Shown: positions 1 to 64,000 of the stretch, piece by piece
Layout: each line of letters starts with the position of its first letter
Numbering within the stretch: the first letter of the stretch is position 1
Source: Pseudobythopirellula maris
GTDB taxonomy: Bacteria > Planctomycetota > Planctomycetia > Pirellulales > Lacipirellulaceae
Direction: 5' to 3'
DNA: 64,000 nt
Assembly (NCBI RefSeq): GCF_007859945.1
Contig: NZ_SJPQ01000001.1
Span: forward strand, 1,948,489-2,012,488
Position numbers and translations under genes: made by a program
Notes under the pieces: model-generated
Told to the model about the DNA's origin: nothing
The model's input: the letters and a program-made list of their open reading frames with translations, nothing else
Databases searched by the model: none

Positions 1-543
1 GGCCCGGGCGTTTACCCGCCGGCGCCCGCCTTCCTGTTCAAGCAGCCGGTCAGCTTCGCGCCGAAGCCGTGGGACTTTGACCAGGACAACGACAAGTACC
101 GCCGGGCGGTCTACACGTTCCGCTACCGCACGACGCTCTACCCGGTGTACCAGGCTTTCGACGCCCCCAGCGGCGACGTGTCGTGCGTGCGCCGCAACCG
201 CTCGAACACCCCCCTGCAGGCGCTGGCGTTGCTCAACGAGGAGCTGTTCGTCGAGTGCGCCCAGAACCTAGCGGCAGAAACCCTCAGCCAGCCGCGTCTC
301 GACGACGCCGAGCGGATCGCGTGGGTCTACGAGCGTTGCCTCGCCCGCGAGCCCGAGGCGCGAGAGTCGGCCGTGCTGACCGGTTTCCTCGACAATCAAC
401 GCGAACGGTTCGCCGCGGGCGACGCCGACCCCAACGAGCTGGTCGGCGATGTGCCATCGGACGCCGAGCCGGTGGAGTTGGCCGCTTGGACCGCGCTGTC
501 GCGCGTGGTGCTCAGCCTCGACGAGACGATTACAAAAGAATGA
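1..543 (+). CDS. DUF1553 (PSD1) domain protein, C-terminal part, cut by window start
   Basis: The reading frame is open from base 1, so only the last 180 residues are visible. The segment with SCVRRNRSNTPLQALALLN at about residues 60-80 of the fragment is the hallmark of the DUF1553 C-terminal domain, found in very large planctomycete proteins that also carry DUF1549 and often a cytochrome-c-like domain. These proteins are almost always paired with a DUF1501 gene, as here (next gene, 651). Their biochemical role is not established; they are suspected to act on the cell surface or in glycan use. The N-terminal domains lie outside the window. Confidence 0.9.
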   Translation, partial: GPGVYPPAPAFLFKQPVSFAPKPWDFDQDNDKYRRAVYTFRYRTTLYPVYQAFDAPSGDVSCVRRNRSNTPLQALALLNEELFVECAQNLAAETLSQPRLDDAERIAWVYERCLAREPEARESAVLTGFLDNQRERFAAGDADPNELVGDVPSDAEPVELAAWTALSRVVLSLDETITKE

Positions 544-555
544 TGACCAATTAAA

Positions 556-624
556 GAGGCCGAAGGCCGATCAGGATCCCCCTCCCCTTCCAGGGGAGGG
601 AAATTACGACAGGCCTGCGGCCTC
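556..624. repeat. nested palindrome between DUF1553 and DUF1501 genes
   Basis: The outer arms GAGGCCGAAGGCC and GGCCTGCGGCCTC face each other around an inner CCCTCCCC / GGGGAGGG hairpin. It lies in the short gap between the two genes. It has no T-run, so it is more like a dispersed hairpin element than a terminator. Confidence 0.6.
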
Positions 625-650
625 TGCGAATTCTTAGTGAGCATTGAACC

Positions 651-2108
<1,458 letters not shown>

Positions 2109-2123
2109 GACGCCGCGGCGCCC

Positions 2124-2212
2124 TGCAGGGAACGCCCTCCGTGGCGTGCCGAGCCCCGGGTACACGCTCCCCCGCAGGGGCAAGGAACGCCACAGAGGGC
2201 GTTCGTTACAGG
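2124..2212. repeat. palindromic intergenic repeat, family 2, copy 1
   Basis: The left arm contains AACGCCCTCCGTGGCGT and the right arm GAACGCCACAGAGGGCGTTC, separated by about 35 bases. The same element occurs at 24954-25040 with arms differing at only a few bases. It fills the gap between the DUF1501 gene and the hydrolase. Confidence 0.75.
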
Positions 2213-2258
2213 GTTCGGTTGGATCGTCTCCCACAACGACTAGTTTGCGCAACCCGCC

Positions 2259-4421
2259 GTGAATCCCTCTCCCATGCTCTTGTTACGATTTTCTATTCTC
2301 GCTGCCACGGCCATCGCTCTCACGGCGACCGCGGCTCCCGTGCCGGCCGTCGACGGCTCCACCGACCAACGCCTCGCGCCGCCAATCCACCTCCGCCGCC
2401 ATTACTTCCGGTTCGACCCGCCCGCCACGGCCGAGGCGTGGCGCGAGCGTGCGGGCGAAGTCCGCCGCCGCGTGCAGGTCGCCGCCGGCTTGTGGCCCGC
2501 TCCGCCGCGGCGGGAGCCGAACGCCGTGGCCCACGGCCTCGTCGTCCGCGACGGCTACACCGTTGAGAAGGTCTACCTCGAGAGCTTCCCGGGGCACTTT
2601 GTCACCGGCAGCCTCTACCGCCCCAAGGGGTTTGCCGGCCCGCGGCCCGGCGTGCTGAGCCCTTACGGCCACTGGGGCGGCGGTCGCTACTTCGACCTCG
2701 GCGAAGCGGGCGTGAAGGACCAGATCGAGCGCGGCGCCGAGGAGGACCCCGTCGGCGGCCGCTACCCGATCCAGGCCCGCTGCGTGCAACTCGCCCGCAT
2801 GGGCTGCGTCGTGTTCAACTACGACATGGTCGGGTACGCCGACTCGCAGCAGCTCACGCACCGCCAGATCCACGCCGCTACCGAGGAGTCGATCGCCGCC
2901 GCGATCGGCGAGGGCGGCTGGGGGTTCTACAGCACCCAGGCCGAGTCGCGCTTGCAGGGACCGCTCGGCTTGCAGACGTTCAACTCGCGGTGCGCGCTCG
3001 ATTGGCTCGCCGGTTTGCCCGAGGTCGATTCCGAGCGGCTCGCGATCACCGGCGGCAGCAGCGGCGGCACGCAAACGCTGATGGCGAGCGCCGTCGACCA
3101 GCGGCTCGACGTGGCGTTCCCGGTGGTGATGGTCTCCACGGCGATGCAGGGGGGCTGCGGCTGCGAGAACGCCTGCTGCCTGCGTGTGGGGACCGGCAAC
3201 GCCGAGATCGCCGCGCTGTTCGCCCCCAAGCCGTTGGGCATGGCGTCGGCCAACGACTGGACGGTCGAGACGATCTCGCGCGGCTACCCGGAGATCCGCC
3301 ACGTTTATGACCTGCTCGGCGCCAGCGCGAACACGCGGCTCCGCTCGGCGACCGAGTTCCGCCACAACTACAACCTCAGCAGCCGCCGGGCGATGTACGC
3401 CTGGATGAACGAGCACCTCGACTTGGGCGCCGAGCGACCGACCGAAGAGCGCCCCTACCGTCCGCTCAGCGACAGCGAGCTTTGCGTGTGGGACGACCAG
3501 CACCCGGCGCCGCCGTCGGGGGTCGAGCACGAGCGGGCGTTGCTCAAGGCATGGGCCGCGATCACTGATCGCCAGCTGGACGCTTTAGCGCCGACTGACG
3601 AAGCGAGCCTGGTTGAGTACCGCCGCGTGGTGGGGGGCGCGCTGGAAACGATCCTCGCCGTCGGCGATCTCACCGCCGCCGACCTGAGGATCACGGAGAC
3701 CGACCAAGAAGATCGCGCCCCCCCTAACGTGCGCCACCTCACCGTCCTGCGTCGGTCGACCGGCGCCGCGCTCGAGGCCGTGCTGGTTGAGCCTCAAGAC
3801 TCTTGCCGCAGCGTGGTTCTTTGGGCCCACGAACGTGGCGTCGCAGGCCTTTATCAAGACAATGGCGAGTTCGTCCCCGAGGTCCGCGGCTTGCTCGACC
3901 GCGGGGTGGCGATCCTCGCCGCCGACCTGCTGGGTCAGGGAGCGGTCGAGGAGCAACGCGCTTTGCAATTCAACGACGACAAGCCGCTCGCGTCGATGAC
4001 GTTCGGCTACAACCGCCCGCTGCTGGCCCACCGGGCGGCCGATCTGCTCACGCTCGCCGTGGCCGCCCGCCGGCTGGCGCCCGAGGCCGATCGCATCGAA
4101 CTGACCGCCACAGCGGGGGCGGCGCCCTACGCCGCGGCCGCCTGGGCCGTGGCGGGCGACCGGCTGAGCGCCTTAAATATCGACACCGGAGGCTTCCGAT
4201 TCGCGGGCCTCGGGTCTTGGCGTCATGCCCAATTCCTTCCCGGTGCGGTAAAGTATGGCGACCTGCCCGCGATGCTCGCCCTGGGCGCCCCGCGGCCGTT
4301 GCGTGTCATCGGCGAGGGGGGCGAAGGGCTCCCGCTCGTCGGCCGGGCGTACGAGGCAGCCGGCGCCGCCGATCGACTGAGCGTGGCCGCCGACGGCCCG
4401 CTCATCGACGAGCGAGACTGA
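2259..4421 (+). CDS. exported alpha/beta hydrolase family protein (acetyl-xylan-esterase-like)
   Basis: The 720-residue product starts with a signal peptide (about residues 1-30). The first half is an alpha/beta hydrolase of the esterase/peptidase type: a [13 protein letters not shown] segment near residue 130 and a nucleophile elbow GGSSGGTQ near residue 264, with Ser as probable nucleophile. The second half repeats the fold more loosely (AADLLGQG near residue 556) without an obvious G-x-S-x-G elbow, so it may be a degenerate second domain. It sits beside sugar isomerase and rhamnosidase genes, so deacylation of polysaccharide side groups is plausible but inferred. A peptidase function cannot be excluded. 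Confidence 0.75.
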
Positions 4422-4491
4422 TCCGCTCCGCGACGCATTCGCGATCCCAATCGAACACTCTCATTCCCCGTTCATAAGGCGTCGAGACAAC

Positions 4492-6111
4492 ATGAAGTGC
4501 GGCCCCAAGCAAGTGCAACTGATCGCCAGCGGCGACCAACGGCTTTCGGCGAACGTGAAGTGCTGGCCCGCCCAGCACGAGATGGAGCAGACCCTCGAGA
4601 AGGCGGTCGTCGCCGCCGGCTACGAGCTCGTGCGAGCGCACGAGGTGAACGCCGACGGCCACGGCTTTATCGCCAGCCAGCGCGAGGGGATGAACGTCTT
4701 CAAGAACGTCGACCCCGACGCCCCGCTGATCGTCGCCGAGAGCGCCTGGCAATACAGCCACCACGTGCTGGCCGGCCTCAGCACGCACCGCGGACCGATC
4801 CTCACCGTGGCCAACTGGTCCGGCACCTGGCCCGGGCTGGTCGGCATGCTGAACCTCAACGGCTCGCTCACCAAGGCGGGCGTGCCCTACTCGACGCTCT
4901 GGAGCGAAGACTTCACCGACGAGTACTTCACGTCGCGGTTCAAGACTTGGCTCGAGAAGGGCGAGTGCACGCACGCCGTGGACCACGTCAAACCGCTGAC
5001 GGCCTCGGACCTCGACGCCGAGTCGAGCGACCTCGGCGCCAAACTCGCCGAAACGCTGCGCCACGAGAAGGCGATCATGGGCGTGTTCGACGAGGGCTGC
5101 ATGGGGATGTTCAACGCCATCATCCCCGACCACCTGTTGCACCCCACGGGCGTGTACAAAGAACGCCTCAGCCAGTCGGCCCTCTTCTACGAGACCACCC
5201 AGACCGACGAGGCCGAGGCCCGCGCGGTGCGTGCCTGGATGGAGGAGCGTGGCATGACGTTCCACACCGGCGCCGTCCACGAAGAGCACCTCACCGACGA
5301 CCAGATCCTCAAGCAGTGCCAGATGTACATCGCCGCCGTTAGGTTGGCCGACGACTTCGGCTGCGACCTGATCGGCATCCAATACCAGCAGGGCCTCAAG
5401 GACCTCACCCCGGCGAGCGACCTGGTGGAGGGAACGCTCAACGCCAGTGATCGGCCGCCGGTCAAAAGCCGCGACGGCTCGCGCACGCTCTACGAAGGCG
5501 AGCCCGTGACCCACTTCAACGAAGTGGACGAGTGCGCCGGGCTCGACGGTTTGATCACCAATCGCGTACAGAAGGCCCTCGGCCAGCCGGTGGAGAACAC
5601 GCTGCACGACGTCCGCTGGGGCGACCCCGACCGCTCGGGCACGACGGACGACTACGTGTGGGTCTTCGAGATCAGCGGCTCGGCGCCCCCCGAGCACTTC
5701 ATCGGCGGCTGGTCGGGCGCCGAGGGATTCCGCCAACCGGCCATGTACTTCCCCAACGGCGGCAGCACGCTGCGGGGCATCTCCAAGCCGGGCGAGATCG
5801 TCTGGTCACGGATTTACCTCGACGGCGACTCGCTGGCGATGGACATCGGCCGCGGCGGCGTCGTGGAGCTGCCGCGCGAAGAGACCGAGCGCCGCTGGCG
5901 GTCGACCACCCCCGAGTGGCCGATCATGCACGCCGTGCTCTACGGCGTGTCGCGTGATCAGCTGATGGCCCAGCACAAGGCGAACCACGTGCAGGTCTAT
6001 TACGGAACGGACGCCGAGGCCGCCACCAAGTCGCTCCGGGTGAAGGCCGCGATGGCCGAGGCCTTGGGGATGAAGGTGAACCTCTGCGGCACGCTCAGCC
6101 GCGAGGGCTGA
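4492..6111 (+). CDS. L-fucose/L-arabinose isomerase family protein
   Basis: The 539-residue cytoplasmic protein resembles the FucI/AraA isomerase superfamily. The N-terminal half has Rossmann-like stretches such as [17 protein letters not shown] near residue 103, and the C-terminus carries the typical [20 protein letters not shown] segment (about 480-500). It is shorter than enteric FucI (about 590) and low in similarity to it, so the substrate may be another aldose. No fuculokinase or fuculose-phosphate aldolase gene is nearby, which argues against a simple FucI-FucK-FucA route. It lies 70 bases after the hydrolase and 250 before the rhamnosidase on the same strand. Confidence 0.7.
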
Positions 6112-6121
6112 GCTGCGAAGT

Positions 6122-6336
<215 letters not shown>

Positions 6337-6359
6337 TACCACCAAGAACCGAGTAACGC

Positions 6360-9077
6360 ATGCGTAGCATTCTCCTAGCGGCCGCCACCCTCGCCTTGCT
6401 CCCGCTGCCGACGCTGGCCGAGTACCGCGTCGAGCGGCTGCGCTGCGAGTACGCCGCCGACCCGTTGGGGGTCGACGTCGAGCGGCCGCGGCTCACGTGG
6501 AACGTGGCGAGCGACGAGCGCGGCGAGCGGCAGACCGCCTATCAGGTGCTCGTGTCTTCGAGCGCCGAGCGGCTCGCCCGCGACGAGGGCGACCTGTGGG
6601 ACTCCGGCCGAGTGGAGAGCGACCAGACGGTCCTGGTCCCGTATGAGGGCGATAAGCTTGCGACTTCGCAGAAGGTGTGGTGGAAGGCCCGGAGCTGGGA
6701 CGCCCAGGAGCAGCCCTCCAGCTGGAGCGAGCCGGCGACCTGGACCATGGGCGTTGTGGACTCCGACGACTGGCGCGGCGAGTGGATTGTTGCCCCGTGG
6801 CAGACCGAGTCGGTGCTGATGCGCAAAGGCTTCAAGGTCCGCTCGGGGCTGAAACGGGCCACGGCCCACGTCAGCGGGCTGGGGCAGTTCGAGATGACGC
6901 TCAACGGCGAGAAGTCGGGCGACGCCCTGCTCTCGCCCGGCTGGACGCGCTACAACCGCACCGCGCTCTACGAGACGCACGACGTCACGCCGCTGCTCGT
7001 CGAGGGCGAGAACGCCGTCGGGCTCGTGCTGGGCGACGGCATGTACCACACCGAACGCCGCAACCGCTTCAGCAAGTTCCAGGGCACCTTCGGCCCGCAG
7101 CGGGCGATCATGCAGATCGAGCTCGAGTACGAGGACGGCACGAAGGAAGTGGTCGCCGCCACCGATGAGACGTGGACCGTCTCCCCCGGGCCGATCACGT
7201 TCAACGACATCTTCGGCGGCGAGGACTACGACGCCCGACGGCTCGAGAAGGGCTGGGACACGGCCGGCTTTGACGACAAGCACTGGGACCACGCTGTGCT
7301 CCTGGTCCGTCCCGGCGGCACGCTCCGCGGCCTTGCGAGCAGCGCGCCGAAGATCGCCGCCATCGAGTCGATCGCGCCGGTCGCCACCCGACGGATGAGC
7401 GACTCGCAAGACGTCGTCGATCTCGGCCAGAACGCCAGCTACATGCCACGCCTCACGGTCAGCGGCACTGCCGGCAGCACGGTACGGCTCACCCACGCCG
7501 AGGTGGTCCACCCGGACGGCTCGATCAACCGCCGCACCTGCGGCGGCAACCGCGGGCCCGCCTACTGGCAGTACACCAAGGCGACCGACCAGCCAGAAAC
7601 GTACTTCCCCAAGTTCTTCTACGCCGGCTGCCGCTACCTGCAAGTCGACAAGCTGCCGGCCGAGGAGGGGGGCGCCCTCCCCTCGCTCGACAAGCTCGAG
7701 GGCGTGGTGGTGCACACCACGAGCGAGCGGACCGCCGAGTTCGCTACCGCCAACGAGCTGATGGGCCGCATCCGCACTCTGGTCCTCTGGGCCCAGCGGT
7801 CGAACCTCGTGTCGGTGCTCACCGACTGCCCCCACCGCGAGAAGCTCGGCTGGCTCGAGCAGTACCACCTCAACGGCCCCGGCGTGCGGTACGAGTTCGA
7901 CGCCTCGCGGATGTTCATCAAAGGCATGCGTGACATGGCCGACGCCCAGCACGACTCGGGCCTGGTGCCGAACATCGCCCCGGAGTACGTCCAGTTCCCC
8001 GGCACGTTCCAGGCCGCCGCCGAGTGGGGCGCCGCGGCGATCTTGGTCCCCTGGCAGCACTACCAAGCCACGGGCGACGACCAACTGCTCCGCGACTACT
8101 ACGATGTGATGAAAGACTACTTCGCCTACATCGAGTCGAAGGCGGTGGACGGCGTCGTCTCCGAGGGTCTGGGCGACTGGTACGACCTCGGCCCGGCCGA
8201 ACGCCCCGGCCACGCCCAGCTCACGCAGCCGCCGATAACCGCCACGGCGTTCTACTACTACGACGCCAAGATCCTCGCCCAGATCGCCGAGCTGATCGAC
8301 GAGGAGCAAGACGCCGCCACGTACACGGAGAAAGCCGCCGAGGTCCGTCAGACCTGGCTCGACGAGTACCGCAACGACGACGGCACGTACGCCACCGGCT
8401 CGCAGTGCTCGAACGCCATCGCGCTGTGGATGGGGCTCGCCGAGGAGGAAGACCGTGAGAAGTGCTTCGCGGCGCTGGTGGACGACGTGCGCGATCGCGG
8501 CTACGCGATGACCGCCGGCGACGTCGGCTTCCGCTACCTGCTGCAAGCGCTCGCCGACGGCGGCCGGTCGGACGTCGTCTACCAGATGATCAACCAAGAC
8601 GAGCGGCCCGGCTACGGCTACATGCTCAAGCAGGGCGCCACGAGCCTCACTGAGGCGTGGGACGCCAACCACAAGGCGTCGCACAACCACTTCATGCTGG
8701 GGCACGTCACCGAGTGGTTCTACAAGGACCTAGTCGGCATCGCGAGCGACCCCGAGGGCCCCGGCTACAAGCGGATCACGATCCGCCCCAACCCGCCGGG
8801 CGACTTGGAGTGGGCCGAGGCAACGCACCAGTCGATCCGCGGCCCGATCCGTGTCCGCTGGGAAGACACCGAGAGCGGATTCCGGCTCGAGGCCCGTGTG
8901 CCGGCGAACACCACGGCCACGATCTACCTGCCGGCGAGCCCCGACGACACCGTGACCGAACGCGGCGCGCCTGTGGAGAACGGCGAGCACGTCAGGTTCA
9001 TCGGCCACGAAGAGGGCCGGGCGGTCTACGAGATCGACTCGGGCTCGTACGAGTTCGCCGTCCACGCGGCCCAATAG
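6360..9077 (+). CDS. alpha-L-rhamnosidase, GH78, exported
   Basis: The 905-residue product has a signal peptide (about 1-20, ending PTLA). The order of parts is that of GH78 enzymes: an N-terminal fibronectin-like domain (RPRLTWNVASDERG), a rhamnosidase N domain, the (alpha/alpha)6 catalytic barrel with TDCPHREKLGWLEQ near residues 487-500, and a C-terminal beta domain (YKRITIRPNPPG). The motif keeps the Asp and the general-acid Glu but has LEQ where many GH78 enzymes have GD. It would release terminal L-rhamnose from polysaccharides or glycosides in the periplasm. A second GH78 enzyme lies at 14899-18129. Confidence 0.92.
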   Translation: MRSILLAAATLALLPLPTLAEYRVERLRCEYAADPLGVDVERPRLTWNVASDERGERQTAYQVLVSSSAERLARDEGDLWDSGRVESDQTVLVPYEGDKLATSQKVWWKARSWDAQEQPSSWSEPATWTMGVVDSDDWRGEWIVAPWQTESVLMRKGFKVRSGLKRATAHVSGLGQFEMTLNGEKSGDALLSPGWTRYNRTALYETHDVTPLLVEGENAVGLVLGDGMYHTERRNRFSKFQGTFGPQRAIMQIELEYEDGTKEVVAATDETWTVSPGPITFNDIFGGEDYDARRLEKGWDTAGFDDKHWDHAVLLVRPGGTLRGLASSAPKIAAIESIAPVATRRMSDSQDVVDLGQNASYMPRLTVSGTAGSTVRLTHAEVVHPDGSINRRTCGGNRGPAYWQYTKATDQPETYFPKFFYAGCRYLQVDKLPAEEGGALPSLDKLEGVVVHTTSERTAEFATANELMGRIRTLVLWAQRSNLVSVLTDCPHREKLGWLEQYHLNGPGVRYEFDASRMFIKGMRDMADAQHDSGLVPNIAPEYVQFPGTFQAAAEWGAAAILVPWQHYQATGDDQLLRDYYDVMKDYFAYIESKAVDGVVSEGLGDWYDLGPAERPGHAQLTQPPITATAFYYYDAKILAQIAELIDEEQDAATYTEKAAEVRQTWLDEYRNDDGTYATGSQCSNAIALWMGLAEEEDREKCFAALVDDVRDRGYAMTAGDVGFRYLLQALADGGRSDVVYQMINQDERPGYGYMLKQGATSLTEAWDANHKASHNHFMLGHVTEWFYKDLVGIASDPEGPGYKRITIRPNPPGDLEWAEATHQSIRGPIRVRWEDTESGFRLEARVPANTTATIYLPASPDDTVTERGAPVENGEHVRFIGHEEGRAVYEIDSGSYEFAVHAAQ

Positions 9078-9717
9078 CACGGCCCATTAGTACGGCCGCG
9101 TAGCCGTGAGGCGGGACAAGCGGATCAGAGCAGCGGTTTCCACAGGGTGGGAGGTCGCTGCTCGATAGCGAGTTCGCGACAACGAAGCGTCGAACTGCCC
9201 CGCCTGCGATGGGCGACGCCTTCTATTGAGTTGCTAGCCGGGGTCGCCCAGCACGACTGTTACGGAGCCGAATTCCGTGTGAAAGACGCACAGAACGTTC
9301 TGGCGATTTGCGTAAGGGCGAGTCGTTCCGTTCAGGTTCCTCGAAGGACTGATAGCGTCTCTATCCAGCGCGAACGACCTTAAGAAGTTGCAGAGACTGT
9401 CGAGCATTGGCGATGGCCCCCGCCGTTATGCGCACTTGTGTCGTGCCTTCTGCGCAATTGGAAGTGCGTAATGCGATTCTCGGTGCGGTATAAAGCATTT
9501 TAGTCGAACTTTCTTGCGGATTGCTCGCATGTCGGCCACTCGCTCGCTAGCATCGAATCGAGTAGATACCGCGATGCAGGTTTGTCCGAGCGACGCCCCC
9601 GAGGCTCGCGACCAAACCGCTGCGTGTCCTTAGCCGCCCATCAGTAACCGGTTGGGCCACAACCAAGCGTTTCCGCCGGTAAGCGATTCGCCCGCCCCTC
9701 ACCACGAGAGCCCCCCG
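9078..9717. other. 640-bp gene-free stretch
   Basis: I see no convincing coding region; a 78-codon plus-strand frame at 9147 lacks a ribosome site and any recognisable composition. The right half presumably holds the promoter and leader of the PEP-CTERM gene at 9718. Confidence 0.5.
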
Positions 9718-10995
9718 ATGAAGACCGCCCCCCTTCTTCTGCTCGCCACGCTCGTTGCGGCCCTGCCGCTCGGCGCCAGCGCCCAAGTGCTGTTCGAGAA
9801 CGACCTTTCGTCCGGCGCCGGCTGGAGCCTGGTGCACGAAGACGACCCAAGCGACAACTTCGCAACCTTCGGCTTTGACTACAGCACGTTCGGCATCCCC
9901 GAAGCGCCCAACACCAAGCCTGGCGACGGCGCGACCAGCGGCCTGCAAATGATCGTCAACCGTGACTTAGAAAGGATCAACTCAGTGGCCGCTTTCCCCA
10001 CTGGCATGAGTTTCAGCGGGAAGTACACCTACCAGTTCGATCTCTGGATGAACTGCATTGGCCCCTTCCCGCTCGGCGGCTCGGGCTCGACCGAGATGGG
10101 CGGCGGTGCTGTCGGGTTCGACAACACAAGCACCACTCCTCTGTCGGGCGCCAGCCTGCTCGTCACGGGCGAGGGGGGCGATAGCGCCGACTGGCGGCTG
10201 TACGCCCACGACGAGGCACAGGCGTTCAGCACGCACATTGATCCCGAGACCGAAGTCAACGATCTCTACGCCCCCGAGTTGCCCCACGCCAACGCCAACG
10301 CCAACGACTATCTCGGCCCGATCTTCCCCGGCAAGACAGCGCCCGCGGCGCAAACGGACCCCAATCCCCCGGTCCCGACCAACGGCCTCGACCAATCGGG
10401 CACGCTCGCGGACGGGACGATCGGATTCCGCTGGGTCACGTTCAAGTACACCGTCGACACCGACGCCGGCACGGCCTTTGTGCAGGCGACCGACGCCGAG
10501 ACGGATGTGACCGCTGACATCGGTACCTTCACGCTCGACAACACCTATGTTGATCGCGAAACGATCGACACGAAACTCATCACCACGCTTGAGGGGAACA
10601 TCTCGCTCGTCTACCGCGACCGATTCAGATCGACCCTCGATTATGATTTTGGTGCAGGAATCGATTTAACGCCTTACTCCTTCGGCTTGTTCGACAACGT
10701 GATTGTTGAAGAGTTTGAGATCCCGGACGTGCTCGTGGGCGACTACAACGGCAACAACGTGGTCGACGCGGCCGACTTCACCGTGTGGCGCGACACGCGC
10801 GGCGACAGCGTCGTGGCCGGCACCGGGGCCGACGGCAACAACAACGGCGTCATCGACGACGGCGACTACGACAAGTGGGTCGAGAACTTCGGCATGAGCA
10901 TCACGCCTCCCTCCGTTGCCGTCCCGGAGCCCGCGACCCTGCTGCTGGCCCTCGCGGCAGGCGGTTGCTTGGCTTGCGGGCGCCGTCGGGCGTGA
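9718..10995 (+). CDS. PEP-CTERM protein with dockerin-like repeat
   Basis: The 425-residue exported protein has a signal peptide (about 1-21, ending GASA). A large unassigned beta-rich body is followed by a dockerin-type-I-like calcium loop pair at about 340-397 (GDYNGNNVVDAADFTVWRD, then NNNGVIDDGDYDKW), then VPEP near residue 402, a hydrophobic stretch and a terminal RRR cluster. This tail directs exosortase-type sorting to the cell surface in other bacteria. The ATG at 9718 is preferred over an upstream in-frame start at 9652 because it begins the signal peptide. A strong terminator follows. The function of the body is not recognised. Confidence 0.85.
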   Translation: MKTAPLLLLATLVAALPLGASAQVLFENDLSSGAGWSLVHEDDPSDNFATFGFDYSTFGIPEAPNTKPGDGATSGLQMIVNRDLERINSVAAFPTGMSFSGKYTYQFDLWMNCIGPFPLGGSGSTEMGGGAVGFDNTSTTPLSGASLLVTGEGGDSADWRLYAHDEAQAFSTHIDPETEVNDLYAPELPHANANANDYLGPIFPGKTAPAAQTDPNPPVPTNGLDQSGTLADGTIGFRWVTFKYTVDTDAGTAFVQATDAETDVTADIGTFTLDNTYVDRETIDTKLITTLEGNISLVYRDRFRSTLDYDFGAGIDLTPYSFGLFDNVIVEEFEIPDVLVGDYNGNNVVDAADFTVWRDTRGDSVVAGTGADGNNNGVIDDGDYDKWVENFGMSITPPSVAVPEPATLLLALAAGGCLACGRRRA

Positions 10996-11035
10996 TTCGC
11001 CTCTTCGGCGATATTCCTGCACAGGCATAAAACAG

Positions 11036-11076
11036 CACGGGCGGGGGCGGAACGATCCGCCCCCGCCCGTTTTTTG
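11036..11076 (+). terminator. Rho-independent terminator of the PEP-CTERM gene
   Basis: A long GC stem (ACGGGCGGGGGCGGA against TCCGCCCCCGCCCGT) with a 4-base loop is followed by a run of six T. It lies 40 bases after the stop codon of the PEP-CTERM gene. Confidence 0.9.
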
Positions 11077-11098
11077 TTAATCGCCTTGGTCAATCGAT

Positions 11099-12268
11099 TC
11101 AGTACCGCAGGATAGCGGTCGCCTCACGGTTGCAGGGCAGCTCGTCTTCGCTGAGCAAGTAGACCTTGCCGCCGTGGCTGAGCGTTCGCACCGCAGCCAG
11201 CGAGAGAGCCTCGAGCACCTTAGGCGAAAGCCAGTCGGGGCGCGCGCTATCGGGAGGCGCCTGCTCCGGCTGCGGGTGGTGGTCGGCCACGCGGTCCACG
11301 ACCAGCAGGGTGTCGATCTGGCCACGCTCGGCCGCCGTGACGATTTGCTCCAGGTCCTCGGTCGACTGGCCTCGCGCCGAAGCGATCCCGTGCTTGTCGA
11401 TCGCCTCGCGCACGGTCGCCTCGAACCGCGGCTGGACCAGCTCCCACGCCTTGGGGTGGAGGTCGTCGGCGGAGAGCTCGTCGGGACTGCCCACGACCGC
11501 TTGCTCCATGAGGCCCGAGTAGTCGCAAGCCTGCTGGAAGATCGGGAACAGGTAGTCGACCCCCGCAAAAACCAGCGGTGCTTTCTGAGCTCGCAAGAAC
11601 GGGGTGAGAGCGTGGTCGATGCGCTGGAAGTATTGGAGGATCTCTTGCTTGCGATCCTCGCCCTCCCCGCCGCCGTGGCCGTGGTAGACCGCGGCGCCTT
11701 GTTGCTCAGAGGCGCTGCGGTGCGAGTGGAACTGGAGCGTGCTCTCACGCTCGTCGATACGCAGCGCGTCACGCAGGTTGTCGGGCAACGACTCCAGCTC
11801 GACCTCCGAGAGCGAATGCTTGGTGCCGCTGAACAGCCGCAGCCGGTTCTGGCTCACCGCCAGCAGGTAGAACAGGCCGTCGCCCTGCAGGTACTTCAGC
11901 AGCGGGTTGAGGAAGAAATGGTCCGACACCAGCGTGGTCTCGGGCACATCGATCGGCAGCTTGTGGCACTTGCTCACCCCGTCGCTGAGCAAGATCACTA
12001 GGCCGTCGCCGCCGTTCCTCCAGAATTGGTCGCTCACGTCCTCGGAGATCTCCCGCAGGGGCGCGAGCAAGTCGCTGCTCTGCTGTCCGTTGTGCCCGCG
12101 GGCATCGAGCTTGGACTCGACTTGCTTTAGCAGGTTCTTCAGTCGGATCGGGTCTTGTCGTGTTTCCCTCCCGGTGCGGTGGGTCGGCATGTAGAGAGAG
12201 ACCGCCGGTGTTGAAGGGGGCCCGGTGAGTTCGTTGATGTCGTCGATCGTGGGGATCGATACCAGCAT
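11099..12268 (-). CDS. baeRF-type (bacterial archaeo-eukaryotic release factor-like) protein
   Basis: The 389-residue cytoplasmic protein matches the pattern of baeRF family 3. An N-terminal domain (ISLYMPTHRTG-like segment: VSLYMPTHRTG near residue 25) is followed by a release-factor domain-2-like core with HGHGGGEGEDRK near residues 193-204 and PLVFAGVDYLFPIF, and a C-terminal domain with a catalytic-loop-like RGQIDTLLVV. These proteins resemble eRF1/Pelota and are thought to act on stalled ribosomes or in ribosome-linked defence; no function is proved. The ATG at 12268 is chosen because GGAG lies 8 bases upstream; the frame extends upstream without a better start. Confidence 0.75.
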   Translation of the reverse strand: MLVSIPTIDDINELTGPPSTPAVSLYMPTHRTGRETRQDPIRLKNLLKQVESKLDARGHNGQQSSDLLAPLREISEDVSDQFWRNGGDGLVILLSDGVSKCHKLPIDVPETTLVSDHFFLNPLLKYLQGDGLFYLLAVSQNRLRLFSGTKHSLSEVELESLPDNLRDALRIDERESTLQFHSHRSASEQQGAAVYHGHGGGEGEDRKQEILQYFQRIDHALTPFLRAQKAPLVFAGVDYLFPIFQQACDYSGLMEQAVVGSPDELSADDLHPKAWELVQPRFEATVREAIDKHGIASARGQSTEDLEQIVTAAERGQIDTLLVVDRVADHHPQPEQAPPDSARPDWLSPKVLEALSLAAVRTLSHGGKVYLLSEDELPCNREATAILRY

Positions 12269-12644
12269 GACTGTCACTCCAAAGAGTTTTTTTGATTGCG
12301 ACCGGGAGATGCCACAGAGAATAAGCGGCGTTTCCCAGTGCCTGGCTGGTACTGAGCAAACAGCGCGCCAGCCTACGACCACGAGCGACAATACGCCCGC
12401 ATGGCAGAGGCTTCGCGCGTAGCGGGCAATCGGTGGCGACTAGTTTTGCCGCGTCCTCTAGCCTTGTCTCCTCCGATGGCCGCAGAGCTAGGGGCATGGC
12501 GACCAGGTTGGGTCGTCAATGACCCGACTGCCGTGATCCCCACCGATCGAACGCCATTCCTCCAGCCTCCATACAACAGAAGCGCGAGCGTATAATACGG
12601 GCCTGTTTTCTGGGCCTCTTCTCACCCGCTGGTTGGACCCCTCG
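12269..12644. other. 376-bp divergent intergenic region
   Basis: It separates the divergent baeRF-type and ThuA-like genes and should hold both promoters. Apart from TATAAT at 12591 and the GGAG of the baeRF-type gene I see no clear sites and no coding sequence. Confidence 0.4.
12591..12596 (+). promoter_or_regulatory. candidate -10 box for the ThuA-like gene
   Basis: A perfect TATAAT lies 49 bases upstream of the ATG at 12645. No good -35 match is seen 17 bases further up. Confidence 0.45.
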
Positions 12645-13541
12645 ATGCCCGCTCGCCCCGTCGTCTCGCTTGGGATGGTTCTCTCCGTGCTGACGGCGGT
12701 GTGGCTGACGCCCTCGGCTGCGTGCCGTGCCCAGGAGCCGTCGTTCCGCATGCCGGTCTACTCGACGCGCGACGCGGTCCCGCCGCCGCGCACGACGGCC
12801 GAGGTCGATCGGCTGCTCGAGGGCGCCAGCGACCCAGCGGCCGAGCCGGAGGCGCCGCTGCGGGTGCTGCTCGTCGCGGGTGAGAAGGACCATGGCCCCG
12901 GGGAGCACGACTACCCCAACTGGCAAGAGGTGTGGGCCCGGCTGCTGGCCCGGGCGCCGAGGACCGAAGTCGACACGGCGTGGGGATTCCCCGATGCGGA
13001 GCAGATCGAGGCCTCGGATGTCATCGTCTTTTACCAGCGCGGGCGGTGGGACGAGGCCCGTGCGGCGGCGATCGACCCCCACCTCGCCCGCGGTCGCGGG
13101 CTGGTCTACATCCACTGGGCGATCGACGGCCGCGGCGGCCAGGAGGCGTTCGCCGAGCGGATCGGCATGGCGTCTCTCGGCGGCGCGATCCGCTACCGCC
13201 ACGGCCTGCTCGACATCGACTTCGCGCCCGGCAAGGACCACCCGATCGCACGCAACTTCGACCGGGTCCGCTGGACCGACGAGGCGTACTGGAAACTCAC
13301 GGGTGACCCCGAGAAGCTCGACCTGCTAGGCACGTCGACCGAGGACGGCGAGCCGACGCCGCAGTTCTGGACCGTGCGGCGCGGCCGCGGGCGGGTGTTC
13401 GTCTCCGTGCCGGGGCACTACGCCTGGACGTTCGACGACCCGCTGTTCCGCACGCTGCTGCTGCGCGGCGTGGCGTGGGCCGGCGGCCGCGGCGTCGACC
13501 GGTTCAACGGGCTGGTGACGCTCGACGCGCGGGTGGAGTAG
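12645..13541 (+). CDS. ThuA-like domain protein, exported
   Basis: The 298-residue product has a signal peptide of about 30 residues and a ThuA-like (class I glutamine-amidotransferase-fold) domain from about 65 to 285: VLLVAGEKDHGPGEHDYPNW near the start, DVIVFYQRG, and a late HPIARNF-type segment typical of ThuA. Planctomycetes carry many such exported proteins, often beside DUF1549/1553 or sugar oxidoreductase genes. The catalytic activity is not established. The ATG at 12645 is preferred to an in-frame TTG at 12633. Confidence 0.8.
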   Translation: MPARPVVSLGMVLSVLTAVWLTPSAACRAQEPSFRMPVYSTRDAVPPPRTTAEVDRLLEGASDPAAEPEAPLRVLLVAGEKDHGPGEHDYPNWQEVWARLLARAPRTEVDTAWGFPDAEQIEASDVIVFYQRGRWDEARAAAIDPHLARGRGLVYIHWAIDGRGGQEAFAERIGMASLGGAIRYRHGLLDIDFAPGKDHPIARNFDRVRWTDEAYWKLTGDPEKLDLLGTSTEDGEPTPQFWTVRRGRGRVFVSVPGHYAWTFDDPLFRTLLLRGVAWAGGRGVDRFNGLVTLDARVE

Positions 13542-13734
13542 AGCCCCGGAGGGGTGAAAGCTTCGGCACGCATTAAAGCCCACGAATTTACGGCCCTTAG
13601 AGAGCCAAACTTTCCCGATAACAGCCGGAAACGGGAAAGTACTTCGTGCCCCAGGTGGTCACACCTTTGTACTTAGCGGGCGGCTCAGCAATCAGCGTCC
13701 GAATAAGTAGTAAACGCCATACAAATACGTGCCA

Positions 13735-14313
13735 TCACCTCGCAAGGCGATAGCTCGCCGCTTCCCAGTGCCGTAGTTGCAGCCGCTTCCGTCCTAAGTA
13801 TCCTCGCCTGAGTAACTCATCTGCGACCATTCGCCAGAACATTCCGTGGCCGACTGCGATTACTCGACCGTGCGCAGATGCTGCATCGATTAGTACATCG
13901 GTAGCACGTGTCGCTCTTTTCCTCGCTTGCGGTAGCGACTCATCCGATTGAAACAGACCGAGTCTCCACAAGACTCTTGAGATTCCGTCCCACGCTTCCA
14001 GTGGCAGCCGCACACGAACGTTCCATGACAGTGGACGACCGGCTTCACGAAGAAGCGGTATGGAATCCGGAGTCACAGATGGAGCAATTCGGTGCGCCGA
14101 CTCCAGTGCCCGCGGATAGTCACTGCAGATGACTTTGGAGGCTGTATCGCCAAGCTCTAGAACCGATGCGTCAGGGTGAGAATCCTCGGAGATCCCGGTT
14201 CGATTGTACGTTTCAATCAAAATGCGAAACTCAGGTAGCGTCATGCTCCCATTTAGCGGCAGCGCCGACTCTCCATGACGTATCAACGTGATTTCAGCGC
14301 TATCGGCCATCAT
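13735..14313 (-). CDS. histidine phosphatase family protein
   Basis: This 192-residue protein has the phosphoglycerate-mutase-like signature LIRHGES (Arg12-His13-Gly14 in the chosen start) and the second catalytic histidine in VIAVGHGMFW near residue 155. It would form a phospho-histidine intermediate; the substrate cannot be told. Two adjacent ATGs (14313, 14310) precede the motif at the usual distance, so the longer upstream frame is not used. Its GC content is visibly lower than that of neighbouring genes, which may indicate transfer. Confidence 0.75.
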   Translation of the reverse strand: MMADSAEITLIRHGESALPLNGSMTLPEFRILIETYNRTGISEDSHPDASVLELGDTASKVICSDYPRALESAHRIAPSVTPDSIPLLREAGRPLSWNVRVRLPLEAWDGISRVLWRLGLFQSDESLPQARKRATRATDVLIDAASAHGRVIAVGHGMFWRMVADELLRRGYLGRKRLQLRHWEAASYRLAR

Positions 14314-14504
14314 GTTAGGCGGTCTTGTTTCCGACCAAAGAACGTAGGCCGGACCAAGCGGCGGAAACGATTCTGACTGCGAATCGGTTTTGCCGCCGCG
14401 CCGTTCCGGCGACGCCGCCAATCATTGCCGGAGCAGCGCGGCGTGACGCCAGGCGGTGTGGCGGTCCCGACTCGCCGCTCGATCCGGCCTACGACCTTAC
14501 GCGG

Positions 14505-14705
14505 TTAACGCTGGTTGGCGCCTTCTTGCCCACCTCGGGAAAACAAGCAGCCGAACCATCCGCCCAGCCCCATAAGGCCGACTAAGAAGCCAACACTTAC
14601 CCCAAAAAACCGCGCGTCACCTGATGAGCCCTGGAGGCTGCCTGAGATGATGACAGCACCTGCCAGTACTATTATGGAGCTACTTAGCAATTTCACAGTC
14701 AACAT
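14505..14705 (-). CDS. small two-helix membrane protein, unknown
   Basis: The 66-residue frame encodes two hydrophobic segments (about residues 5-24 and 34-55) separated by a short polar loop, with a glycine-rich second helix. I do not recognise a family. It lies between the histidine phosphatase and the rhamnosidase on the same strand, in a lower-GC patch. Coding status rests only on the membrane-like composition. Confidence 0.4.
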   Translation of the reverse strand: MLTVKLLSSSIIVLAGAVIISGSLQGSSGDARFFGVSVGFLVGLMGLGGWFGCLFSRGGQEGANQR

Positions 14706-14857
14706 CCTATGTTTGAAAGCGTGACGGCTTGTCAGACTGGAATCTTACCCGAGCGGCTTGCAGATCCCAAACAGGAGGCGTCGTCCTTGGATAGCTAGCG
14801 GCGAATCCAGCTGCGTCAGGCACTAGCGTATAATCCTGTTCCGTTGGTCGTCACACC

Positions 14858-14881
14858 CTTCGACGGGGTGTGCGAAAAGCG
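14858..14881. repeat. short hairpin downstream of rhamnosidase gene
   Basis: CACACCC and GGGGTGTG flank a TTCGAC loop just 3' of the rhamnosidase stop on the minus strand. It may stabilise the mRNA end or terminate weakly; no T-run is present. Confidence 0.4.
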
Positions 14882-14898
14882 ACTCGGATGTGCGGCGC

Positions 14899-17800
14899 TC
14901 ACTCCACCCGGAACCGGTACTCCCCGCCCCCCACTTCAACGATCACCCGGCCCGCTTCCGACCCGATGTATGCGACGCCGGGCGCTTTGGTCAGCTCGGC
15001 GCCCGATTCGGTGACGGTCGAGAGGTCGCTGACCGGGATGCGCAGCTCGGCCGTCGCATTGGTCGGCACCACAACGCGCCACTCGAGGGCGTCACCATCG
15101 CGGCGCCACTCGCTCTCGATCCACCCCAGCGGCGAGAGGTGGGCGGCTTTCACGAAGTCGAGGCCCTCAACGATCTGCGGCGTCATCTTGACCGATTGGA
15201 ACCCGGGCCGAAAGACGTCGGGGGCGATCCCCGCCAGGTCTTCGTACATCCAGGTGAGCAGGTCGCCGATCAGCATGGCGTGGTTGCCCGAGTTCATCGC
15301 CGGGTCGGCGGTGTCGCCGTTCCAGAGCTCCCAGATCGTCGTGGCGCCTTGCGAGATCATGTAGCCCCAGCCGGGGTACTCGCTCTGGGTGGCGATCTCC
15401 AGCGCCAGGTCGGCGCGGCCGTGATCATTGAGCGTGCGGAACAGGAACTGCCCGCCGACCAAGCCCGTGCCGATGTGGCCGTGGGTCTTCTCTTCGATGT
15501 TCGTCACCAGACGCCGGAAGACCTTGTCGCGGTCGGCTTGAGGGGCGATCCCGAAGTAGAGCGGCAGCACCGAGGAGGTTTGCGTGCCGTTGTCGTACTG
15601 GCCGAGTTTCTCGTTGTAATACTTGCCGTTGATGGCGTCGGACATCTCCTCGCTCATACGGAAGTAGCGCCGTTGATCGTCTTGCTTGCGGAGTCCCCAA
15701 GCGTACATGCCCATGGTCTTCAGGTCGTAGCACAGGAAGCTGGAGGCCAAGAGGGTTGTGTCGGTCTTGCGCGCCGGGTCGACGGAATGGATCAGCAGCG
15801 GGTCTTCGGGCGGCACGCACCAATCGCCGTAGTTGTCGCGGTCGATGAGGCCGTCGTCACGCACGTAGCCGTGGATGAAATCGATCCAACGCGCCATGCT
15901 GGCGTAGTGCTGCTCGAGCGTGCGGGCGTCGCCGTATTGCGAGAAGAGCATGCCGGGCAAAAACACCGACGCGCTCGGCCAGACCACGTTGGTCGAATAG
16001 TTGGGCCAATGCCCGGGCGCGATGTTCGGCACCGCGCCGTCGTCGCGCTGGCAGTCGCGGATGTCGCGGAGCCATTTTGAGTAGAACGCGGCGGCGTCGA
16101 ACAGGTAGGTCTCGCCGCGGGCGATCTCGATCCGGTCGCCCAGCCACGCCTGCCTCTCGTCGCGTTGCGGGCAGTCGGTCGGCACACTCCGGTAGTTGCC
16201 CCGCAGCCCCCAGCGGATGTTCTCGTGGACCTGGTTGAGGAGATCGCTCGAGCACTCGAAGCGGCCGACCGGCGTGAGGTCGTCGTGGACCACGCGGCCC
16301 TCGACGGTCTGAAGCGTCGGCGGCGTGGGGAGGCCGGTCAGCTCGACAAAACGGAAGCCGTGGTAGGTGAACCGTGGCTCATAAACTTCGCGGCCGTCGC
16401 CCCTCAGCGTGTAGTAGTCGGTCGCTTTGGCGCCGCGGAGGTTGTCGAACTTCGGGGCGCCGTCCGACTTGAGCGTCTCGGCGTGGCGGAGCCGCACTCG
16501 GGTTCCGGCCGGACCTTCCACGTGGAGCCGGCACCAGCCGACAATGTTCTGGCCCAGATCGACGACGTAGACGCCCGGCCGCGGCTCGGTGATCGACTTG
16601 GCCGCAAGCGTTTGCGTGACTCGGATCGGCTCGATCATCTGCGCGGAGAGCGTTTTGCTCGGGGCGTCGGTCGGCTCGGCGTTCTGCCAAGCCGTGTCGT
16701 CGTAGCCGACCTCGGCCCAGCCGGTGAGCTCGCGCCTTGCGTCGTACTCCTCGCCGTCGTACTCGTTGTTGGCCCTGATCGGCCCCTCTTCGGTCAGCTT
16801 CCACGTCGGGTCGCTCACGAACGTCGACTCGCTGCCGTCCGGGTGCTCGACGCGCAGTTGCAGCAGCAGCTTGGGCGAGCCGTAGGTCGGCATGCCGGCG
16901 TAGACCTCGCTGCGCATGGCGTAGAACCGGCCGTTGCCCAGCAGCACGCCGGCGGCGTTCTTGCCCTCGGCGAGCATGTCCGTAACGTCGTGCGTCACGT
17001 AGTACGACCGCTCGGGGTACTCCGACATGGCGGGCGAGAGGACGTGGTCGCCCACCTTCTCGCCGTTGAGGTAAAGCTCCGACGAGCCAAGCCCGCTGAG
17101 CGAAACCACCGCGCGGGCGATCGGCTTGTCAATCGTGAATTCCTTGCGGAGGTGGCGCGCCGCGAGGCGGCGTCCCTCGGCGTGACGCACGGGGCCCCAC
17201 GGCTCGATGCCCGCTTCGCCCAGCTCGTTGGCGTCGCTCCACGCCGAGTCGTCGAAGTCGAGATCGGCCCAGCCCTCGACGAGGTCAGGGTGGCAGCGCC
17301 ACGACGAGTCGGTCATGACGATGTACGGCTCGCCGTCGGCGAACTCGACGATCAGTTTGGCGATCAGGCCGGCGGGCGACGGCTCGTCGCCCTGGTTGTT
17401 GGGCGCGGCGCCAAGCACGTGACGGCCCGGCGTGAAGCGGTGCGTCAGGTCCATCTCCTTGGTGGCGTTCGGCCCGCCACGGCGGCCGATCTCGCGGCCG
17501 TCGTAGTAGATCGTCACCCGGTCGTCGGCGCAGATGCGGTACGTCACCTGCGTGATGGCGCCGCGGTCGGACGGCACGTCGATCTCGCGGCGGAAGTAGC
17601 GCTCGCCCGGCTCGGCGGCCTTGGTCGGCTCTCCGCCGGGCAGCCAGATCCAGCTGGGGCCTTCGAGGTATTCCACCCGCTTAGGCACGTCGAGGCCGAT
17701 CCACTCGGCTTGCCAGTCTTCGCCCTTCATGACGCCCATCGAGAACTCGCCCGGCTCGCTCCAAGGGCTCGGTTCGCCCGCGGCGTCCCAGGCCCGCACC

Positions 17801-18129
17801 TTCCAGTGGCACGCCTGGTGCGTGGCGAGCGGCTTGCCGGCGTAGGGGATCAGGAGCGAGTCGCCCGAATCCACGCGGCCGCTGTCCCACAGGTCGCCCT
17901 CGCCTGCGGCGAGCTTCTCTGCGGTGCTGGCGACGAGCAGGCGGTAAGCGGTCTGGCGGTCGCCGCGCTCGTCACTGGCCAGCCGCCAGGTGAGCCGCGG
18001 TGCGGGCGTGTCGATGCCGACCGCCTCGCGCAGTTGCTCGCACTGCAGCTCGGCGACGGTGAGGGCGGCGAAGGCGTCGCTGGCGAGCAGACAGACCGTG
18101 AACGCGGTTAGTCGAATCAGGGTGCGCAT
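14899..18129 (-). CDS. alpha-L-rhamnosidase, GH78, exported
   Basis: The 1076-residue product has a signal peptide (about 1-21, ending DAFA) and the full GH78 order: fibronectin-like domain (APRLTWRLASDERGDRQ), an extra beta-sandwich insertion (about 165-300, with WIWLPGGEP), rhamnosidase N domain, catalytic barrel with TDCPQRDERQAWLGD near residues 648-662, and C-terminal domain. Unlike the 905-residue paralogue, the Asp/Glu/Asp pattern of the catalytic motif is complete. The insertion is what makes it longer. It is the last gene of the minus-strand sugar gene run, 81 bases after the symporter gene, and so probably supplies rhamnose to it. Confidence 0.93.
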   Translation of the reverse strand: MRTLIRLTAFTVCLLASDAFAALTVAELQCEQLREAVGIDTPAPRLTWRLASDERGDRQTAYRLLVASTAEKLAAGEGDLWDSGRVDSGDSLLIPYAGKPLATHQACHWKVRAWDAAGEPSPWSEPGEFSMGVMKGEDWQAEWIGLDVPKRVEYLEGPSWIWLPGGEPTKAAEPGERYFRREIDVPSDRGAITQVTYRICADDRVTIYYDGREIGRRGGPNATKEMDLTHRFTPGRHVLGAAPNNQGDEPSPAGLIAKLIVEFADGEPYIVMTDSSWRCHPDLVEGWADLDFDDSAWSDANELGEAGIEPWGPVRHAEGRRLAARHLRKEFTIDKPIARAVVSLSGLGSSELYLNGEKVGDHVLSPAMSEYPERSYYVTHDVTDMLAEGKNAAGVLLGNGRFYAMRSEVYAGMPTYGSPKLLLQLRVEHPDGSESTFVSDPTWKLTEEGPIRANNEYDGEEYDARRELTGWAEVGYDDTAWQNAEPTDAPSKTLSAQMIEPIRVTQTLAAKSITEPRPGVYVVDLGQNIVGWCRLHVEGPAGTRVRLRHAETLKSDGAPKFDNLRGAKATDYYTLRGDGREVYEPRFTYHGFRFVELTGLPTPPTLQTVEGRVVHDDLTPVGRFECSSDLLNQVHENIRWGLRGNYRSVPTDCPQRDERQAWLGDRIEIARGETYLFDAAAFYSKWLRDIRDCQRDDGAVPNIAPGHWPNYSTNVVWPSASVFLPGMLFSQYGDARTLEQHYASMARWIDFIHGYVRDDGLIDRDNYGDWCVPPEDPLLIHSVDPARKTDTTLLASSFLCYDLKTMGMYAWGLRKQDDQRRYFRMSEEMSDAINGKYYNEKLGQYDNGTQTSSVLPLYFGIAPQADRDKVFRRLVTNIEEKTHGHIGTGLVGGQFLFRTLNDHGRADLALEIATQSEYPGWGYMISQGATTIWELWNGDTADPAMNSGNHAMLIGDLLTWMYEDLAGIAPDVFRPGFQSVKMTPQIVEGLDFVKAAHLSPLGWIESEWRRDGDALEWRVVVPTNATAELRIPVSDLSTVTESGAELTKAPGVAYIGSEAGRVIVEVGGGEYRFRVE

Positions 18130-18210
18130 CGGAAAACGACTTCTAGATGAAGGGACAGGAGCAAGATAAGCGGGGCCGTCAGAGCAGTCAGAGATCAGAC
18201 GATTCTACTC

Positions 18211-19935
18211 TCAACGGATGATCCAGACGAACGCCCCAACGAGCAAGGCGACCATGACCCAACCGGCCAGGAACCCAACGAGCGACGTGGTCGAGGGCAT
18301 CGGCACCTCGAACCCGCCGGCGGTTAACAGCATGCGGCGCTCGGCCGGCTCGACGCCCTCGGGCAATCGGCACGGCTCGGTGAGCACCTCGTTCTCGCCG
18401 ATCGGCGTGCGGGTGAGGTCGTAGAAACGCTTGAGCCGCTCCTCGGGAGGCGGAGCCGTGACGAGGCTCACCGCCACGCAGGCGATGGCGCCGGTCGAGA
18501 GCGTGGCGAGGATCTCCCAAGCGCGGCCGACGTTCGCCACGCCGTCGGCCGAGACCGTGACGGCGCCGAGCGTGCGGAGCGACTCGAACTCAGCCAGCCA
18601 AGCGGCGACGGCCGGCTGAGTCGTGGCCCACCAGGCGGCCAACGCGCCGAGCGTGCAGGCCCAGGCGCCCGCGGCGGTCGTTCGGCGCCAGAACAGGCCG
18701 ATCCAGAACGCCACGCCCATCAGCGGGGCGATGCGGAACCAGATGTCGAGCGCGTCGACCACGCTGCCGACCCAGTAGGCGAACGCCACGCCGGCGGCCA
18801 CGATCGCCACGGCCGACAAGCGGCCGACGTTGATGTAATGCCCGTCGGGACGGCCGGAACGCAGTGGGCGGTAGAGGTTCTCGGTGAAGAGCGCGGCGCC
18901 GCTGATCATGATCGCGTCGCAAGAGCTCATGATCGAAGCGAGCAAACAGGCGAGGAAGATCCCCAACAACCCCGGCATGATCTGTGGCAGGAACGCGCGG
19001 GCGACCTCGCCGTACAGGTGGTCGGGCTCGACCGTGCTGAGGTCGACCCCGCTCTGCAGGTACCACGCCACCGCGGCCAGCGCGGTGATGCTCCAGGCCA
19101 TCGTGCAGATCCGCTTGACGAGGTTGCCGACCATGAAGCCGAAGCGGCCGTCCATCTCGGTCTTGCCGGCGCCGCAGACGCCCATGATGAACGGCTGGGC
19201 GACGATGCCGACCAGCGCCTGGATCGAGTACAACACGACAAAAAACGTGTCGATCACGCCCGGCGCCACGAGCGACAGCATCGCCGGGTTGTGCTCGCCG
19301 ACGGTGGCGCGGACCGCTTCGAGCCCCCCGGTGGCCTGCAGCACGAACGGCAGCAACGCGAACGAGAAGGCGACCGTCATCAGCCCTTGGACAAAGTCCG
19401 TGACGACCGCGGCGCCCAAGCCGCCGGCGGCGCCGTAGACGAGGAACAGCACCGTCACGGCGGCGATGGCCCAGTTCGAGTCGATCGCCCCGGCGGTGCA
19501 GGCGTCGACCATCGCGCCGGCGCCCACCAGCAGCAGCCCGATTTTGACCGCCATGTTCGACACGCCGATCAGCGCGAACAGCACCGCCACGCTGCGATCG
19601 AACCGCAACTCGTACACGTCGGCCGTCGTCACGGCCCGCAGGCGCCGCAAGATCGGGGCGATCAGCCAGTAGAACGGCGTGGCGGGCAGCCAGACCCATT
19701 GCCACCAGATGGCCGACAGGCCGTTGGTCAGCGTGCTCGACGCGACCGTGACCGCCTGGTCGCTCGAGGTGCCCGTGCCAAAGGCGAACGTGACCATCAT
19801 CGTCTTGCCGAAGCGGCGCGGCATGAAGAAGTCGCCCGACGTCTTCACCTTGCGCGCGGTCCAGGCGCCCAGCAGCGTGATGCCGATGAGGTAAACGGGC
19901 AGCACGGCCCAGTCGATCGGCGAGAAGCCTTGCAT
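18211..19935 (-). CDS. sodium:solute symporter (SSS) family transporter
   Basis: The 574-residue protein has about 13 hydrophobic segments, starting with DWAVLPVYLIGITLLGAW and including the conserved FGTGTSSDQAVTVASSTLTN region near residues 50-70. It lies between a DUF6807 gene and a rhamnosidase gene on the same strand, so uptake of a sugar or sugar acid (rhamnose or a related product) is the likely role. Length and topology fit sugar-type SSS proteins. The substrate is inferred only from context. Confidence 0.88.
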   Translation of the reverse strand: MQGFSPIDWAVLPVYLIGITLLGAWTARKVKTSGDFFMPRRFGKTMMVTFAFGTGTSSDQAVTVASSTLTNGLSAIWWQWVWLPATPFYWLIAPILRRLRAVTTADVYELRFDRSVAVLFALIGVSNMAVKIGLLLVGAGAMVDACTAGAIDSNWAIAAVTVLFLVYGAAGGLGAAVVTDFVQGLMTVAFSFALLPFVLQATGGLEAVRATVGEHNPAMLSLVAPGVIDTFFVVLYSIQALVGIVAQPFIMGVCGAGKTEMDGRFGFMVGNLVKRICTMAWSITALAAVAWYLQSGVDLSTVEPDHLYGEVARAFLPQIMPGLLGIFLACLLASIMSSCDAIMISGAALFTENLYRPLRSGRPDGHYINVGRLSAVAIVAAGVAFAYWVGSVVDALDIWFRIAPLMGVAFWIGLFWRRTTAAGAWACTLGALAAWWATTQPAVAAWLAEFESLRTLGAVTVSADGVANVGRAWEILATLSTGAIACVAVSLVTAPPPEERLKRFYDLTRTPIGENEVLTEPCRLPEGVEPAERRMLLTAGGFEVPMPSTTSLVGFLAGWVMVALLVGAFVWIIR

Positions 19936-20003
19936 CGCGCGATTTATTTTCGATGAGAGTGTGATTGAGCTGCCGACGAGTCCGCTACGCCACGGCCGGC
20001 ACG

Positions 20004-20034
20004 AGTTCCCCCTCCGACTTTAAGGGGGAGGGTT
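20004..20034. repeat. short CCCCCTCC/GGGGGAGG hairpin
   Basis: CCCCCTCC and GGGGGAGGG flank GACTTTAA in the gap between the DUF6807 and symporter genes. Similar CCCTCCCC-type hairpins lie at 579-600, 43106-43127 and 57481-57520. Confidence 0.45.
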
Positions 20035-20037
20035 TAT

Positions 20038-21033
20038 CTACGGCCCCGCCGTCTCGACGTACGCCTCGTAGGCGTCGTTGAGCGTTTCGGAGGAAAGCTC
20101 CGCACCCGCGTGCAGCAGCACGCCGTAACGCAGCCGCAGGCTGGCGCCGGGCTCGACGCGGGTCTTGTCCGGCTCGCCGACATTGAAGGCGTCGAGCGAG
20201 AACGGGTTGGCGCAAACGTAGCCGTAATCGCGGGCGTGGTAGCGAGTCTCGCGGAAGTTCTTCGGGTGGCAGAAGATCGCGACGCCGGCCGGCACACCGT
20301 CAAGCTCGCCGCGGCAGTCGATCCAGTTGGCCGCCTTGCCCCAGATGCCCGCGGCGTTCACACGGCCCTCGGAGTCGAGCATCTCGCCCCCGCCCGGCGC
20401 CATGTTGTCGCCACCAGTCTCGACGCGCAGCGGCGTGGCCAATCGCACGCCGAGGCCCATCTCCTCTTGGTCGCCGAAGTAGAACTCGCGGTCGGAGGTG
20501 AAGGTCGAGTCCCACCCGAGCAGCACGCCCGCCTCGGTCGGCGTGACCTCGAAGCGGAACCGCTCGGTGCAGATCGGCTCGTCGGTCGCGGGGTCGGCGT
20601 CGTGGTGGGCGAGTTCCACGGCGAAAGCGCCGCCGGCGTCGGTCGTGTTGGGCTGCTCGATGAACCGCAGCTGCTCGACCGGCGCCTTGAGCCGCCAGCC
20701 GTCGGCGCCGCTGAGCACGCCGAACGCCATCCACAGCCCCGGGTGGTACTCCGGGTGGTCCATGCGGTCGAAGCCTTCGACGGGCGGGTGGTTGCGCGTG
20801 ACCTGCACGCCCCCCTTGGCGCCAACGACCGGCGCCTTGAGGTTCGAGAAGTAAGGCCGCGTCGTGACCGGGTCCTGGTACACGTACTCGGCCGTCGGCG
20901 CGCCGTCGACGAGGATCGCCACCCGGCCCGGCGTCGACGTGTCGAACGTCACCTGGCCATCGGCGGGCAAGGAGACCAGCCCAAGGAGCATTGACAGAAT
21001 GAGAGTTGCGAAACGATTCATCACGACGATCAT
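20038..21033 (-). CDS. DUF6807 (PmoA-like) family protein, exported
   Basis: The 331-residue protein has a short signal peptide (ending PADG). The body carries features of the PmoA/DUF6807 family, common in planctomycetes beside Gfo/Idh/MocA genes: HPEYHPGLWMAFG, WIDCRGELDGVPAGVAIFCH and a late YVCANPF. The fold is probably a galactose-mutarotase-like beta sandwich; the activity is unknown. The ATG at 21033 overlaps the stop of the upstream oxidoreductase gene (ATGA), which indicates translational coupling; a second ATG at 21021 is also possible. Confidence 0.8.
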   Translation of the reverse strand: MIVVMNRFATLILSMLLGLVSLPADGQVTFDTSTPGRVAILVDGAPTAEYVYQDPVTTRPYFSNLKAPVVGAKGGVQVTRNHPPVEGFDRMDHPEYHPGLWMAFGVLSGADGWRLKAPVEQLRFIEQPNTTDAGGAFAVELAHHDADPATDEPICTERFRFEVTPTEAGVLLGWDSTFTSDREFYFGDQEEMGLGVRLATPLRVETGGDNMAPGGGEMLDSEGRVNAAGIWGKAANWIDCRGELDGVPAGVAIFCHPKNFRETRYHARDYGYVCANPFSLDAFNVGEPDKTRVEPGASLRLRYGVLLHAGAELSSETLNDAYEAYVETAGP

Positions 21034-22334
21034 ACTCCCTTGGGCACTGCCCAGTGACCGCCTTCGCGGTAGGTCCGTTTCAGCAGATCGGCGGCCTCGG
21101 GATCGCCCACGATTTGCTCGGTCTTCGGGTCGATCGTGAGCGACCGGCCGACCCGCAGCGACAGGTTGGCCAAGTGGATCAGGGCGACCGTGTGGTGCGC
21201 GGTGGTCATCGGGGCGTTGAGCTTGTCGCCGTTGCGGATGGCGCCGAAGAAGTTCTCGAGGTGCTCGAAGTTCTTGCTCCGCTCGGCGCGGTTCTCGGAA
21301 ACCGTTTGGCCCTTCTCGTCGCGCACGCGATGCTTGCCGCGTTTGCTGAGGAACACCTCGCCGCCGTCGCCGTAGAACTCGGCGCCCGAATCGCAGTTCC
21401 AGGGGTAGTTGGTCGACCAGAGCCGCATCTCGAAGATCAGCTGACGCGGCCGCCCGCCCTCCTCCTGCGGGGCGAACTCGAACACGCAGGTCGCCGTGTC
21501 GGGGTGCTGCTGGTCGTCGTCGTAGAAGTACTTGCCGCCGATCGCCGAGACCTTGTGGGGCAGCGTGTCGACACCCAGGCCCCAGCGGGCGTAGTCGAGC
21601 TCGTGGGCGCCGTCGTTGCCGATGTCGCCCGTGCCGAAGTTGCGCCACCAGTGCCAGTCCTTGTGGAAGCGGTTCTTCTGGAAAGGCATCCACTCGGCCG
21701 GGCCGACCCACTGGTCGTAGTCGACCCCCTCGGGGACGGCGGTGGGCGACGCGTGGCCGATCGAGCCGCGGTGCTGGATGTTCCACGCCTTGGCCACGAG
21801 CACGTCGCCGACCACGCCCTCGCGGATCGCCTGCACGGCGTCGCGTGTGAAGGGCCGGGAACGTTGCTGCGTGCCGTGCTGCACCACCAGCCCGGTCCGC
21901 TCGGCGCCCTCGACCAGCAGTTGGCTCTCGCGGAAGTTGTGGCTCGAGGGCTTCTCGACGTACACGTGCTTGCCGGCGTCCATCGCCAACAGCGCGGCCG
22001 GGGCGTGCCAATGGTCGGGCGCGGCGACGACGATCGCGTCGAGGTCGGGGTCGTCGAGCAAACGGCGCAGGTCGGCGACGCCCTTCGACGCGCCGCAGCC
22101 CGAGGTCTCGACGCCCCAGCCGAGCCGCTCCGCGTCGGGATCGCACACGGCCGAAGCGCGGCCGATGAACGCCCGCGAGCGGACGCCGCAGCCGATCAGC
22201 CCGAAGCGGACCGATTCGTTGGGGCTCGTGGCGGCTGCCCCCAGCGCCCAACGGGGCGTCGCCAACGCGGCGGCCGCCGCACCGGTCGTCGCTAAGAAGT
22301 TGCGTCGCGTGGTCGAGCTGTTTTGGTTTGCCAT
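21030..22334 (-). CDS. Gfo/Idh/MocA family oxidoreductase, Tat-exported
   Basis: The 434-residue protein begins with a twin-arginine signal (TTRRNFLATTG, Arg10-Arg11) and a hydrophobic alanine stretch. The Rossmann motif FGLIGCG (44-50) and the YVEKP segment near residue 125, whose lysine is the usual catalytic residue, are in place. It should oxidise or reduce a sugar or sugar derivative with NAD(P), presumably with a cofactor loaded before export. It overlaps the DUF6807 gene by four bases. The substrate is unknown; context suggests a deoxysugar or its product. Confidence 0.88.
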   Translation of the reverse strand: MANQNSSTTRRNFLATTGAAAAALATPRWALGAAATSPNESVRFGLIGCGVRSRAFIGRASAVCDPDAERLGWGVETSGCGASKGVADLRRLLDDPDLDAIVVAAPDHWHAPAALLAMDAGKHVYVEKPSSHNFRESQLLVEGAERTGLVVQHGTQQRSRPFTRDAVQAIREGVVGDVLVAKAWNIQHRGSIGHASPTAVPEGVDYDQWVGPAEWMPFQKNRFHKDWHWWRNFGTGDIGNDGAHELDYARWGLGVDTLPHKVSAIGGKYFYDDDQQHPDTATCVFEFAPQEEGGRPRQLIFEMRLWSTNYPWNCDSGAEFYGDGGEVFLSKRGKHRVRDEKGQTVSENRAERSKNFEHLENFFGAIRNGDKLNAPMTTAHHTVALIHLANLSLRVGRSLTIDPKTEQIVGDPEAADLLKRTYREGGHWAVPKGV

Positions 22335-22376
22335 CTCAAGTTACCGGGGAATTGGGGTGCTGCTCGGAAGTGTTGG

Positions 22377-22638
22377 GACCACGGATTTCACGGATGCCAC
22401 GGATTGAGATCGCCACAAAAAGGCGCGAAAACACACAAAAGGAAAACAAGCGTCCTGCGGGAGGCGTCTCCGACGCCGATTACGCGTCGCCAGCCCCCTT
22501 AAGCTGGCATGCCGTTATCGGCGTCGGAGACGCCTCCCACAATTAGTCCCTATCGCATGCTTGCCCTTCTAACTTTTGTGCTTCTTCGCGCCTTTTCGTG
22601 GCCAACGTCATCCGCACCCATCCGTGAAATCCGTGGTC
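22377..22638. repeat. long imperfect palindrome of CACGGAT near-repeats with a nested second element
   Basis: The left arm begins GACCACGGATTTCACGGAT and the right arm ends ATCCGTGAAATCCGTGGTC. Inner arms carry GCGCGAAAACACACAAAAG and its approximate complement. The 87-bp family-3 element sits inside (22456-22542). It fills the 311-bp gap between the 6PGDH-type and Gfo/Idh genes. Confidence 0.75.
22456..22542. repeat. 87-bp palindromic repeat, family 3, copy A (nested)
   Basis: GGGAGGCGTCTCCGACGCCGAT faces ATCGGCGTCGGAGACGCCTCCC. Two more copies of the same length are at 23737-23823 and 36395-36481. The centres differ, but the arms are nearly identical. Confidence 0.85.
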
Positions 22639-22645
22639 ACTTACT

Positions 22646-23551
22646 TTAAGCGGTCGCCGCCGCACGCGCGGCGTCTTCGATCGCGCTAATCACTGCGCTG
22701 TTGTCGGCCTCGCCGAGGCCCATCGCCTCGCCGTGGCGGAGCGTCTCGAGGTGCAGTTGGCTGAACGGCAGTCGCAGGCCTTGCTCGGCCGCTTGCTCGA
22801 GGATAATGCCGACGTCCTTGGCGTGCTGGGTGAGCTTGGCCTGCAGCGCGAAGTCGCCATCGACCATCTTCAGGCCCTTCGTGTCCATCACGCCCGAGTG
22901 GGCGTTGCCCTTGCTGAGCGTGTCGAGCGTGCGGCGCCCGTCGAGCCCCAACGCCTTGGCGAACACCAGCCCCTCGGCCAGCGCCACGCGGTTGAGACCC
23001 AGCACCAGGTTGTTCACGAGCTTCATTTTCGCCGCGCTGCCCGACGGGCCGCAGTGGAACGACTTGGGGGCGATCGCCGCGAGCAGGTCGCCGCAGCGCG
23101 CGACCGCCTCGTCGGCGCCGCCGACGAACGCCACGGCCTGGCCGCGGCGCGTTTGGTCGCTGCTGGCGGCAATCGGGCACTCGATGTAATCGACGCCGCG
23201 GTCGGCGAGCCGCTCGGCCAGGGCTGTTGTTTCGTCGGGGTTGCCGGTCGTGCAGTCGAGGTAGGTCTGGCCCGAGCGCACGCCCTCGTCCATCTCGGTG
23301 AGGACCTCGCCGACCACGCCGGAGGTGTAGAGGCAGATCACCGCCCGGTCGCACTCGGAGAGCGGGTTGTCGCTCCATCGGGCGCCGAGCGCTTCGAGCG
23401 GGGCCGCCTTCTCACGGCTGCGGTTCCAGACCCGCACGGGGAAGCCGGCGCCGATGAGCCGCTCGCACAGGGCCGAGCCCAGCAGGCCGAGGCCGATCAC
23501 CGCCACGGGGGCGGCGTTCGTGGGCGTGGCGGCGGGCGGGTGCTCGGTCAT
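22646..23551 (-). CDS. NAD(P)-dependent oxidoreductase, 6-phosphogluconate/3-hydroxyisobutyrate dehydrogenase family
   Basis: The 301-residue protein has the N-terminal dinucleotide motif VAVIGLGLLGS (16-26), the DCTTGNPDET segment, and GSAAKMKLVNN near residue 175 holding the catalytic lysine of beta-hydroxyacid dehydrogenases. The length is typical. Placed in a fucose-like catabolic run, it may oxidise or reduce a short hydroxy acid or hydroxyaldehyde formed late in the pathway; this is inference. The ATG at 23551 is chosen because the extra upstream frame is proline/arginine-rich and unlike the family. Confidence 0.85.
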   Translation of the reverse strand: MTEHPPAATPTNAAPVAVIGLGLLGSALCERLIGAGFPVRVWNRSREKAAPLEALGARWSDNPLSECDRAVICLYTSGVVGEVLTEMDEGVRSGQTYLDCTTGNPDETTALAERLADRGVDYIECPIAASSDQTRRGQAVAFVGGADEAVARCGDLLAAIAPKSFHCGPSGSAAKMKLVNNLVLGLNRVALAEGLVFAKALGLDGRRTLDTLSKGNAHSGVMDTKGLKMVDGDFALQAKLTQHAKDVGIILEQAAEQGLRLPFSQLHLETLRHGEAMGLGEADNSAVISAIEDAARAAATA

Positions 23552-23736
23552 CGTCACGGCTCGGGGGATACGTTCAAGCGGAGGAGCCCGTTGCAACACG
23601 CTCGGACGCGGCGATCGGGGACAACCTTTTATTTTCACCCGCCCGGGCCCGCGCGTCAAAGCGGCGTGCGGCAAAAGCGGGCCGGTTTCGGGCCCTCTTT
23701 CGAGCCAGGACGCCCCCACTCTGTGCGGGATTCAAC

Positions 23737-23823
23737 TGTGGGAAGCGTCTCGAACGCCGACAACGCGCTGCTGGCCGGTTTGGTAAGGCGAATCGTTATC
23801 GGCGTCGGAGACGCCTCCCACAA
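23737..23823. repeat. 87-bp palindromic repeat, family 3, copy B
   Basis: The left arm GTGGGAAGCGTCTCGAACGC is slightly degenerate against the right arm GGCGTCGGAGACGCCTCCCA. It lies in the gap between the zinc dehydrogenase and 6PGDH-type genes. Confidence 0.8.
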
Positions 23824-23863
23824 CCTTCCTGCATGCCCTTCGCCACCGCCGAACAGCTCCGCG

Positions 23864-24880
23864 CTAAAGTTCGAGTTGGATTTTGACGAAGTCCGAGGGC
23901 GACTCGCTCCAGGCCTTGAGCGTTTCGCTGGCCGTGTCGAGCGAGCAAGTGTGGGTTATCACACGGTCGACCGGGAAGGCGCCCGATTCGAGCATCTGCA
24001 CCACGTCGGCGAAGTCTTCGCGTGTGGCGTTTCTCGAGCCCATGATGTCGAGTTCTTTCATCACGAACAGTTTGGTGTCGTACTCGACCGGCTGCTTGGT
24101 GTAGCCGATATAGACCACCCGGCCGGCGAACGCCGCCTCGTCAACCGCCGCGCGGAACGTCTGCGGCAGGCCGACCGCCTCGATCGCCACGGCCACGCCG
24201 TGGCCGCCCGTGATCTCTTGCAACCGGTCGTGCAGCGACTCGCTCATCGAGTTGACCGCGTGCCGCGCGCCGCACGCCTTCGCCAAGTCAAGCTTGGCGT
24301 CGTCGATGTCGACGGCGATCACCTCGCCGCCGCGGAACGCCGCGCCGGCGATCGCCCCCAGGCCGATCGCCCCGCAGCCGAACACCACGACCGTGTCGCC
24401 CGCGGCCACCCGGCCGCGCGACGCGGCGTGGAACCCCACGGTGAGCGGTTCGACCAGCGCGAGCTCGCGCAGCGAGAGCTTCTCCGAGGCGAGCAGCTTC
24501 TCCGTCGGCGCGACGACCCACTCGGCCATCGCCCCCTCACGCTGCACGCCCATGGTCTGGTTGTTGCGGCAGCAGTTCACGCGCCCCGCCCGGCAGGCCG
24601 AGCACTCGCCGCAGCTGGTGTAGGGGACGACCAACACCTCCTGGCCGACGCGCCAGTCGCCGGCGCCGCCGGGCCCCAAAGCCTCGATCACGCCACCGAC
24701 CTCGTGGCCGGGCACGCGCGGGTAACTCACTAGCGGGTTCTTGCCCATGAACGTGCTGAGATCCGAGCCGCAAAAGCCAACCCGTTTGACCCGCAGCAGC
24801 ACCTCGCCGGCGGCGGGCTCGGGCCGGGGGGCGTCGACAACGATCGACTCGCCGGGGGTGGTGATTTGGAAGGCCTTCAT
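23864..24880 (-). CDS. zinc-dependent alcohol dehydrogenase (threonine/sorbitol dehydrogenase type)
   Basis: The 338-residue medium-chain dehydrogenase shows the catalytic zinc ligands Cys37 (GFCGSD) and His59-Glu60 (PGHE), the structural zinc cluster Cys90, Cys93, Cys96 and Cys103/104, and the NAD motif [10 protein letters not shown] near residue 170. It is in the same run as the fuconolactonase, mutarotase and aldo/keto reductase genes. A plausible role is oxidation of a fuconate-derived keto-deoxy acid or of the sugar itself; similar genes accompany L-fucose and L-galactonate pathways elsewhere. The ATG at 24880 is preferred over an in-frame GTG at 24889. Confidence 0.85.
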
Positions 24881-24953
24881 GGATCTCACTCGTATTCAAT
24901 CGTTTGGGAACGCTCTCGCATTCGATCTGCGGAAAACGCTCTCGATATCTATT

Positions 24954-25040
24954 CTGTAGGGAACGCCCTCTGTGGCGTTCCGAACCCCGGGGGGAAAGCT
25001 CGCACCCACTTCACGAACGCCACAGAGGGCGTTCCCTACC
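24954..25040. repeat. palindromic intergenic repeat, family 2, copy 2
   Basis: GTAGGGAACGCCCTCTGTGG faces CCACAGAGGGCGTTCCCTAC. It matches the element at 2124-2212. Its end overlaps the last codons of the amidohydrolase gene and supplies its TAG stop (25036-25038). Confidence 0.85.
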
Positions 25041-25866
25041 GGGGGATGATTCGGTACGCCTCGCACGCCGCTCGGTCGAACAGCCATTCGCGTTCTTCGA
25101 CCGAGAGCGGCGCCGCCCACTCCCTGACGACCTCCGCCCAGCGGGCGTAGTCGCAGGCCACGCGGCAGACGGGCCAGTCGGAGCCGAACATCAACCGCCG
25201 CGGGCCGAACGCTTCAAGCACCGTATCAAAATACGGCTGCAAACTCTTGGGGCTCCAGGCTGTCCAATCGGCCTCGGTCACCATGCCGGAGACCTTGCAC
25301 CAAACGTTCTCACGCTGGGCGAGCCTGCCGATCCGCCCGGCCCACGCGTCGATCTCGCCGTCGGCGATGCGCGGCTTGGCGATATGGTCGAGCACCAATC
25401 GGGTGGTCGGGTGGCGATCGGCGAAGCGGATCGCCTCGTCGAGTTGCCGCTCGAAGACGAGCAAGTCGTACGCCAGGCCCAAGCCGTCGAGCAGCGCGAC
25501 GCCGCGGTTGAACGCGTCGCCGTCGAGAAAGCCGGGCGGCTCGCCTTGCACCACGTGGCGAACGCCCACAAGCTTCGGGTCGTCCGTGAACGGGGCGAGC
25601 TCGTCGGCCGCGTTGTCCGAGGCGAGCGGGGCCCAGCCCACCACGCCGCGGACGAGCGGCTCGTTGGCAGCCAGTTCGAGCAGCCAGCGGGTCTCGTCGA
25701 CCGTCTGCCGCGCCTGCACGCTCACCACGCCATCAACGCCGGCCGACTCGGCCTCGACCCGCAGGTCGGCGGGCAGGAAGTCGCGACGCAGCACCTGCAT
25801 CTCGGGCGTGATCCAGTCGTACTCCTGGGAGTCGTAGCTCCAGAAGTGGTGGTGGGCGTCGATCAT
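25036..25866 (-). CDS. amidohydrolase family protein, probable L-fuconolactonase
   Basis: The 276-residue protein is an amidohydrolase-2 type TIM barrel: HxH metal ligands at the start (His5, His7 in MIDAHHHFW), DWITPEM, LVLDHIAKP near residue 160 and MFGSDWPV near 240 with the conserved Asp. COG3618 proteins of this form hydrolyse L-fucono-1,5-lactone and related lactones. Its neighbours (FucU-type mutarotase, aldo/keto reductase, FucP-like transporter) support that reading, as the step after fucose dehydrogenase. The stop codon lies within a palindromic repeat, so the original C-terminus may have been altered. Confidence 0.85.
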   Translation of the reverse strand: MIDAHHHFWSYDSQEYDWITPEMQVLRRDFLPADLRVEAESAGVDGVVSVQARQTVDETRWLLELAANEPLVRGVVGWAPLASDNAADELAPFTDDPKLVGVRHVVQGEPPGFLDGDAFNRGVALLDGLGLAYDLLVFERQLDEAIRFADRHPTTRLVLDHIAKPRIADGEIDAWAGRIGRLAQRENVWCKVSGMVTEADWTAWSPKSLQPYFDTVLEAFGPRRLMFGSDWPVCRVACDYARWAEVVREWAAPLSVEEREWLFDRAACEAYRIIPR

Positions 25867-25892
25867 CGATGTTTCTTTTTCGACAAGCGGCG

Positions 25893-26282
25893 TCAGGCCG
25901 ACTCGAGGATGATGTTGGCGTACTGCGTCGTGTCGGCGGTGCGGATCAGGCCGATCGCCCGCGGCACGCGGCGTTTGAATTCGTCGTGCGGCTCGCGCTC
26001 GATCTTCACGTCGCCGAGGACGTTGGCGAAGCCCTCGATCACGCCCGCCTCGTTCACGGCGGCGAACTCTTCGGCCATCCACGCCTTGCCAATCGTCACG
26101 GCGGGCGCCAGCGCCTCGAGCACCTGCATCACGGTCGGCACGCCGTCGACCAGCGAGATGTCGACCGTCGGAACCTCGGGCCAAAACGGGAAGCCACGGT
26201 CGGACACGACGATCGTGTTGGTGTGCCGGAAACGACTCAACAGCTCGTTGATGTGCGGATTGAGGATCCCGGTTTTCAGCAT
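25893..26282 (-). CDS. fucU: RbsD/FucU-type sugar mutarotase (L-fucose mutarotase)
   Basis: The 129-residue protein has the RbsD/FucU pattern, including His20 and Asp28 at their canonical positions (SRFRHTN, VSDRGFPF). It would interconvert anomers of L-fucose, providing the beta form for oxidation. Its start overlaps the end of the aldo/keto reductase gene by 7 bases, so the two are co-translated. FucU rather than RbsD is favoured by context. Confidence 0.88.
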   Translation of the reverse strand: MLKTGILNPHINELLSRFRHTNTIVVSDRGFPFWPEVPTVDISLVDGVPTVMQVLEALAPAVTIGKAWMAEEFAAVNEAGVIEGFANVLGDVKIEREPHDEFKRRVPRAIGLIRTADTTQYANIILESA

Positions 26283-27361
26283 CGCATTTTGCGGGGGCTG
26301 GGGGCTGGAGTGGGAGCAAGATAAGGATAGGCGGCGTCGATGACCCCGGCCTGCTTGGCCGCCCGCCAGAACGAGTCGGGGGCGTCGGCCTCGACCGCCG
26401 CGGTGTTCTCGCCGACGCGCTCGGGGCGGCTGGTGTTCATCGCCACGGCCGCCACGCCGGGGGGCGAGAGAGCGAACCGCACGCAGGCGACCGAAGGCTC
26501 TACGTCGTGCTCGCGGCAGAGCGTGAGGAACTTCTCGCGCCAGGCGAAAAGCGGCTTGTCGGCCTCGACCTCCTTCGACGGCACGCGGTAGTCGTAGTAG
26601 CGCCCGCCGACCAGGAACCCGGCGTTGAACACCGCCGAGTTGATGATCGTCACGCCCTTCGCCACGAGCTCGTCGACAAACGCCAGCAGCTCCGACGGGT
26701 GGCGGTGGATCGTCAGGCTGTTGGCGAGCATGACCCAGTCGAGGTCGACCCGCTCGGCGATCTCGCGGGCGACGCGCCAATCCTTGGCGCCCACGCCCAC
26801 GGCCCGCGCCTCACCCGCGGCGCGGAGCTCGCCGAGCGCTCGGTAGCCTTCGAGCACTTCGCCCAGCCGGTCGTCGCGCTGCGTCTTCGAGCCGGCCCCG
26901 GCGAGGTGCTCGTCGGGATCGTGGATCGACACGAGCTGCGGCCGGTACGGCGCGCCCAGTAAATTGTTGCCCTGCTCCCAGCAGTCGAGCACGCCCTGGT
27001 AGCCGAGCCGCTGCTCGGCGTCGTGCTCGATGCCGGCCCACACACCGCGCTCGAACGTCGGCTCCGGCGTGGTGAGCGGCGTGCGGAACCAGCCGAGCTT
27101 GTTGCTCAGCACCACCCGCTCGGGGTCGATCTCGAGGCGCCGCAGAGACTCGCCGATCTTTTCGATCGCGAGCCCTGCGCCGTACTTGCCGGCCGTGTCG
27201 AGCGCCACCGCGGCCCCCTCGTCGGCACAGGCGAACCACTGCCGGACGATCGCCAGCTTGGTCTCGTCCTCGACCAACTCGTAGAGGTTGCCCAGACAGC
27301 TCGTGCCGTGCACCAGCGCCGGCAGTGTGAGGCCGGTCTGTCCGAGGGGCGTTTGACGCAT
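26276..27361 (-). CDS. aldo/keto reductase, probable L-fucose dehydrogenase
   Basis: The 361-residue protein has the aldo/keto reductase tetrad Asp55 and Tyr60 (ALDTAGKYGAG), Lys88 (SNKLGW) and His147 (SIHDPDE). It resembles D-threo-aldose 1-dehydrogenase/L-fucose dehydrogenase proteins, which oxidise fucose to its 1,5-lactone with NAD(P). It begins 4 bases after the transporter gene and overlaps fucU. The ATG at 27361 follows directly after the transporter stop; the longer frame upstream is within the transporter gene. Confidence 0.87.
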   Translation of the reverse strand: MRQTPLGQTGLTLPALVHGTSCLGNLYELVEDETKLAIVRQWFACADEGAAVALDTAGKYGAGLAIEKIGESLRRLEIDPERVVLSNKLGWFRTPLTTPEPTFERGVWAGIEHDAEQRLGYQGVLDCWEQGNNLLGAPYRPQLVSIHDPDEHLAGAGSKTQRDDRLGEVLEGYRALGELRAAGEARAVGVGAKDWRVAREIAERVDLDWVMLANSLTIHRHPSELLAFVDELVAKGVTIINSAVFNAGFLVGGRYYDYRVPSKEVEADKPLFAWREKFLTLCREHDVEPSVACVRFALSPPGVAAVAMNTSRPERVGENTAAVEADAPDSFWRAAKQAGVIDAAYPYLAPTPAPSPRKMRC

Positions 27362-27365
27362 GGCT

Positions 27366-28826
27366 CTAGGTGGTTGCTCCGCGTCGGGATTCCATCGCGA
27401 ACACGAGGAAGCCGTAGATCGCGACCACGACAAAGCAGCCCAGCGAAAGGATAAAGGCGAACTGCACCGACTCGAGCGACTGGCCCAGCAGCACGCGCGA
27501 CGGGCCGTCGATCAGGCGGCCGTTCCAGAGCGGCATGAAGGCGCCGCCGACGATGGCCACGATCAACCCGGCGGAACCGAGCTTGGCGTCGTCCGCGCTC
27601 AAGCCATCGAGCGCGATGCCGTAGATCGTGGGGAACATGATCGACATGCAGGCCGAAACGCCGACCAGGCAGTACATGCCCGCCATCCCCTCGAGGAACA
27701 TCACGCCGGCGGTGGCGAACACTCCCCCCACGGCGAGCACCCCGAGCAGCAGACCGGAGTTGATGAACCTCAGGAGGAACGTGCCGATGAAGCGGCAGGA
27801 GACGAAGGTGATCATCGCGCGGATGTTCCATCCCTGGGCCTCGCCGGCGCTCATGCCGAGCATCGTCATGCCGTAGTGGAGGATGTAAGTCCAGCACATG
27901 ATCTGGGCGCCGACGTAAAACGTCTGGGCGATGACCCCGCCGAGGTAGCGGAGCGTGGTCAGATTGGCAAGTACTTGCGAGAGGTGGATCGGCTCTTCCT
28001 TGTGGCCCGTGTCGGGCATCTTCGAAAAGGCGAAGACCGCCGCTAAGCAGATCACTACGATCGCGATTACGACGTAGGGCTTCCGAACCTGTTGCAAGTC
28101 GTACGACTGCATCTCTCCAAACCTTTCAGGCTCATCGACCGAGAACTGCTTGAGCGCTGCGGTGATCTCGCCATCGACCTCCGCGGGCTTCATCTTTTTG
28201 TACTCGGGGTGAGCCTCAACCTGCTGCTCTCGGAAATCCGAGACCTGCAGAGCAGGCAATATGAGCAGGCTCGTAACGAACATGCCGGTGAGCGACCCCA
28301 GCGGGTTGAAAGCCTGCGCCAAGTTGAGCCGCTGCGTGGCGGTCTCCTTAGGCCCCATCGACAAGATGTACGGGTTCGCGCTCGTCTCGAGGAAAGCCAG
28401 GCCGAACGTCAAGATGTAGAGCGACGCGCAGAACAGCCAGAACTCCATCATGATGCTGGCCGGGATGAACAGCAGCGCGCCTGTGGCGTAGAGCCCCAGC
28501 CCGATCAGAATGCCCCCCTTGTAGGAGATCTTGCGGATTGCCAAGGCGGCGGGGATCGCCATCGTGAAGTAGCCGCCGTAGAAGGCGAACTGGATGTATG
28601 AAGCCTGACCGGCCTTGATCTGGAATATCTCCTGGAACGCCTTGACCATCGGGTTCGTGACGTCGTTCGCAAATCCCCATAGCGGGAACAGCAGCGTCAC
28701 GAGCACGAACGCGTACAGGTATTGCGCCGGCACGAGGCGGCCGCCGCTCTTCCCTTCAGCCGGGGCGACGTAGGTCGGGGGGGCGTCGGCCGGCGACACG
28801 TCGGCGGGGTCGGTAGTCTCGGACAT
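27366..28826 (-). CDS. MFS sugar transporter, FucP-like (L-fucose:H+ symporter family)
   Basis: The 486-residue protein has 12 predicted membrane helices and FucP-family features: FPLWGFANDVTNPMVKAFQ near residue 50, YGGYFTMAIPAALAIRKISYKGG and LETSANPYILSMGP near residue 155. A roughly 100-residue extra loop between helices 6 and 7 (SDFREQQVEAHPEYKKMKP region) is polar. It is first in the fucose gene run and probably imports L-fucose. The ATG at 28826 is preferred; the frame reads further up without a signal or family match. Confidence 0.88.
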   Translation of the reverse strand: MSETTDPADVSPADAPPTYVAPAEGKSGGRLVPAQYLYAFVLVTLLFPLWGFANDVTNPMVKAFQEIFQIKAGQASYIQFAFYGGYFTMAIPAALAIRKISYKGGILIGLGLYATGALLFIPASIMMEFWLFCASLYILTFGLAFLETSANPYILSMGPKETATQRLNLAQAFNPLGSLTGMFVTSLLILPALQVSDFREQQVEAHPEYKKMKPAEVDGEITAALKQFSVDEPERFGEMQSYDLQQVRKPYVVIAIVVICLAAVFAFSKMPDTGHKEEPIHLSQVLANLTTLRYLGGVIAQTFYVGAQIMCWTYILHYGMTMLGMSAGEAQGWNIRAMITFVSCRFIGTFLLRFINSGLLLGVLAVGGVFATAGVMFLEGMAGMYCLVGVSACMSIMFPTIYGIALDGLSADDAKLGSAGLIVAIVGGAFMPLWNGRLIDGPSRVLLGQSLESVQFAFILSLGCFVVVAIYGFLVFAMESRRGATT

Positions 28827-29152
28827 ACTTGGCGATTCGCTGGGACCGAAGAGAGAAAAGTTGCCGGCCAGCGCTGCCGCGGCTTGAAAAGCCTGACGCC
28901 CAAGCGACCGGTCCGAACTGCTAAGATATCCAGCCGAATCACGGCACGGAAGTAAGGACCGCATTCGCGTTGTCCGAATACAAGCGATTCTTGGGCGACT
29001 TCTTCCCATTGGGCAAGGATAATGGGGCTTGAAGGCGTTTCACGGCGCGTCCTGATTCGTCGGCTCGCTCGCCAAGGTTTTTTCGGGCGCGTTGCCGGCA
29101 AATGCGTTACGGAACACAGAACTCTGAGCAACACGAGGCGGAGAACTCGGCA
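28827..29152. other. 326-bp divergent control region
   Basis: It separates the fucose operon (minus) from the pectate lyase gene (plus) and should hold both promoters. I see no clear operator palindrome. GGAG at 29140-29143 is the likely ribosome site of the lyase. Confidence 0.4.
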
Positions 29153-31708
29153 ATGCTGAGCAGGAATCGTTGGAGTCGTCTGGCTTGGCTGGGCTGCGCA
29201 ATCGCTGCGGCCACGACCGCCGAGGGGCAACTCCCCGCCTTCCCCGGCGCCGACGGCGCGGCGAACGCCGTCACCGGCGGTCGCGGCGGCATGGTCTACC
29301 ACGTCACGGAGGTCGACCTGAACTTCAGCGACAACCGCCCCGGCACACTGCGCTACGGGATGAACGACAGCAACTTCGGCGGCCAGGCGCGGACGATCGT
29401 GTTCGACGTGGCCGGCACGTTCTGGCTCGGCCGCTACGGCGAGGAACGCGGCCACGACAACGGCTGGGACACCCAGTCGCGTCTCAACCTGGGGAGCAAC
29501 GTCACGATCGCCGGCCAAACGGCGCCGGGACCGGTGAACATCATGGGGGGCGTGGTCAAGGTGGGCGGCAACAACATGATCCTCCGCAACGTGACGATCG
29601 CGCCGGGCTACGGCATGCGGAGCTTCGAGAAGCCGGACGAAGACCCGCCCGAGCTCCCCACGCCGGGCGACTTTCCCGACTCTTACACCTACGACGCGCT
29701 CGACATCTCCGGCACGGACCTGATGATCGACCACGTCACGACGGTCTACGCCACGGACGAAACGATCTCGGCCAACGAGACCGCTAACCGGCTCACGATC
29801 CAGTACTCGAACATCTCGCAGGGCCAGAACTACCCGCAAGCCGACGCCGAGGCGAGCGGCGTGAAGTACACCGGCCACGCGCTCGGCTCGCTCTTGCAGG
29901 CGGGGTCGAACGCACGCGTGAGCGTTCACCACAACCTCTACGCCCACCAGAAGGGCCGCCTGCCGCGCGTCGGCAGCGAGGAGGGCTCGGGCGCCTACAA
30001 CGACTTCCGCAACAACGTGTTCTACAACTGGCTCGGCACGGCCGGCGGCGGCGCCGGCGGGCAGGCGAGCTTCAACAACTTTATCGGCAACTTCTTCCTC
30101 GCCGGCGACGGCGGCGAGGATCCGGTCGGCGGCTCCTCCACGGCGATCACCAACCGCGGCGGCGGCACGGGCATCTTCGACGGCAACAACAGCAGCGGTA
30201 CCCGCGTTTACCACGCAGGCAACGTCAAGGACACCAACAAGGACGGCGACGCCGAGGACACGGTCGCGCTGACCAACAGCGACTTCCGCGAATCGAACCT
30301 GCAAGGCAGCCCCTATGGCCAAGCGACCTACCGCGGCCACACCGATTCGGCCACGGACGCCTACGACCAGGTGCTCGACTACGTCGGCGCCCGCTGGTGG
30401 GACCGCGGGCCGGTCGACACGCGGCTCGTCGAGGAGGTGCGCACCGGCACGGGCCAGATCGAGGCGTGGGCCGACGACCCGTTCGACGACGACCCGAACG
30501 AGGGGGTCGAGTGGCGCGAGCTGCTCGCCCTCAGGGCCGACCCGGTCACCCACGCCGCCCCGTTCTCGCGCGGCGCCGGCTGGGACACCGACGGCGACGG
30601 CATGCCGAACCACTGGGAAGAGGAGCACGGCCTGCCGACCGACGTGGCGAACAACAACGCCGACTTCGACAACGACGGCTACACCGACCTGGAGGAGTAC
30701 CTCAACGACGTGGCGGCCTGGCCGGCGTCCGAGCCGATCGTGTTCGACGGGTCGATCAACAGCCGCTACGCCCTCACGCAGAACTGGAACATCCCTTGGC
30801 AGCCGTCGCGCTACGACGAGGTGCTGATCGGTAACACGACCGCGGTGGTCGACGCGGTCGGCCAGCACGCCGGGACGATCGAGATCGGCGCCTCAGGGGC
30901 CACGAGCGGCTCGCTCGTGGTCTCCGATGGCTGGCTTAAGGTGGCCGAGGGGATTGGCGTTGGCGACAATAATGGCGTGACCGATTCTTCCTTGGTGCTC
31001 AGTGGCGGAGAGTTGTTCACTCCTTTCATCGGTTTCGGCTATGACGGATTGTTCTCGATGACCGGCGGCAAGCTGCACGCCGGGCAGATCAACTACGACC
31101 TCGTCAACGAAGGGGGCATTCTTGCTCCCGGCTACGGGGCCGAGGCGGGTATCGGCCGTACGGTGGTTAACAGCAACCTGACTCTCGCGAGCGGCGCCCT
31201 GGAGATCGAGGTTGCCGCCGCCAACTTGGCCGACCTGCTCGTGGTCAATGACGACGTGCAGCTCGGTGGTGAGCTCGATGTCGTCGCCTTGGATGGGTTC
31301 CTCCCTTCGGACGGCGACCGCTGGGAGATCTTGCTCCATACCGGCGCCCTCTCCGGCGCCTTCGCGACAATCGCTCCTGGCTATTACTTAGAGTATGCAC
31401 GCTACGATCAAATGGTGGGCGTGCTGTCGCTCGTGGCCGGCGCCCTGCCGGGCGACTTCAACGGCGACGGCGCAGTCGACGCCGCCGATTTTACCGTTTG
31501 GCGGGACGGGCTCGACACGGACTACGTCGCGAGCGATTACGACCTGTGGGTCGAGAACTTCGGCCGCAAGGCGGGCTCTCCGCTGGTGGTCGCGCCGAGC
31601 GCCTCGGTCCCCGAGCCGGCCGCCGCACTGCTCGCCGCAACGGCTGCGTTCCTGGCCTTTGCCCAGCGCCGCCCAACGGTCAGAGGCGTTCGCCCCCCGA
31701 TCCTGTGA
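29153..31708 (+). CDS. PL1-type pectate lyase with dockerin-like repeat and PEP-CTERM tail
   Basis: The 851-residue exported protein has a signal peptide (about 1-25). Residues about 25-400 form a right-handed beta-helix of the polysaccharide lyase 1 type: FPGADGAANAVTGGRGG, MIDHVTT, and VSVHHNLYAHQKGRLPRVG near residues 258-276, with Arg as likely base. Calcium-type repeats (DTDGDGMPNHWEEEHGLP) follow near 480, then an autotransporter-like beta region (LVVSDGWLKVAEG). The end has a dockerin-like GDGAVDAADFTVWRD, VPEP and an Arg-rich tip. ATG 29153 has GGAG 10 bases upstream; another in-frame ATG is at 29102. It should cleave pectin-like uronates at the cell surface. Confidence 0.87.
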   Translation: MLSRNRWSRLAWLGCAIAAATTAEGQLPAFPGADGAANAVTGGRGGMVYHVTEVDLNFSDNRPGTLRYGMNDSNFGGQARTIVFDVAGTFWLGRYGEERGHDNGWDTQSRLNLGSNVTIAGQTAPGPVNIMGGVVKVGGNNMILRNVTIAPGYGMRSFEKPDEDPPELPTPGDFPDSYTYDALDISGTDLMIDHVTTVYATDETISANETANRLTIQYSNISQGQNYPQADAEASGVKYTGHALGSLLQAGSNARVSVHHNLYAHQKGRLPRVGSEEGSGAYNDFRNNVFYNWLGTAGGGAGGQASFNNFIGNFFLAGDGGEDPVGGSSTAITNRGGGTGIFDGNNSSGTRVYHAGNVKDTNKDGDAEDTVALTNSDFRESNLQGSPYGQATYRGHTDSATDAYDQVLDYVGARWWDRGPVDTRLVEEVRTGTGQIEAWADDPFDDDPNEGVEWRELLALRADPVTHAAPFSRGAGWDTDGDGMPNHWEEEHGLPTDVANNNADFDNDGYTDLEEYLNDVAAWPASEPIVFDGSINSRYALTQNWNIPWQPSRYDEVLIGNTTAVVDAVGQHAGTIEIGASGATSGSLVVSDGWLKVAEGIGVGDNNGVTDSSLVLSGGELFTPFIGFGYDGLFSMTGGKLHAGQINYDLVNEGGILAPGYGAEAGIGRTVVNSNLTLASGALEIEVAAANLADLLVVNDDVQLGGELDVVALDGFLPSDGDRWEILLHTGALSGAFATIAPGYYLEYARYDQMVGVLSLVAGALPGDFNGDGAVDAADFTVWRDGLDTDYVASDYDLWVENFGRKAGSPLVVAPSASVPEPAAALLAATAAFLAFAQRRPTVRGVRPPIL

Positions 31709-31756
31709 TCCGGCCCAACTTTTGGTAGATTGGGCCGATTCCGCAAGACGCACCGC

Positions 31757-31762
31757 AGGAGG
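31757..31762 (+). promoter_or_regulatory. consensus Shine-Dalgarno of the YkgJ-family gene
   Basis: AGGAGG, spaced 6 bases from the ATG at 31769. Strong sites are uncommon in this window, so it is a useful start marker. Confidence 0.8.
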
Positions 31763-31768
31763 CGCCGC

Positions 31769-32233
31769 ATGGCTGTCGACACCCTGAAACCGCTGCCCGC
31801 TTTTGGCGTGAACAAGATCCGCCGCGAGGACCTCCCCAAGGGGGGCAACCTGTGCGAGCACTGCACCGCGAAGTGCTGCCACTACATCGCCGTGCCGTAT
31901 GAAACGCCGACCGAGTTCGACGACATGGAGTACATCCGCTGGGTCGTGCTCCACCACCGGGCCACGTTCTTCAAAGAAGACGAGGACTGGTACCTGCTGG
32001 TCCACACCGTGTGCGAGAAGCTGCAAGACGACTACCGCTGCGGCGTCTACGACACGCGCCCGCAGATCTGCCGCGACTACACCACGAAGAACTGCGAGTA
32101 CGACGAGGACTGGACCTACGATTTTTATCTCGAGACGCACGAGCAGGTGTGGGAGTACACCGAGGCGATGTACCCCCAGAAGGGCGAGAGTATCCGCAGC
32201 CGCAAGCCCGAGCCGCTCGCCGTGCTGGCTTAG
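31769..32233 (+). CDS. YkgJ family cysteine cluster protein
   Basis: The 154-residue cytoplasmic protein has CEHCTAKCC (Cys29, Cys32, Cys36, Cys37), VCEKL, and RCGVYDTRPQICRDY, the set of cysteines of the YkgJ/Fe-S-cluster-binding family. The cluster may hold zinc or iron-sulfur; the function is unknown. ATG 31769 has a perfect AGGAGG 6 bases upstream, which decides the start over 31730. Confidence 0.87.
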   Translation: MAVDTLKPLPAFGVNKIRREDLPKGGNLCEHCTAKCCHYIAVPYETPTEFDDMEYIRWVVLHHRATFFKEDEDWYLLVHTVCEKLQDDYRCGVYDTRPQICRDYTTKNCEYDEDWTYDFYLETHEQVWEYTEAMYPQKGESIRSRKPEPLAVLA

Positions 32234-32247
32234 CCCTGCTTCGTTTC

Positions 32248-32352
32248 AAGAATGGGTCGCGGATCAAAGCGGATTGAAAGGATCAACGCGGATACCTTGC
32301 TTCGTATCCCCGTCGATCCGCTTGGTCCGCGCTGATCCGCGTCCCATTTCTT
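32248..32352. repeat. imperfect palindrome of GCGGATCAA near-repeats before hisS
   Basis: AAGAATGGGTCGCGGATCA on the left faces TGATCCGCGTCCCATTTCTT on the right, with several GCGGAT units in between. It lies just upstream of hisS, so it will be in or near its leader. Confidence 0.7.
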
Positions 32353-32383
32353 CTTTCTTTAATCCTCCGTTCCGCAGCAACTC

Positions 32384-33730
32384 GTGTCCAAGCAAGAACG
32401 CATCCAGCCGCGCACCCTCAAGGGCTTTCGCGACTACCTGCCCGAAACGATGATCCCGCGCGAGAGGCTCGCCGAGGTCGCCCGCCGGGTCTACCGGTCG
32501 TACGGCTTCGCGCCGATCGACACGCCCGCTCTGGAGTACCTGGAGGTGCTCACCGGCAAGGGCTCGGACGAGACCGACAAGCAGCTGTTCCACTTCGTCG
32601 ACCAAGGGGGCCGCGCGGTCGGCATGCGCTTCGACCTCACCGTGCCGCTCGCCCGCTTCGCGGCGCAGTACGCCCAGCATCTCGGCCTGCCGTTTAAGCG
32701 CTACCACATCGCCTCGGTGTGGCGCGGCGAGAAACCCCAGGTCGGCCGCTACCGCGAGTTCATGCAGTGCGACTTCGACACGGTGGGCACGACGGCCGTG
32801 GCGGCCGACATCGAGACCGTGCTCGTCACGCACGACCTGCTCACAGCGATCGGCGCCGAGTTCGGCCTCGGCGCGTTCACCATTCGGCTGAACCACCGCG
32901 GCGTGCTGAACGGCCTGCTGGAGAGCTGCGGCTTGGCCAAGAAGTCGGCCGCCGTGCTGCGGGCGCTCGACAAGCTCGCCAAGGTGGGCGAGGAGAAGGT
33001 TCGCGCCGAGCTCGCCGAGACGGCCGGCGCCAACGAGCAGCAGGCCGACGCGGTGGTGCGCCTCGCCGCCCTGGAAGGCGACAACGACACGCTGCTCGCC
33101 GAGCTCGCCACGCTGGTGGGCGACAGCGAAACCGGCGCGGCGGGCGTCGAGCGGCTGCGTGAGGTGCTGACCGGGCTCGCGGCCGCCGGCGTCGAACCGG
33201 CCCGCGTGCGGCTCGACCCGTCGATCGCCCGCGGCCTCGACTACTACACCGGCTTGGTGCTCGAGACGACGCTCGACGACCTGCCGGGCATCGGCAGCGT
33301 GGCGAGCGGCGGCCGCTACGACAACCTCGCCGCGATGTTCACCAAGCAAGAGCTGCCCGGCATCGGCGCGTCGCTCGGCCTCGACCGGCTGCTCGCCGCG
33401 CTCGAAGAGCTCAAGCTCCTGCCCGAAACGCGCACCCCGGCGCCGGTCTTCATCCCTTACTTCGAAGCCGACCGGCTCGCCGACTACCTAAAACTCGCCG
33501 CGAGCGTCCGCGCGGCGGGCTACGGCGCCGAGCTCTACCCCGAACCCAAGAAGCTCGGCAAGCAACTCCAACACGCCGACCGGCGCGGCTACCGCGTGGC
33601 GCTGATCGCCGGCGCCGACGAGCTGGACAAGGGCGAGTGCCAGGTGAAGGACCTCGCCACGGGCGAGAGCACAACGGTGGCGATCGGCGCGGTCGCCGAC
33701 GAGGTCGGCCGCGTCTTGGGGGCCGGTTAG
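32384..33730 (+). CDS. hisS: histidine--tRNA ligase
   Basis: The 448-residue class II aminoacyl-tRNA synthetase charges tRNA-His. Visible features are LKGFRDYLPE near residue 12, the motif-2 region RFDLTVPLARF (about 83-93) and IWRGEKPQ-like VWRGEKPQVGRYREF, and the histidine-specific ARGLDYYTGLVLE near 282-294. The C-terminal anticodon domain (PVFIPYFEADRLADYLKLA onward) is complete. The start is a GTG; no clear Shine-Dalgarno is seen. A long palindrome follows the stop. Confidence 0.95.
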   Translation: MSKQERIQPRTLKGFRDYLPETMIPRERLAEVARRVYRSYGFAPIDTPALEYLEVLTGKGSDETDKQLFHFVDQGGRAVGMRFDLTVPLARFAAQYAQHLGLPFKRYHIASVWRGEKPQVGRYREFMQCDFDTVGTTAVAADIETVLVTHDLLTAIGAEFGLGAFTIRLNHRGVLNGLLESCGLAKKSAAVLRALDKLAKVGEEKVRAELAETAGANEQQADAVVRLAALEGDNDTLLAELATLVGDSETGAAGVERLREVLTGLAAAGVEPARVRLDPSIARGLDYYTGLVLETTLDDLPGIGSVASGGRYDNLAAMFTKQELPGIGASLGLDRLLAALEELKLLPETRTPAPVFIPYFEADRLADYLKLAASVRAAGYGAELYPEPKKLGKQLQHADRRGYRVALIAGADELDKGECQVKDLATGESTTVAIGAVADEVGRVLGAG

Positions 33731-33893
33731 TTTCACCACAGAGAGCACAGAGGACACAGAGAGAAGGAAGCTGGACAGGGTCAACGGGACCACCTGGATC
33801 GGAAGTCAGTGGACGCTGCTCTAACCCAGTCGACCCCGTTAATCCTGTCTCATTTTTTGTCCTCGGTGTCCACTCTGCTCTCTGTGGTGAGAA
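33731..33893. repeat. long imperfect palindrome of CACAGAG near-repeats
   Basis: The left arm TTCACCACAGAGAGCACAGA faces TCTGCTCTCTGTGGTGAGAA, and an inner AGGGTCAACGGG faces CCCGTTAATCCTGTC. It lies between hisS and the HYExAFE gene and is of the same architecture as 6125-6336 and 22377-22638, with a different base motif. Confidence 0.75.
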
Positions 33894-34012
33894 TCTGCGT
33901 CAGTTGGGGGGCGTCATCTCCTGTCACCCCAGAGCCCTCTTCTCGACGCCACCGCTCCAGCAGCAGGGCTATCATGGGTGTCTCCGATCCCTGACCCCTT
34001 ATCCCTTCCGCC

Positions 34013-34582
34013 ATGGCCAAGCGGCACAACCATTACGAGGCGGCGTTCGAGGAGTACCTCCGCGAGGAGCGGATCCCGTACGTGGCGGTCGATGAGAAAC
34101 GCCGCGCGTTGCGCAGCGGGGGGTCGCTCAAGAGTCTCGATTTTATTGTCTCGCCCGAGACGCCCCCTGCCTATGAATACAGCCCGATGGGGGGTGGCGA
34201 GCGCTGGCTGGTCGACGTGAAGGGGCGCCGGTTCCCGTCGGGGCTCAGCTCGCCGCAGTACTGGCGCAACTGGTCGACACGCGACGAGCTCGACTCGCTC
34301 GCGCACTGGGCCGAGCGGTTCGGGCCGGGGTTCACCGCCATGCTGGTGTTCGCCTTCCACCTGACGGCCGACCGCAGCCCCGTGGCGCCCGAGAAAATCT
34401 TCTACTGGCGCGGCGAGGCGTACGCCTTCGTCGGCGTGCGGCTGAGCGACTACCGCCGGGCCGCCCGCCCGCTGTCGGCCCGCTGGCGGACCGTCACGAC
34501 CGGCGTCAAGCAGTTCCGCCGCATCGCCCGCCCGGTTGACGAGCTCTTCGCCGAGCCCGCCCCGATGGGCGCACACTCCTGA
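34013..34582 (+). CDS. HYExAFE family protein
   Basis: The 189-residue protein opens with HNHYEAAFEEYLRE (residues 5-18), the motif that names this planctomycete-restricted family. It also has SLKSLDFIVSP and WLVDVKGRRFPSG; the acidic residues and the D-V-K-G pattern are reminiscent of PD-(D/E)xK nuclease-like folds, which I offer only as a suggestion. No function is known. It stands alone on the plus strand between hisS and a small membrane protein gene. Confidence 0.85.
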   Translation: MAKRHNHYEAAFEEYLREERIPYVAVDEKRRALRSGGSLKSLDFIVSPETPPAYEYSPMGGGERWLVDVKGRRFPSGLSSPQYWRNWSTRDELDSLAHWAERFGPGFTAMLVFAFHLTADRSPVAPEKIFYWRGEAYAFVGVRLSDYRRAARPLSARWRTVTTGVKQFRRIARPVDELFAEPAPMGAHS

Positions 34583-34699
34583 CCCTGCGGGTTACGGACC
34601 ACGCGTGGCGGTCGCTTGGCGGCGGGCCCGGGGCCGATTACGCTGGAGTCAGACGCCCTCGGCGGGCGATTCACTCCCTCGACGCGCCGGTTGCCCAGC

Positions 34700-34903
34700 A
34701 TGCCCCTCCCGATCTTCGCCCACGCCCTGGCGTCCCTCTCCACGCTGGTGCTGCCGCTCGCCCAAGAAGCGACCACGAGCGGTCGCCCTTACACGATCTC
34801 CTGGGCGGTGATCTTGCTCGGCGTGGTGCTCGGCCTGGTCTGCACGTTCCGCATGCCGAAACGCGAGACCGAGGTCAAGAAGATCCGCGGCGGCAAGAGC
34901 TGA
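34700..34903 (+). CDS. small single-helix membrane protein, unknown
   Basis: The 67-residue protein has an N-terminal hydrophobic segment and a main helix at about residues 32-52 (ISWAVILLGVVLGLVCTF), then a basic tail (MPKRETEVKKIRGGKS) that would stay in the cytoplasm. I recognise no domain. ATG 34700 is chosen because the longer frame from 34616 adds only unstructured residues. Confidence 0.6.
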   Translation: MPLPIFAHALASLSTLVLPLAQEATTSGRPYTISWAVILLGVVLGLVCTFRMPKRETEVKKIRGGKS

Positions 34904-34921
34904 GGCGACGCGCAAGCCCCC

Positions 34922-35080
34922 TTAGAGCGGTATTCGAATTGGTGTGGACGAGCGGGGAAGCGATTGGCGGCGTGCGAGGAAGCCGAAGCAGGCAATGCGG
35001 TGCATTGTCGATGCAGGCTGACGAGGCCATGACGCCGATCGCGAGCCGAGCGTCTACACCTATGAGCAAACCGCTCTAGC
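34922..35080. repeat. palindromic element with TAGAGCGGT ends
   Basis: TTAGAGCGGTATTCGAATTG with GGTGTGGACG on the left is mirrored by CGTCTACACC with GCAAACCGCTCTAG on the right. It lies between convergent genes (membrane protein and aminotransferase). The terminal inverted repeats and length recall a small non-autonomous mobile element. Confidence 0.65.
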
Positions 35081-35118
35081 TCCAGCAATAACGCCGCACA
35101 GGTTGGCGCCGCTCCGGT

Positions 35119-36255
35119 TCACGCGGCGCGGGCGGCGTCCTTGGTCGCGGCGAACTCCTGCACCGCGTCGATGACCGACGCCTGCTCTTCGGCCGCCAGC
35201 TCCGGGAAGACCGGCAGCGAGAGCACCTCTTCGGCCGCCCGCTCCGATTCGGGCAGGTCGCCCGGCTTGTAGCCCAGCTCCGCGAAGCAGGCTTGCAGGT
35301 GCAGCGGGATCGGGTAGTAGATGGCCGAGCCGATCTGCTTCGAGGCGAGCTCCTTCTGCAGCTCGTCGCGACGGCCGCCGTGGACCCGCACGGTGTACTG
35401 GTTCCAAACGCTGTCGCAGCCCTCGGCCACGACCGGCGTGGTGATCGTGTCGCCGAGCCCGGCGAACGCCTCGGCGTAGCGGGCGGCGTGCCGCGAGCGG
35501 GCCGACGCGTAATCGCCGAGCCGCTCGAGCTTCACGCCCAACGCGGCCGCCTGGATCGTGTCCAACCGGCTGTTGAGACCCACCAGGTGGTGGTGGTAGC
35601 GCGGCGCTTGGCCGTGGTCGCAGAGCACCCGCATCCGCTCGGCCAGCTCGCCGTCGTCGGTCGTGATCATGCCGCCGTCGCCCATGCCGCCGAGGTTCTT
35701 GGTCGGGTAAAAGCTGATGCAGCCCACCCGGCCGATCGCGCCGACCGGCCGGCCTTGGTAAGCGGCGCCGATCGCCTGGGCGGCGTCCTCCACCAGGTCG
35801 AGGCCGTGCTCCGTGGCGATCGCGGCGAGCGCGGTCATGTCGGCCGACTGGCCGAACAGGTGGACCGGCATGATCGCCTTGGTGGCGGGCGTGATGCGCC
35901 GCTCGACGTCGGCCGGGTCGATGTTGAACGTGTCGGGCAAGATATCGGCGAAGACCGGCGTCGCGCCCAATCGCGACACGCAGCCCGCCGTGGCAAAGAA
36001 AGTAAAACTCGGCAGGATCACCTCGTCGCCCGGGCCGACGCCCAGGGCCATCAGGGCCACCAAGATCGCGTCGCTGCCCGACGCGCAGCCCACGGCGTGC
36101 TCGGCGTCGCAGCACTCGGCCACAGCCTTCTCGAGCCGTCCGCAGGCCGGGCCCTTGAGGAACGCGCCGGTGTCGACCACCTCGGTGATGGCGGCGAGGA
36201 TCTCGTCGCGGAGCGGGGCGTTCTGGCGGTTGATGTCGAGCAGAGGGGCGGGCAT
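35119..36255 (-). CDS. DegT/DnrJ/EryC1/StrS family aminotransferase
   Basis: The 378-residue PLP enzyme transfers an amino group to a nucleotide-linked keto-sugar or related compound, usually for surface polysaccharide synthesis. The signs are GCASGSDAILVALMALG near residue 55, DEVILPSFTFFATAG, DLVEDAAQAIGA near 155 and the lysine-bearing SFYPTKNLGG near 185. The length is typical. No other sugar-nucleotide gene is adjacent, so the substrate is open. Confidence 0.92.
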   Translation of the reverse strand: MPAPLLDINRQNAPLRDEILAAITEVVDTGAFLKGPACGRLEKAVAECCDAEHAVGCASGSDAILVALMALGVGPGDEVILPSFTFFATAGCVSRLGATPVFADILPDTFNIDPADVERRITPATKAIMPVHLFGQSADMTALAAIATEHGLDLVEDAAQAIGAAYQGRPVGAIGRVGCISFYPTKNLGGMGDGGMITTDDGELAERMRVLCDHGQAPRYHHHLVGLNSRLDTIQAAALGVKLERLGDYASARSRHAARYAEAFAGLGDTITTPVVAEGCDSVWNQYTVRVHGGRRDELQKELASKQIGSAIYYPIPLHLQACFAELGYKPGDLPESERAAEEVLSLPVFPELAAEEQASVIDAVQEFAATKDAARAA

Positions 36256-36394
36256 GGGAGCGGTTCCTGTCGTGCGCCTGGCTTGAAGGGTGCGGGGCCG
36301 CGACGGCCCCTGGCGCTGCGGAGATTAGAAAGCCCCGCCCGGCGGGTCAACGCCGTCTCATGACCTACGACACGGGAGACAGCGTCCGTCGTTT

Positions 36395-36481
36395 TGTGGG
36401 AGGCGTCTGAGACGCCGATAATGTGCTGCTAGCACTAAGCGGCTGGCGTGCCGCAATCGGCGTCGGAGACGCCTCCCACAG
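36395..36481. repeat. 87-bp palindromic repeat, family 3, copy C
   Basis: GTGGGAGGCGTCTGAGACGC faces GGCGTCGGAGACGCCTCCCA. The same element as 22456-22542 and 23737-23823, here in the gap upstream of the aminotransferase gene. Confidence 0.85.
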
Positions 36482-36570
36482 TTCTCGACGCCATCCTAGC
36501 CTCCAACCCGGCCTCCCACCCGGCCCCAGCCCGGCCCCAGCCCGGCAGCCTCCGGCGCCTCAAGGCGCAC

Positions 36571-36609
36571 AAAAAAACGCCGTGCCGCCCGGGGGGGCGA
36601 CACGGCGTT
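36571..36609 (-). terminator. Rho-independent terminator of the PEP-CTERM gene at 36635
   Basis: On the minus strand AACGCCGTGTCGCC pairs with GGCGGCACGGCGTT and is followed by a T-run. It lies 26 bases after the stop codon. Confidence 0.88.
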
Positions 36610-36634
36610 GTTGCAATCAATACTTCGTCAAAGC

Positions 36635-37360
36635 TCAGCCGAGCTTGCTGCGAACGCCAACCATCGAGGCGAAGGCGCCGGCCAGCAGCGTCAGCACCAC
36701 CGACGACGGCTCGGGAACGAGCGTGCCCTCGAACAGGACGTTGTCGATGCGGTTGTTGCCGGTGTCCGACGTGGCGCCGTCGTACGTGACCGAGAAGTAG
36801 ACCGACGGCAGGCCTTCGATCGCGTCGATCGCCGACAGGTCGTAGTTCACGGTGTCCCAGCTGCTGGTCAGACCACCGGTGTCGGTGTCGATCGAAACAT
36901 ATGTGAGGCCATCGAGCGAGTAGGCGAACTCGCGGCTCGAGAACCCGGTGCCGGTGCCGCGCTGGGCCCACGAAACCAGGATGTCGCTGTAGAGGGTCGT
37001 GTCGATCTCGAACACGATGCTCGCGCCGTTGTTGGCGAAACCGCCGTTGCCGTCGCCGGCGCCACCTTGGAACGAGAACGAACCGCCGCTGCCGTAGCCG
37101 GCCAGGGCGTTGTCCGAGGTGCCGGCAAAGCTCTGGACGTAATCGTAAACGCCGGCGGTCTCCGAGGCGTCGAAGTCGGCCAGCGTCCAAGCGCCAGCGC
37201 CTTCGTCGGCGGCCATCGGGAAGTCGGTGGTCTCGAAACCAAAGCCGCCACCCGGCAAGCCGTTGTCATTTTGAGCCCAGTAGGCAATCGTCTCGGCGCC
37301 AGCCGGAGCGGCGACAACGAGGCAGGCGGCCGACAGGAGGCCAATCCAGAGGTTCTTCAT
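36635..37360 (-). CDS. PEP-CTERM sorting domain protein
   Basis: The 241-residue exported protein has a signal peptide (about 1-22, ending PAGA), a glycine- and aspartate-rich beta body (ETIAYWAQND, then WAQRGTGTGFSSREFAYS), and the sorting tail VPEPSSVVLTLLAG followed by a short basic end. No dockerin repeat is present, unlike the other three PEP-CTERM proteins in the window. The body resembles many surface proteins of unknown function in planctomycetes. It stands alone with its own terminator. Confidence 0.85.
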   Translation of the reverse strand: MKNLWIGLLSAACLVVAAPAGAETIAYWAQNDNGLPGGGFGFETTDFPMAADEGAGAWTLADFDASETAGVYDYVQSFAGTSDNALAGYGSGGSFSFQGGAGDGNGGFANNGASIVFEIDTTLYSDILVSWAQRGTGTGFSSREFAYSLDGLTYVSIDTDTGGLTSSWDTVNYDLSAIDAIEGLPSVYFSVTYDGATSDTGNNRIDNVLFEGTLVPEPSSVVLTLLAGAFASMVGVRSKLG

Positions 37361-37687
37361 TAGTTCAGACCTTTCCGACGCCCTCTTTCAGGACGCCGAC
37401 ATACAAGGAGGGAAAAATAGGAGGGCAAATTCTAGGTGCATGTGCGCCGCCAAGGCGGCCGCGCACGATTAGCATGCTAACCCTTCCGACCGGCACGACA
37501 AGCTTTTTCACGGTTTTTTAACATAAAAACGGGCCTCCACACGCGGCCCACCGCTTCCCACCACCCCAGGCGCCTAAGCCCTGGGCGCCCCTGGCTTTTA
37601 AGGGCGCAGAGACCCGGCGCCGCGCCAGATAGCCAGAAACCAAGGCTCTCGCCCCCTCCCGCAGACGAATCGCCTGTCAGGCGCACG

Positions 37688-37726
37688 AAAAACCGGGCGT
37701 GGAGGATAGTCCCCCCACGCCCGGTT
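37688..37726 (-). terminator. terminator hairpin downstream of nrdJ
   Basis: On the minus strand AACCGGGCGTGG pairs with CCACGCCCGGTT, followed by TTTTCG. It lies about 120 bases after the nrdJ stop. Confidence 0.75.
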
Positions 37727-37796
37727 GGATTGGTCAAAAACTGCCGGCGGGCGTCGACGCCCTAAGCTTCATGCGACCGGCAGCGTATTGGAGCTG

Positions 37797-37837
37797 TCAG
37801 CGATCAGCTTCTTAGTGGCTGACTGCTGATCGCTGAG
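37797..37837. repeat. inverted repeat just 3' of nrdJ
   Basis: TCAGCGATCAG and CTGATCGCTGA flank about 18 bases, directly after the nrdJ stop. It may protect the mRNA 3' end. No T-run. Confidence 0.55.
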
Positions 37838-37846
37838 AGCTTTTCG

Positions 37847-40800
37847 CTAACTGCACCCCATCGAGTTCCCACAGTTGTGGCACAGGTAGCAGTTGCCGTT
37901 TCTTACCGTGATCGAGCCGCAGTTGTCGCAACTGGGGGCGTCGACCTGGAAGTTGGCGAACTGCTCGTTGCGTCCGGCCGGCTCGGCCGACATGACCGCC
38001 CCGGCACGCTCGAGGAGCTTGGTGCTGAGTTCGTCGATCACCGCCGCCGAGGCGGACGATTGGGGCTTGGCCGAGGCCGTGTGGCCGTTGGTCCCCTTCG
38101 ACGAATGGCCGTTGGTCTTGGCCGAGGGCTGCGAGACGGAGGGCTTCGCGGCAGTGGCTTCTTGCCCAGCGCTCTGCCCACCGGCCTTCTTGGCGGCGGG
38201 CTTGGTCTCGCCGAGCTCGGTCAGCCCCTTGCCGGCGGAGCCGTCGCCCGACGATTTGCCGGTGTCGCCGCCCGCCGGCAGGCCCATCGACGCCTCCTTG
38301 TAGCCCGGCAGGAACGTGATGCCCAACCAGCGGAAGATGTAGTCGATCAGGCTCTTGGCGATGCGGATGTCCGGGTTCTTGGTGTGCCCCTGCGGCTCGA
38401 ACCGCATGTGGCTGAACTTGCGGACGTAATCCGAGAGCGGCACGCCGTACTGCAGGCTCATCGACACCGAGGTGCCGAAGGCGTCCATCAGGCCGCCGAT
38501 CGTGCTCCCCTCTTTGGCCATCGTGATGAACAGCTCACCCGGCCGGCCGTCGTCGTACAGGCCGACCGTGATGTAGCCCTCGTGGCCCGAGATGCTGAAC
38601 TTGTGCGTCTTCGAGTCGCGGGTGTCGGGCAGCCGCTCGCGGCGCGGCTTGGCGAGCGTGGTCTCTTCCTCCTTGCCCTTGCCTTCCTGCTTCTTGGTGT
38701 TGAGCGGCTGGCTGTCCTTCGAGCCGTCGCGGTAAATCGCCAGCGCCTTGAGCCCCAGCTTCCAACCGTCGTAGTACGCCTGGGCGATCTCGTCGGTGGT
38801 CGTGTCGCGCGGCATGTTGACCGTCTTGCTGATGGCGCCCGACAAGAACGGCTGCGCGGCGGCCATCATCGTGATGTGCGCCCGCCACGGGATGCTGCGC
38901 GTGCCGCCGGCCGGCGTGAACGCACAGTCGAACACCGGCAGGTGCTCGGCCCTCAGGTCGGCGGCGCCCTCGATCGTGTCTTCCTCCTCGATGTAAGCGA
39001 GGATCGACTCGACCTCCGGCTGGTCGTAGCCGAGTTTCTTCAGCGCGGCCGGCACGGTCTGGTTGATGATCTTCAGCATGCCGCCGCCGGCCAGCTGCTT
39101 GTACTTGACCAACGCGATGTCCGGCTCGATGCCCGTGGTGTCGCAGTCCATCATGAAGCTGATCGTGCCGGTGGGCGCGAGCACCGTCGCCTGGGCGTTG
39201 CGGAAGCCGTGGGCGGCGCCCGCCTCGATGACCCGGTCCCAGGTGGCCCGGGCCGCGGTGCGCAGCTCCTCCGGGCACTCGGGCGCGATCTCCTCGGCCG
39301 CGTCGCGGTGCATCTGCATCACGCGGAGCATCGGCTCGCGGTTCTCCTCGTAGCGGTCGAACGCGCCGACGGCCTCCGAGAGCTCGGCGCTGGTCAGGTT
39401 CGCCGCCCCGTGCAGCAGGGCCGTGATGGCGCCGCACACGCCGCGTCCCTCTTCCGAGTCGTACGGCAGGCCGCTCGACATCAGCAGGCTGCCGAGGTTC
39501 GAGTAGCCCAAGCCGAGCGGGCGGAACAGGTGGCTGTTCCGAGCGATGTCCGCGGTGGGGTAGCTGGCGTGGTCGACCAGGATCTCCTGGGCGATGAAGA
39601 AGACGCGGCAGGCGGCCTGGAAACGCTCGTGGTCGAACAGCTCGTCGCCCGCCGCGTCCGCCGGCCGGCGGAACTTCATCAGGTTGATGCTCGACAGGTT
39701 GCACGCCGTGTCGTCGAGGAACATGTACTCGCTGCACGGGTTGCTCGCGTTGATCCGGCCGCTCACCGGGCAGGTGTGCCAGCGGTTGATCGTCGTGTCG
39801 TACTGCACGCCCGGGTCGCCGCAGTGCCAAGCGCAGTCGGCCATCCGGTCCATCACCTCGCGGGCCTTGTACGTGGGGCCCTCCACGGTGTTGTCGGTGA
39901 CCCAGCGGGTCTTCCACTCGGCGTCCTTCTCGTAGGCCGTCATGAAGTCGTCCGTCACACGAACACTGAGGTTCGCGTTCTGGAACATCACGCTGCTGTA
40001 CGCCTCGCCGTTGAAGTTGGCCTCGTACTTGCCGCTGGCGATCAGCGTTTGGGCCTTCTGCTCCTCACGCCACTTGCACTCGATAAAGTCCATCACGTCT
40101 GGGTGCCAGACCTTGATCGACTGCATCTTGGCGGCCCGGCGGGTCTTGCCGCCCGATTTCACGACCGCCGCGATCTGGTCGTACACCCGCATGAACGAGA
40201 GCGGGCCGCTGGGAGTGCCGCCGCCCGAGAGCTTCTCGCGCTTCGAGCGGAGTGTCGACATGTCCGAGCCGGTGCCCGAGCCGAATTTGAACAGCATCGC
40301 CTCGCTCGTCGCCAGGCGCATGATGTCCTCCATGTTGTCGCCCACCGACTGGATGAAGCACGCCGAGCCCTGGGGGTACTCGTACGGGTTCTCCGGCTGG
40401 CGGACGTCTTGCGCCTGCGGGTCCCAGCGCCAGTTGCACTTGTCGCCCACCACGCCGTACTGGTGGTACAGGCCAACGTTGAACCACACCGGCGAGTTGA
40501 ACGCCCCGTGCTGGTGCAGGCAGAGCCACGACAGGTCGCGGTAGAACCGCTCGCCGTCGGCCGCCGACGCGAAGTAGCCGTCTTCCAGGCCCCAGTCGGT
40601 GATCGTGCGGCTCACGCGGTGCACGAGCTGACGCACGCTGTACTCACGCTCGGGCGTGCCGACTTCGCCGTAGAAGTACTTGCTGCAGATGACGTTCGTG
40701 GCCAGCTGGCTCCAGAACGTGGGGACTTCGCAGTTGGTCTGCTCGAAGAGGACCTCGCCCCCCTCGCCCTTGATCTGCGAGGTGCGGATCTCCCAGTTCA

Positions 40801-40942
40801 CCGTGTCGAACGGGTCGGCGACCTCGCTCTCGGGCGGGCAGAAGGTAGCGTCGACCTTCAATCGGCCGTGAAACGTCTTCTTGCTGGCGGAAGGAGAGGT
40901 GGGGGATGAAGACGTAAAGGCGGCAGCGTCAGCTGTGGCCAT
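37847..40942 (-). CDS. nrdJ: vitamin B12-dependent (class II) ribonucleotide reductase
   Basis: The 1031-residue enzyme reduces ribonucleotides to deoxyribonucleotides with adenosylcobalamin. Key signs are FNSPVWFNVG near residue 145, GSGTGSDMSTLRSKREKL, NPCSEYMFLDDTACNL near 400 holding the thiyl-radical Cys and Glu, and ATVLAPTGTISFMMDCDTTG near 590. After a 130-residue Ala/Lys/Gly/Ser-rich linker, the C-terminus carries a four-Cys ribbon (CDNCG ... CYLCHNCG), thought to re-reduce the active site. No separate small subunit exists in the window. ATG 40942 is preferred over an in-frame start at 40975. NrdR-type sites lie upstream. Confidence 0.95.
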   Translation of the reverse strand: MATADAAAFTSSSPTSPSASKKTFHGRLKVDATFCPPESEVADPFDTVNWEIRTSQIKGEGGEVLFEQTNCEVPTFWSQLATNVICSKYFYGEVGTPEREYSVRQLVHRVSRTITDWGLEDGYFASAADGERFYRDLSWLCLHQHGAFNSPVWFNVGLYHQYGVVGDKCNWRWDPQAQDVRQPENPYEYPQGSACFIQSVGDNMEDIMRLATSEAMLFKFGSGTGSDMSTLRSKREKLSGGGTPSGPLSFMRVYDQIAAVVKSGGKTRRAAKMQSIKVWHPDVMDFIECKWREEQKAQTLIASGKYEANFNGEAYSSVMFQNANLSVRVTDDFMTAYEKDAEWKTRWVTDNTVEGPTYKAREVMDRMADCAWHCGDPGVQYDTTINRWHTCPVSGRINASNPCSEYMFLDDTACNLSSINLMKFRRPADAAGDELFDHERFQAACRVFFIAQEILVDHASYPTADIARNSHLFRPLGLGYSNLGSLLMSSGLPYDSEEGRGVCGAITALLHGAANLTSAELSEAVGAFDRYEENREPMLRVMQMHRDAAEEIAPECPEELRTAARATWDRVIEAGAAHGFRNAQATVLAPTGTISFMMDCDTTGIEPDIALVKYKQLAGGGMLKIINQTVPAALKKLGYDQPEVESILAYIEEEDTIEGAADLRAEHLPVFDCAFTPAGGTRSIPWRAHITMMAAAQPFLSGAISKTVNMPRDTTTDEIAQAYYDGWKLGLKALAIYRDGSKDSQPLNTKKQEGKGKEEETTLAKPRRERLPDTRDSKTHKFSISGHEGYITVGLYDDGRPGELFITMAKEGSTIGGLMDAFGTSVSMSLQYGVPLSDYVRKFSHMRFEPQGHTKNPDIRIAKSLIDYIFRWLGITFLPGYKEASMGLPAGGDTGKSSGDGSAGKGLTELGETKPAAKKAGGQSAGQEATAAKPSVSQPSAKTNGHSSKGTNGHTASAKPQSSASAAVIDELSTKLLERAGAVMSAEPAGRNEQFANFQVDAPSCDNCGSITVRNGNCYLCHNCGNSMGCS

Positions 40943-41111
40943 GGCTATGCTCCTGCATGGACTGAGATGGGGCATCCTTTCCTATAGCCGATGAACATAC
41001 GTCCATCAACCTCGCAGCCTTTGCTCTCGGCTTTCCCGGCCAAGCGACTGCACTATATGTGGGTCCTGCCGAACCCGAACCCCGTTGAAAGGGATCATCT
41101 CGCACGACTCA

Positions 41112-41158
41112 ACACCATATGTTGTGGCCGATGCCCTTTTGGACACAACATTTGGTTA
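41112..41158 (-). promoter_or_regulatory. tandem NrdR-box-like sites upstream of nrdJ
   Basis: ACACCATATGTTGTGG (41112-41127) matches 13 of 16 positions of the NrdR consensus ACACWATATATWGTGT, and ACACAACATTTGGTTA (41143-41158) matches 11. Their starts are 31 bases apart, the usual three-turn spacing of NrdR pairs. A weaker half-match overlapping a possible -10 (TATAGT on the minus strand) lies at 41050-41065. Repression of nrdJ by NrdR with dATP is inferred. Confidence 0.6.
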
Positions 41159-41229
41159 CCGAAGCGACGAATCTTACTCATCCGCCTAAGCCCGTCAACG
41201 GAATTTCTGGTATTCCCTAAGTCGCTATC

Positions 41230-41245
41230 ACACAACAGGTTGTGT
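41230..41245. promoter_or_regulatory. third NrdR-box-like palindrome
   Basis: ACACAACAGGTTGTGT is an inverted repeat with a 2-base centre and matches 13 of 16 NrdR consensus positions. It lies 87 bases upstream of the tandem pair. Confidence 0.5.
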
Positions 41246-41379
41246 CCTTGTGTGTAGAGCGAGCGAAGCTAGCATGAAGGCTTTGTGAGCGATCTAAGTC
41301 CTTTCTAAAAGGTCACTTACGGAGGATAACGACTCCTCGAATCGTGATGATGGCCCCCGCGTATCTTTTTCAAAGCCGG

Positions 41380-41540
41380 CCCTGAGGGCTGGTGAGGATG
41401 CGTCGACCTGGACGTCTGGGCAACCGCCACCTGACGCGATGCCCCCTGCCAGGGGGTGGATTAGCTTGTGGCTGGTACGCTCCAGCCTGCGGGTGGGCAC
41501 ATGGCCCGGGGCAAAACCCATGACAGAAAATCGGGCCGTA
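41380..41540. other. unassigned stretch rich in stable hairpins
   Basis: Successive stems can be drawn on either strand: CCGGCCCT/AGGGCTGG, CCCCCTG/CAGGGGG and GGCTGG/CCAGCC with a 6-base loop, enclosed by GCGTC/GACGC. It does not match RNase P, tmRNA, SRP RNA or a cobalamin riboswitch by eye. It lies between nrdJ and the divergent PQQ-propeller gene. Confidence 0.35.
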
Positions 41541-41654
41541 TTACAGGACACTGTGCGCCGCGTCCGGGGTTTCCCATGATAAGGGGCTGTCGCACCGCTT
41601 GCCGTGTCGCCTCTCTTCGTCCCTTCATCAAGCCGCCTTCCAGGAAACACCGTG

Positions 41655-43094
41655 ATGGCCCGTTTCGCCTCGCTCTTCGCCGCTCTGCTGCTCGCCCTGC
41701 TGTTGAGCGTCGCCTCGACCCAAGCCAGCGACTGGGCCCGCTTCCGTGGCCCCAACGGCTCGGGCGTGAGTCCCGACCCGGCCCCGCCCGCCGAGTGGAG
41801 CGACGAGAAGAATCTAGCTTGGCGCGTCGAGCTGCCCGGCCCGGGCTCTTCCTGCCCGATCGTCGTGGGCGACAAGGTATTGGTCACCTGCTGGATCGGC
41901 TACGGACTCGACCGCGACGAGCCGGGCGACCAGGCGAACCTCAAGCGCGAGCTCGTCTGCCTCAGCCGTGCCACGGGCGACAAGCTCTGGTCCGCCACAG
42001 AGCCCGCCAAGCTGCCCGAAGACGAATACAGCGGCATGTTCACCCAGCACGGCTACGCCTCGCACACGCCCACGAGCGACGGCGAGCGGGTCTATGTTTA
42101 CTACGGCAAGTCGGGCGCCCTCGCCTACGACATGGACGGCAAGGAGCTCTGGCGCCGAGACTGCGGCGACGGCTCAGGCCGCAACGACTGGGGCTCGGCC
42201 GCCAGCCCGATCCTCTACAACAACCTGCTGATCTGCTCCGCTACGGCAGAGAGCAACGCCCTGATCGCCCTCGACAAGACGACCGGCGCCGTGGTGTGGC
42301 GCTACGCCGAGGAGGGCTGGGACGGTGTCTGGAGCACCCCCATCCTGGTCGAAACCCACGGCCGCACCGAGCTGGTGCTCTCCGTGCCCGGCAAGGTGCT
42401 CGCCCTCGCCCCCGAGACCGGCGAGGTGCTGTGGAACTGCCCGGCGGGTGAAGGAGACTCGGTCTCGTCGAGCGCCATCACCGCCGACGGCGTGATCTAC
42501 ACCATCACCGGCCGCGACGGCGCCATGGCCGTTCGGGCGGGAGGCTCGGGCGAAGTCGAAGAGTCGCAAGTCGAGTGGCGCGAGAACCTCCGTGGCGGCA
42601 TCGGCACGGCGCTCGTTCACGACGGCCTGATCTACTGGTCGTCGCGCGGCATGATGAACTGCGTTGACGCCGCCACCGGCGAAGAGGTCTACCAGGAACG
42701 CCTGGTGGTCGACGAGGCCCCGCAGGCCGACGCTCCTGCCGAGGCGGCCGAGGGCGAGGCGGGAGAGTCCGGCGACGCCCCGCGGCGCCGTGGCCGGCGT
42801 GGTGGTCGCGGCGGCAGCCGTGGCTACGCCTCGCCCGTCGTGGCCGGCGACTACCTCTACAACACCGGCCGCGACGGCACGTTCCACGTCGTGCGGCTCG
42901 GCCGTGAGTACGACCTAGCGGCGGTCAACAAGCTAGCCGACGGCGGCGACTTCAGCGCCACCCCGGCGCTGAGCGACGGCATGATGCTGGTCCGCTCGAG
43001 CAAGTACCTCTACTGCATCAAGGCCGAGGGCGACGCGGTGGCGAAGAACTTCCCGCTCAACGCGGTCGACGGCCCCACAGCCTCGCAGCGGTGA
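41655..43094 (+). CDS. exported PQQ-type beta-propeller protein
   Basis: The 479-residue protein has a signal peptide (about 1-25, ending STQA) and repeated propeller blades, seen as WARFRGPNGSG near the start and DKTTGAVVWRY, APETGEVLWNC and DAATGEEVY further on. It is like the BamB/PQQ-dependent dehydrogenase repeat proteins common in planctomycetes, but lacks the usual quinoprotein active-site segments, so an enzymatic role is doubtful. An Ala/Glu then Arg/Gly-rich linker (about residues 360-390) interrupts the blades. ATG 41655 has AGGAAA about 8 bases upstream. Confidence 0.85.
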   Translation: MARFASLFAALLLALLLSVASTQASDWARFRGPNGSGVSPDPAPPAEWSDEKNLAWRVELPGPGSSCPIVVGDKVLVTCWIGYGLDRDEPGDQANLKRELVCLSRATGDKLWSATEPAKLPEDEYSGMFTQHGYASHTPTSDGERVYVYYGKSGALAYDMDGKELWRRDCGDGSGRNDWGSAASPILYNNLLICSATAESNALIALDKTTGAVVWRYAEEGWDGVWSTPILVETHGRTELVLSVPGKVLALAPETGEVLWNCPAGEGDSVSSSAITADGVIYTITGRDGAMAVRAGGSGEVEESQVEWRENLRGGIGTALVHDGLIYWSSRGMMNCVDAATGEEVYQERLVVDEAPQADAPAEAAEGEAGESGDAPRRRGRRGGRGGSRGYASPVVAGDYLYNTGRDGTFHVVRLGREYDLAAVNKLADGGDFSATPALSDGMMLVRSSKYLYCIKAEGDAVAKNFPLNAVDGPTASQR

Positions 43095-43134
43095 CGCGCG
43101 ATTATCCCCCTCCCCCTGCGGGGGATGGAGAAAA

Positions 43135-43177
43135 GCAAAAAGAGCCGCCGGCGCCCGAGGGGCGCCGGCGGCTCTTT
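43135..43177 (-). terminator. terminator between PQQ-propeller gene and rplU
   Basis: AGAGCCGCCGGCGCC pairs with GGCGCCGGCGGCTCT around a short loop. On the minus strand a T-run follows, so it ends the rplU transcript; it may also stop plus-strand transcription. Confidence 0.85.
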
Positions 43178-43206
43178 GAGTTGTGTCTGTCTGTTCGACC
43201 GCCGCG

Positions 43207-43518
43207 CTAGGCGGTGATCTTGCCGATCTTCACCTTCGTGAACATCTTGCGGTGGCCGGTCTTGCGGCGGCTGTTCTTGCGGCGGCGGAGCTTCTGGACG
43301 ACGATCTTCGGGCCCTGGGTGGTGCCGATGACCTCGGCCGCCACACTGGCGCCGTCGACGAGCGGGGCGCCGAACTTCAGGTCGCCGCCGGCGCCAACGG
43401 CCAGCACGCTGCCGAGTTCGAGCTTGTCGCCCGGCTTGGCTTCGCGGTAATCGAGGGCGAGTTCCTGGCCCTCTTCGACTTTGTACTGGCGTCCGCCGTC
43501 TTTGATGATCGCGTACAC
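43207..43518 (-). CDS. rplU: 50S ribosomal protein L21
   Basis: The 103-residue protein is full length for L21. It begins MYAIIKDGGRQYKVEEGQ (GTG start, AGGAAAA upstream) and ends with the RNA-binding KLRRRKNSRRKTGHR segment and KVKIGKI. It binds 23S rRNA in the large subunit. In most bacteria rpmA (L27) and obg follow; here a terminator and a convergent gene follow, so rplU is alone. Confidence 0.96.
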   Translation of the reverse strand: MYAIIKDGGRQYKVEEGQELALDYREAKPGDKLELGSVLAVGAGGDLKFGAPLVDGASVAAEVIGTTQGPKIVVQKLRRRKNSRRKTGHRKMFTKVKIGKITA

Positions 43519-44052
43519 GGTCTTGTTTTCCTGCTACGTACTTGGGGGCCAGCTTCGGCCTAAGTGCCCCGGCCGGCGGTGCTTATGAGCACGCTGCGGG
43601 CACGGCGGGCGTGGGTGTCTGGTCGGAAGCCCCGCAGTTTACCGCCCCGCGGCCCGTGAGTCGAGGGGCGCCGGAAAGTGGCTAAAAACAGCCGAAAAAC
43701 CCCCCCTCGCCGCTGGGCCTGCAGAAAAGCTTCGCCGCCAAACCAAAGGACTTACGACGATCCGGCCCCCGCCGGCCTGCGGGAAACCAGGGTATTCCCT
43801 CCCAACCGGCCGCCAGACCGCAAAAACGCCCCCCTGCGGCGCCCAATTATCTTTGTAACGAGCGATTCACCTTAATTTCGACAATCGCTTTTGGGCCGCG
43901 CGCAGCAGCGATTCTTGGCCACTGGCGATTTTGTTCCAAGTCGTTGCCATCAGGTCGATTAGCGGAGCGCAGCGGGGTCCGTCGTAAGCGGATAAGTCAC
44001 GTAAAAGTATTCTTGGGCCATCATTTGAGGAGGACTCACAGCCGCTCCCCAT
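43519..44052. other. gene-free region upstream of rplU and RAYT
   Basis: It should hold the rplU promoter on the minus strand. A 94-codon minus-strand frame (43867-44151) overlaps the palindromic repeat and is not supported as a gene. Confidence 0.4.
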
Positions 44053-44155
44053 GGGGTGGCGGGGGCGCACCGCAGAGCGGAAGCCCCCCGTGATTTGGAG
44101 ACCCGGTTCGGCTGGCTCGGGGGCTTCCCTGGCGGGTGCGCCCCCCGCCACCCCC
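44053..44155. repeat. REP-like palindrome, copy 1 (upstream of the RAYT)
   Basis: Outer arms GGGGTGGCGGGGGCGCACC and GGGTGCGCCCCCCGCCACCCC face each other, with inner GGAAGCCCCC and GGGGGCTTCC. It ends 57 bases before the transposase ATG. It carries a few extra bases compared with copies 2-4. Confidence 0.85.
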
Positions 44156-44212
44156 GATTAGCTGCTACCGTCAAAACGTGATCGGCTTGTGCAGCGTGTT
44201 TACGATAACGAC

Positions 44213-44767
44213 ATGCCTCGCAAGTCGATCAACACTCCGGGTCACGCACATGAGCTGACCTTCAGTTGCTACCACGGCTACGCTTTTCTACAGGCGAACC
44301 GGGTACGTCTCTGGTTCGCCGACTCGATCCGCAATGCTTGCGCTGAGTTGGACTACAGGCTGTGGGCCTATGTCTTCATGCCGAATCACGCTCATCTAAT
44401 CGTCCGGCCTGATGGACACGAGTATCGCGTCGACGAGTTTCTCAAGGCGGTTAAGCAGCCCGTGTCTCGCAAGGCGCTCGCCTATCTCACCGAGAATAAC
44501 CCCGCCTGGGTTGCCCGACTGTCCGGAAAGAGAGGAAGCCGCTCGGAACGCCACTTCTGGCAACGCGGCGGCGGCTACGATCGGAATGTGGTGGAGCCAT
44601 CAACACTGGAAAGTATGATCGAGTACATACACCTCAATCCGGTCCGGAAGGGCCTGGTCGAGAGAGCTGCCGACTGGGAGTGGTCCAGCGCGGGTTGGTT
44701 TGAGGGTGGCGCCCTGAATAGCTTGCCTCCTGACCCAATCCCACCGGAATGGATAACCAACGGCTGA
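44213..44767 (+). CDS. REP-associated tyrosine transposase (RAYT, Y1/TnpA family)
   Basis: The 184-residue protein has the HUH nuclease pair His59-Ala-His61 (FMPNHAHLIV), a candidate catalytic Tyr122 (QRGGGYDRNV), and the family segments YIHLNPVRKGLV and WEWSSAGW near the C-terminus. RAYTs cut single-stranded hairpin DNA of REP/BIME sequences and are usually single-copy domesticated genes. It is flanked on both sides by the palindromes listed here, which are its likely substrates. The ORF appears intact. ATG 44213 precedes the N-terminal HAH motif; the frame extends upstream to 44189. Confidence 0.9.
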   Translation: MPRKSINTPGHAHELTFSCYHGYAFLQANRVRLWFADSIRNACAELDYRLWAYVFMPNHAHLIVRPDGHEYRVDEFLKAVKQPVSRKALAYLTENNPAWVARLSGKRGSRSERHFWQRGGGYDRNVVEPSTLESMIEYIHLNPVRKGLVERAADWEWSSAGWFEGGALNSLPPDPIPPEWITNG

Positions 44768-44801
44768 TAACAACCTTTCGGAATGGCTAGCGTATCAATG
44801 A

Positions 44802-45197
44802 GGGGTGGCGGGGGCGCACCGCGAAGCGGAATCCCCCGTGATGTGGAGACTCGGTTTGGCTAGCTCGGGGGCTTCCCTGACGGGTGCGCCCCCGCCACCC
44901 CATCGTTCTTCATGGCTCAAAAAACGAAAAAGCCTCAGCTGCTTCCCATGGGGTGGCGGGGGCGCACCGCGAAGCGGAATCCCCCGTGATGTGGAGACTC
45001 GGTTTGGCTAGCCCGGGGGCTTCCCTGGCGGGTGCGCCCCCGCCACCCCATCGTTCTTCATGGCTCAAAAAACGAAAAAGCCTCAGCTGCTTCCCATGGG
45101 GTGGCGGGGGCGCACCGCGGAGCGGAAGCCCCCGTGAAGCGGAGACTCGGTTTGGCTAGCTCGGGGGCTTCCCTGACGGGTGCGCCCCCGCCACCCC
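44802..45197. repeat. array of three REP-like palindromes with exact 148-bp period
   Basis: Copies lie at 44802-44901, 44950-45049 and 45098-45197, each 100 bp. They are joined by an almost invariant 48-bp spacer containing CATGGCTCAAAAAACGAAAA. Each copy is an imperfect palindrome with a 19-bp outer stem and a 10-bp inner stem around a loop with GAGACTCGGTTTGGCTAG. Sequence differences among copies are few, so the array is recent. Confidence 0.92.
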
Positions 45198-45222
45198 CTT
45201 GGTTGTTCGGTTTGATATCAAC

Positions 45223-46395
45223 TCACGGCTTGAGCACCACCTTGATGCAGCCGTCCTTGCGTTGCTCGAAGGTCTTGTACATCTCGGGGGCCTCTTCGAG
45301 CGTGGCGTGGTGGGTGATCACGAACGAGGGGTCGAAGCCGTCGTCGACGATCTTGTTCATCAGCGGCTCGAGGTAATGCTGCATGTGCGTCTGCCCGCCG
45401 CGGAGCGTGAGCGCCTTGTTCATCAGGCTGTGCATCGGCATGTCGTTGAGCGTGTTCGTGTAGACGCCGGGCACCGACACGGTTCCCCCCTTGCGGCAGC
45501 ACTTGATCGCCTCGCTCAGCGCGTAGGGGTGGTTGGCCGGCAGGTGGACCGCTTCGCGGGCGTCGTCGAGCGCTTCCTTCAGGTCGCCGGCGGCGTGCGA
45601 CTCGGCGCCGACCGCCTCGATGCAGCGATCGGGGCCGCGGCCGTCGGTCCGTTGCATCAGCTCCTCGTACACGTCCTGCTCTTCGAAGTTGATCGTCTCG
45701 GCGCGGCCATGCTTCTCGGCCAGGGCGAGCCGCTCCGGCACGCGGTCGATCGCGATCACGCGGCCTGCGCCCAGCATCCACGCGCTCTGGATGGCGAATT
45801 GGGCGACCGGGCCACAGCCCCACACCGCGACGGTGTCGCCCGCTTCGATGTCGCAATTCTCGGCCGCCATGTAGCCGGTGGGGAAGATGTCTGACAGGAA
45901 AACGACTTGGTCGTCCTTCAGGCCGGCGGGGACCTTGATCGGACCGACGTCGGCGTACGGCACGCGCAGGTACTCGGCCTGCCCACCGGGAAAACCGCCC
46001 AGCAGGTGGGAGTAGCCGAACAGGCCGGCCGGGGAGTGCCCCATCATCTCGGCCGCCTTCTCCGCGTTGGGGTTCGACTCGTCGCAGAGCGAGAAGAGCT
46101 GACGGTCGCAGAAGAAGCAGGAGCCGCACGAGATCGTGAACGGAACGACCACCCGATCGCCCTTGGCGAATTTGGTGATCGCGGCGCCCACCTCGACGAC
46201 TTCGCCCATCGGCTCGTGGCCGATAATGTCGCCCGCCTGCATGCCCCCCATGTAGCCGTTGTAGAGGTGCAGGTCGCTGCCACAGATGCCTGTGGACGTG
46301 ATCTTGACGATGATGTCGCGGGGGTCTTGGATCTGAGGGTCCTCAACCGTGTCGACCCGAACATCGTGTCGGCCGTGCCAGCAGAGCGCGCGCAT
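45223..46395 (-). CDS. zinc-dependent alcohol dehydrogenase (formaldehyde dehydrogenase-like)
   Basis: The 390-residue medium-chain dehydrogenase has [12 protein letters not shown] (catalytic Cys), IGHEPMGEV, the structural zinc CxxC cluster ([15 protein letters not shown] near residues 95-109) and the NAD motif VWGCGPVAQ. It is of the glutathione-independent formaldehyde dehydrogenase type, longer than ordinary alcohol dehydrogenases. It may detoxify aldehydes. It follows the REP array convergently. Confidence 0.88.
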
Positions 46396-46576
46396 GAGAA
46401 TCTTTTTCGGTCAGCAAGGAAAAATTGTAATAGAGGAAGCCGTCGAATCAGCTTCCGTTCGGAGACGCCCCGCCATCGCCTAAACGATCGGTACGACGCG
46501 CTCACGAGCGGAGGGAAGAAAGATGAAACGGTGGAGGAAAAACCGCGACTGAGTTCGCGGCCTCCCCCGTCGCGGA

Positions 46577-46807
46577 TCACCAAGGCTTGAGCTTCCAGCC
46601 GAGCACGAAGCCGACGCCAAAGCACCACAGCGCAGCCACGTCGGGCTTCGCACGGGCGTAGTCTTTCAGGTAGGTCACCATGTCGGGCGGCGTTTCGGGG
46701 CTCGGCTGGCTGTAGCGCGACGCGACGCCAGCGCTCTGCGATTGGCCAGAAGATTTCGATTGGCTCGAGGGCCGGCTCGTTTCAGGATAGGTGGTCGTCT
46801 CGGACAT
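46577..46807 (-). CDS. small membrane-anchored protein, unknown
   Basis: The 76-residue protein has a Ser/Gln/Pro-rich N-terminus and a C-terminal hydrophobic segment ending GFVLGWKLKPW, which resembles tail anchors of DUF883/YqjD-type proteins. AGGAA lies 8 bases before the ATG. It is last in the run of small genes 49137 to 46577. Confidence 0.6.
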   Translation of the reverse strand: MSETTTYPETSRPSSQSKSSGQSQSAGVASRYSQPSPETPPDMVTYLKDYARAKPDVAALWCFGVGFVLGWKLKPW

Positions 46808-46881
46808 CGGACGATTCCTTTGCTATGAGTTAGGAGTGGGGGATCAGAGGTCAGGGTCGGTGGGTTCTTGTCAGTTATCTT

Positions 46882-47337
46882 CTATCGCGGGGCCTCACCT
46901 CGACTCGCGCCGATGCTAGTGAGGTTCTTCTCCAGGTCGTCAAGCGAGCGCGAAGCTGCCCGCAAGCCGGTATGCAACTTTCGGTAGCCGGCGTAGGCGA
47001 GGGCTAGGCCAACGAGCGCGCCGCTAGCGGCCGCAATGGCGTGGGCCGCCATGGGGCTCAGGCCAAAGGCCGCGATCAGCCACTGCGCCTCGGCGAAGAG
47101 CGCGACAGGAAACGCGCCCAGCACGAAGGCCAGCCCGATGGCGCCGAAGGCGGCTCCTTGGCCGAGCTTGCGAGCGCCACGCTTCAGGTCAAGTTTGAGC
47201 AGCCGCCACTGCAATAGGGCGAGCTCGCCGAACGAGGCGCCGGCGCGTTTGAACGTCGACGCCGTCGAAGGGCCGCCGTTGCGGGCGGCGCCCGCGGCGC
47301 GGCGCTGTTCGGGTTCTGTTGGGTGAGGTGCAATCAT
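46882..47337 (-). CDS. phage-holin-type (YqjE/Holin-X-like) membrane protein
   Basis: The 151-residue protein has a polar N-terminus, an amphipathic stretch (ELALLQWRLLKLDLKRG) and two long membrane helices (about 70-95 and 102-128), then a charged tail. This is the Holin-X/YqjE pattern of stress-related membrane proteins rather than a lysis holin. Its ATG overlaps the stop of the upstream gene (ATGA), favouring 47337 over the GTG at 47352. Confidence 0.7.
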   Translation of the reverse strand: MIAPHPTEPEQRRAAGAARNGGPSTASTFKRAGASFGELALLQWRLLKLDLKRGARKLGQGAAFGAIGLAFVLGAFPVALFAEAQWLIAAFGLSPMAAHAIAAASGALVGLALAYAGYRKLHTGLRAASRSLDDLEKNLTSIGASRGEAPR

Positions 47338-47519
47338 CTTTTCAATACCCACCCGATGGCGAGACCCGCGGCGAGGGCCGTCGCTAACGCGGCGGCTGGT
47401 CGCTCGGCGATCGTGCGTCGTACGTACGAGGCGGCGAGTTCGAAATCGAACTCGGAGTCGTCGTTCGGCGGGCGATCGAGTTCGCTCATCGCGATGGGCG
47501 CAGGGGGTTGAGTGATCAT
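47334..47519 (-). CDS. small DUF883-like tail-anchored protein
   Basis: The 61-residue protein has an acidic N-terminal half (LDRPPNDDSEFDFE) and one C-terminal helix with the DUF883-like pattern RPAAALATALAAGLAIGWVL. It overlaps the holin-type gene by four bases, so both are co-translated, as in the yqjD-yqjE gene pair of proteobacteria. Confidence 0.6.
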   Translation of the reverse strand: MITQPPAPIAMSELDRPPNDDSEFDFELAASYVRRTIAERPAAALATALAAGLAIGWVLKR

Positions 47520-47560
47520 GGTGGTTTCAACGTGACATTGGCGGTGGCGTGTAGGGGGCG

Positions 47561-48277
47561 TTAAAAACGCCTGCCGTGCTGCGGCGTTTGCGCGAAGCCC
47601 GCATCCGCGGCGCCGGGGCCACCGCTAGCCGAGCTATCGTCGCCGGCTTGCTTGGCCGCGTAGCGTTCGGTGACGTGCCCCACGACATGGCCGACCGCCG
47701 CTCGCAAGGCGACGGCGCCCGCCGCGGCGATGGCGCTCTTCACCGCGGACGACTTGCCGCTGTCGCTGTCGCTTGTCGAGCCGCCACTCGAGGTTGTCGC
47801 GGCATTCTCGACCGTGATCTTGCCCTTCTTGTGGAGCTTGTCAAACTGGCTGTCGGTCAGCTCGACGCGCGGCGTGGGGCGACGCTTGGGCATCAGGAAG
47901 TATCCCAAGGCCGCGGCGGCCCCCACCGTGACGAGCGGGTAACGCTCGACGTAAGTACGCCAGTCGAACGCGTCCGATACCTGCTCGCGCACAACGACCA
48001 CGTCGTCGTGCAGCTGGCGGCGGACGTCCTGCATCCGCAGGCGGATCGCCTCGGCCTCAGCGTCGCTAGGAGACGCGTCGCCGGCCGCCCCGGGGGGCGA
48101 CGCCGGTGGCGCATGCTCAGAGCTTTGCCGCCCGGGCCCGCCCGTCGTAGGGTCGCCCTTCGCGGGGCCTCCCTGCTTAGGCAACGGGCCACTGGTCGGC
48201 GTGCTGGGCCGGGCCATGGAGCGCGCGGCTTGCTTTTGTCGGAGGTATTCGAACACCGGTCTTCGGGGGTCAGGCAT
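47561..48277 (-). CDS. membrane protein with DUF3618-like core, unknown
   Basis: The 238-residue protein has a long Pro/Gly/Ser-rich N-terminus, a core with IRLRMQDVRRQLHDDV and WRTYVERYPLVTVGAAAALG (about 110-130, a membrane helix), a basic stretch, and a Ser-rich tail with a second Ala-rich helix. Similar charged-helix-plus-anchor proteins accompany CsbD/DUF883 genes. GAGGA lies 10 bases upstream of the ATG. Confidence 0.6.
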   Translation of the reverse strand: MPDPRRPVFEYLRQKQAARSMARPSTPTSGPLPKQGGPAKGDPTTGGPGRQSSEHAPPASPPGAAGDASPSDAEAEAIRLRMQDVRRQLHDDVVVVREQVSDAFDWRTYVERYPLVTVGAAAALGYFLMPKRRPTPRVELTDSQFDKLHKKGKITVENAATTSSGGSTSDSDSGKSSAVKSAIAAAGAVALRAAVGHVVGHVTERYAAKQAGDDSSASGGPGAADAGFAQTPQHGRRF

Positions 48278-48320
48278 CGGTTGGGTTTTCCTCGTAGAGA
48301 GGCCGTTGCGGCTGCGGGAC

Positions 48321-48632
48321 TCAGCTCTTCACGACGCCTTGCAGCGAGCGGAATCCGTTGCTGATCGCGTCTTCGATCGAGCCGCGCAGCGAGCCGGCCA
48401 TCGACGATGCTTGATCGCCGTAGCCGTGCAAGCGGTCGCCGTAGGCGGAGAACCGACTCTTCGGCTGCGACGGCCCGGCGATCAGCGTGCTGAGCGCGAC
48501 GCCGACCAGCATGCCGGCCGCCGCGCTGACGATGACGGCCGCGTCCGGGTGATCCTGAACACAGTTGCTGGCCTTGGCCGCGACGGTGTCGCACGCCTCG
48601 GTGGCCGCGCACGGTTGGTTTTGGTTGTCCAT
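48321..48632 (-). CDS. small membrane protein, DUF883/YqjD-like
   Basis: The 103-residue protein has a central helix, AAVIVSAAAGMLVGVALSTL (about 31-50), preceded by a DHPD turn typical of DUF883 anchors, and an amphipathic C-terminal half. It may associate with ribosomes or membrane in stationary phase like YqjD; that is inference. Confidence 0.6.
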   Translation of the reverse strand: MDNQNQPCAATEACDTVAAKASNCVQDHPDAAVIVSAAAGMLVGVALSTLIAGPSQPKSRFSAYGDRLHGYGDQASSMAGSLRGSIEDAISNGFRSLQGVVKS

Positions 48633-48717
48633 TGTTTTCTCGTGGGTTGGAGTGACGCGTGTGCGAGAGGTCCAAGCACGCCCCGTGATACGCGGGGGCG
48701 GACTTTCGGCCGCTTGC

Positions 48718-49137
48718 TCAGCGCGAGCGGGTCATCAGGCCAACGACCACACCGGCGATGATGCCGGCGCCAAAGGCGACGGCGATCGACTCGGTCGGAC
48801 GGCGGCGCACCAGCTCTTCGGCCTCGTGGTGGCCCGCGGCGACCTGCTGGCGGACGTGGTCGACCGTGTCGCCAGCGGCGGCGGCGGCGTTCTGGGCGTA
48901 TTCCTGCGTGGCCGCGACTGCTTGCTCGTAATAGGGGCGGCAGTCGTCGCAGGTCTGGTTGAACCAGCTCTCAACCTCGGCGTAAGCCTCGCCGGTCTTG
49001 CGCTGGATCAAGCCGATGAATTCGTCGGCCTGGCCCTCGAATTGGCTGAGCTCGTCGTCGTTGAGCTGGCCCCACTTCTGCTTGGCCTTGCCCTTGAGTT
49101 CGTTCCAGCCGCCATCGATTTGTTGTTCGGTGATCAT
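48718..49137 (-). CDS. CsbD-like domain fused to a DUF883-type anchor
   Basis: The 139-residue protein begins with a CsbD-type stress domain (GGWNELKGKAKQKWGQL, residues 9-25, then FEGQADEFIGLIQRKTGEAY). A helical linker and a C-terminal anchor with RRPTESIAVAFGAGIIAG follow, the DUF883 tail pattern. The fusion joins two stress-protein modules. GGAG lies 8 bases before the ATG. It is the first gene of the small-protein run, and its promoter should be in 49138-49510. Confidence 0.78.
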   Translation of the reverse strand: MITEQQIDGGWNELKGKAKQKWGQLNDDELSQFEGQADEFIGLIQRKTGEAYAEVESWFNQTCDDCRPYYEQAVAATQEYAQNAAAAAGDTVDHVRQQVAAGHHEAEELVRRRPTESIAVAFGAGIIAGVVVGLMTRSR

Positions 49138-49510
49138 CGTGAGACTCCGTTTGGTGGAGGTGTAGTGAACAGATTTGTGTGTGGGTGACGCTTGGGTGAC
49201 GGAAGCAGGGGGGACCAAAGCAAACGCCGCGCCACGATCGGCAACGCCTTGCATCACGCCTCTATCGCCCGAGAAATCGGCGCCGCCCCCGTGGACCGCC
49301 CACGGCAACTGAGCAGCGCAAGCCCAGACTGGTCGCCGAGTGACCGCCCCAGCGGAGCGGGCCGCATCAGGCGCCCCGCTGCTGGACGCCAGCAACGGGC
49401 AACCAACGACCGGTCCGGCTGGCGGCACGCCAATTGCCTGAGAAGCGAGGGCAATAAGCGATCCCCTTCGAACCTTAAGAGCGTGTCGGTCAACGACGCG
49501 CGTCGCCACG
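49138..49510. other. 373-bp divergent intergenic region
   Basis: It separates the CsbD-type operon from the AI-2E transporter gene. No site beyond the GGAG of the CsbD-type gene is clear. A plus-strand frame from 49192 runs into the transporter N-terminus in another frame and is not accepted. Confidence 0.4.
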
Positions 49511-50719
49511 ATGACCGTCGAAATCAGCGAATCCCAACCCGCGCCCGTTCCCGCACCCGTTGCCGCGGCCAATCACAAGCGTCGTGACCCGGTGAAAAAC
49601 CACGAAGCGGCAAGAGACAAGCCGGCTGGCAAGCAAGACCCCCAACAGAACGAAGAGGACGCAGAGAACGAGGCGCGGATGAGGAAGTGGCGCACCACGT
49701 CGCTAGTGCTGCTAGCGGGGCTGGCGTTCTTCTACACGCTCTACTTCGCCAAGGCGGTGCTCATGCCGATCACCCTGGCGGTGATGCTGAGTTTCGTGCT
49801 CAAGCCGGTGGTCGGCGGTTTGCGGAGGATCGGCTTGCCCAACGCGGCGTCGGCCACGCTGATCTTCGTGGTCTCGGTCGCGGTGCTCGGCGCCGGGGCG
49901 ACCTACCTCGCCGAACCGGCCAAGGCGTGGATCTCCCAAGCGCCTCGCGACCTGGCCAAGATCGGCCGCGACATGAGCGGCTACTTCGAGCCGCTCGAAC
50001 GCATCGAGAAGGCCCGCGACGAGGTGGCCGAGATGACCAAGACGCCCGGCGCCGCGAGCCCGATCGCGGTGCGCGTCGAGCAGCCGCCGCTCACCAGCCA
50101 GCTGATGAGCAGCACCGGCGGGGTGCTCGCCAGCGGGGTGATCTGCCTGTCGCTGCTGTTCTTCTTGCTCTCGGCGGGCGACCGTTTCCTGGAGAAGACC
50201 GTCGAGCTGGCCCCCACGCGCCGGGCGAAGCGCGAGGTTGTGGAGGTGCTGCGTGAAATCGAGCACCGCATCTCGCTCTACCTCGGCGCGATCACGCTGA
50301 TCAACGCCGGTCTGGGCGCTGTGATCGGCCTGGGGCTGTGGCTGATCGGCATGCCGAACCCCGTGCTGTGGGGCGTGATGGCGATGCTGCTCAACTACAT
50401 CCCGTTCGTCGGGCTCGTGGCGGGCACGCTGACCGTTTGGGTCGCCGCGATGGCGTCGCTCGGCAGCCCCGGCCAAGCGCTGCTCGCGCCGCTCATCTAC
50501 CTGGGCGCCAACGGCGTCGAGGCGAACCTGATCACCCCTTACACGCTCGGCAAGTCGAACGGCCTGAACCCGGTTGTCATCTTGCTCGCCGTGTTCCTGT
50601 CGGGTTGGGTGTGGGGCGTGGTGGGGATCTTCCTCGCCGTGCCGCTGCTCATCGCCGCCAAGATACTCTGCGAGAGCGTCGATTCGCTCAACCCGATCGC
50701 GGTCTACCTGTCGCCCTGA
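49511..50719 (+). CDS. AI-2E family transporter (TqsA/PerM type)
   Basis: The 402-residue protein has a polar 55-residue N-terminus, two initial helices (SLVLLAGLAFFYTLYF and VLMPITLAVMLSFVLKPVV), a long periplasmic region and a later helix bundle with LNYIPFVGLVAG near residue 297 and LSGWVWGVVGIFLAVPLL near 360. These are AI-2E/UPF0118 features. Members export signals or act as Na+/H+ antiporters; substrate unknown. Confidence 0.9.
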   Translation: MTVEISESQPAPVPAPVAAANHKRRDPVKNHEAARDKPAGKQDPQQNEEDAENEARMRKWRTTSLVLLAGLAFFYTLYFAKAVLMPITLAVMLSFVLKPVVGGLRRIGLPNAASATLIFVVSVAVLGAGATYLAEPAKAWISQAPRDLAKIGRDMSGYFEPLERIEKARDEVAEMTKTPGAASPIAVRVEQPPLTSQLMSSTGGVLASGVICLSLLFFLLSAGDRFLEKTVELAPTRRAKREVVEVLREIEHRISLYLGAITLINAGLGAVIGLGLWLIGMPNPVLWGVMAMLLNYIPFVGLVAGTLTVWVAAMASLGSPGQALLAPLIYLGANGVEANLITPYTLGKSNGLNPVVILLAVFLSGWVWGVVGIFLAVPLLIAAKILCESVDSLNPIAVYLSP

Positions 50720-50751
50720 GAGACGGGCCGCCATCTAAGCGAGCCACGCCG

Positions 50752-53439
50752 CTACGCCAGATCCGCCAGCAGCCGCTCGAGGTCTTCGATGTCGGCCGGT
50801 TTGACGAGGTGGTGGTCGAACCCCGCCTCGGCGCTCTTGCGGCGGTCGTCGGCTTGGCCGTAGCCGGTGAGCGCGACGATCCAGGCCGAGCGCGTTCCGG
50901 GCGCCGCCCGCAGCCGGCGAGCGACCTCGTAGCCGTCCATGCCGGGCAGGCCGATGTCGAGGAAGACCAGCTCGGGCCGTTGCTCGGCGGCCGCCTCGAG
51001 GGCGGCGGGCCCGTCGGCGGCGGTCTCGATGCGGTGGTCGCCGAGCTTGGCGAGCAACCGGCGGAGCATGTACGCCGCGCTGGCGTTGTCGTCGACCACC
51101 AAGATGCGCAGCGGCCGAACCCGCTTCTCCTCCACCGTCCCGGGCGAGGCGGGCGCCGGCGCCTCGGCCCGCGGCAGCCGCACCGTGAACACGCTCCCCC
51201 GGCCGACGCCGTCGCTGTGGACCGAGATGCGGCCGCCGTGCAGGTGCACCAGGCGTTCGACCACCGTCAGCCCGATGCCGAGCCCCCCCTGCGAGCGGTC
51301 GAGCGACCGCGACGCCTGCGTGAAGAGCTCGAACACGTTGGGCAGCAACTCGCGGTCGATGCCCACGCCGTTGTCGCGGACCGCGACCGTGGCTCGCGAC
51401 TCGTCGGCCTCGGCCACGAGTTCGATGCGGCCGCCGTTGGGGGTGTACTTCGCCGCGTTGTTGAGCAGGTTCTCGATGACCTGGGCGATCCGCACCGGGT
51501 CGGCGTCGAGCCACACGTCGTCGTCGGGCGTGGCGACGACCAGCTCGTGCTCGCGCGTCTCCAGGAGCGGCCGCACCGCCTCGGCCGTGCTGCGCATCAG
51601 CGCGCCGAGCTCGACCGGTTCGCGCCGCAACTCGATCTTGCCGCGCATGATGCGCGACACGTCGAGCAGGTCGTCGACCAGCCGCACGAGGTGGCCCACC
51701 TGGCCCTGCATCAGCGAAACAAGGTCGCCGGCGCCCTGCCCCTCGAGCGCCATCAGGTCGAGCCCGCTGCGGATCGGCGCCAGCGGGTTGCGCAGCTCGT
51801 GGGCGAGCATGGCGAGGAACTCGTCCTTGCGCCGGTCCGCCTCCTTGAGGGCCTCCTCGGCCTGCCGCTGGTCGGTGATGTCCGTGTTCGTGCCGAACCA
51901 ACGCAAGATGCGGCCCGAGGCGTCGCGGATCGGCAACGCGCGCGACAGGAACCAGCGGTACTCGCCGTCCTTGCCGCGGAGCGGGAAGGTGTCTTCCCAC
52001 GGCTCGCCGGTGTCCCACGAGTACTGGAGCCGCTCGACGACGCCCTCGATGTAATCGGGGTGGTGCACGTCGCGCCAGCCCCAGCCCTGCATTTCCTCGA
52101 GCGTGGTGCCGGTGTAGTCGTACCAGCGCTGGTTGTACCAGAAGATCCAGCCCTGGGCGTCGGCCACCCAGGCGAACTGGGCCATGTTGTCGGCCAGCAT
52201 GCGGAACCGCTCTTCGCTCTCGCGCAGCGCCTCGGCGAACCTCTTGCGCTCGTCGACGTCGAGGTTCACGCCGATCATCCGCAGCGGCTTGCCGGCGTCG
52301 TCGTAGTAGAACGCCGCCTCGCCCGCGAGCCACCGCCGCCGCCCGTCGGGCAGCACCGCGCGGAACTCGTAGGAGCACTCGTCCAGCCCCGCGGCCATGT
52401 CGTCTTCGATCTGCTTGGTCACACGTTCGGCGTCTTCCGGCACGACGCGTCGCCGCCAGCCGTCGATATCGCCCTCGAAGTCGCCCTCCTCCAGGCCGTA
52501 GAGTTCCTCGAGCTCCGGCGACCAGATGATCTTGCCCACCTCCAGGTCCCAGTCGAACACGCCCGAGCCGCTCGCCCGCAACGCGAGCCGCAGGCGGTGC
52601 TCGTTCTCGCGCATCCGCCTCTCGGCGAGCCGGCGATCGGAGATGTCTTCGACCACGGCGATGAAGCGTTGTGGCTTGCCCCGCTCGTCGAGCAGCAGGC
52701 TGACCGTCTTGAGGCACAGCACGTCGGAGCCGTCTCTGCGCAAATAGCGCTTCTCCTGCTGGTAAGAGGTCATCTCGCCCGAGAGCAGACGGCGCATGTT
52801 GTCGCGCGTGAGCTGGCGGTGGTCGGGGTGCGTGACCTCTTCGATCGACAGCTTGGCGAGCTCCTCGGCCGCGTATCCCAAGGTTTCGGCGAGCCGCTGA
52901 TTGACCTCCTCGAAGCGGCCCCTCAGGTCGACGATCGCCATGCCGACGGCCGCCTGGTTGAACATCGCACGCAGCTGCTGCTGGCTGCTCTGCAGGGCCA
53001 ATTCCGACCGCCGCCGCTCGGTCACGTCGACGCACGAGCCGGTGTAGCCGGCGAACGATCCGCTCGTGGCGTACAGCGGGGCGCCGCTCACAAGCACCCA
53101 GGCGTACTCGCCGTCGTGACGCCGCAGCCGGCACTCCAGCGAGAACCGCCGCCGGGCGTGGAAAGACGACTCGTACTCGGTGAGCGTGCGCCCGCGGTCG
53201 TCCGTGTGGATCAACTCCGTCCAGCGGTCGCCGAGTTGCTCCTCGAGGGGGGCGCCGGTGAACTCCAGCCACGCCCGGTTGAACCACGTGGCCCGCCCGT
53301 TCACGCCGCAGATCCACATCATGACCGGCGTGCAGTCGGTCAGCGCCCGGAACCGCTCGTCCGGGTCGACGATGTCGAACGCGACCGAATCGGTTGGCTG
53401 GGGGGCGGCGCGCTGCGCCTCGGTTCGATCGTGATGCAT
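50752..53439 (-). CDS. hybrid histidine kinase with four PAS domains and receiver
   Basis: The 895-residue cytoplasmic protein has four PAS/PAC units (about 25-135, 150-260, 280-395 and 400-520), a HisKA domain with LAHELRNPL near residue 547, a HATPase domain with ENLLNNAAKYT, NGVGID and GGLGIGL (about 650-755), and a C-terminal receiver (780-893) whose FLDIGLPGMDG holds the phospho-acceptor Asp. There is no membrane helix, so it senses an internal signal such as redox or light. ATG 53439 is preferred to the TTG at 53478. No partner regulator gene is adjacent. Confidence 0.92.
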   Translation of the reverse strand: MHHDRTEAQRAAPQPTDSVAFDIVDPDERFRALTDCTPVMMWICGVNGRATWFNRAWLEFTGAPLEEQLGDRWTELIHTDDRGRTLTEYESSFHARRRFSLECRLRRHDGEYAWVLVSGAPLYATSGSFAGYTGSCVDVTERRRSELALQSSQQQLRAMFNQAAVGMAIVDLRGRFEEVNQRLAETLGYAAEELAKLSIEEVTHPDHRQLTRDNMRRLLSGEMTSYQQEKRYLRRDGSDVLCLKTVSLLLDERGKPQRFIAVVEDISDRRLAERRMRENEHRLRLALRASGSGVFDWDLEVGKIIWSPELEELYGLEEGDFEGDIDGWRRRVVPEDAERVTKQIEDDMAAGLDECSYEFRAVLPDGRRRWLAGEAAFYYDDAGKPLRMIGVNLDVDERKRFAEALRESEERFRMLADNMAQFAWVADAQGWIFWYNQRWYDYTGTTLEEMQGWGWRDVHHPDYIEGVVERLQYSWDTGEPWEDTFPLRGKDGEYRWFLSRALPIRDASGRILRWFGTNTDITDQRQAEEALKEADRRKDEFLAMLAHELRNPLAPIRSGLDLMALEGQGAGDLVSLMQGQVGHLVRLVDDLLDVSRIMRGKIELRREPVELGALMRSTAEAVRPLLETREHELVVATPDDDVWLDADPVRIAQVIENLLNNAAKYTPNGGRIELVAEADESRATVAVRDNGVGIDRELLPNVFELFTQASRSLDRSQGGLGIGLTVVERLVHLHGGRISVHSDGVGRGSVFTVRLPRAEAPAPASPGTVEEKRVRPLRILVVDDNASAAYMLRRLLAKLGDHRIETAADGPAALEAAAEQRPELVFLDIGLPGMDGYEVARRLRAAPGTRSAWIVALTGYGQADDRRKSAEAGFDHHLVKPADIEDLERLLADLA

Positions 53440-53897
53440 GCCGAGCAGGGCTCCGTGCGATTGCCGCCACGGCGTCAACCGTGCGGGGGCCCTACATCAT
53501 ACGCCCACCGCCCCCGAGTCAGAACGCCCCCACGCCTAAAAAACACGCGCCGCCAACTGGCTCAGCACGGATCAACTGGCAGCCGGTCGACCAACACGAA
53601 CGGGCGCCTCGCCAGTTGCCTGCTGGCGTCGGCGCTGCTTCAGACGCGACTACCGCGTAAGACTCTCACGCCTGTTCTGCAATCAGCTGTAGCCTCTGTC
53701 GTATAGCAATGCGTTCCGCACCGACGGCGCTGCCACCTACCGAACAAGAAAACCAAACCGCCGCACGCATCGTGCGAATCGGGGATGCGCAGCATTCACG
53801 ACGGCGTGAACCGGCGTCGATTAGGCAAAAGACACGCTGCGGCTATGGGTAGTGCGCTCTAAAAACCCCTTGAGCGAGACTGCGGCGGTAGATTGGC
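53440..53897. other. 458-bp gene-free region
   Basis: It holds the histidine kinase promoter on the left and the 3' end of the sulfatase gene on the right. I see no gene and no clear terminator. Confidence 0.4.
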
Positions 53898-56800
53898 TCA
53901 CCGGCGTTGCCGACGCAAACCCAACCCCCCCAAGCTCACGGAGAACAGGCAGAGGGCCGCGGGCTCCGGCACACTCTGCTGCGACACGGGATGGTAGTTG
54001 TCGCGCCAAACCGTGAAGTCGGCCGCGTTGACCCGCCCATCGCCATTGCCGTCGGCCAACGAGTCGCCTTCAACGCCGAATTGGTTCACCCACTCGTCGT
54101 AGTCGGCCATGTCGACTTGTCCGTCGCCGTTGTAATCGCCTTCGACAAAGATCGACGCCGCAGTGAGCACTCGGAATTGGGTCAGCAGCGAGCTGTCGAC
54201 CGCCAGATCGAAAGAGAGTGTCATGAGATCTTCGGAGAACTCGAATACTCCCAAGCCGTTGAGTTCGAGCGAACGGTCGCCTAGCTCGAATTCGCCCGCA
54301 ACGCCCATGGCGAGTTCGACGCCGTCGAGAGTCGTTTCTTTGTACAGAACTCCCAAGATTTCTGTGTCGAAGCTGACCGATCCGCTCAGCTGCTCGACCC
54401 CTCCCGACTCGTCCGTTTCGGAGTCGAAGTGGAACAGGTAGCTCGAGTAAACCGTTCCCGATTCAAGGACCACGGAAGAGGGGTCGGCCGAGTCGCTGGC
54501 GATGGCGGATTCTCCCGCCACGGCGGCGATGTCGAGCGTCAGGCTCGAGTCGAGCCGGTCGACCCGCTCGTGGATCACTCGCACGGCGCCGTCCATCTCG
54601 AGGTCGCCCGTGGCGACACTCACCGACCGATCGCCGGGGATCAGCGCGTCGCCGCTGGCGGAGACGACACCGAAGCCCGGGTCCGAAAGCAGAGCGGCGT
54701 AACTGCTCTGGACCGCCTGCGAGTCGATCGCGTGGTTCAAGTAGCGGAACGAAGCGATCTCGCCGCGGAGCCAACCCTGGGTAAACGGCAGCGGGCCCGA
54801 TCCGGAATTGCCGCCCACAAGCTCGGGCCGCTCGCCGCCGAGGGTCGCGATCGCGAAACCGGGGTCGTACTGGTCCCAGAGGAGGCTGCCGCGGTCGTCA
54901 ACCGTGCCGTCCCCCGCCACGCCGTCGGCGCGGCCGATGCTCTTGCCGTTCGCAAACAGCTCGAGGTAGCGGCCCGTGGGGTCGTCGTTGTAGACGGCCG
55001 TGAGCTGGACGAAGTCCTCGGTCGGTGAGGCGAAGTCGTCGATGTCTCCGGTGACCGAGAGGCTCTCGCCGAAGTCGGAGAGGACGCGCATCCTCAGCTC
55101 GTCGTGGACGCCGTCGCTGTCGTCGTCGCCGAGCGTCAGCGACAGTCCGTGGCTTGTCGTGCCGCTCTCGAACAGCACCTGCTCGCCGTTGAGGTCGTCG
55201 ACCCGGACCAGCAGCTCGAAGGCGACCGAGCGGTCGAAGTCGGCCTCACCCGTGGGGTAACGCGTGTTGGGGGATCGCTCCCGTTGGTCCGAGACATCGA
55301 AGAACCGCCGCCCGAAGCGGCTCTGCCCGTCGAACGAGAACGCCTGCTTGGGCGCCCCCGGCAGGTGGGTCGCGATCGCCTCCGTGGCGGGCGCCGGGCT
55401 CTCCTCAATCACCTCCCACGACTCGCGCCAGCGGTGCTTGATGTCCTCCGCCGAGCTCCAGACCCGATCGCGCTGGCCGATTTCGTCTGCCCGCCAGGTG
55501 AGGTCGACCGGCTTCTCGACCGCGTAGGGGAGCGAAGCGTCGGTGCTCTCGATCCAGTTGTCGAGCATCTGGCCGAGCTCCGCGGTCTTCTCGGGCATGG
55601 CCGCCGCCAGGTCGGTCGACCCGTTGTCTTCGGTCTCGGTGAGCGTGTCGGCGAGGTTGAACAGGTAGTCGCGGTCGGGATTGCCGTTCTCACCGTGGAA
55701 GCGGAGCAGCTTGTAGTCGTCCACGCGCACCGCCGACGTGGGGCGGATGCGGTAATTGCCCCCGTTAGCGGCGTTGTGCGGGTTGTGGAAGTAGAGCGCC
55801 CCTCCCTCGGCGTGCTGACGCTCCAAGTATTCCATGCCCGCCGGGAGCTCGCCGTCGTTCTCGAATAAGGGCCTCAGGCTGGCGCCCTCGATCTGTTCGC
55901 TCAGCGGCGTGGCGTTGCCGACCAGGTCGCTCACGGTCGAGTACAAGTCGGTGGTCGACACAGGCACGCGGCTGACCGTACCCGGCGTGATGCCGGGGCC
56001 CCGGATGATCAAGGGGGTGCGGATCCCCCCCTCCAGCAGGTGGGCCTTCGTGCCGCTTAGAGGGTCGTTGTTGGAGTTCACGTCTCGCGCGCCGTTGTCG
56101 GAGGCGTAGATCACGTAGGTGTTCTCCGACAGGCCGAGCGTGTCGAGGTGGTCGAGCAGGTCGCCCACGCCGGTGTCGAGCGCCTCGGTGAACGCGGCGT
56201 AGCGGTTCTTGTTGTGGACCGTCCCCGGGGGGAGGTTCTCGTACTTCTCGATGACTTCGGGCTGGCCCTCGATCGGGGTGTGCACGGCGAAATGCGAGAG
56301 CTGCAAGAAGAAGGGCTCGTCCGCGGCCGTCCGGTCGTCGAGGAATTGCTTCGCGGCCTCGGTCTTCGCGAACACCGAGCCGGGGTCGTTCGCGCCGACC
56401 CCCCCGGCGCGCACGGGGTCGAACCCGATGTCGTAGCCCATCTGAAGCGGGTCGTCCGGGCTGAGGTGCCACTTGCCGATGTGCCCGGTCACGTACCGCG
56501 AGTCGGCCGCCTCGACGCGCCGGGGTAGCGTCTCAAGCGTCGCGTCGAGGCGGCGCCACTCCACCGGCTTCAGCGGGCTGCTCGAGAAGTCGCGCGTCTC
56601 CATGTTGGGCCGGATGATGTCCGTCATGTAAGCCTGAGCCGGGCTCATGCCCGTGAGCAGGGCGGCCCGGGTCGGCGAGCAGACCGCGGCGGCCGAGTAC
56701 GCGTCGCTGAATCGCATGCCCTGCGACGCCAGCGCGGCGACGGACGGCGTCTGGTAGAAGTCGCTCGCAGACCCCGGGATGTCGGGATCCATACGAACGG

Positions 56801-56942
56801 AGGTGCCGTTCCACGATTGGTCGTCCGCCAAGATCACAATCACATTGGGCGGAGCGGGCTGCGCGGCGGCGATCCGAGCGACCAAAACAACCAAAGCCGC
56901 GGCCGAAGCCAAGCACAACGATCTAAAAATGCGGGGCGTCAT
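53898..56942 (-). CDS. exported sulfatase with LamG-like domain, dockerin repeats and PEP-CTERM tail
   Basis: The 1014-residue protein has a signal peptide (about 1-28). The type I sulfatase domain covers about 30-470: VIVILADDQ (Asp40-Asp41), the formylglycine site CSPTRAALLTG with Cys88, GHIGKWHLS and YASDNGA. A concanavalin/LamG-like domain follows (about 540-740), then a beta region, a double dockerin-like repeat (GDYNGDGQVDMADYDEW, DGRVNAADFTVWRDNY near 940-985), VPEP and a basic tip. It would remove sulfate esters from polysaccharides at the cell surface. No maturase gene is adjacent. ATG 56942 begins the signal peptide; the longer frame lacks one. Confidence 0.88.
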   Translation of the reverse strand: MTPRIFRSLCLASAAALVVLVARIAAAQPAPPNVIVILADDQSWNGTSVRMDPDIPGSASDFYQTPSVAALASQGMRFSDAYSAAAVCSPTRAALLTGMSPAQAYMTDIIRPNMETRDFSSSPLKPVEWRRLDATLETLPRRVEAADSRYVTGHIGKWHLSPDDPLQMGYDIGFDPVRAGGVGANDPGSVFAKTEAAKQFLDDRTAADEPFFLQLSHFAVHTPIEGQPEVIEKYENLPPGTVHNKNRYAAFTEALDTGVGDLLDHLDTLGLSENTYVIYASDNGARDVNSNNDPLSGTKAHLLEGGIRTPLIIRGPGITPGTVSRVPVSTTDLYSTVSDLVGNATPLSEQIEGASLRPLFENDGELPAGMEYLERQHAEGGALYFHNPHNAANGGNYRIRPTSAVRVDDYKLLRFHGENGNPDRDYLFNLADTLTETEDNGSTDLAAAMPEKTAELGQMLDNWIESTDASLPYAVEKPVDLTWRADEIGQRDRVWSSAEDIKHRWRESWEVIEESPAPATEAIATHLPGAPKQAFSFDGQSRFGRRFFDVSDQRERSPNTRYPTGEADFDRSVAFELLVRVDDLNGEQVLFESGTTSHGLSLTLGDDDSDGVHDELRMRVLSDFGESLSVTGDIDDFASPTEDFVQLTAVYNDDPTGRYLELFANGKSIGRADGVAGDGTVDDRGSLLWDQYDPGFAIATLGGERPELVGGNSGSGPLPFTQGWLRGEIASFRYLNHAIDSQAVQSSYAALLSDPGFGVVSASGDALIPGDRSVSVATGDLEMDGAVRVIHERVDRLDSSLTLDIAAVAGESAIASDSADPSSVVLESGTVYSSYLFHFDSETDESGGVEQLSGSVSFDTEILGVLYKETTLDGVELAMGVAGEFELGDRSLELNGLGVFEFSEDLMTLSFDLAVDSSLLTQFRVLTAASIFVEGDYNGDGQVDMADYDEWVNQFGVEGDSLADGNGDGRVNAADFTVWRDNYHPVSQQSVPEPAALCLFSVSLGGLGLRRQRR

Positions 56943-57563
56943 AAGGGGGAGGCAACGTGCGTGGGGCGGGAGCGGAGGGAGGGCGAGAACGATGCGTGGA
57001 CACTTCAAACGCTTCGTGTCGCGATACCGGAAGACATGCCGAGCTAACCGTGGCCGGCCGCTTGCAACAGAGAAGGACAACAGCAGGGGGATCGGCCAAC
57101 CACCCCGCAGCGCGTTGCATCTCTTTCTGCGAGCACGCCAAAGAATCGGGAGCTAAGAACGAACGAGTGGACGAGTCACTTGTCGGCCGGGTCAGACCTC
57201 CGGCCGACAGCATGCACTCAGGACTCCTTTGCACTCTATTCAGCCCTGTATTAACAGTCAATCAAACCGCGCAGCCTGGGCATTTACGCCCAGCCTTGGC
57301 GATCCCGTTTGCGATGATTTTCAGGGACTCTTCGCAAGGCCTTCATGAGATCCTCACTAAATCGCCTGACTTGAGCTGGCCACACGCATACAGACCGGAC
57401 CGTCGGCGCCAGGCATAGAACCCAAACGACTTGGGCTGTCGTGCTCACCAGCATCCCAGAAAACCGCGCAAGAGCGCTGGCTCCCCCCTTGCTAGCCTTC
57501 AGAGGTTAGCCAGGGGGAGCTGAGTGAGCTCAGTCTGATGGGGGGCCAAACTACGCGGGGCTT
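56943..57563. other. 621-bp gene-free region
   Basis: It lies upstream of the sulfatase and downstream of the RNase gene on the same strand. Apart from a hairpin at 57481-57520 nothing is recognised. Confidence 0.4.
57481..57520. repeat. hairpin downstream of the RNase E/G gene
   Basis: CTCCCCC with TGCTAGCC faces GGTTAGC with AGGGGGAG. It lies about 45 bases after the stop and could act as an mRNA end without a T-run. Confidence 0.5.
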
Positions 57564-59249
57564 CTAGCCCACATCGAACCGCAGCTCGCGGCCCGATTCG
57601 TCTTCGCACTGCACGCTGAGGTGCTCGGGGCTGGCGCCCTCGCTGCCGAGCACGAGGATCTCGAGCGAGCCCTCGTCCTCCAACCGCGTCAGCTCGCGCC
57701 GCTTGCGGTTGTTGAGGTACGTTGCGACGCCCTCCTCGACCCGCACGGTGATCTTCGCCACGCGGTCGACCTGGGCGGCCCGCATGAGGACACGCACCGC
57801 TTCGATCGCCATGCTCTCGGCCGACTTGACGAGGCCCGTTCCTTGGCAGGCGGGGCACTCGCGGTAGACGCTGCGCTTGAGGCTCGGCCGGATCCGCTGG
57901 CGGGTCATCTCGATGAGGCCCAACGGGCTGGTGCGCAAGATCTTGGTTCTAGCGCGGTCGCGGCCGAAGGCGTCTTTGAGGGTGCGTTCCACGTTGCGGC
58001 GGTAGCGCTCGCGTCGCATGTCGATAAAGTCGTTCACGACCACCCCGCCCAGGTCGCGCAGCCGCAGTTGGCGGGCGATCTCCTTGGCGGCGATCATGTT
58101 GAGCTTGTAGGCCGACTCCTCGGCGTCGCCCGAGGTGCGGAAGCTGCCCGAGTTAACGTCGATCGCCACGAGCGCCTCGGTCTGGTCGATCACCAGCGAG
58201 CCGCCCCCCTTCAGGGGCACCTTGCGGTCGTTGATGCGCGAGATCTCGACGTCGATCTTGTGCTTGTTGAACAGCGGCTCCTTGCCCTCGTAGAGCTGCA
58301 GCCGGTTGGTGTAGCGCGGCATCGTGATCGAGAGGAAGTCCTTGGCGCGTTCGTACGCCTTGGGTTCGTCGATGTGGATCGCGTCGATGTCGCCGGAGAA
58401 GATGTCGCGGATCGTGCGGATGACGATGTCGCTCTCCTCGTACAGGTCGCCGGGGCCCTCCTGGGTCTTGATCCGACGGACCATCAGCTTCCACAGCCGC
58501 AGCAGGTAGGCGAGGTCGCGCGACAGGTCGCGTTTCGTGCGGTCGGTGCCGGCCGTGCGGACGATGAAGCCCAAGCCCTTCGGCGGGTTGAGCTCGCGGA
58601 GGATGCCGCGCAGGCGGCGGCGGGCGTCGTCGTCCTCGATCTTACGCGACACGCCGATGCGTCCCAGCGCGGGCATCAGCACGAGGTAGCGTCCGGGGAT
58701 GCTGATGTAAGTGGAGAGCGTGGGGCCCTTGGTGCCGATGCCCTCCTTGATCACCTGCACCACGACCTCGTCGCCGCGCTGGAAGAGGTCTTGGATCGGC
58801 GGTTTGACGCGTGGCCGCACGCCGGGGCGGCGTTTCTCGCGCGGCTTGGTCTTGCGGCGGGTCGCCACGGGGGCGTCGCCTCCCTCGCCCTCGTCGCCGT
58901 CGTCGCAGCCGTCGTCCTCGGCCGAATCTTCTTCGTCGTCTTCGGGGTCCGTTTCGACGCCTTGCGTGCCGTCGTTGTGAATCACGGAGTCGGGGTCGAA
59001 ACCGGCCTGGCGGAAGTACTGCGGCTCGACGTCGCTGATGTGCAGGAAGCCGTTGCGGCCGACGCCGAAGTCGACGAACGCCGCCTGGATGCTCGGCTCG
59101 AGGTTGACGATCCGGCCCTTGTAGATGTTGCCTACGTAGTTGTCCTGGCTGGAGCGCTCGGTGTAGAGCTCCTCGAGCTGGCCGTTCTCAACGATCGCGA
59201 TCCGGCACTCTTCCGGCTGCGCGACGTTGATGAGCATTTCGGTTTTCAT
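57564..59249 (-). CDS. rng: Rne/Rng family ribonuclease (RNase E/G)
   Basis: The 561-residue endoribonuclease processes rRNA and degrades mRNA. The N-terminal S1 domain (NYVGNIYKGRIVNLEPSI, AAFVDFGVGRNGFLHISD) is split by an acidic then basic insertion of about 75 residues (about 95-170). The DNase-I-like catalytic domain shows VAIDVNSGSF near 360 and NDFIDMRRER near 403 with the metal-binding Asp residues, and the zinc-link CPACQGTG near 460. There is no long C-terminal degradosome scaffold, so RNase G type is favoured. It follows ptsI by 162 bases. Confidence 0.92.
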   Translation of the reverse strand: MKTEMLINVAQPEECRIAIVENGQLEELYTERSSQDNYVGNIYKGRIVNLEPSIQAAFVDFGVGRNGFLHISDVEPQYFRQAGFDPDSVIHNDGTQGVETDPEDDEEDSAEDDGCDDGDEGEGGDAPVATRRKTKPREKRRPGVRPRVKPPIQDLFQRGDEVVVQVIKEGIGTKGPTLSTYISIPGRYLVLMPALGRIGVSRKIEDDDARRRLRGILRELNPPKGLGFIVRTAGTDRTKRDLSRDLAYLLRLWKLMVRRIKTQEGPGDLYEESDIVIRTIRDIFSGDIDAIHIDEPKAYERAKDFLSITMPRYTNRLQLYEGKEPLFNKHKIDVEISRINDRKVPLKGGGSLVIDQTEALVAIDVNSGSFRTSGDAEESAYKLNMIAAKEIARQLRLRDLGGVVVNDFIDMRRERYRRNVERTLKDAFGRDRARTKILRTSPLGLIEMTRQRIRPSLKRSVYRECPACQGTGLVKSAESMAIEAVRVLMRAAQVDRVAKITVRVEEGVATYLNNRKRRELTRLEDEGSLEILVLGSEGASPEHLSVQCEDESGRELRFDVG

Positions 59250-59411
59250 CGTGATGAGTTTCTCTTGGGTTCTCGACGCCCGTGGGGCGGGCCCTCGTTT
59301 GTCGGGGCGCCGGGGGTGTCGGTGTGGGGTGTTGTTTTGCCTGTTGTTTTTTTGGGGGCCCGCCGCGATGGGGGGCCGCTGTCGATTGCTCGGGGGCCTG
59401 CGCGGGGCGCG

Positions 59412-61154
59412 TCAGGCGGGTTGGTCGGGCAGGAGCTTGAGGAGCTCCTCACGCAGGTAAGTCTTCACGTCGCGCGAGCTCTCCAGGTCGAGCACCCGCT
59501 TGGCGACCTTCTCGCAGTGTTCGATCGTCACGCCGCGCATCACACGCTTCACCTCGAGTGTGGCGGAGGGCGACACGCTGAAGCTCCGCAGGCCGAGGCC
59601 CAGCAGCAGCATCGTGTAGAGCGGCGAGCCGCTCATCTGGCCGCACAGGCTGATCGGCTTGCCCGCCTCGCCGGCGGCGTCGATCGACATCTGGATCAGC
59701 TTGATGACCGCCGGGTCGGCGCTCGTGTAAAGCGAGGCCACGTCCTTGTTGCTGCGGTCGACGGCCAGGGTGTACTGCACCAGGTCGTTGGTGCCGATGC
59801 TGAAGAAGTCGACCTCGTCGCAGAAGCGGTCCATCTGCAACACGGCCGCCGGCACCTCGACCATCATGCCGACCGGCAGGTCGCGGTCGAAGGGAACGCC
59901 CTCCTCCTCGAGGTCCTCCATGGCGTCGGCGAGCATCATCTTCGCGCGGCGCAGCTCGATCAGCGTGGTGATCAGCGGGAACATGATGCGGATGTTGCCC
60001 GACACGCTCGCCCGCAAGATGGCCCGCAGCTGGGTGCGGAACAGGTCGACGTGCTTGAGCGCCAGGCGGATGCTGCGGAGCCCGAGGAACGGGTTGCGCT
60101 CGTCGTCCGGCGTGGGGAGCATCGAGAGCTTGTCGGCGCCAAGGTCGAGCGTGCGCATCACCACCGGCAGCGGATTCATCGCCTCGGCCACCTCCTTGTA
60201 GGCGGCGTAGTGGACCTCTTCGGAGGGCTCGATGTTGCCCGTCAAGTAAAGGAACTCGGTGCGGTAGAGGCCGATGCCGTCGGCGCCGCGCGAGAGCACC
60301 AACTCGGTCTCGCTGGGGAACTCGATGTTGCCCAGCAACTGGATGCGAACGCCGTCGGCGGTCTCGTTGGGGAGGTCCTTGATCTCCTCGAGCCGGGCGA
60401 GCAGGTCCTTCTGCTGGTCGATCTCGTGGCGGTAGCGGGCGAGGGTCTCCTCGTCCGGCTGCAGGATCACGAGGCCCTGGTCGCCGTCGATGATGATCGT
60501 GTCGCCGCCCGAGACGTCGGTGAGGAACTGCCCGGCGCCGACCACCGCGGGGATGCCGAGCCCCTCGGCCACGATGGCCGTGTGCCCGCCGGGGCCGCCC
60601 GCCTCGGTGGCGAACCCGCGGATGAATTTGGGGTTCATCGCCGCGGTCTCGCTCGGCGTGAGGTTGCGGGCGACGACCAGCACCTCGCTCGTGACGTGGG
60701 CCAGCTCCTCGCGTTTCTCGCCCAGCAGGCGGCGGAGCAAGCGCTTCTCGATGTCGAAGATGTCGTTCGCCCGCTCGGCCATGTAGGCCCCCTCGAGCGA
60801 CTGGAACACCTTCGCGTAGCGCCGCAGCACGCGGCTCACCGAGTACTCGGGCGAGTAGTGCCGCTCGCGGATCATGACCTCCAGCTCGCGGCGGAGCTTC
60901 GGGTCGTTGAGCATCTGCGAGTGGGCCGAGAAGATCGAGCCGTAGTCGTCGCCGAGCTGCTCGGCGACGCACTTGCGGCTGACCTCGATCTCGTCGGTCG
61001 TCTCGGCGATGGCGGCGGAGAGCCGCTCGATCTCGACCTCGACCGAATCGCGCGGCAAGAACCGCCGAGAGATACGGAATCCCTCGTGGTCCATGACCAG
61101 CGCTTCGCCGATCATCACCCCGGGGGAGACGGCGATACCTTGGAGTCGTTGCAT
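59412..61154 (-). CDS. ptsI: phosphoenolpyruvate-protein phosphotransferase (PTS enzyme I)
   Basis: The 580-residue enzyme transfers phosphate from phosphoenolpyruvate to HPr. It has the N-terminal GIAVSPGVMIGEAL, the phospho-His site GGPGGHTAI near His190, the PEP-binding DGIGLYRTEFLY near residue 290, and the C-terminal FSIGTNDLVQYTLA and SLCGQMSG with the catalytic Cys near 502. The usual Thr-Ser before the histidine is Gly-Gly here. ATG 61154 has GAGGG 5 bases upstream and is preferred to a TTG at 61178. HPr is encoded 606 bases upstream. Confidence 0.94.
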   Translation of the reverse strand: MQRLQGIAVSPGVMIGEALVMDHEGFRISRRFLPRDSVEVEIERLSAAIAETTDEIEVSRKCVAEQLGDDYGSIFSAHSQMLNDPKLRRELEVMIRERHYSPEYSVSRVLRRYAKVFQSLEGAYMAERANDIFDIEKRLLRRLLGEKREELAHVTSEVLVVARNLTPSETAAMNPKFIRGFATEAGGPGGHTAIVAEGLGIPAVVGAGQFLTDVSGGDTIIIDGDQGLVILQPDEETLARYRHEIDQQKDLLARLEEIKDLPNETADGVRIQLLGNIEFPSETELVLSRGADGIGLYRTEFLYLTGNIEPSEEVHYAAYKEVAEAMNPLPVVMRTLDLGADKLSMLPTPDDERNPFLGLRSIRLALKHVDLFRTQLRAILRASVSGNIRIMFPLITTLIELRRAKMMLADAMEDLEEEGVPFDRDLPVGMMVEVPAAVLQMDRFCDEVDFFSIGTNDLVQYTLAVDRSNKDVASLYTSADPAVIKLIQMSIDAAGEAGKPISLCGQMSGSPLYTMLLLGLGLRSFSVSPSATLEVKRVMRGVTIEHCEKVAKRVLDLESSRDVKTYLREELLKLLPDQPA

Positions 61155-61760
61155 CGAGCCCTCGCGGGCGTGCTCCAAGCAGTCAGATGAGTTGTCGCCA
61201 TCTTAGGGGCGCGGGGCGTTACGCCCCGGGAGCGGGCGCGACGGTCGACTCGGCGCCCCACGCCCCTAGGCCAACGGCCAACGGGCTGGAGGGGGCGGCG
61301 GCCGGCGAGGGGCCCTGGCTCGGTGTCCTGGATGACGGCGGCAAGCCGGCGACCGCAGCGGGGCGCGTGTCGCGTCGTCCCGTGGGGCGGTCTTGTTGGC
61401 TTGTCGGGTGGATCATGCTGCTGCGGAGACGCATGGTTGTGTTCGGTCCCGAGCCCGCCGCGCGGCGGTTTGGCCGCACGAGGCTGGGGGGATCGTCGCG
61501 GTGAGCGTCGCTCCGGCGGCCGCACCCGCCCCCCACGGGGGCAAGGCGCCATGCGCCGGCGCTCGATCTAATCAATCGTTGTGTTCGTGTGGGCGGGCGG
61601 AGCGAAACGTCCTTGCTCGACCCCAGCTCAGCTTCTTGTCGCCTGTATTCGTCCGGAGCGGCCGCGAACATGGCCTGTCGGTCCGCTGCGGCTGCTTATC
61701 TCGGTAGCCCTTTGGTCGGGTGTGCTCTGGTCGATTGTTCTGCGGTCGTTTGGCCGCGGG
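61155..61760. other. 606-bp gap between ptsH and ptsI
   Basis: No frame looks protein-coding: those present are Arg/Pro/Gly-rich. A GC hairpin (GGGGCG / CGCCCC type) is near 61205-61236. The gap is long for genes expected to be cotranscribed, so it may hold a ptsI promoter or a small RNA. Confidence 0.4.
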
Positions 61761-62048
61761 TCAGTTGCCTTGTTCTTGCGTGACCTCGGGCGTGAAGTTG
61801 TTCTCCACCAGCCGCGTGAGAGCCTCGACCGCCGCCTCGGCGTCGGGGCCCTCGGCCTCGATGACGAGCTCAACCCCCTGCTGGGCGCCGAGCGTGAGCA
61901 CGTCCAGGATGCTCTTGGCGTCGACCCTTCGGCCGTCGTGATCGATCGCCACCTGCGACTGGTACTGCATCGCGGTGCGCGCGACCAGCTCGGCGGGTCG
62001 GGCGTGCAGCCCCTCGGCGTGTCGGATTACGACGGATCGTGTCGCCAC
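61761..62048 (-). CDS. ptsH: HPr family phosphocarrier protein
   Basis: The 95-residue carrier receives phosphate from enzyme I. With the GTG start at 62048 the phospho-histidine falls exactly at position 15 (HAEGLHARPAEL) and the regulatory serine exactly at 46 (DAKSILDV), the canonical numbering, which decides the start; AGGG lies 7 bases upstream. Both sites being kept suggests control by an HPr kinase encoded elsewhere. It ends in an acidic tail a little longer than usual. Confidence 0.92.
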   Translation of the reverse strand: MATRSVVIRHAEGLHARPAELVARTAMQYQSQVAIDHDGRRVDAKSILDVLTLGAQQGVELVIEAEGPDAEAAVEALTRLVENNFTPEVTQEQGN

Positions 62049-62125
62049 TTGGTTCCCTGGGCCCACGGCCACTCGTTTCGTTTCGGTAGTTGATTCGTTC
62101 GCGCGTCTGCGATCGGTCGTCGGCG

Positions 62126-62602
62126 TCAGGCGCTGAACTGGTTGCTGTCGGCCTCTTCGAGCAGCTGCCAGATGTCGTCGGTCGTCTTGCTCTGCTGCAG
62201 GAAGCGGCAGAACTGGTCGTCGCGCAGCTGACGCGACACGTTCTCCAGCGCCCGCAGGTGGTCGCCCGGCCGGTCGGGGGGCGAGATGAGCATGAACAAC
62301 AAGTGGACCTTGTCGCCGTCGAGGCTGTCGAACTCGACGCCCGACTCGCTCACGGCCACCATGCCGCACAGCTTGTCGACGGTGGCGTGCTTGGTGTGGG
62401 GGACGGCCACGCCGCGGCCGATTCCGGTGCTGCCGAGTTCCTCACGCTTGAGGATCGCCTCGACGATGGCCTCGTACTGGCCCCCTTCGATCTCGCCCGC
62501 CTTGACGAGCGAAGTGGCCATCTCACGGATCACGCCCTTCTTGTCGGACGCCTCGAGGTCGGAGAGGATCGCCTTTTTGCAAATAAAATCTGCGAACTTC
62601 AT
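62126..62602 (-). CDS. ptsN: PTS IIA-type protein (EIIA-Ntr/fructose family)
   Basis: The 158-residue protein has the IIA-fructose/nitrogen fold, with the phospho-histidine at His69 (GRGVAVPHTKH) and VHLLFMLISPPDRPGDHL. It takes phosphate from HPr. No IIB or IIC gene is near, so it is probably regulatory, as in the nitrogen-related PTS. It lies 77 bases before ptsH and 167 after hpf on the same strand. Confidence 0.9.
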   Translation of the reverse strand: MKFADFICKKAILSDLEASDKKGVIREMATSLVKAGEIEGGQYEAIVEAILKREELGSTGIGRGVAVPHTKHATVDKLCGMVAVSESGVEFDSLDGDKVHLLFMLISPPDRPGDHLRALENVSRQLRDDQFCRFLQQSKTTDDIWQLLEEADSNQFSA

Positions 62603-62727
62603 GCCGGGTCAGCCTTGATCTCAATGTGACGTGTAAGGGAACGCCGGGCGGGGTCACGCGACGGACAACGCGTTTGCTTCCGCGTCCGTGCCGTGAGGCC
62701 GCCTGCGGCGGAGTGGTGTTTGTTTCG

Positions 62728-62760
62728 TTTCGGTCGCCAACTGTCTTTTCGGTCGCCAAC
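62728..62760. repeat. 14-bp direct repeat between hpf and ptsN
   Basis: TTTCGGTCGCCAAC occurs at 62728-62741 and 62747-62760, 19 bases apart. It lies directly 3' of hpf. Function unknown. Confidence 0.6.
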
Positions 62761-62769
62761 CGGTGGCCG

Positions 62770-63180
62770 TCACTCGTCTTCGACGCCCACGTTCTGCTCT
62801 AGGTCTTCCGATCCGGCGTCTTCCGATCCGGCGTCGGCCACGGCGCCGAGGTCCCGCGGGCCGCGGGCGGCCGAGTCGGGGTTGCGGTGCTGATCGATCG
62901 TCTTTTCTTTGTACTTCTTGAGCTGCTGCTCCATCTTGTGAACCGCCCCCTCGATGGCCGTGAGCAGGTTCTGCGACTCTTGGTGAGACACGAAGTCGTG
63001 CTTGTGCTCGGCCGAGACCAGCAGCTCCACATTCGGCTTGTTGTGGTTCTTCAGGTCGACCACCACCTCGATCGACGTGAGCCGCTCGAAGAATCGCAGG
63101 AGCTTCTCGGATTTGGACACGAGCAGCTGCTGGCTCTCGTCGGACAGATGGCCGTGTCGAGCCGTCACTTTGATCTGCAC
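62770..63180 (-). CDS. hpf: ribosome hibernation promoting factor, short form
   Basis: The 136-residue protein has the HPF/RaiA N-terminal domain (VQIKVTARHGHLSDE, LTSIEVVVDLKNHNKPNVELL, DFVSHQESQNLLTAIEGAVHKME in shorter pieces) that binds the 30S decoding region and stops translation in starvation. Instead of the long-form dimerising C-terminal domain it has an acidic tail with a duplicated DAGSE unit. The GTG at 63180 has AGGGAAG 6 bases upstream; the frame extends further but with atypical sequence. It leads the hpf-ptsN-ptsH-ptsI-rng run. Confidence 0.88.
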   Translation of the reverse strand: MQIKVTARHGHLSDESQQLLVSKSEKLLRFFERLTSIEVVVDLKNHNKPNVELLVSAEHKHDFVSHQESQNLLTAIEGAVHKMEQQLKKYKEKTIDQHRNPDSAARGPRDLGAVADAGSEDAGSEDLEQNVGVEDE

Positions 63181-63304
63181 AGGCGCTTCCCTATGTAACG
63201 TTGCGTTTATTCGGAGGAGGGTCGATCGTGTGTTCGGCCCGCTGGGCGAATCACGCCGCGGGCCCGCCCTCGGTCGGACCGACGCGGGGCCGGACCGGCC
63301 CAAT

Positions 63305-63310
63305 AGTATA
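63305..63310 (-). promoter_or_regulatory. candidate -10 box for hpf
   Basis: TATACT on the minus strand, about 125 bases before the GTG of hpf. No good -35 is visible. Confidence 0.3.
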
Positions 63311-63442
63311 CCGTTGCCCTTGCCTGCGGCGAAAGGAGCGATTCGGAGCGGGTCGAGACAACCTGCCGACGATTATTTTCGCCTTTTTTAGCCTCGGAGG
63401 CCCGCGATTCCGCCCCCGCCTGATACGGGCACTAAAAGAATA

Positions 63443-63474
63443 TGGCGCCCCAGCCCTTGGTGAAGGGCGCCCAC
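63443..63474. repeat. short palindrome after the partial gene at the right edge
   Basis: GGGCGCC occurs in inverted form on both sides of about 15 bases, 50 bases after the stop of the gene at 63527. It may be a terminator without a T-run. Confidence 0.35.
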
Positions 63475-63526
63475 AGATTTCAGCGGCAGCCTTGCACCGA
63501 GTGCGGCAATCCGCCCCGCGCCGCTG

Positions 63527-64000
63527 TCAGAACCCGCTCGATTCGGGCCAATCGTCCTCACGCAGCCGTTTCTCGAGGCGGTCGATCGCACGCGATCGCT
63601 GGAGCGGCGTCCCCTCGGGTTCGAACATCTGCAGATTCGTCAGCTCCCGCAGGTTGTACGAGGCCAGCACGCGGTAATCGACCGCCTCGCTCTGCATCCG
63701 CTCGATGAGCACCTCCAGCGGGCCGGTGCGGCGCTGCTCGGCGGTCGTACCCACTTCCTCACCCGTGTAGCCGCGGAGCATCTCGAACAGCTCGGCGCCC
63801 GCCTCCTCGCCACGCATCGTGACAAGCGTTTGCCGCAACTTGCGGGCGCCCTCGGGGCTGAGGCTCATCGCGCTGCGCAGCGCCACGATGTTGTCGTCCC
63901 AACGGTTCTTGTGCTCTGTGTCGGCAAGCGACTCGACCAGCGGTCCGTACTCACCGAGCGCCAGTCCGCACCGCGCGGCGAGCGAGCGGAGCTCGCGGAA
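63527..64000 (-). CDS. unknown protein, C-terminal part, cut by window end
   Basis: The frame is open to the window edge, so 157 C-terminal residues are seen and the N-terminus is missing. The internal GTG at 63886 is not taken as the start because the reading frame upstream (with EHKNRWDDNIVALRSAMS) has the same charged, helical character. The protein is Arg/Glu-rich and probably all-alpha, with no cysteine cluster or membrane helix. I do not recognise a family. Confidence 0.6.
   Translation of the reverse strand, partial: FRELRSLAARCGLALGEYGPLVESLADTEHKNRWDDNIVALRSAMSLSPEGARKLRQTLVTMRGEEAGAELFEMLRGYTGEEVGTTAEQRRTGPLEVLIERMQSEAVDYRVLASYNLRELTNLQMFEPEGTPLQRSRAIDRLEKRLREDDWPESSGF

Follow-up and report, generated by a model that had tools for sequence, protein, structure and literature searches.

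The closest described systems to the locus analysed here are the REPINs of Pseudomonas fluorescens SBW25 and the REPtron of Escherichia coli. In SBW25, REPINs are made of two inverted REPs and a spacer, are linked to a RAYT (REP-associated tyrosine transposase), lie in extragenic DNA and also form ordered tandem clusters in which the REPIN is repeated together with its flanks; segments of 71 and 110 bp were used in a simulation in that study (Bertels and Rainey 2011, PMC3116915). The E. coli REPtron pairs the HUH/Y1 enzyme TnpAREP (structure 4er8) with long REPs that have a foot and an irregular zone in the stem, and the y/z BIMEs combine unlike REPs in inverted order (PMC8266576). Members of the GTAG-tagged REP super-family, which includes planctomycetes, with R. 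baltica named, also occur as dimers in inverted order and as clusters in which flanking DNA is repeated along with the element (Di Nocera 2013, PMC3733652). Among the enzymes, TnpAY1 subclass 2.4, or Bertels group 4, comprises proteins of near 190 aa with a WQ motif that go with long REPs of a "double foot" geometry, and the association of one RAYT with one REP family is a published pattern (Quentin 2018, PMC6006769). The experiments on RAYTs and REPs in the literature compared here concern gamma-proteobacterial systems.

These traits recur in the planctomycete Pseudobythopirellula maris, at a locus within a window of 64,000 nucleotides, the whole stretch of DNA that was analysed. We read this locus, with a probability of roughly 90%, as a REPtron, that is, one gene for a RAYT (an HUH/Y1 nuclease) with its cognate REPINs. 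Planctomycete REPs (those of R. baltica), GTGG feet, REPINs, clusters and pairs of unlike REPs are already in print, and the family is a known REPIN-RAYT kind in an ordinary setting, with a few family-specific features worth testing. The feet here are GTGG, as at the start of the commonest 16-mer of one SBW25 group (PMC3116915) and in the GTGG-ended repeats of most O. terrae GTAG-20 elements (PMC3733652), whereas the E. coli foot is GTAG (PMC8266576); stem, arm and loop also differ from those of E. coli, and the two enzymes share 13% identity in a structural alignment. SBW25 has 430 REP doublets, compared with about 30 full copies here, and the REPs of one SBW25 group pair with compensatory changes that keep a long hairpin (PMC3116915), whereas here foot and lower stem are shared and the arm differs. 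Subclass 2.4 carries NH[IFV]H and YIxNNP motifs in about 194 aa (PMC6006769); the window protein has NHAH, WQ and YIHLNP, with the YIHNNP form of the tyrosine motif in 14 of 80 relatives, and, with motifs that agree only in part, it may or may not belong to this subclass.

The original prediction placed an intact RAYT between one upstream and three downstream copies of a 100-bp palindrome, and this arrangement holds. The frame is open and matches a RAYT family model, four palindromes of 100-102 nt border it, and the whole sits between an L21 ribosomal gene and an alcohol dehydrogenase gene (Table 1); a GTG at 44189 offers an alternative start. The downstream units begin 148 and 148 nt apart, exactly the period that had been described, and the 48-bp spacers, described as almost invariant, are identical over their 48 nt. 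The three units are 94-98% identical to one another.

Table 1. Features of the RAYT locus, in window coordinates.
Feature	Position	Strand	Details or basis
L21 ribosomal gene	43207-43518	minus	
Repeat B	43830..44030	+	separate family just upstream of the first REPIN, no part of the REPIN
Upstream REPIN, 102 nt	44053..44154	+	two extra C; repeat analysis, fold, 27-copy alignment
RAYT (TnpAREP-like) gene, 184 aa	44213..44767	+	ATG at 44213, stop ends at 44767
REPIN array unit 1, 100 nt	44802..44901	+	repeat analysis, fold, 27-copy alignment
Array spacer 1	44902..44949	.	identical to spacer 2 over 48 nt; sequence comparison
REPIN array unit 2, 100 nt	44950..45049	+	repeat analysis, fold, 27-copy alignment
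Array spacer 2	45050..45097	.	sequence comparison
REPIN array unit 3, 100 nt	45098..45197	+	repeat analysis, fold, 27-copy alignment
Example REP with 4-bp arm	45098..45134	+	foot GTGG, lower stem CGGGGGC/GCCCCCG, arm CCGC-GGA-GCGG
Partner REP with 3-bp arm	45162..45197	-	foot GTGG, lower stem CGGGGGC/GCCCCCG, arm CCC-GTCA-GGG
Alcohol dehydrogenase gene	45223-46395	minus	

Each 100-bp palindrome is composed of two REPs, each ~36 nt long and inverted relative to the other, that are joined by a linker of roughly 27 nt, as seen in the 27-copy alignment and in folds of four copies. The palindrome is a REPIN, or BIME unit, in which inverted REPs and linker jointly form a hairpin. The parts of a REP are a GTGG foot, a lower stem, an irregular zone and a small arm with its loop, and a typical half-palindrome in the alignment reads GGGTGGC-GGGGGC-GCN-arm-AA-GCCCCCG. 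Folded alone as DNA, a half-palindrome gives a hairpin; the GGGTGG before it is single-stranded, with GTGG touching the stem. The definition of a REP as a hairpin of 20-50 nt directly after a GT[AG]G foot thus covers GTGG with CGGGGGC...GCCCCCG. The suggestion that these hairpins are much larger than known REPs has to be given up, since a palindrome consists of a pair of inverted REPs, neither of which is larger than usual, and "unusually large" regular hairpins adjoining a RAYT can be simply paired REPs. Nor is the regularity of the array a departure from known REPs and BIMEs, as PMC3116915 and PMC3733652 both report arrays in which a unit recurs together with DNA from its flanks. Of the two stems predicted, the outer arms are present, at least 19 bp long and perfect in the three downstream copies, but the "10-bp inner stem" proved to be part of a finer anatomy, two REP hairpins with different small arms.

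The fold itself is strong. As single-stranded DNA the four copies reach z-scores of -5.5, -6.7, -5.7 and -8.5, and none of their shuffled versions (200 per copy) folds as well as the real copy. The full palindrome is the more stable fold, at -40 to -48 kcal/mol versus about -21 to -26 kcal/mol for its two halves folded apart. Covariation is weak because the stems hardly vary: one pair in the own-genome alignment changed on both sides, a result reached by 152 of 500 shuffles.

The unit is spread through the genome of P. maris (G000 below) and is not confined to the locus, where its absence elsewhere would have counted against a REP family. A search of the full genome with one 100-bp unit returned 54 rows, because a palindrome can match on both strands, and these resolve into 27 full REPIN copies, with 3 half copies besides. 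Weaker places were fetched separately, after which all 27 full copies were aligned; a covariance model was built from 26 of them, L026 being dropped for an insert in its linker, and five weak matches of this model in the same genome (E 0.0002-0.007) were left out. Exact-pattern REPs number 38, a low copy number for a REP family. In 40 stretches of G000 and G002, 44 of 48 REP or REPIN places fall outside the ORFs that a crude caller based on codon usage predicts, at a coding fraction of 0.76. When the orientation of unlike REPINs relative to replication was gauged from local GC skew at the 33 places with an absolute skew >0.005, those in minus orientation lay in 12 C-rich and 10 G-rich surroundings and those in plus orientation in 8 G-rich and 3 C-rich ones.

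As the spacers are identical, the 148-bp array would have arisen when one REPIN, along with 48 nt of its flank, was duplicated locally in tandem. Another array of three REPINs lies at C2:1103903-1104298 (L031), with a different spacer of near 80 nt and a period near 180 bp; in this stretch (G000:C2:1103500-1105000) the third unit ends after the linker. Local tandem duplication probably explains both arrays, made either by the RAYT or by ordinary recombination. At L034 (G000:C2:1208000-1214000), three REPINs with similar flanks occur within about 2.2 kb, in a region that, by the crude ORF calls, is free of genes over >2 kb.

We found the exact REP core 38 times in G000, 52 times in G002, 29 in G015, 4 in G010, 2 in G018 and once in G005. 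It is absent from the other 37 of the 43 family genomes, a reversed-pattern control gave no match in any of the 43, and among 396 genomes of the order the core occurs only in the same six. A RAYT search of the 43 family genomes put G000 (100% identity), G002 (62%) and G015 (59%) at the top. Copy number follows the RAYT, as had been proposed: the core is abundant (29-52) in exactly the three of 43 genomes with the closest RAYTs and numbers 0-4 in the other 40, and equal abundance in relatives lacking the RAYT is not seen for the REP core among these 43. The coincidence of the three richest genomes with the three best RAYT genomes has a chance of 1 in 12341 if genomes are independent, which they are not, G002 and G015 sharing a genus; the correlation rests on few independent lineages. 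Copies occur throughout the genome, and among the 43 genomes the REP core is abundant only in the 3 whose RAYTs are nearest; the enzyme very probably has these palindromes as its substrates.

In G002 and G015, likewise, REPINs lie on both sides of the RAYT. The foot there is GTGC, and both ends of the palindrome have changed together, from GGTGGC/GCCACC to GGTGCC/GGCACC. One G002 REPIN copy is absent beside the orthologous gene in G015, but the next gene differs there and the absence therefore proves nothing; the analysis brought to light no excision, no insertion and no clean empty site.

When run on the family genomes, the palindrome's covariance model picks up a sister family, GGGTGGCTGGGG..., as well, with 35 rows in G006, 41 in G019 and a few in G004, G011 and G034 (some of these matches were inspected). 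The sister repeats share the GGGTGG start, and the G006 and G019 copies at L070, L071, L081 and L091 are this sequence or close to it. Neither genome has a match to the window RAYT at E 1e-15, the best being one of E 2.5e-4 in G006 and a 56-residue stretch at 48% identity in G019, whose assembly is 72% complete. The sister repeat is absent from the six RAYT-match stretches inspected (three of the five RAYT-family matches of G006, two of the four of G019 and one further G019 fragment), four of which hold a RAYT-like frame of another type. Abundant sister repeats in genomes where no intact clade RAYT was found imply that related repeats may outlive or lack a RAYT, and this family speaks against a strict rule that the repeat needs one.

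Within a REPIN, the small arms of the two halves usually differ, one reading CCGC...GCGG and the other CCC...GGG. A REP with a 3-bp arm is paired with one with a 4-bp arm in 38 of 40 REPINs, counted in three genomes as opposite-orientation REPs that both match the core pattern and start <110 nt apart; judged by eye, 3 of the 27 own-genome copies (L016, L021, L030) have 4-bp arms on both sides. Arms that differ in this way (3 versus 4 bp) cannot pair with each other, and hence conservation seems to act on individual REP hairpins more than on the hairpin formed by the whole palindrome, with each strand apparently labelled by its own arm. All three half REPINs (L032, L033 and L031) keep the half with the 4-bp arm and are without the 3-bp-arm half, a number too small to build on.

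The loops on these arms are of a DNA type. A clean 3-bp or 4-bp arm is present in 121 of 126 exact REPs, the other five being left out of the arm statistics, and 115 of the 121 close on a three- or four-base G...A loop. The GNRA rule of RNA fits only 9 of 85 G-N-N-A tetraloops, the inner bases of which vary. Seated on two or more G-C pairs, GNA and GNNA loops make hyperstable DNA mini-hairpins, the type example being GCGAAGC (PMC4686876), and this very mini-hairpin is present among the REPs here. Such loops point to selection acting on DNA in its single-stranded state, although common ancestry of the copies may contribute. We also considered the G..A rule as a law of the whole clade and rejected it, as elsewhere in the RAYT clade it covers only 7 of 50 loops of three or four bases, versus 35 of 568 in control hairpins; few such loops in the wider clade means that the rule belongs to this REP family.

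The same loops weigh on the idea that the palindromes are structured RNAs or transcription terminators whose place beside a RAYT is incidental. Very stable hairpins would suit such a role, as would the genes that flank the 44 intergenic places, which point the same way at 32, converge at 9 and only rarely, at 3, diverge. Within 43500-45300, however, nothing scores as high as the gathering threshold of an Rfam family, and the weak matches, mostly to miRNA families, stay far below it; the tetraloops are seldom GNRA and are of the kind known from DNA; and the abundance of the repeat follows the RAYT lineage. We therefore consider this explanation improbable. REPs can be transcribed too, and a secondary RNA effect of the REPINs may exist beside their relation to the RAYT.

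The enzyme carries the expected motifs, H59-A-H61 (HUH), W116-Q117, D123-R124 and a putative catalytic Tyr138; H59, H61, W116 and Y138 are invariant in 14 aligned RAYTs. Its score for NCBIfam NF047646 (REP-associated tyrosine transposase), 84.4 bits, is just above the cut-off of 80. An AlphaFold2 model (pLDDT 91.6) has as its best PDB match 4er8, E. coli TnpAREP with a REP hairpin (E 9.9e-8, TM 0.68/0.75), to which a 47-row profile also matches (E 4.4e-10). Tyr138 aligns with residue 115 of that structure, and Y115F is a catalytic mutant of the E. coli enzyme (PMC8266576). Two further RAYTs of the same genome, L028 and L029, score above the family cut-off and have a GTAG-foot hairpin nearby (GTAGGGTGCGAT... 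and GTAGGATGGGTGC...), and there are two weaker family matches. L029 also holds, at 2717-3413, a 57-bp repeat array in an open frame with SSGDVHLAA-type protein repeats.

A gene lying between hairpins might also be an active IS200/IS605-like insertion sequence and not a resident RAYT. The layout recalls IS ends, as among the relatives the gene sits between inverted REPs in 25 of 72 loci with enough flank (upstream + and downstream - feet within 300 nt). The window RAYT, however, is single-copy, the runners-up in its genome reach only 35 and 26% identity and are accompanied by other hairpins, its neighbours are the L21 and alcohol dehydrogenase genes, and TnpAREP is the best structural match, ahead of the ISDra2 and IS608 transposases, which makes an active insertion sequence a distinctly improbable reading. 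Least credible of all, the palindromes might be MITEs of an unrelated transposon with the RAYT a bystander, as their size near 100 bp and terminal inverted repeats could suggest, but inspection of the 27-copy alignment shows varying bases just outside the palindrome with no constant direct repeat apparent, each half has the foot and hairpin of a REP, RAYT relatives in other genomes have this foot beside them with other hairpins, and repeat abundance tracks the RAYT lineage.

For the preferred reading, a REPtron, E. coli and other TnpAREP systems suggest how it might work. Where the DNA is single-stranded, for example at a replication fork, each strand would present one REP hairpin, its 5' GTGG foot left free. 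Hairpin and foot would be bound by the RAYT, and Tyr138 would cut at a dinucleotide chosen by the foot; joining of the cut strand elsewhere could then spread the REPINs.

The relatives of the RAYT were collected by scanning species genomes with an eight-sequence alignment, and the best 80 of 259 were kept; by their titles, all but four of these 80 are planctomycetes. Clade RAYTs at L176 and L196 stand in records titled Zixibacteriota and Myxococcales, outside the planctomycetes. With all tetranucleotides counted, the one that most often directly precedes a 7-bp stem within 400 nt of the gene is GTGG, at 29 of 80 loci compared with 5 of 80 in the far flanks, which are larger regions; the same count for GTAG gives 3 near the RAYT and 6 far from it. 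A looser stem with a GTGG or GTGC foot occurs at least once within 500 nt in 49 of 80 loci, some of the stems looking like chance. From locus to locus the hairpins differ (CTGGGG..., CCGGGG..., CACGCCC..., CACGGAC..., CATGCCC...) and the foot stays. By eye, unlike hairpins are also paired in L150, L157, L158, L161, L165 and L172, and like or nearly like ones in L138 and L160. The same REP core lies beside RAYTs in other planctomycete MAGs (L174:2426 and L149:2028), and the L174 arm, CTGC-GAA-GCAG, is a paired change of the arm stem.

Across this clade, the foot may be read in part by the residue after the conserved Trp. Four RAYTs (L035, L036, L178, L181) have Leu there, and GTGC is the commonest foot at all four, with one GTGG foot also present at L178. 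RAYTs with Gln go with GTGG in 40 loci, GTGC in 8 and other feet in 4. A REP-like foot was found in 61 of 93 loci, and leaving out nine (four with no readable motif, one with Lys, four with other feet) gives 52, for which the exact probability of the Gln/Leu versus GTGG/GTGC table is 0.0018, a value that ignores descent. A quick tree of the 93 proteins places the Leu rows in two separate positions (support 94 and 82), with Gln relatives near each. GTGC without Leu is common, Gln being present in 8 of the 12 GTGC loci that have either residue, so that Leu is at most sufficient. In E. coli TnpAREP, Q95 is among the residues that contact the foot, and changes in the foot shift the cleavage dinucleotide (PMC8266576); from our reading of the motif, Q117 would correspond to Q95. 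Two events are few, and we regard the association of Leu with GTGC as a lead.

A two-part code could join these observations, although we hold it only tentatively and think it rather doubtful. Its first part would be the residue after Trp, helping to read the fourth base of the foot, with Gln mainly for GTGG and two apparently independent changes to Leu for GTGC. The second would be the near-obligate pairing of unlike REPs, whose 3- and 4-bp arms, capped by G-N(N)-A loops, would label the strands, with the RAYT acting on each REP singly. In this planctomycete clade the enzyme is easy to align and the foot, stem and arm next to it vary, which supplies natural variants for testing RAYT-REP recognition. 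These variants bear on how a RAYT recognizes its own REPs, and on whether the single REP or the whole REPIN is the unit of selection.

As to what is new, no title or abstract on this REPIN family came up in the literature on REPIN or RAYT with planctomycetes, on RAYT groups, or on TnpAREP with GTAG. The stem family of these REPs does not appear in the excerpted text on the GTAG super-family (PMC3733652), and a term search of the available RepRanger text (PMC12306157) finds neither planctomycetes nor RAYT. The 38/40 pairing of unlike arms, the 115/121 G-N(N)-A loops and the Leu in two places of the tree with GTGC are likewise not found in the excerpts of the literature compared.

A separate repeat accompanies some of the REPINs. 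Repeat B is about 200 bp long and occurs in at least 40 places in the P. maris genome, including the one in Table 1; its 114-nt core has at least 21 other matches there at 87-94% identity, and none was found in 38 relatives. One copy lies upstream of the RAYT at L028. A repeat B match starts within 400 nt of 7 of 23 REPIN places, versus 0.15 expected, and at L020, L024 and L011 the REPIN starts at the same GCAT/GGG junction.
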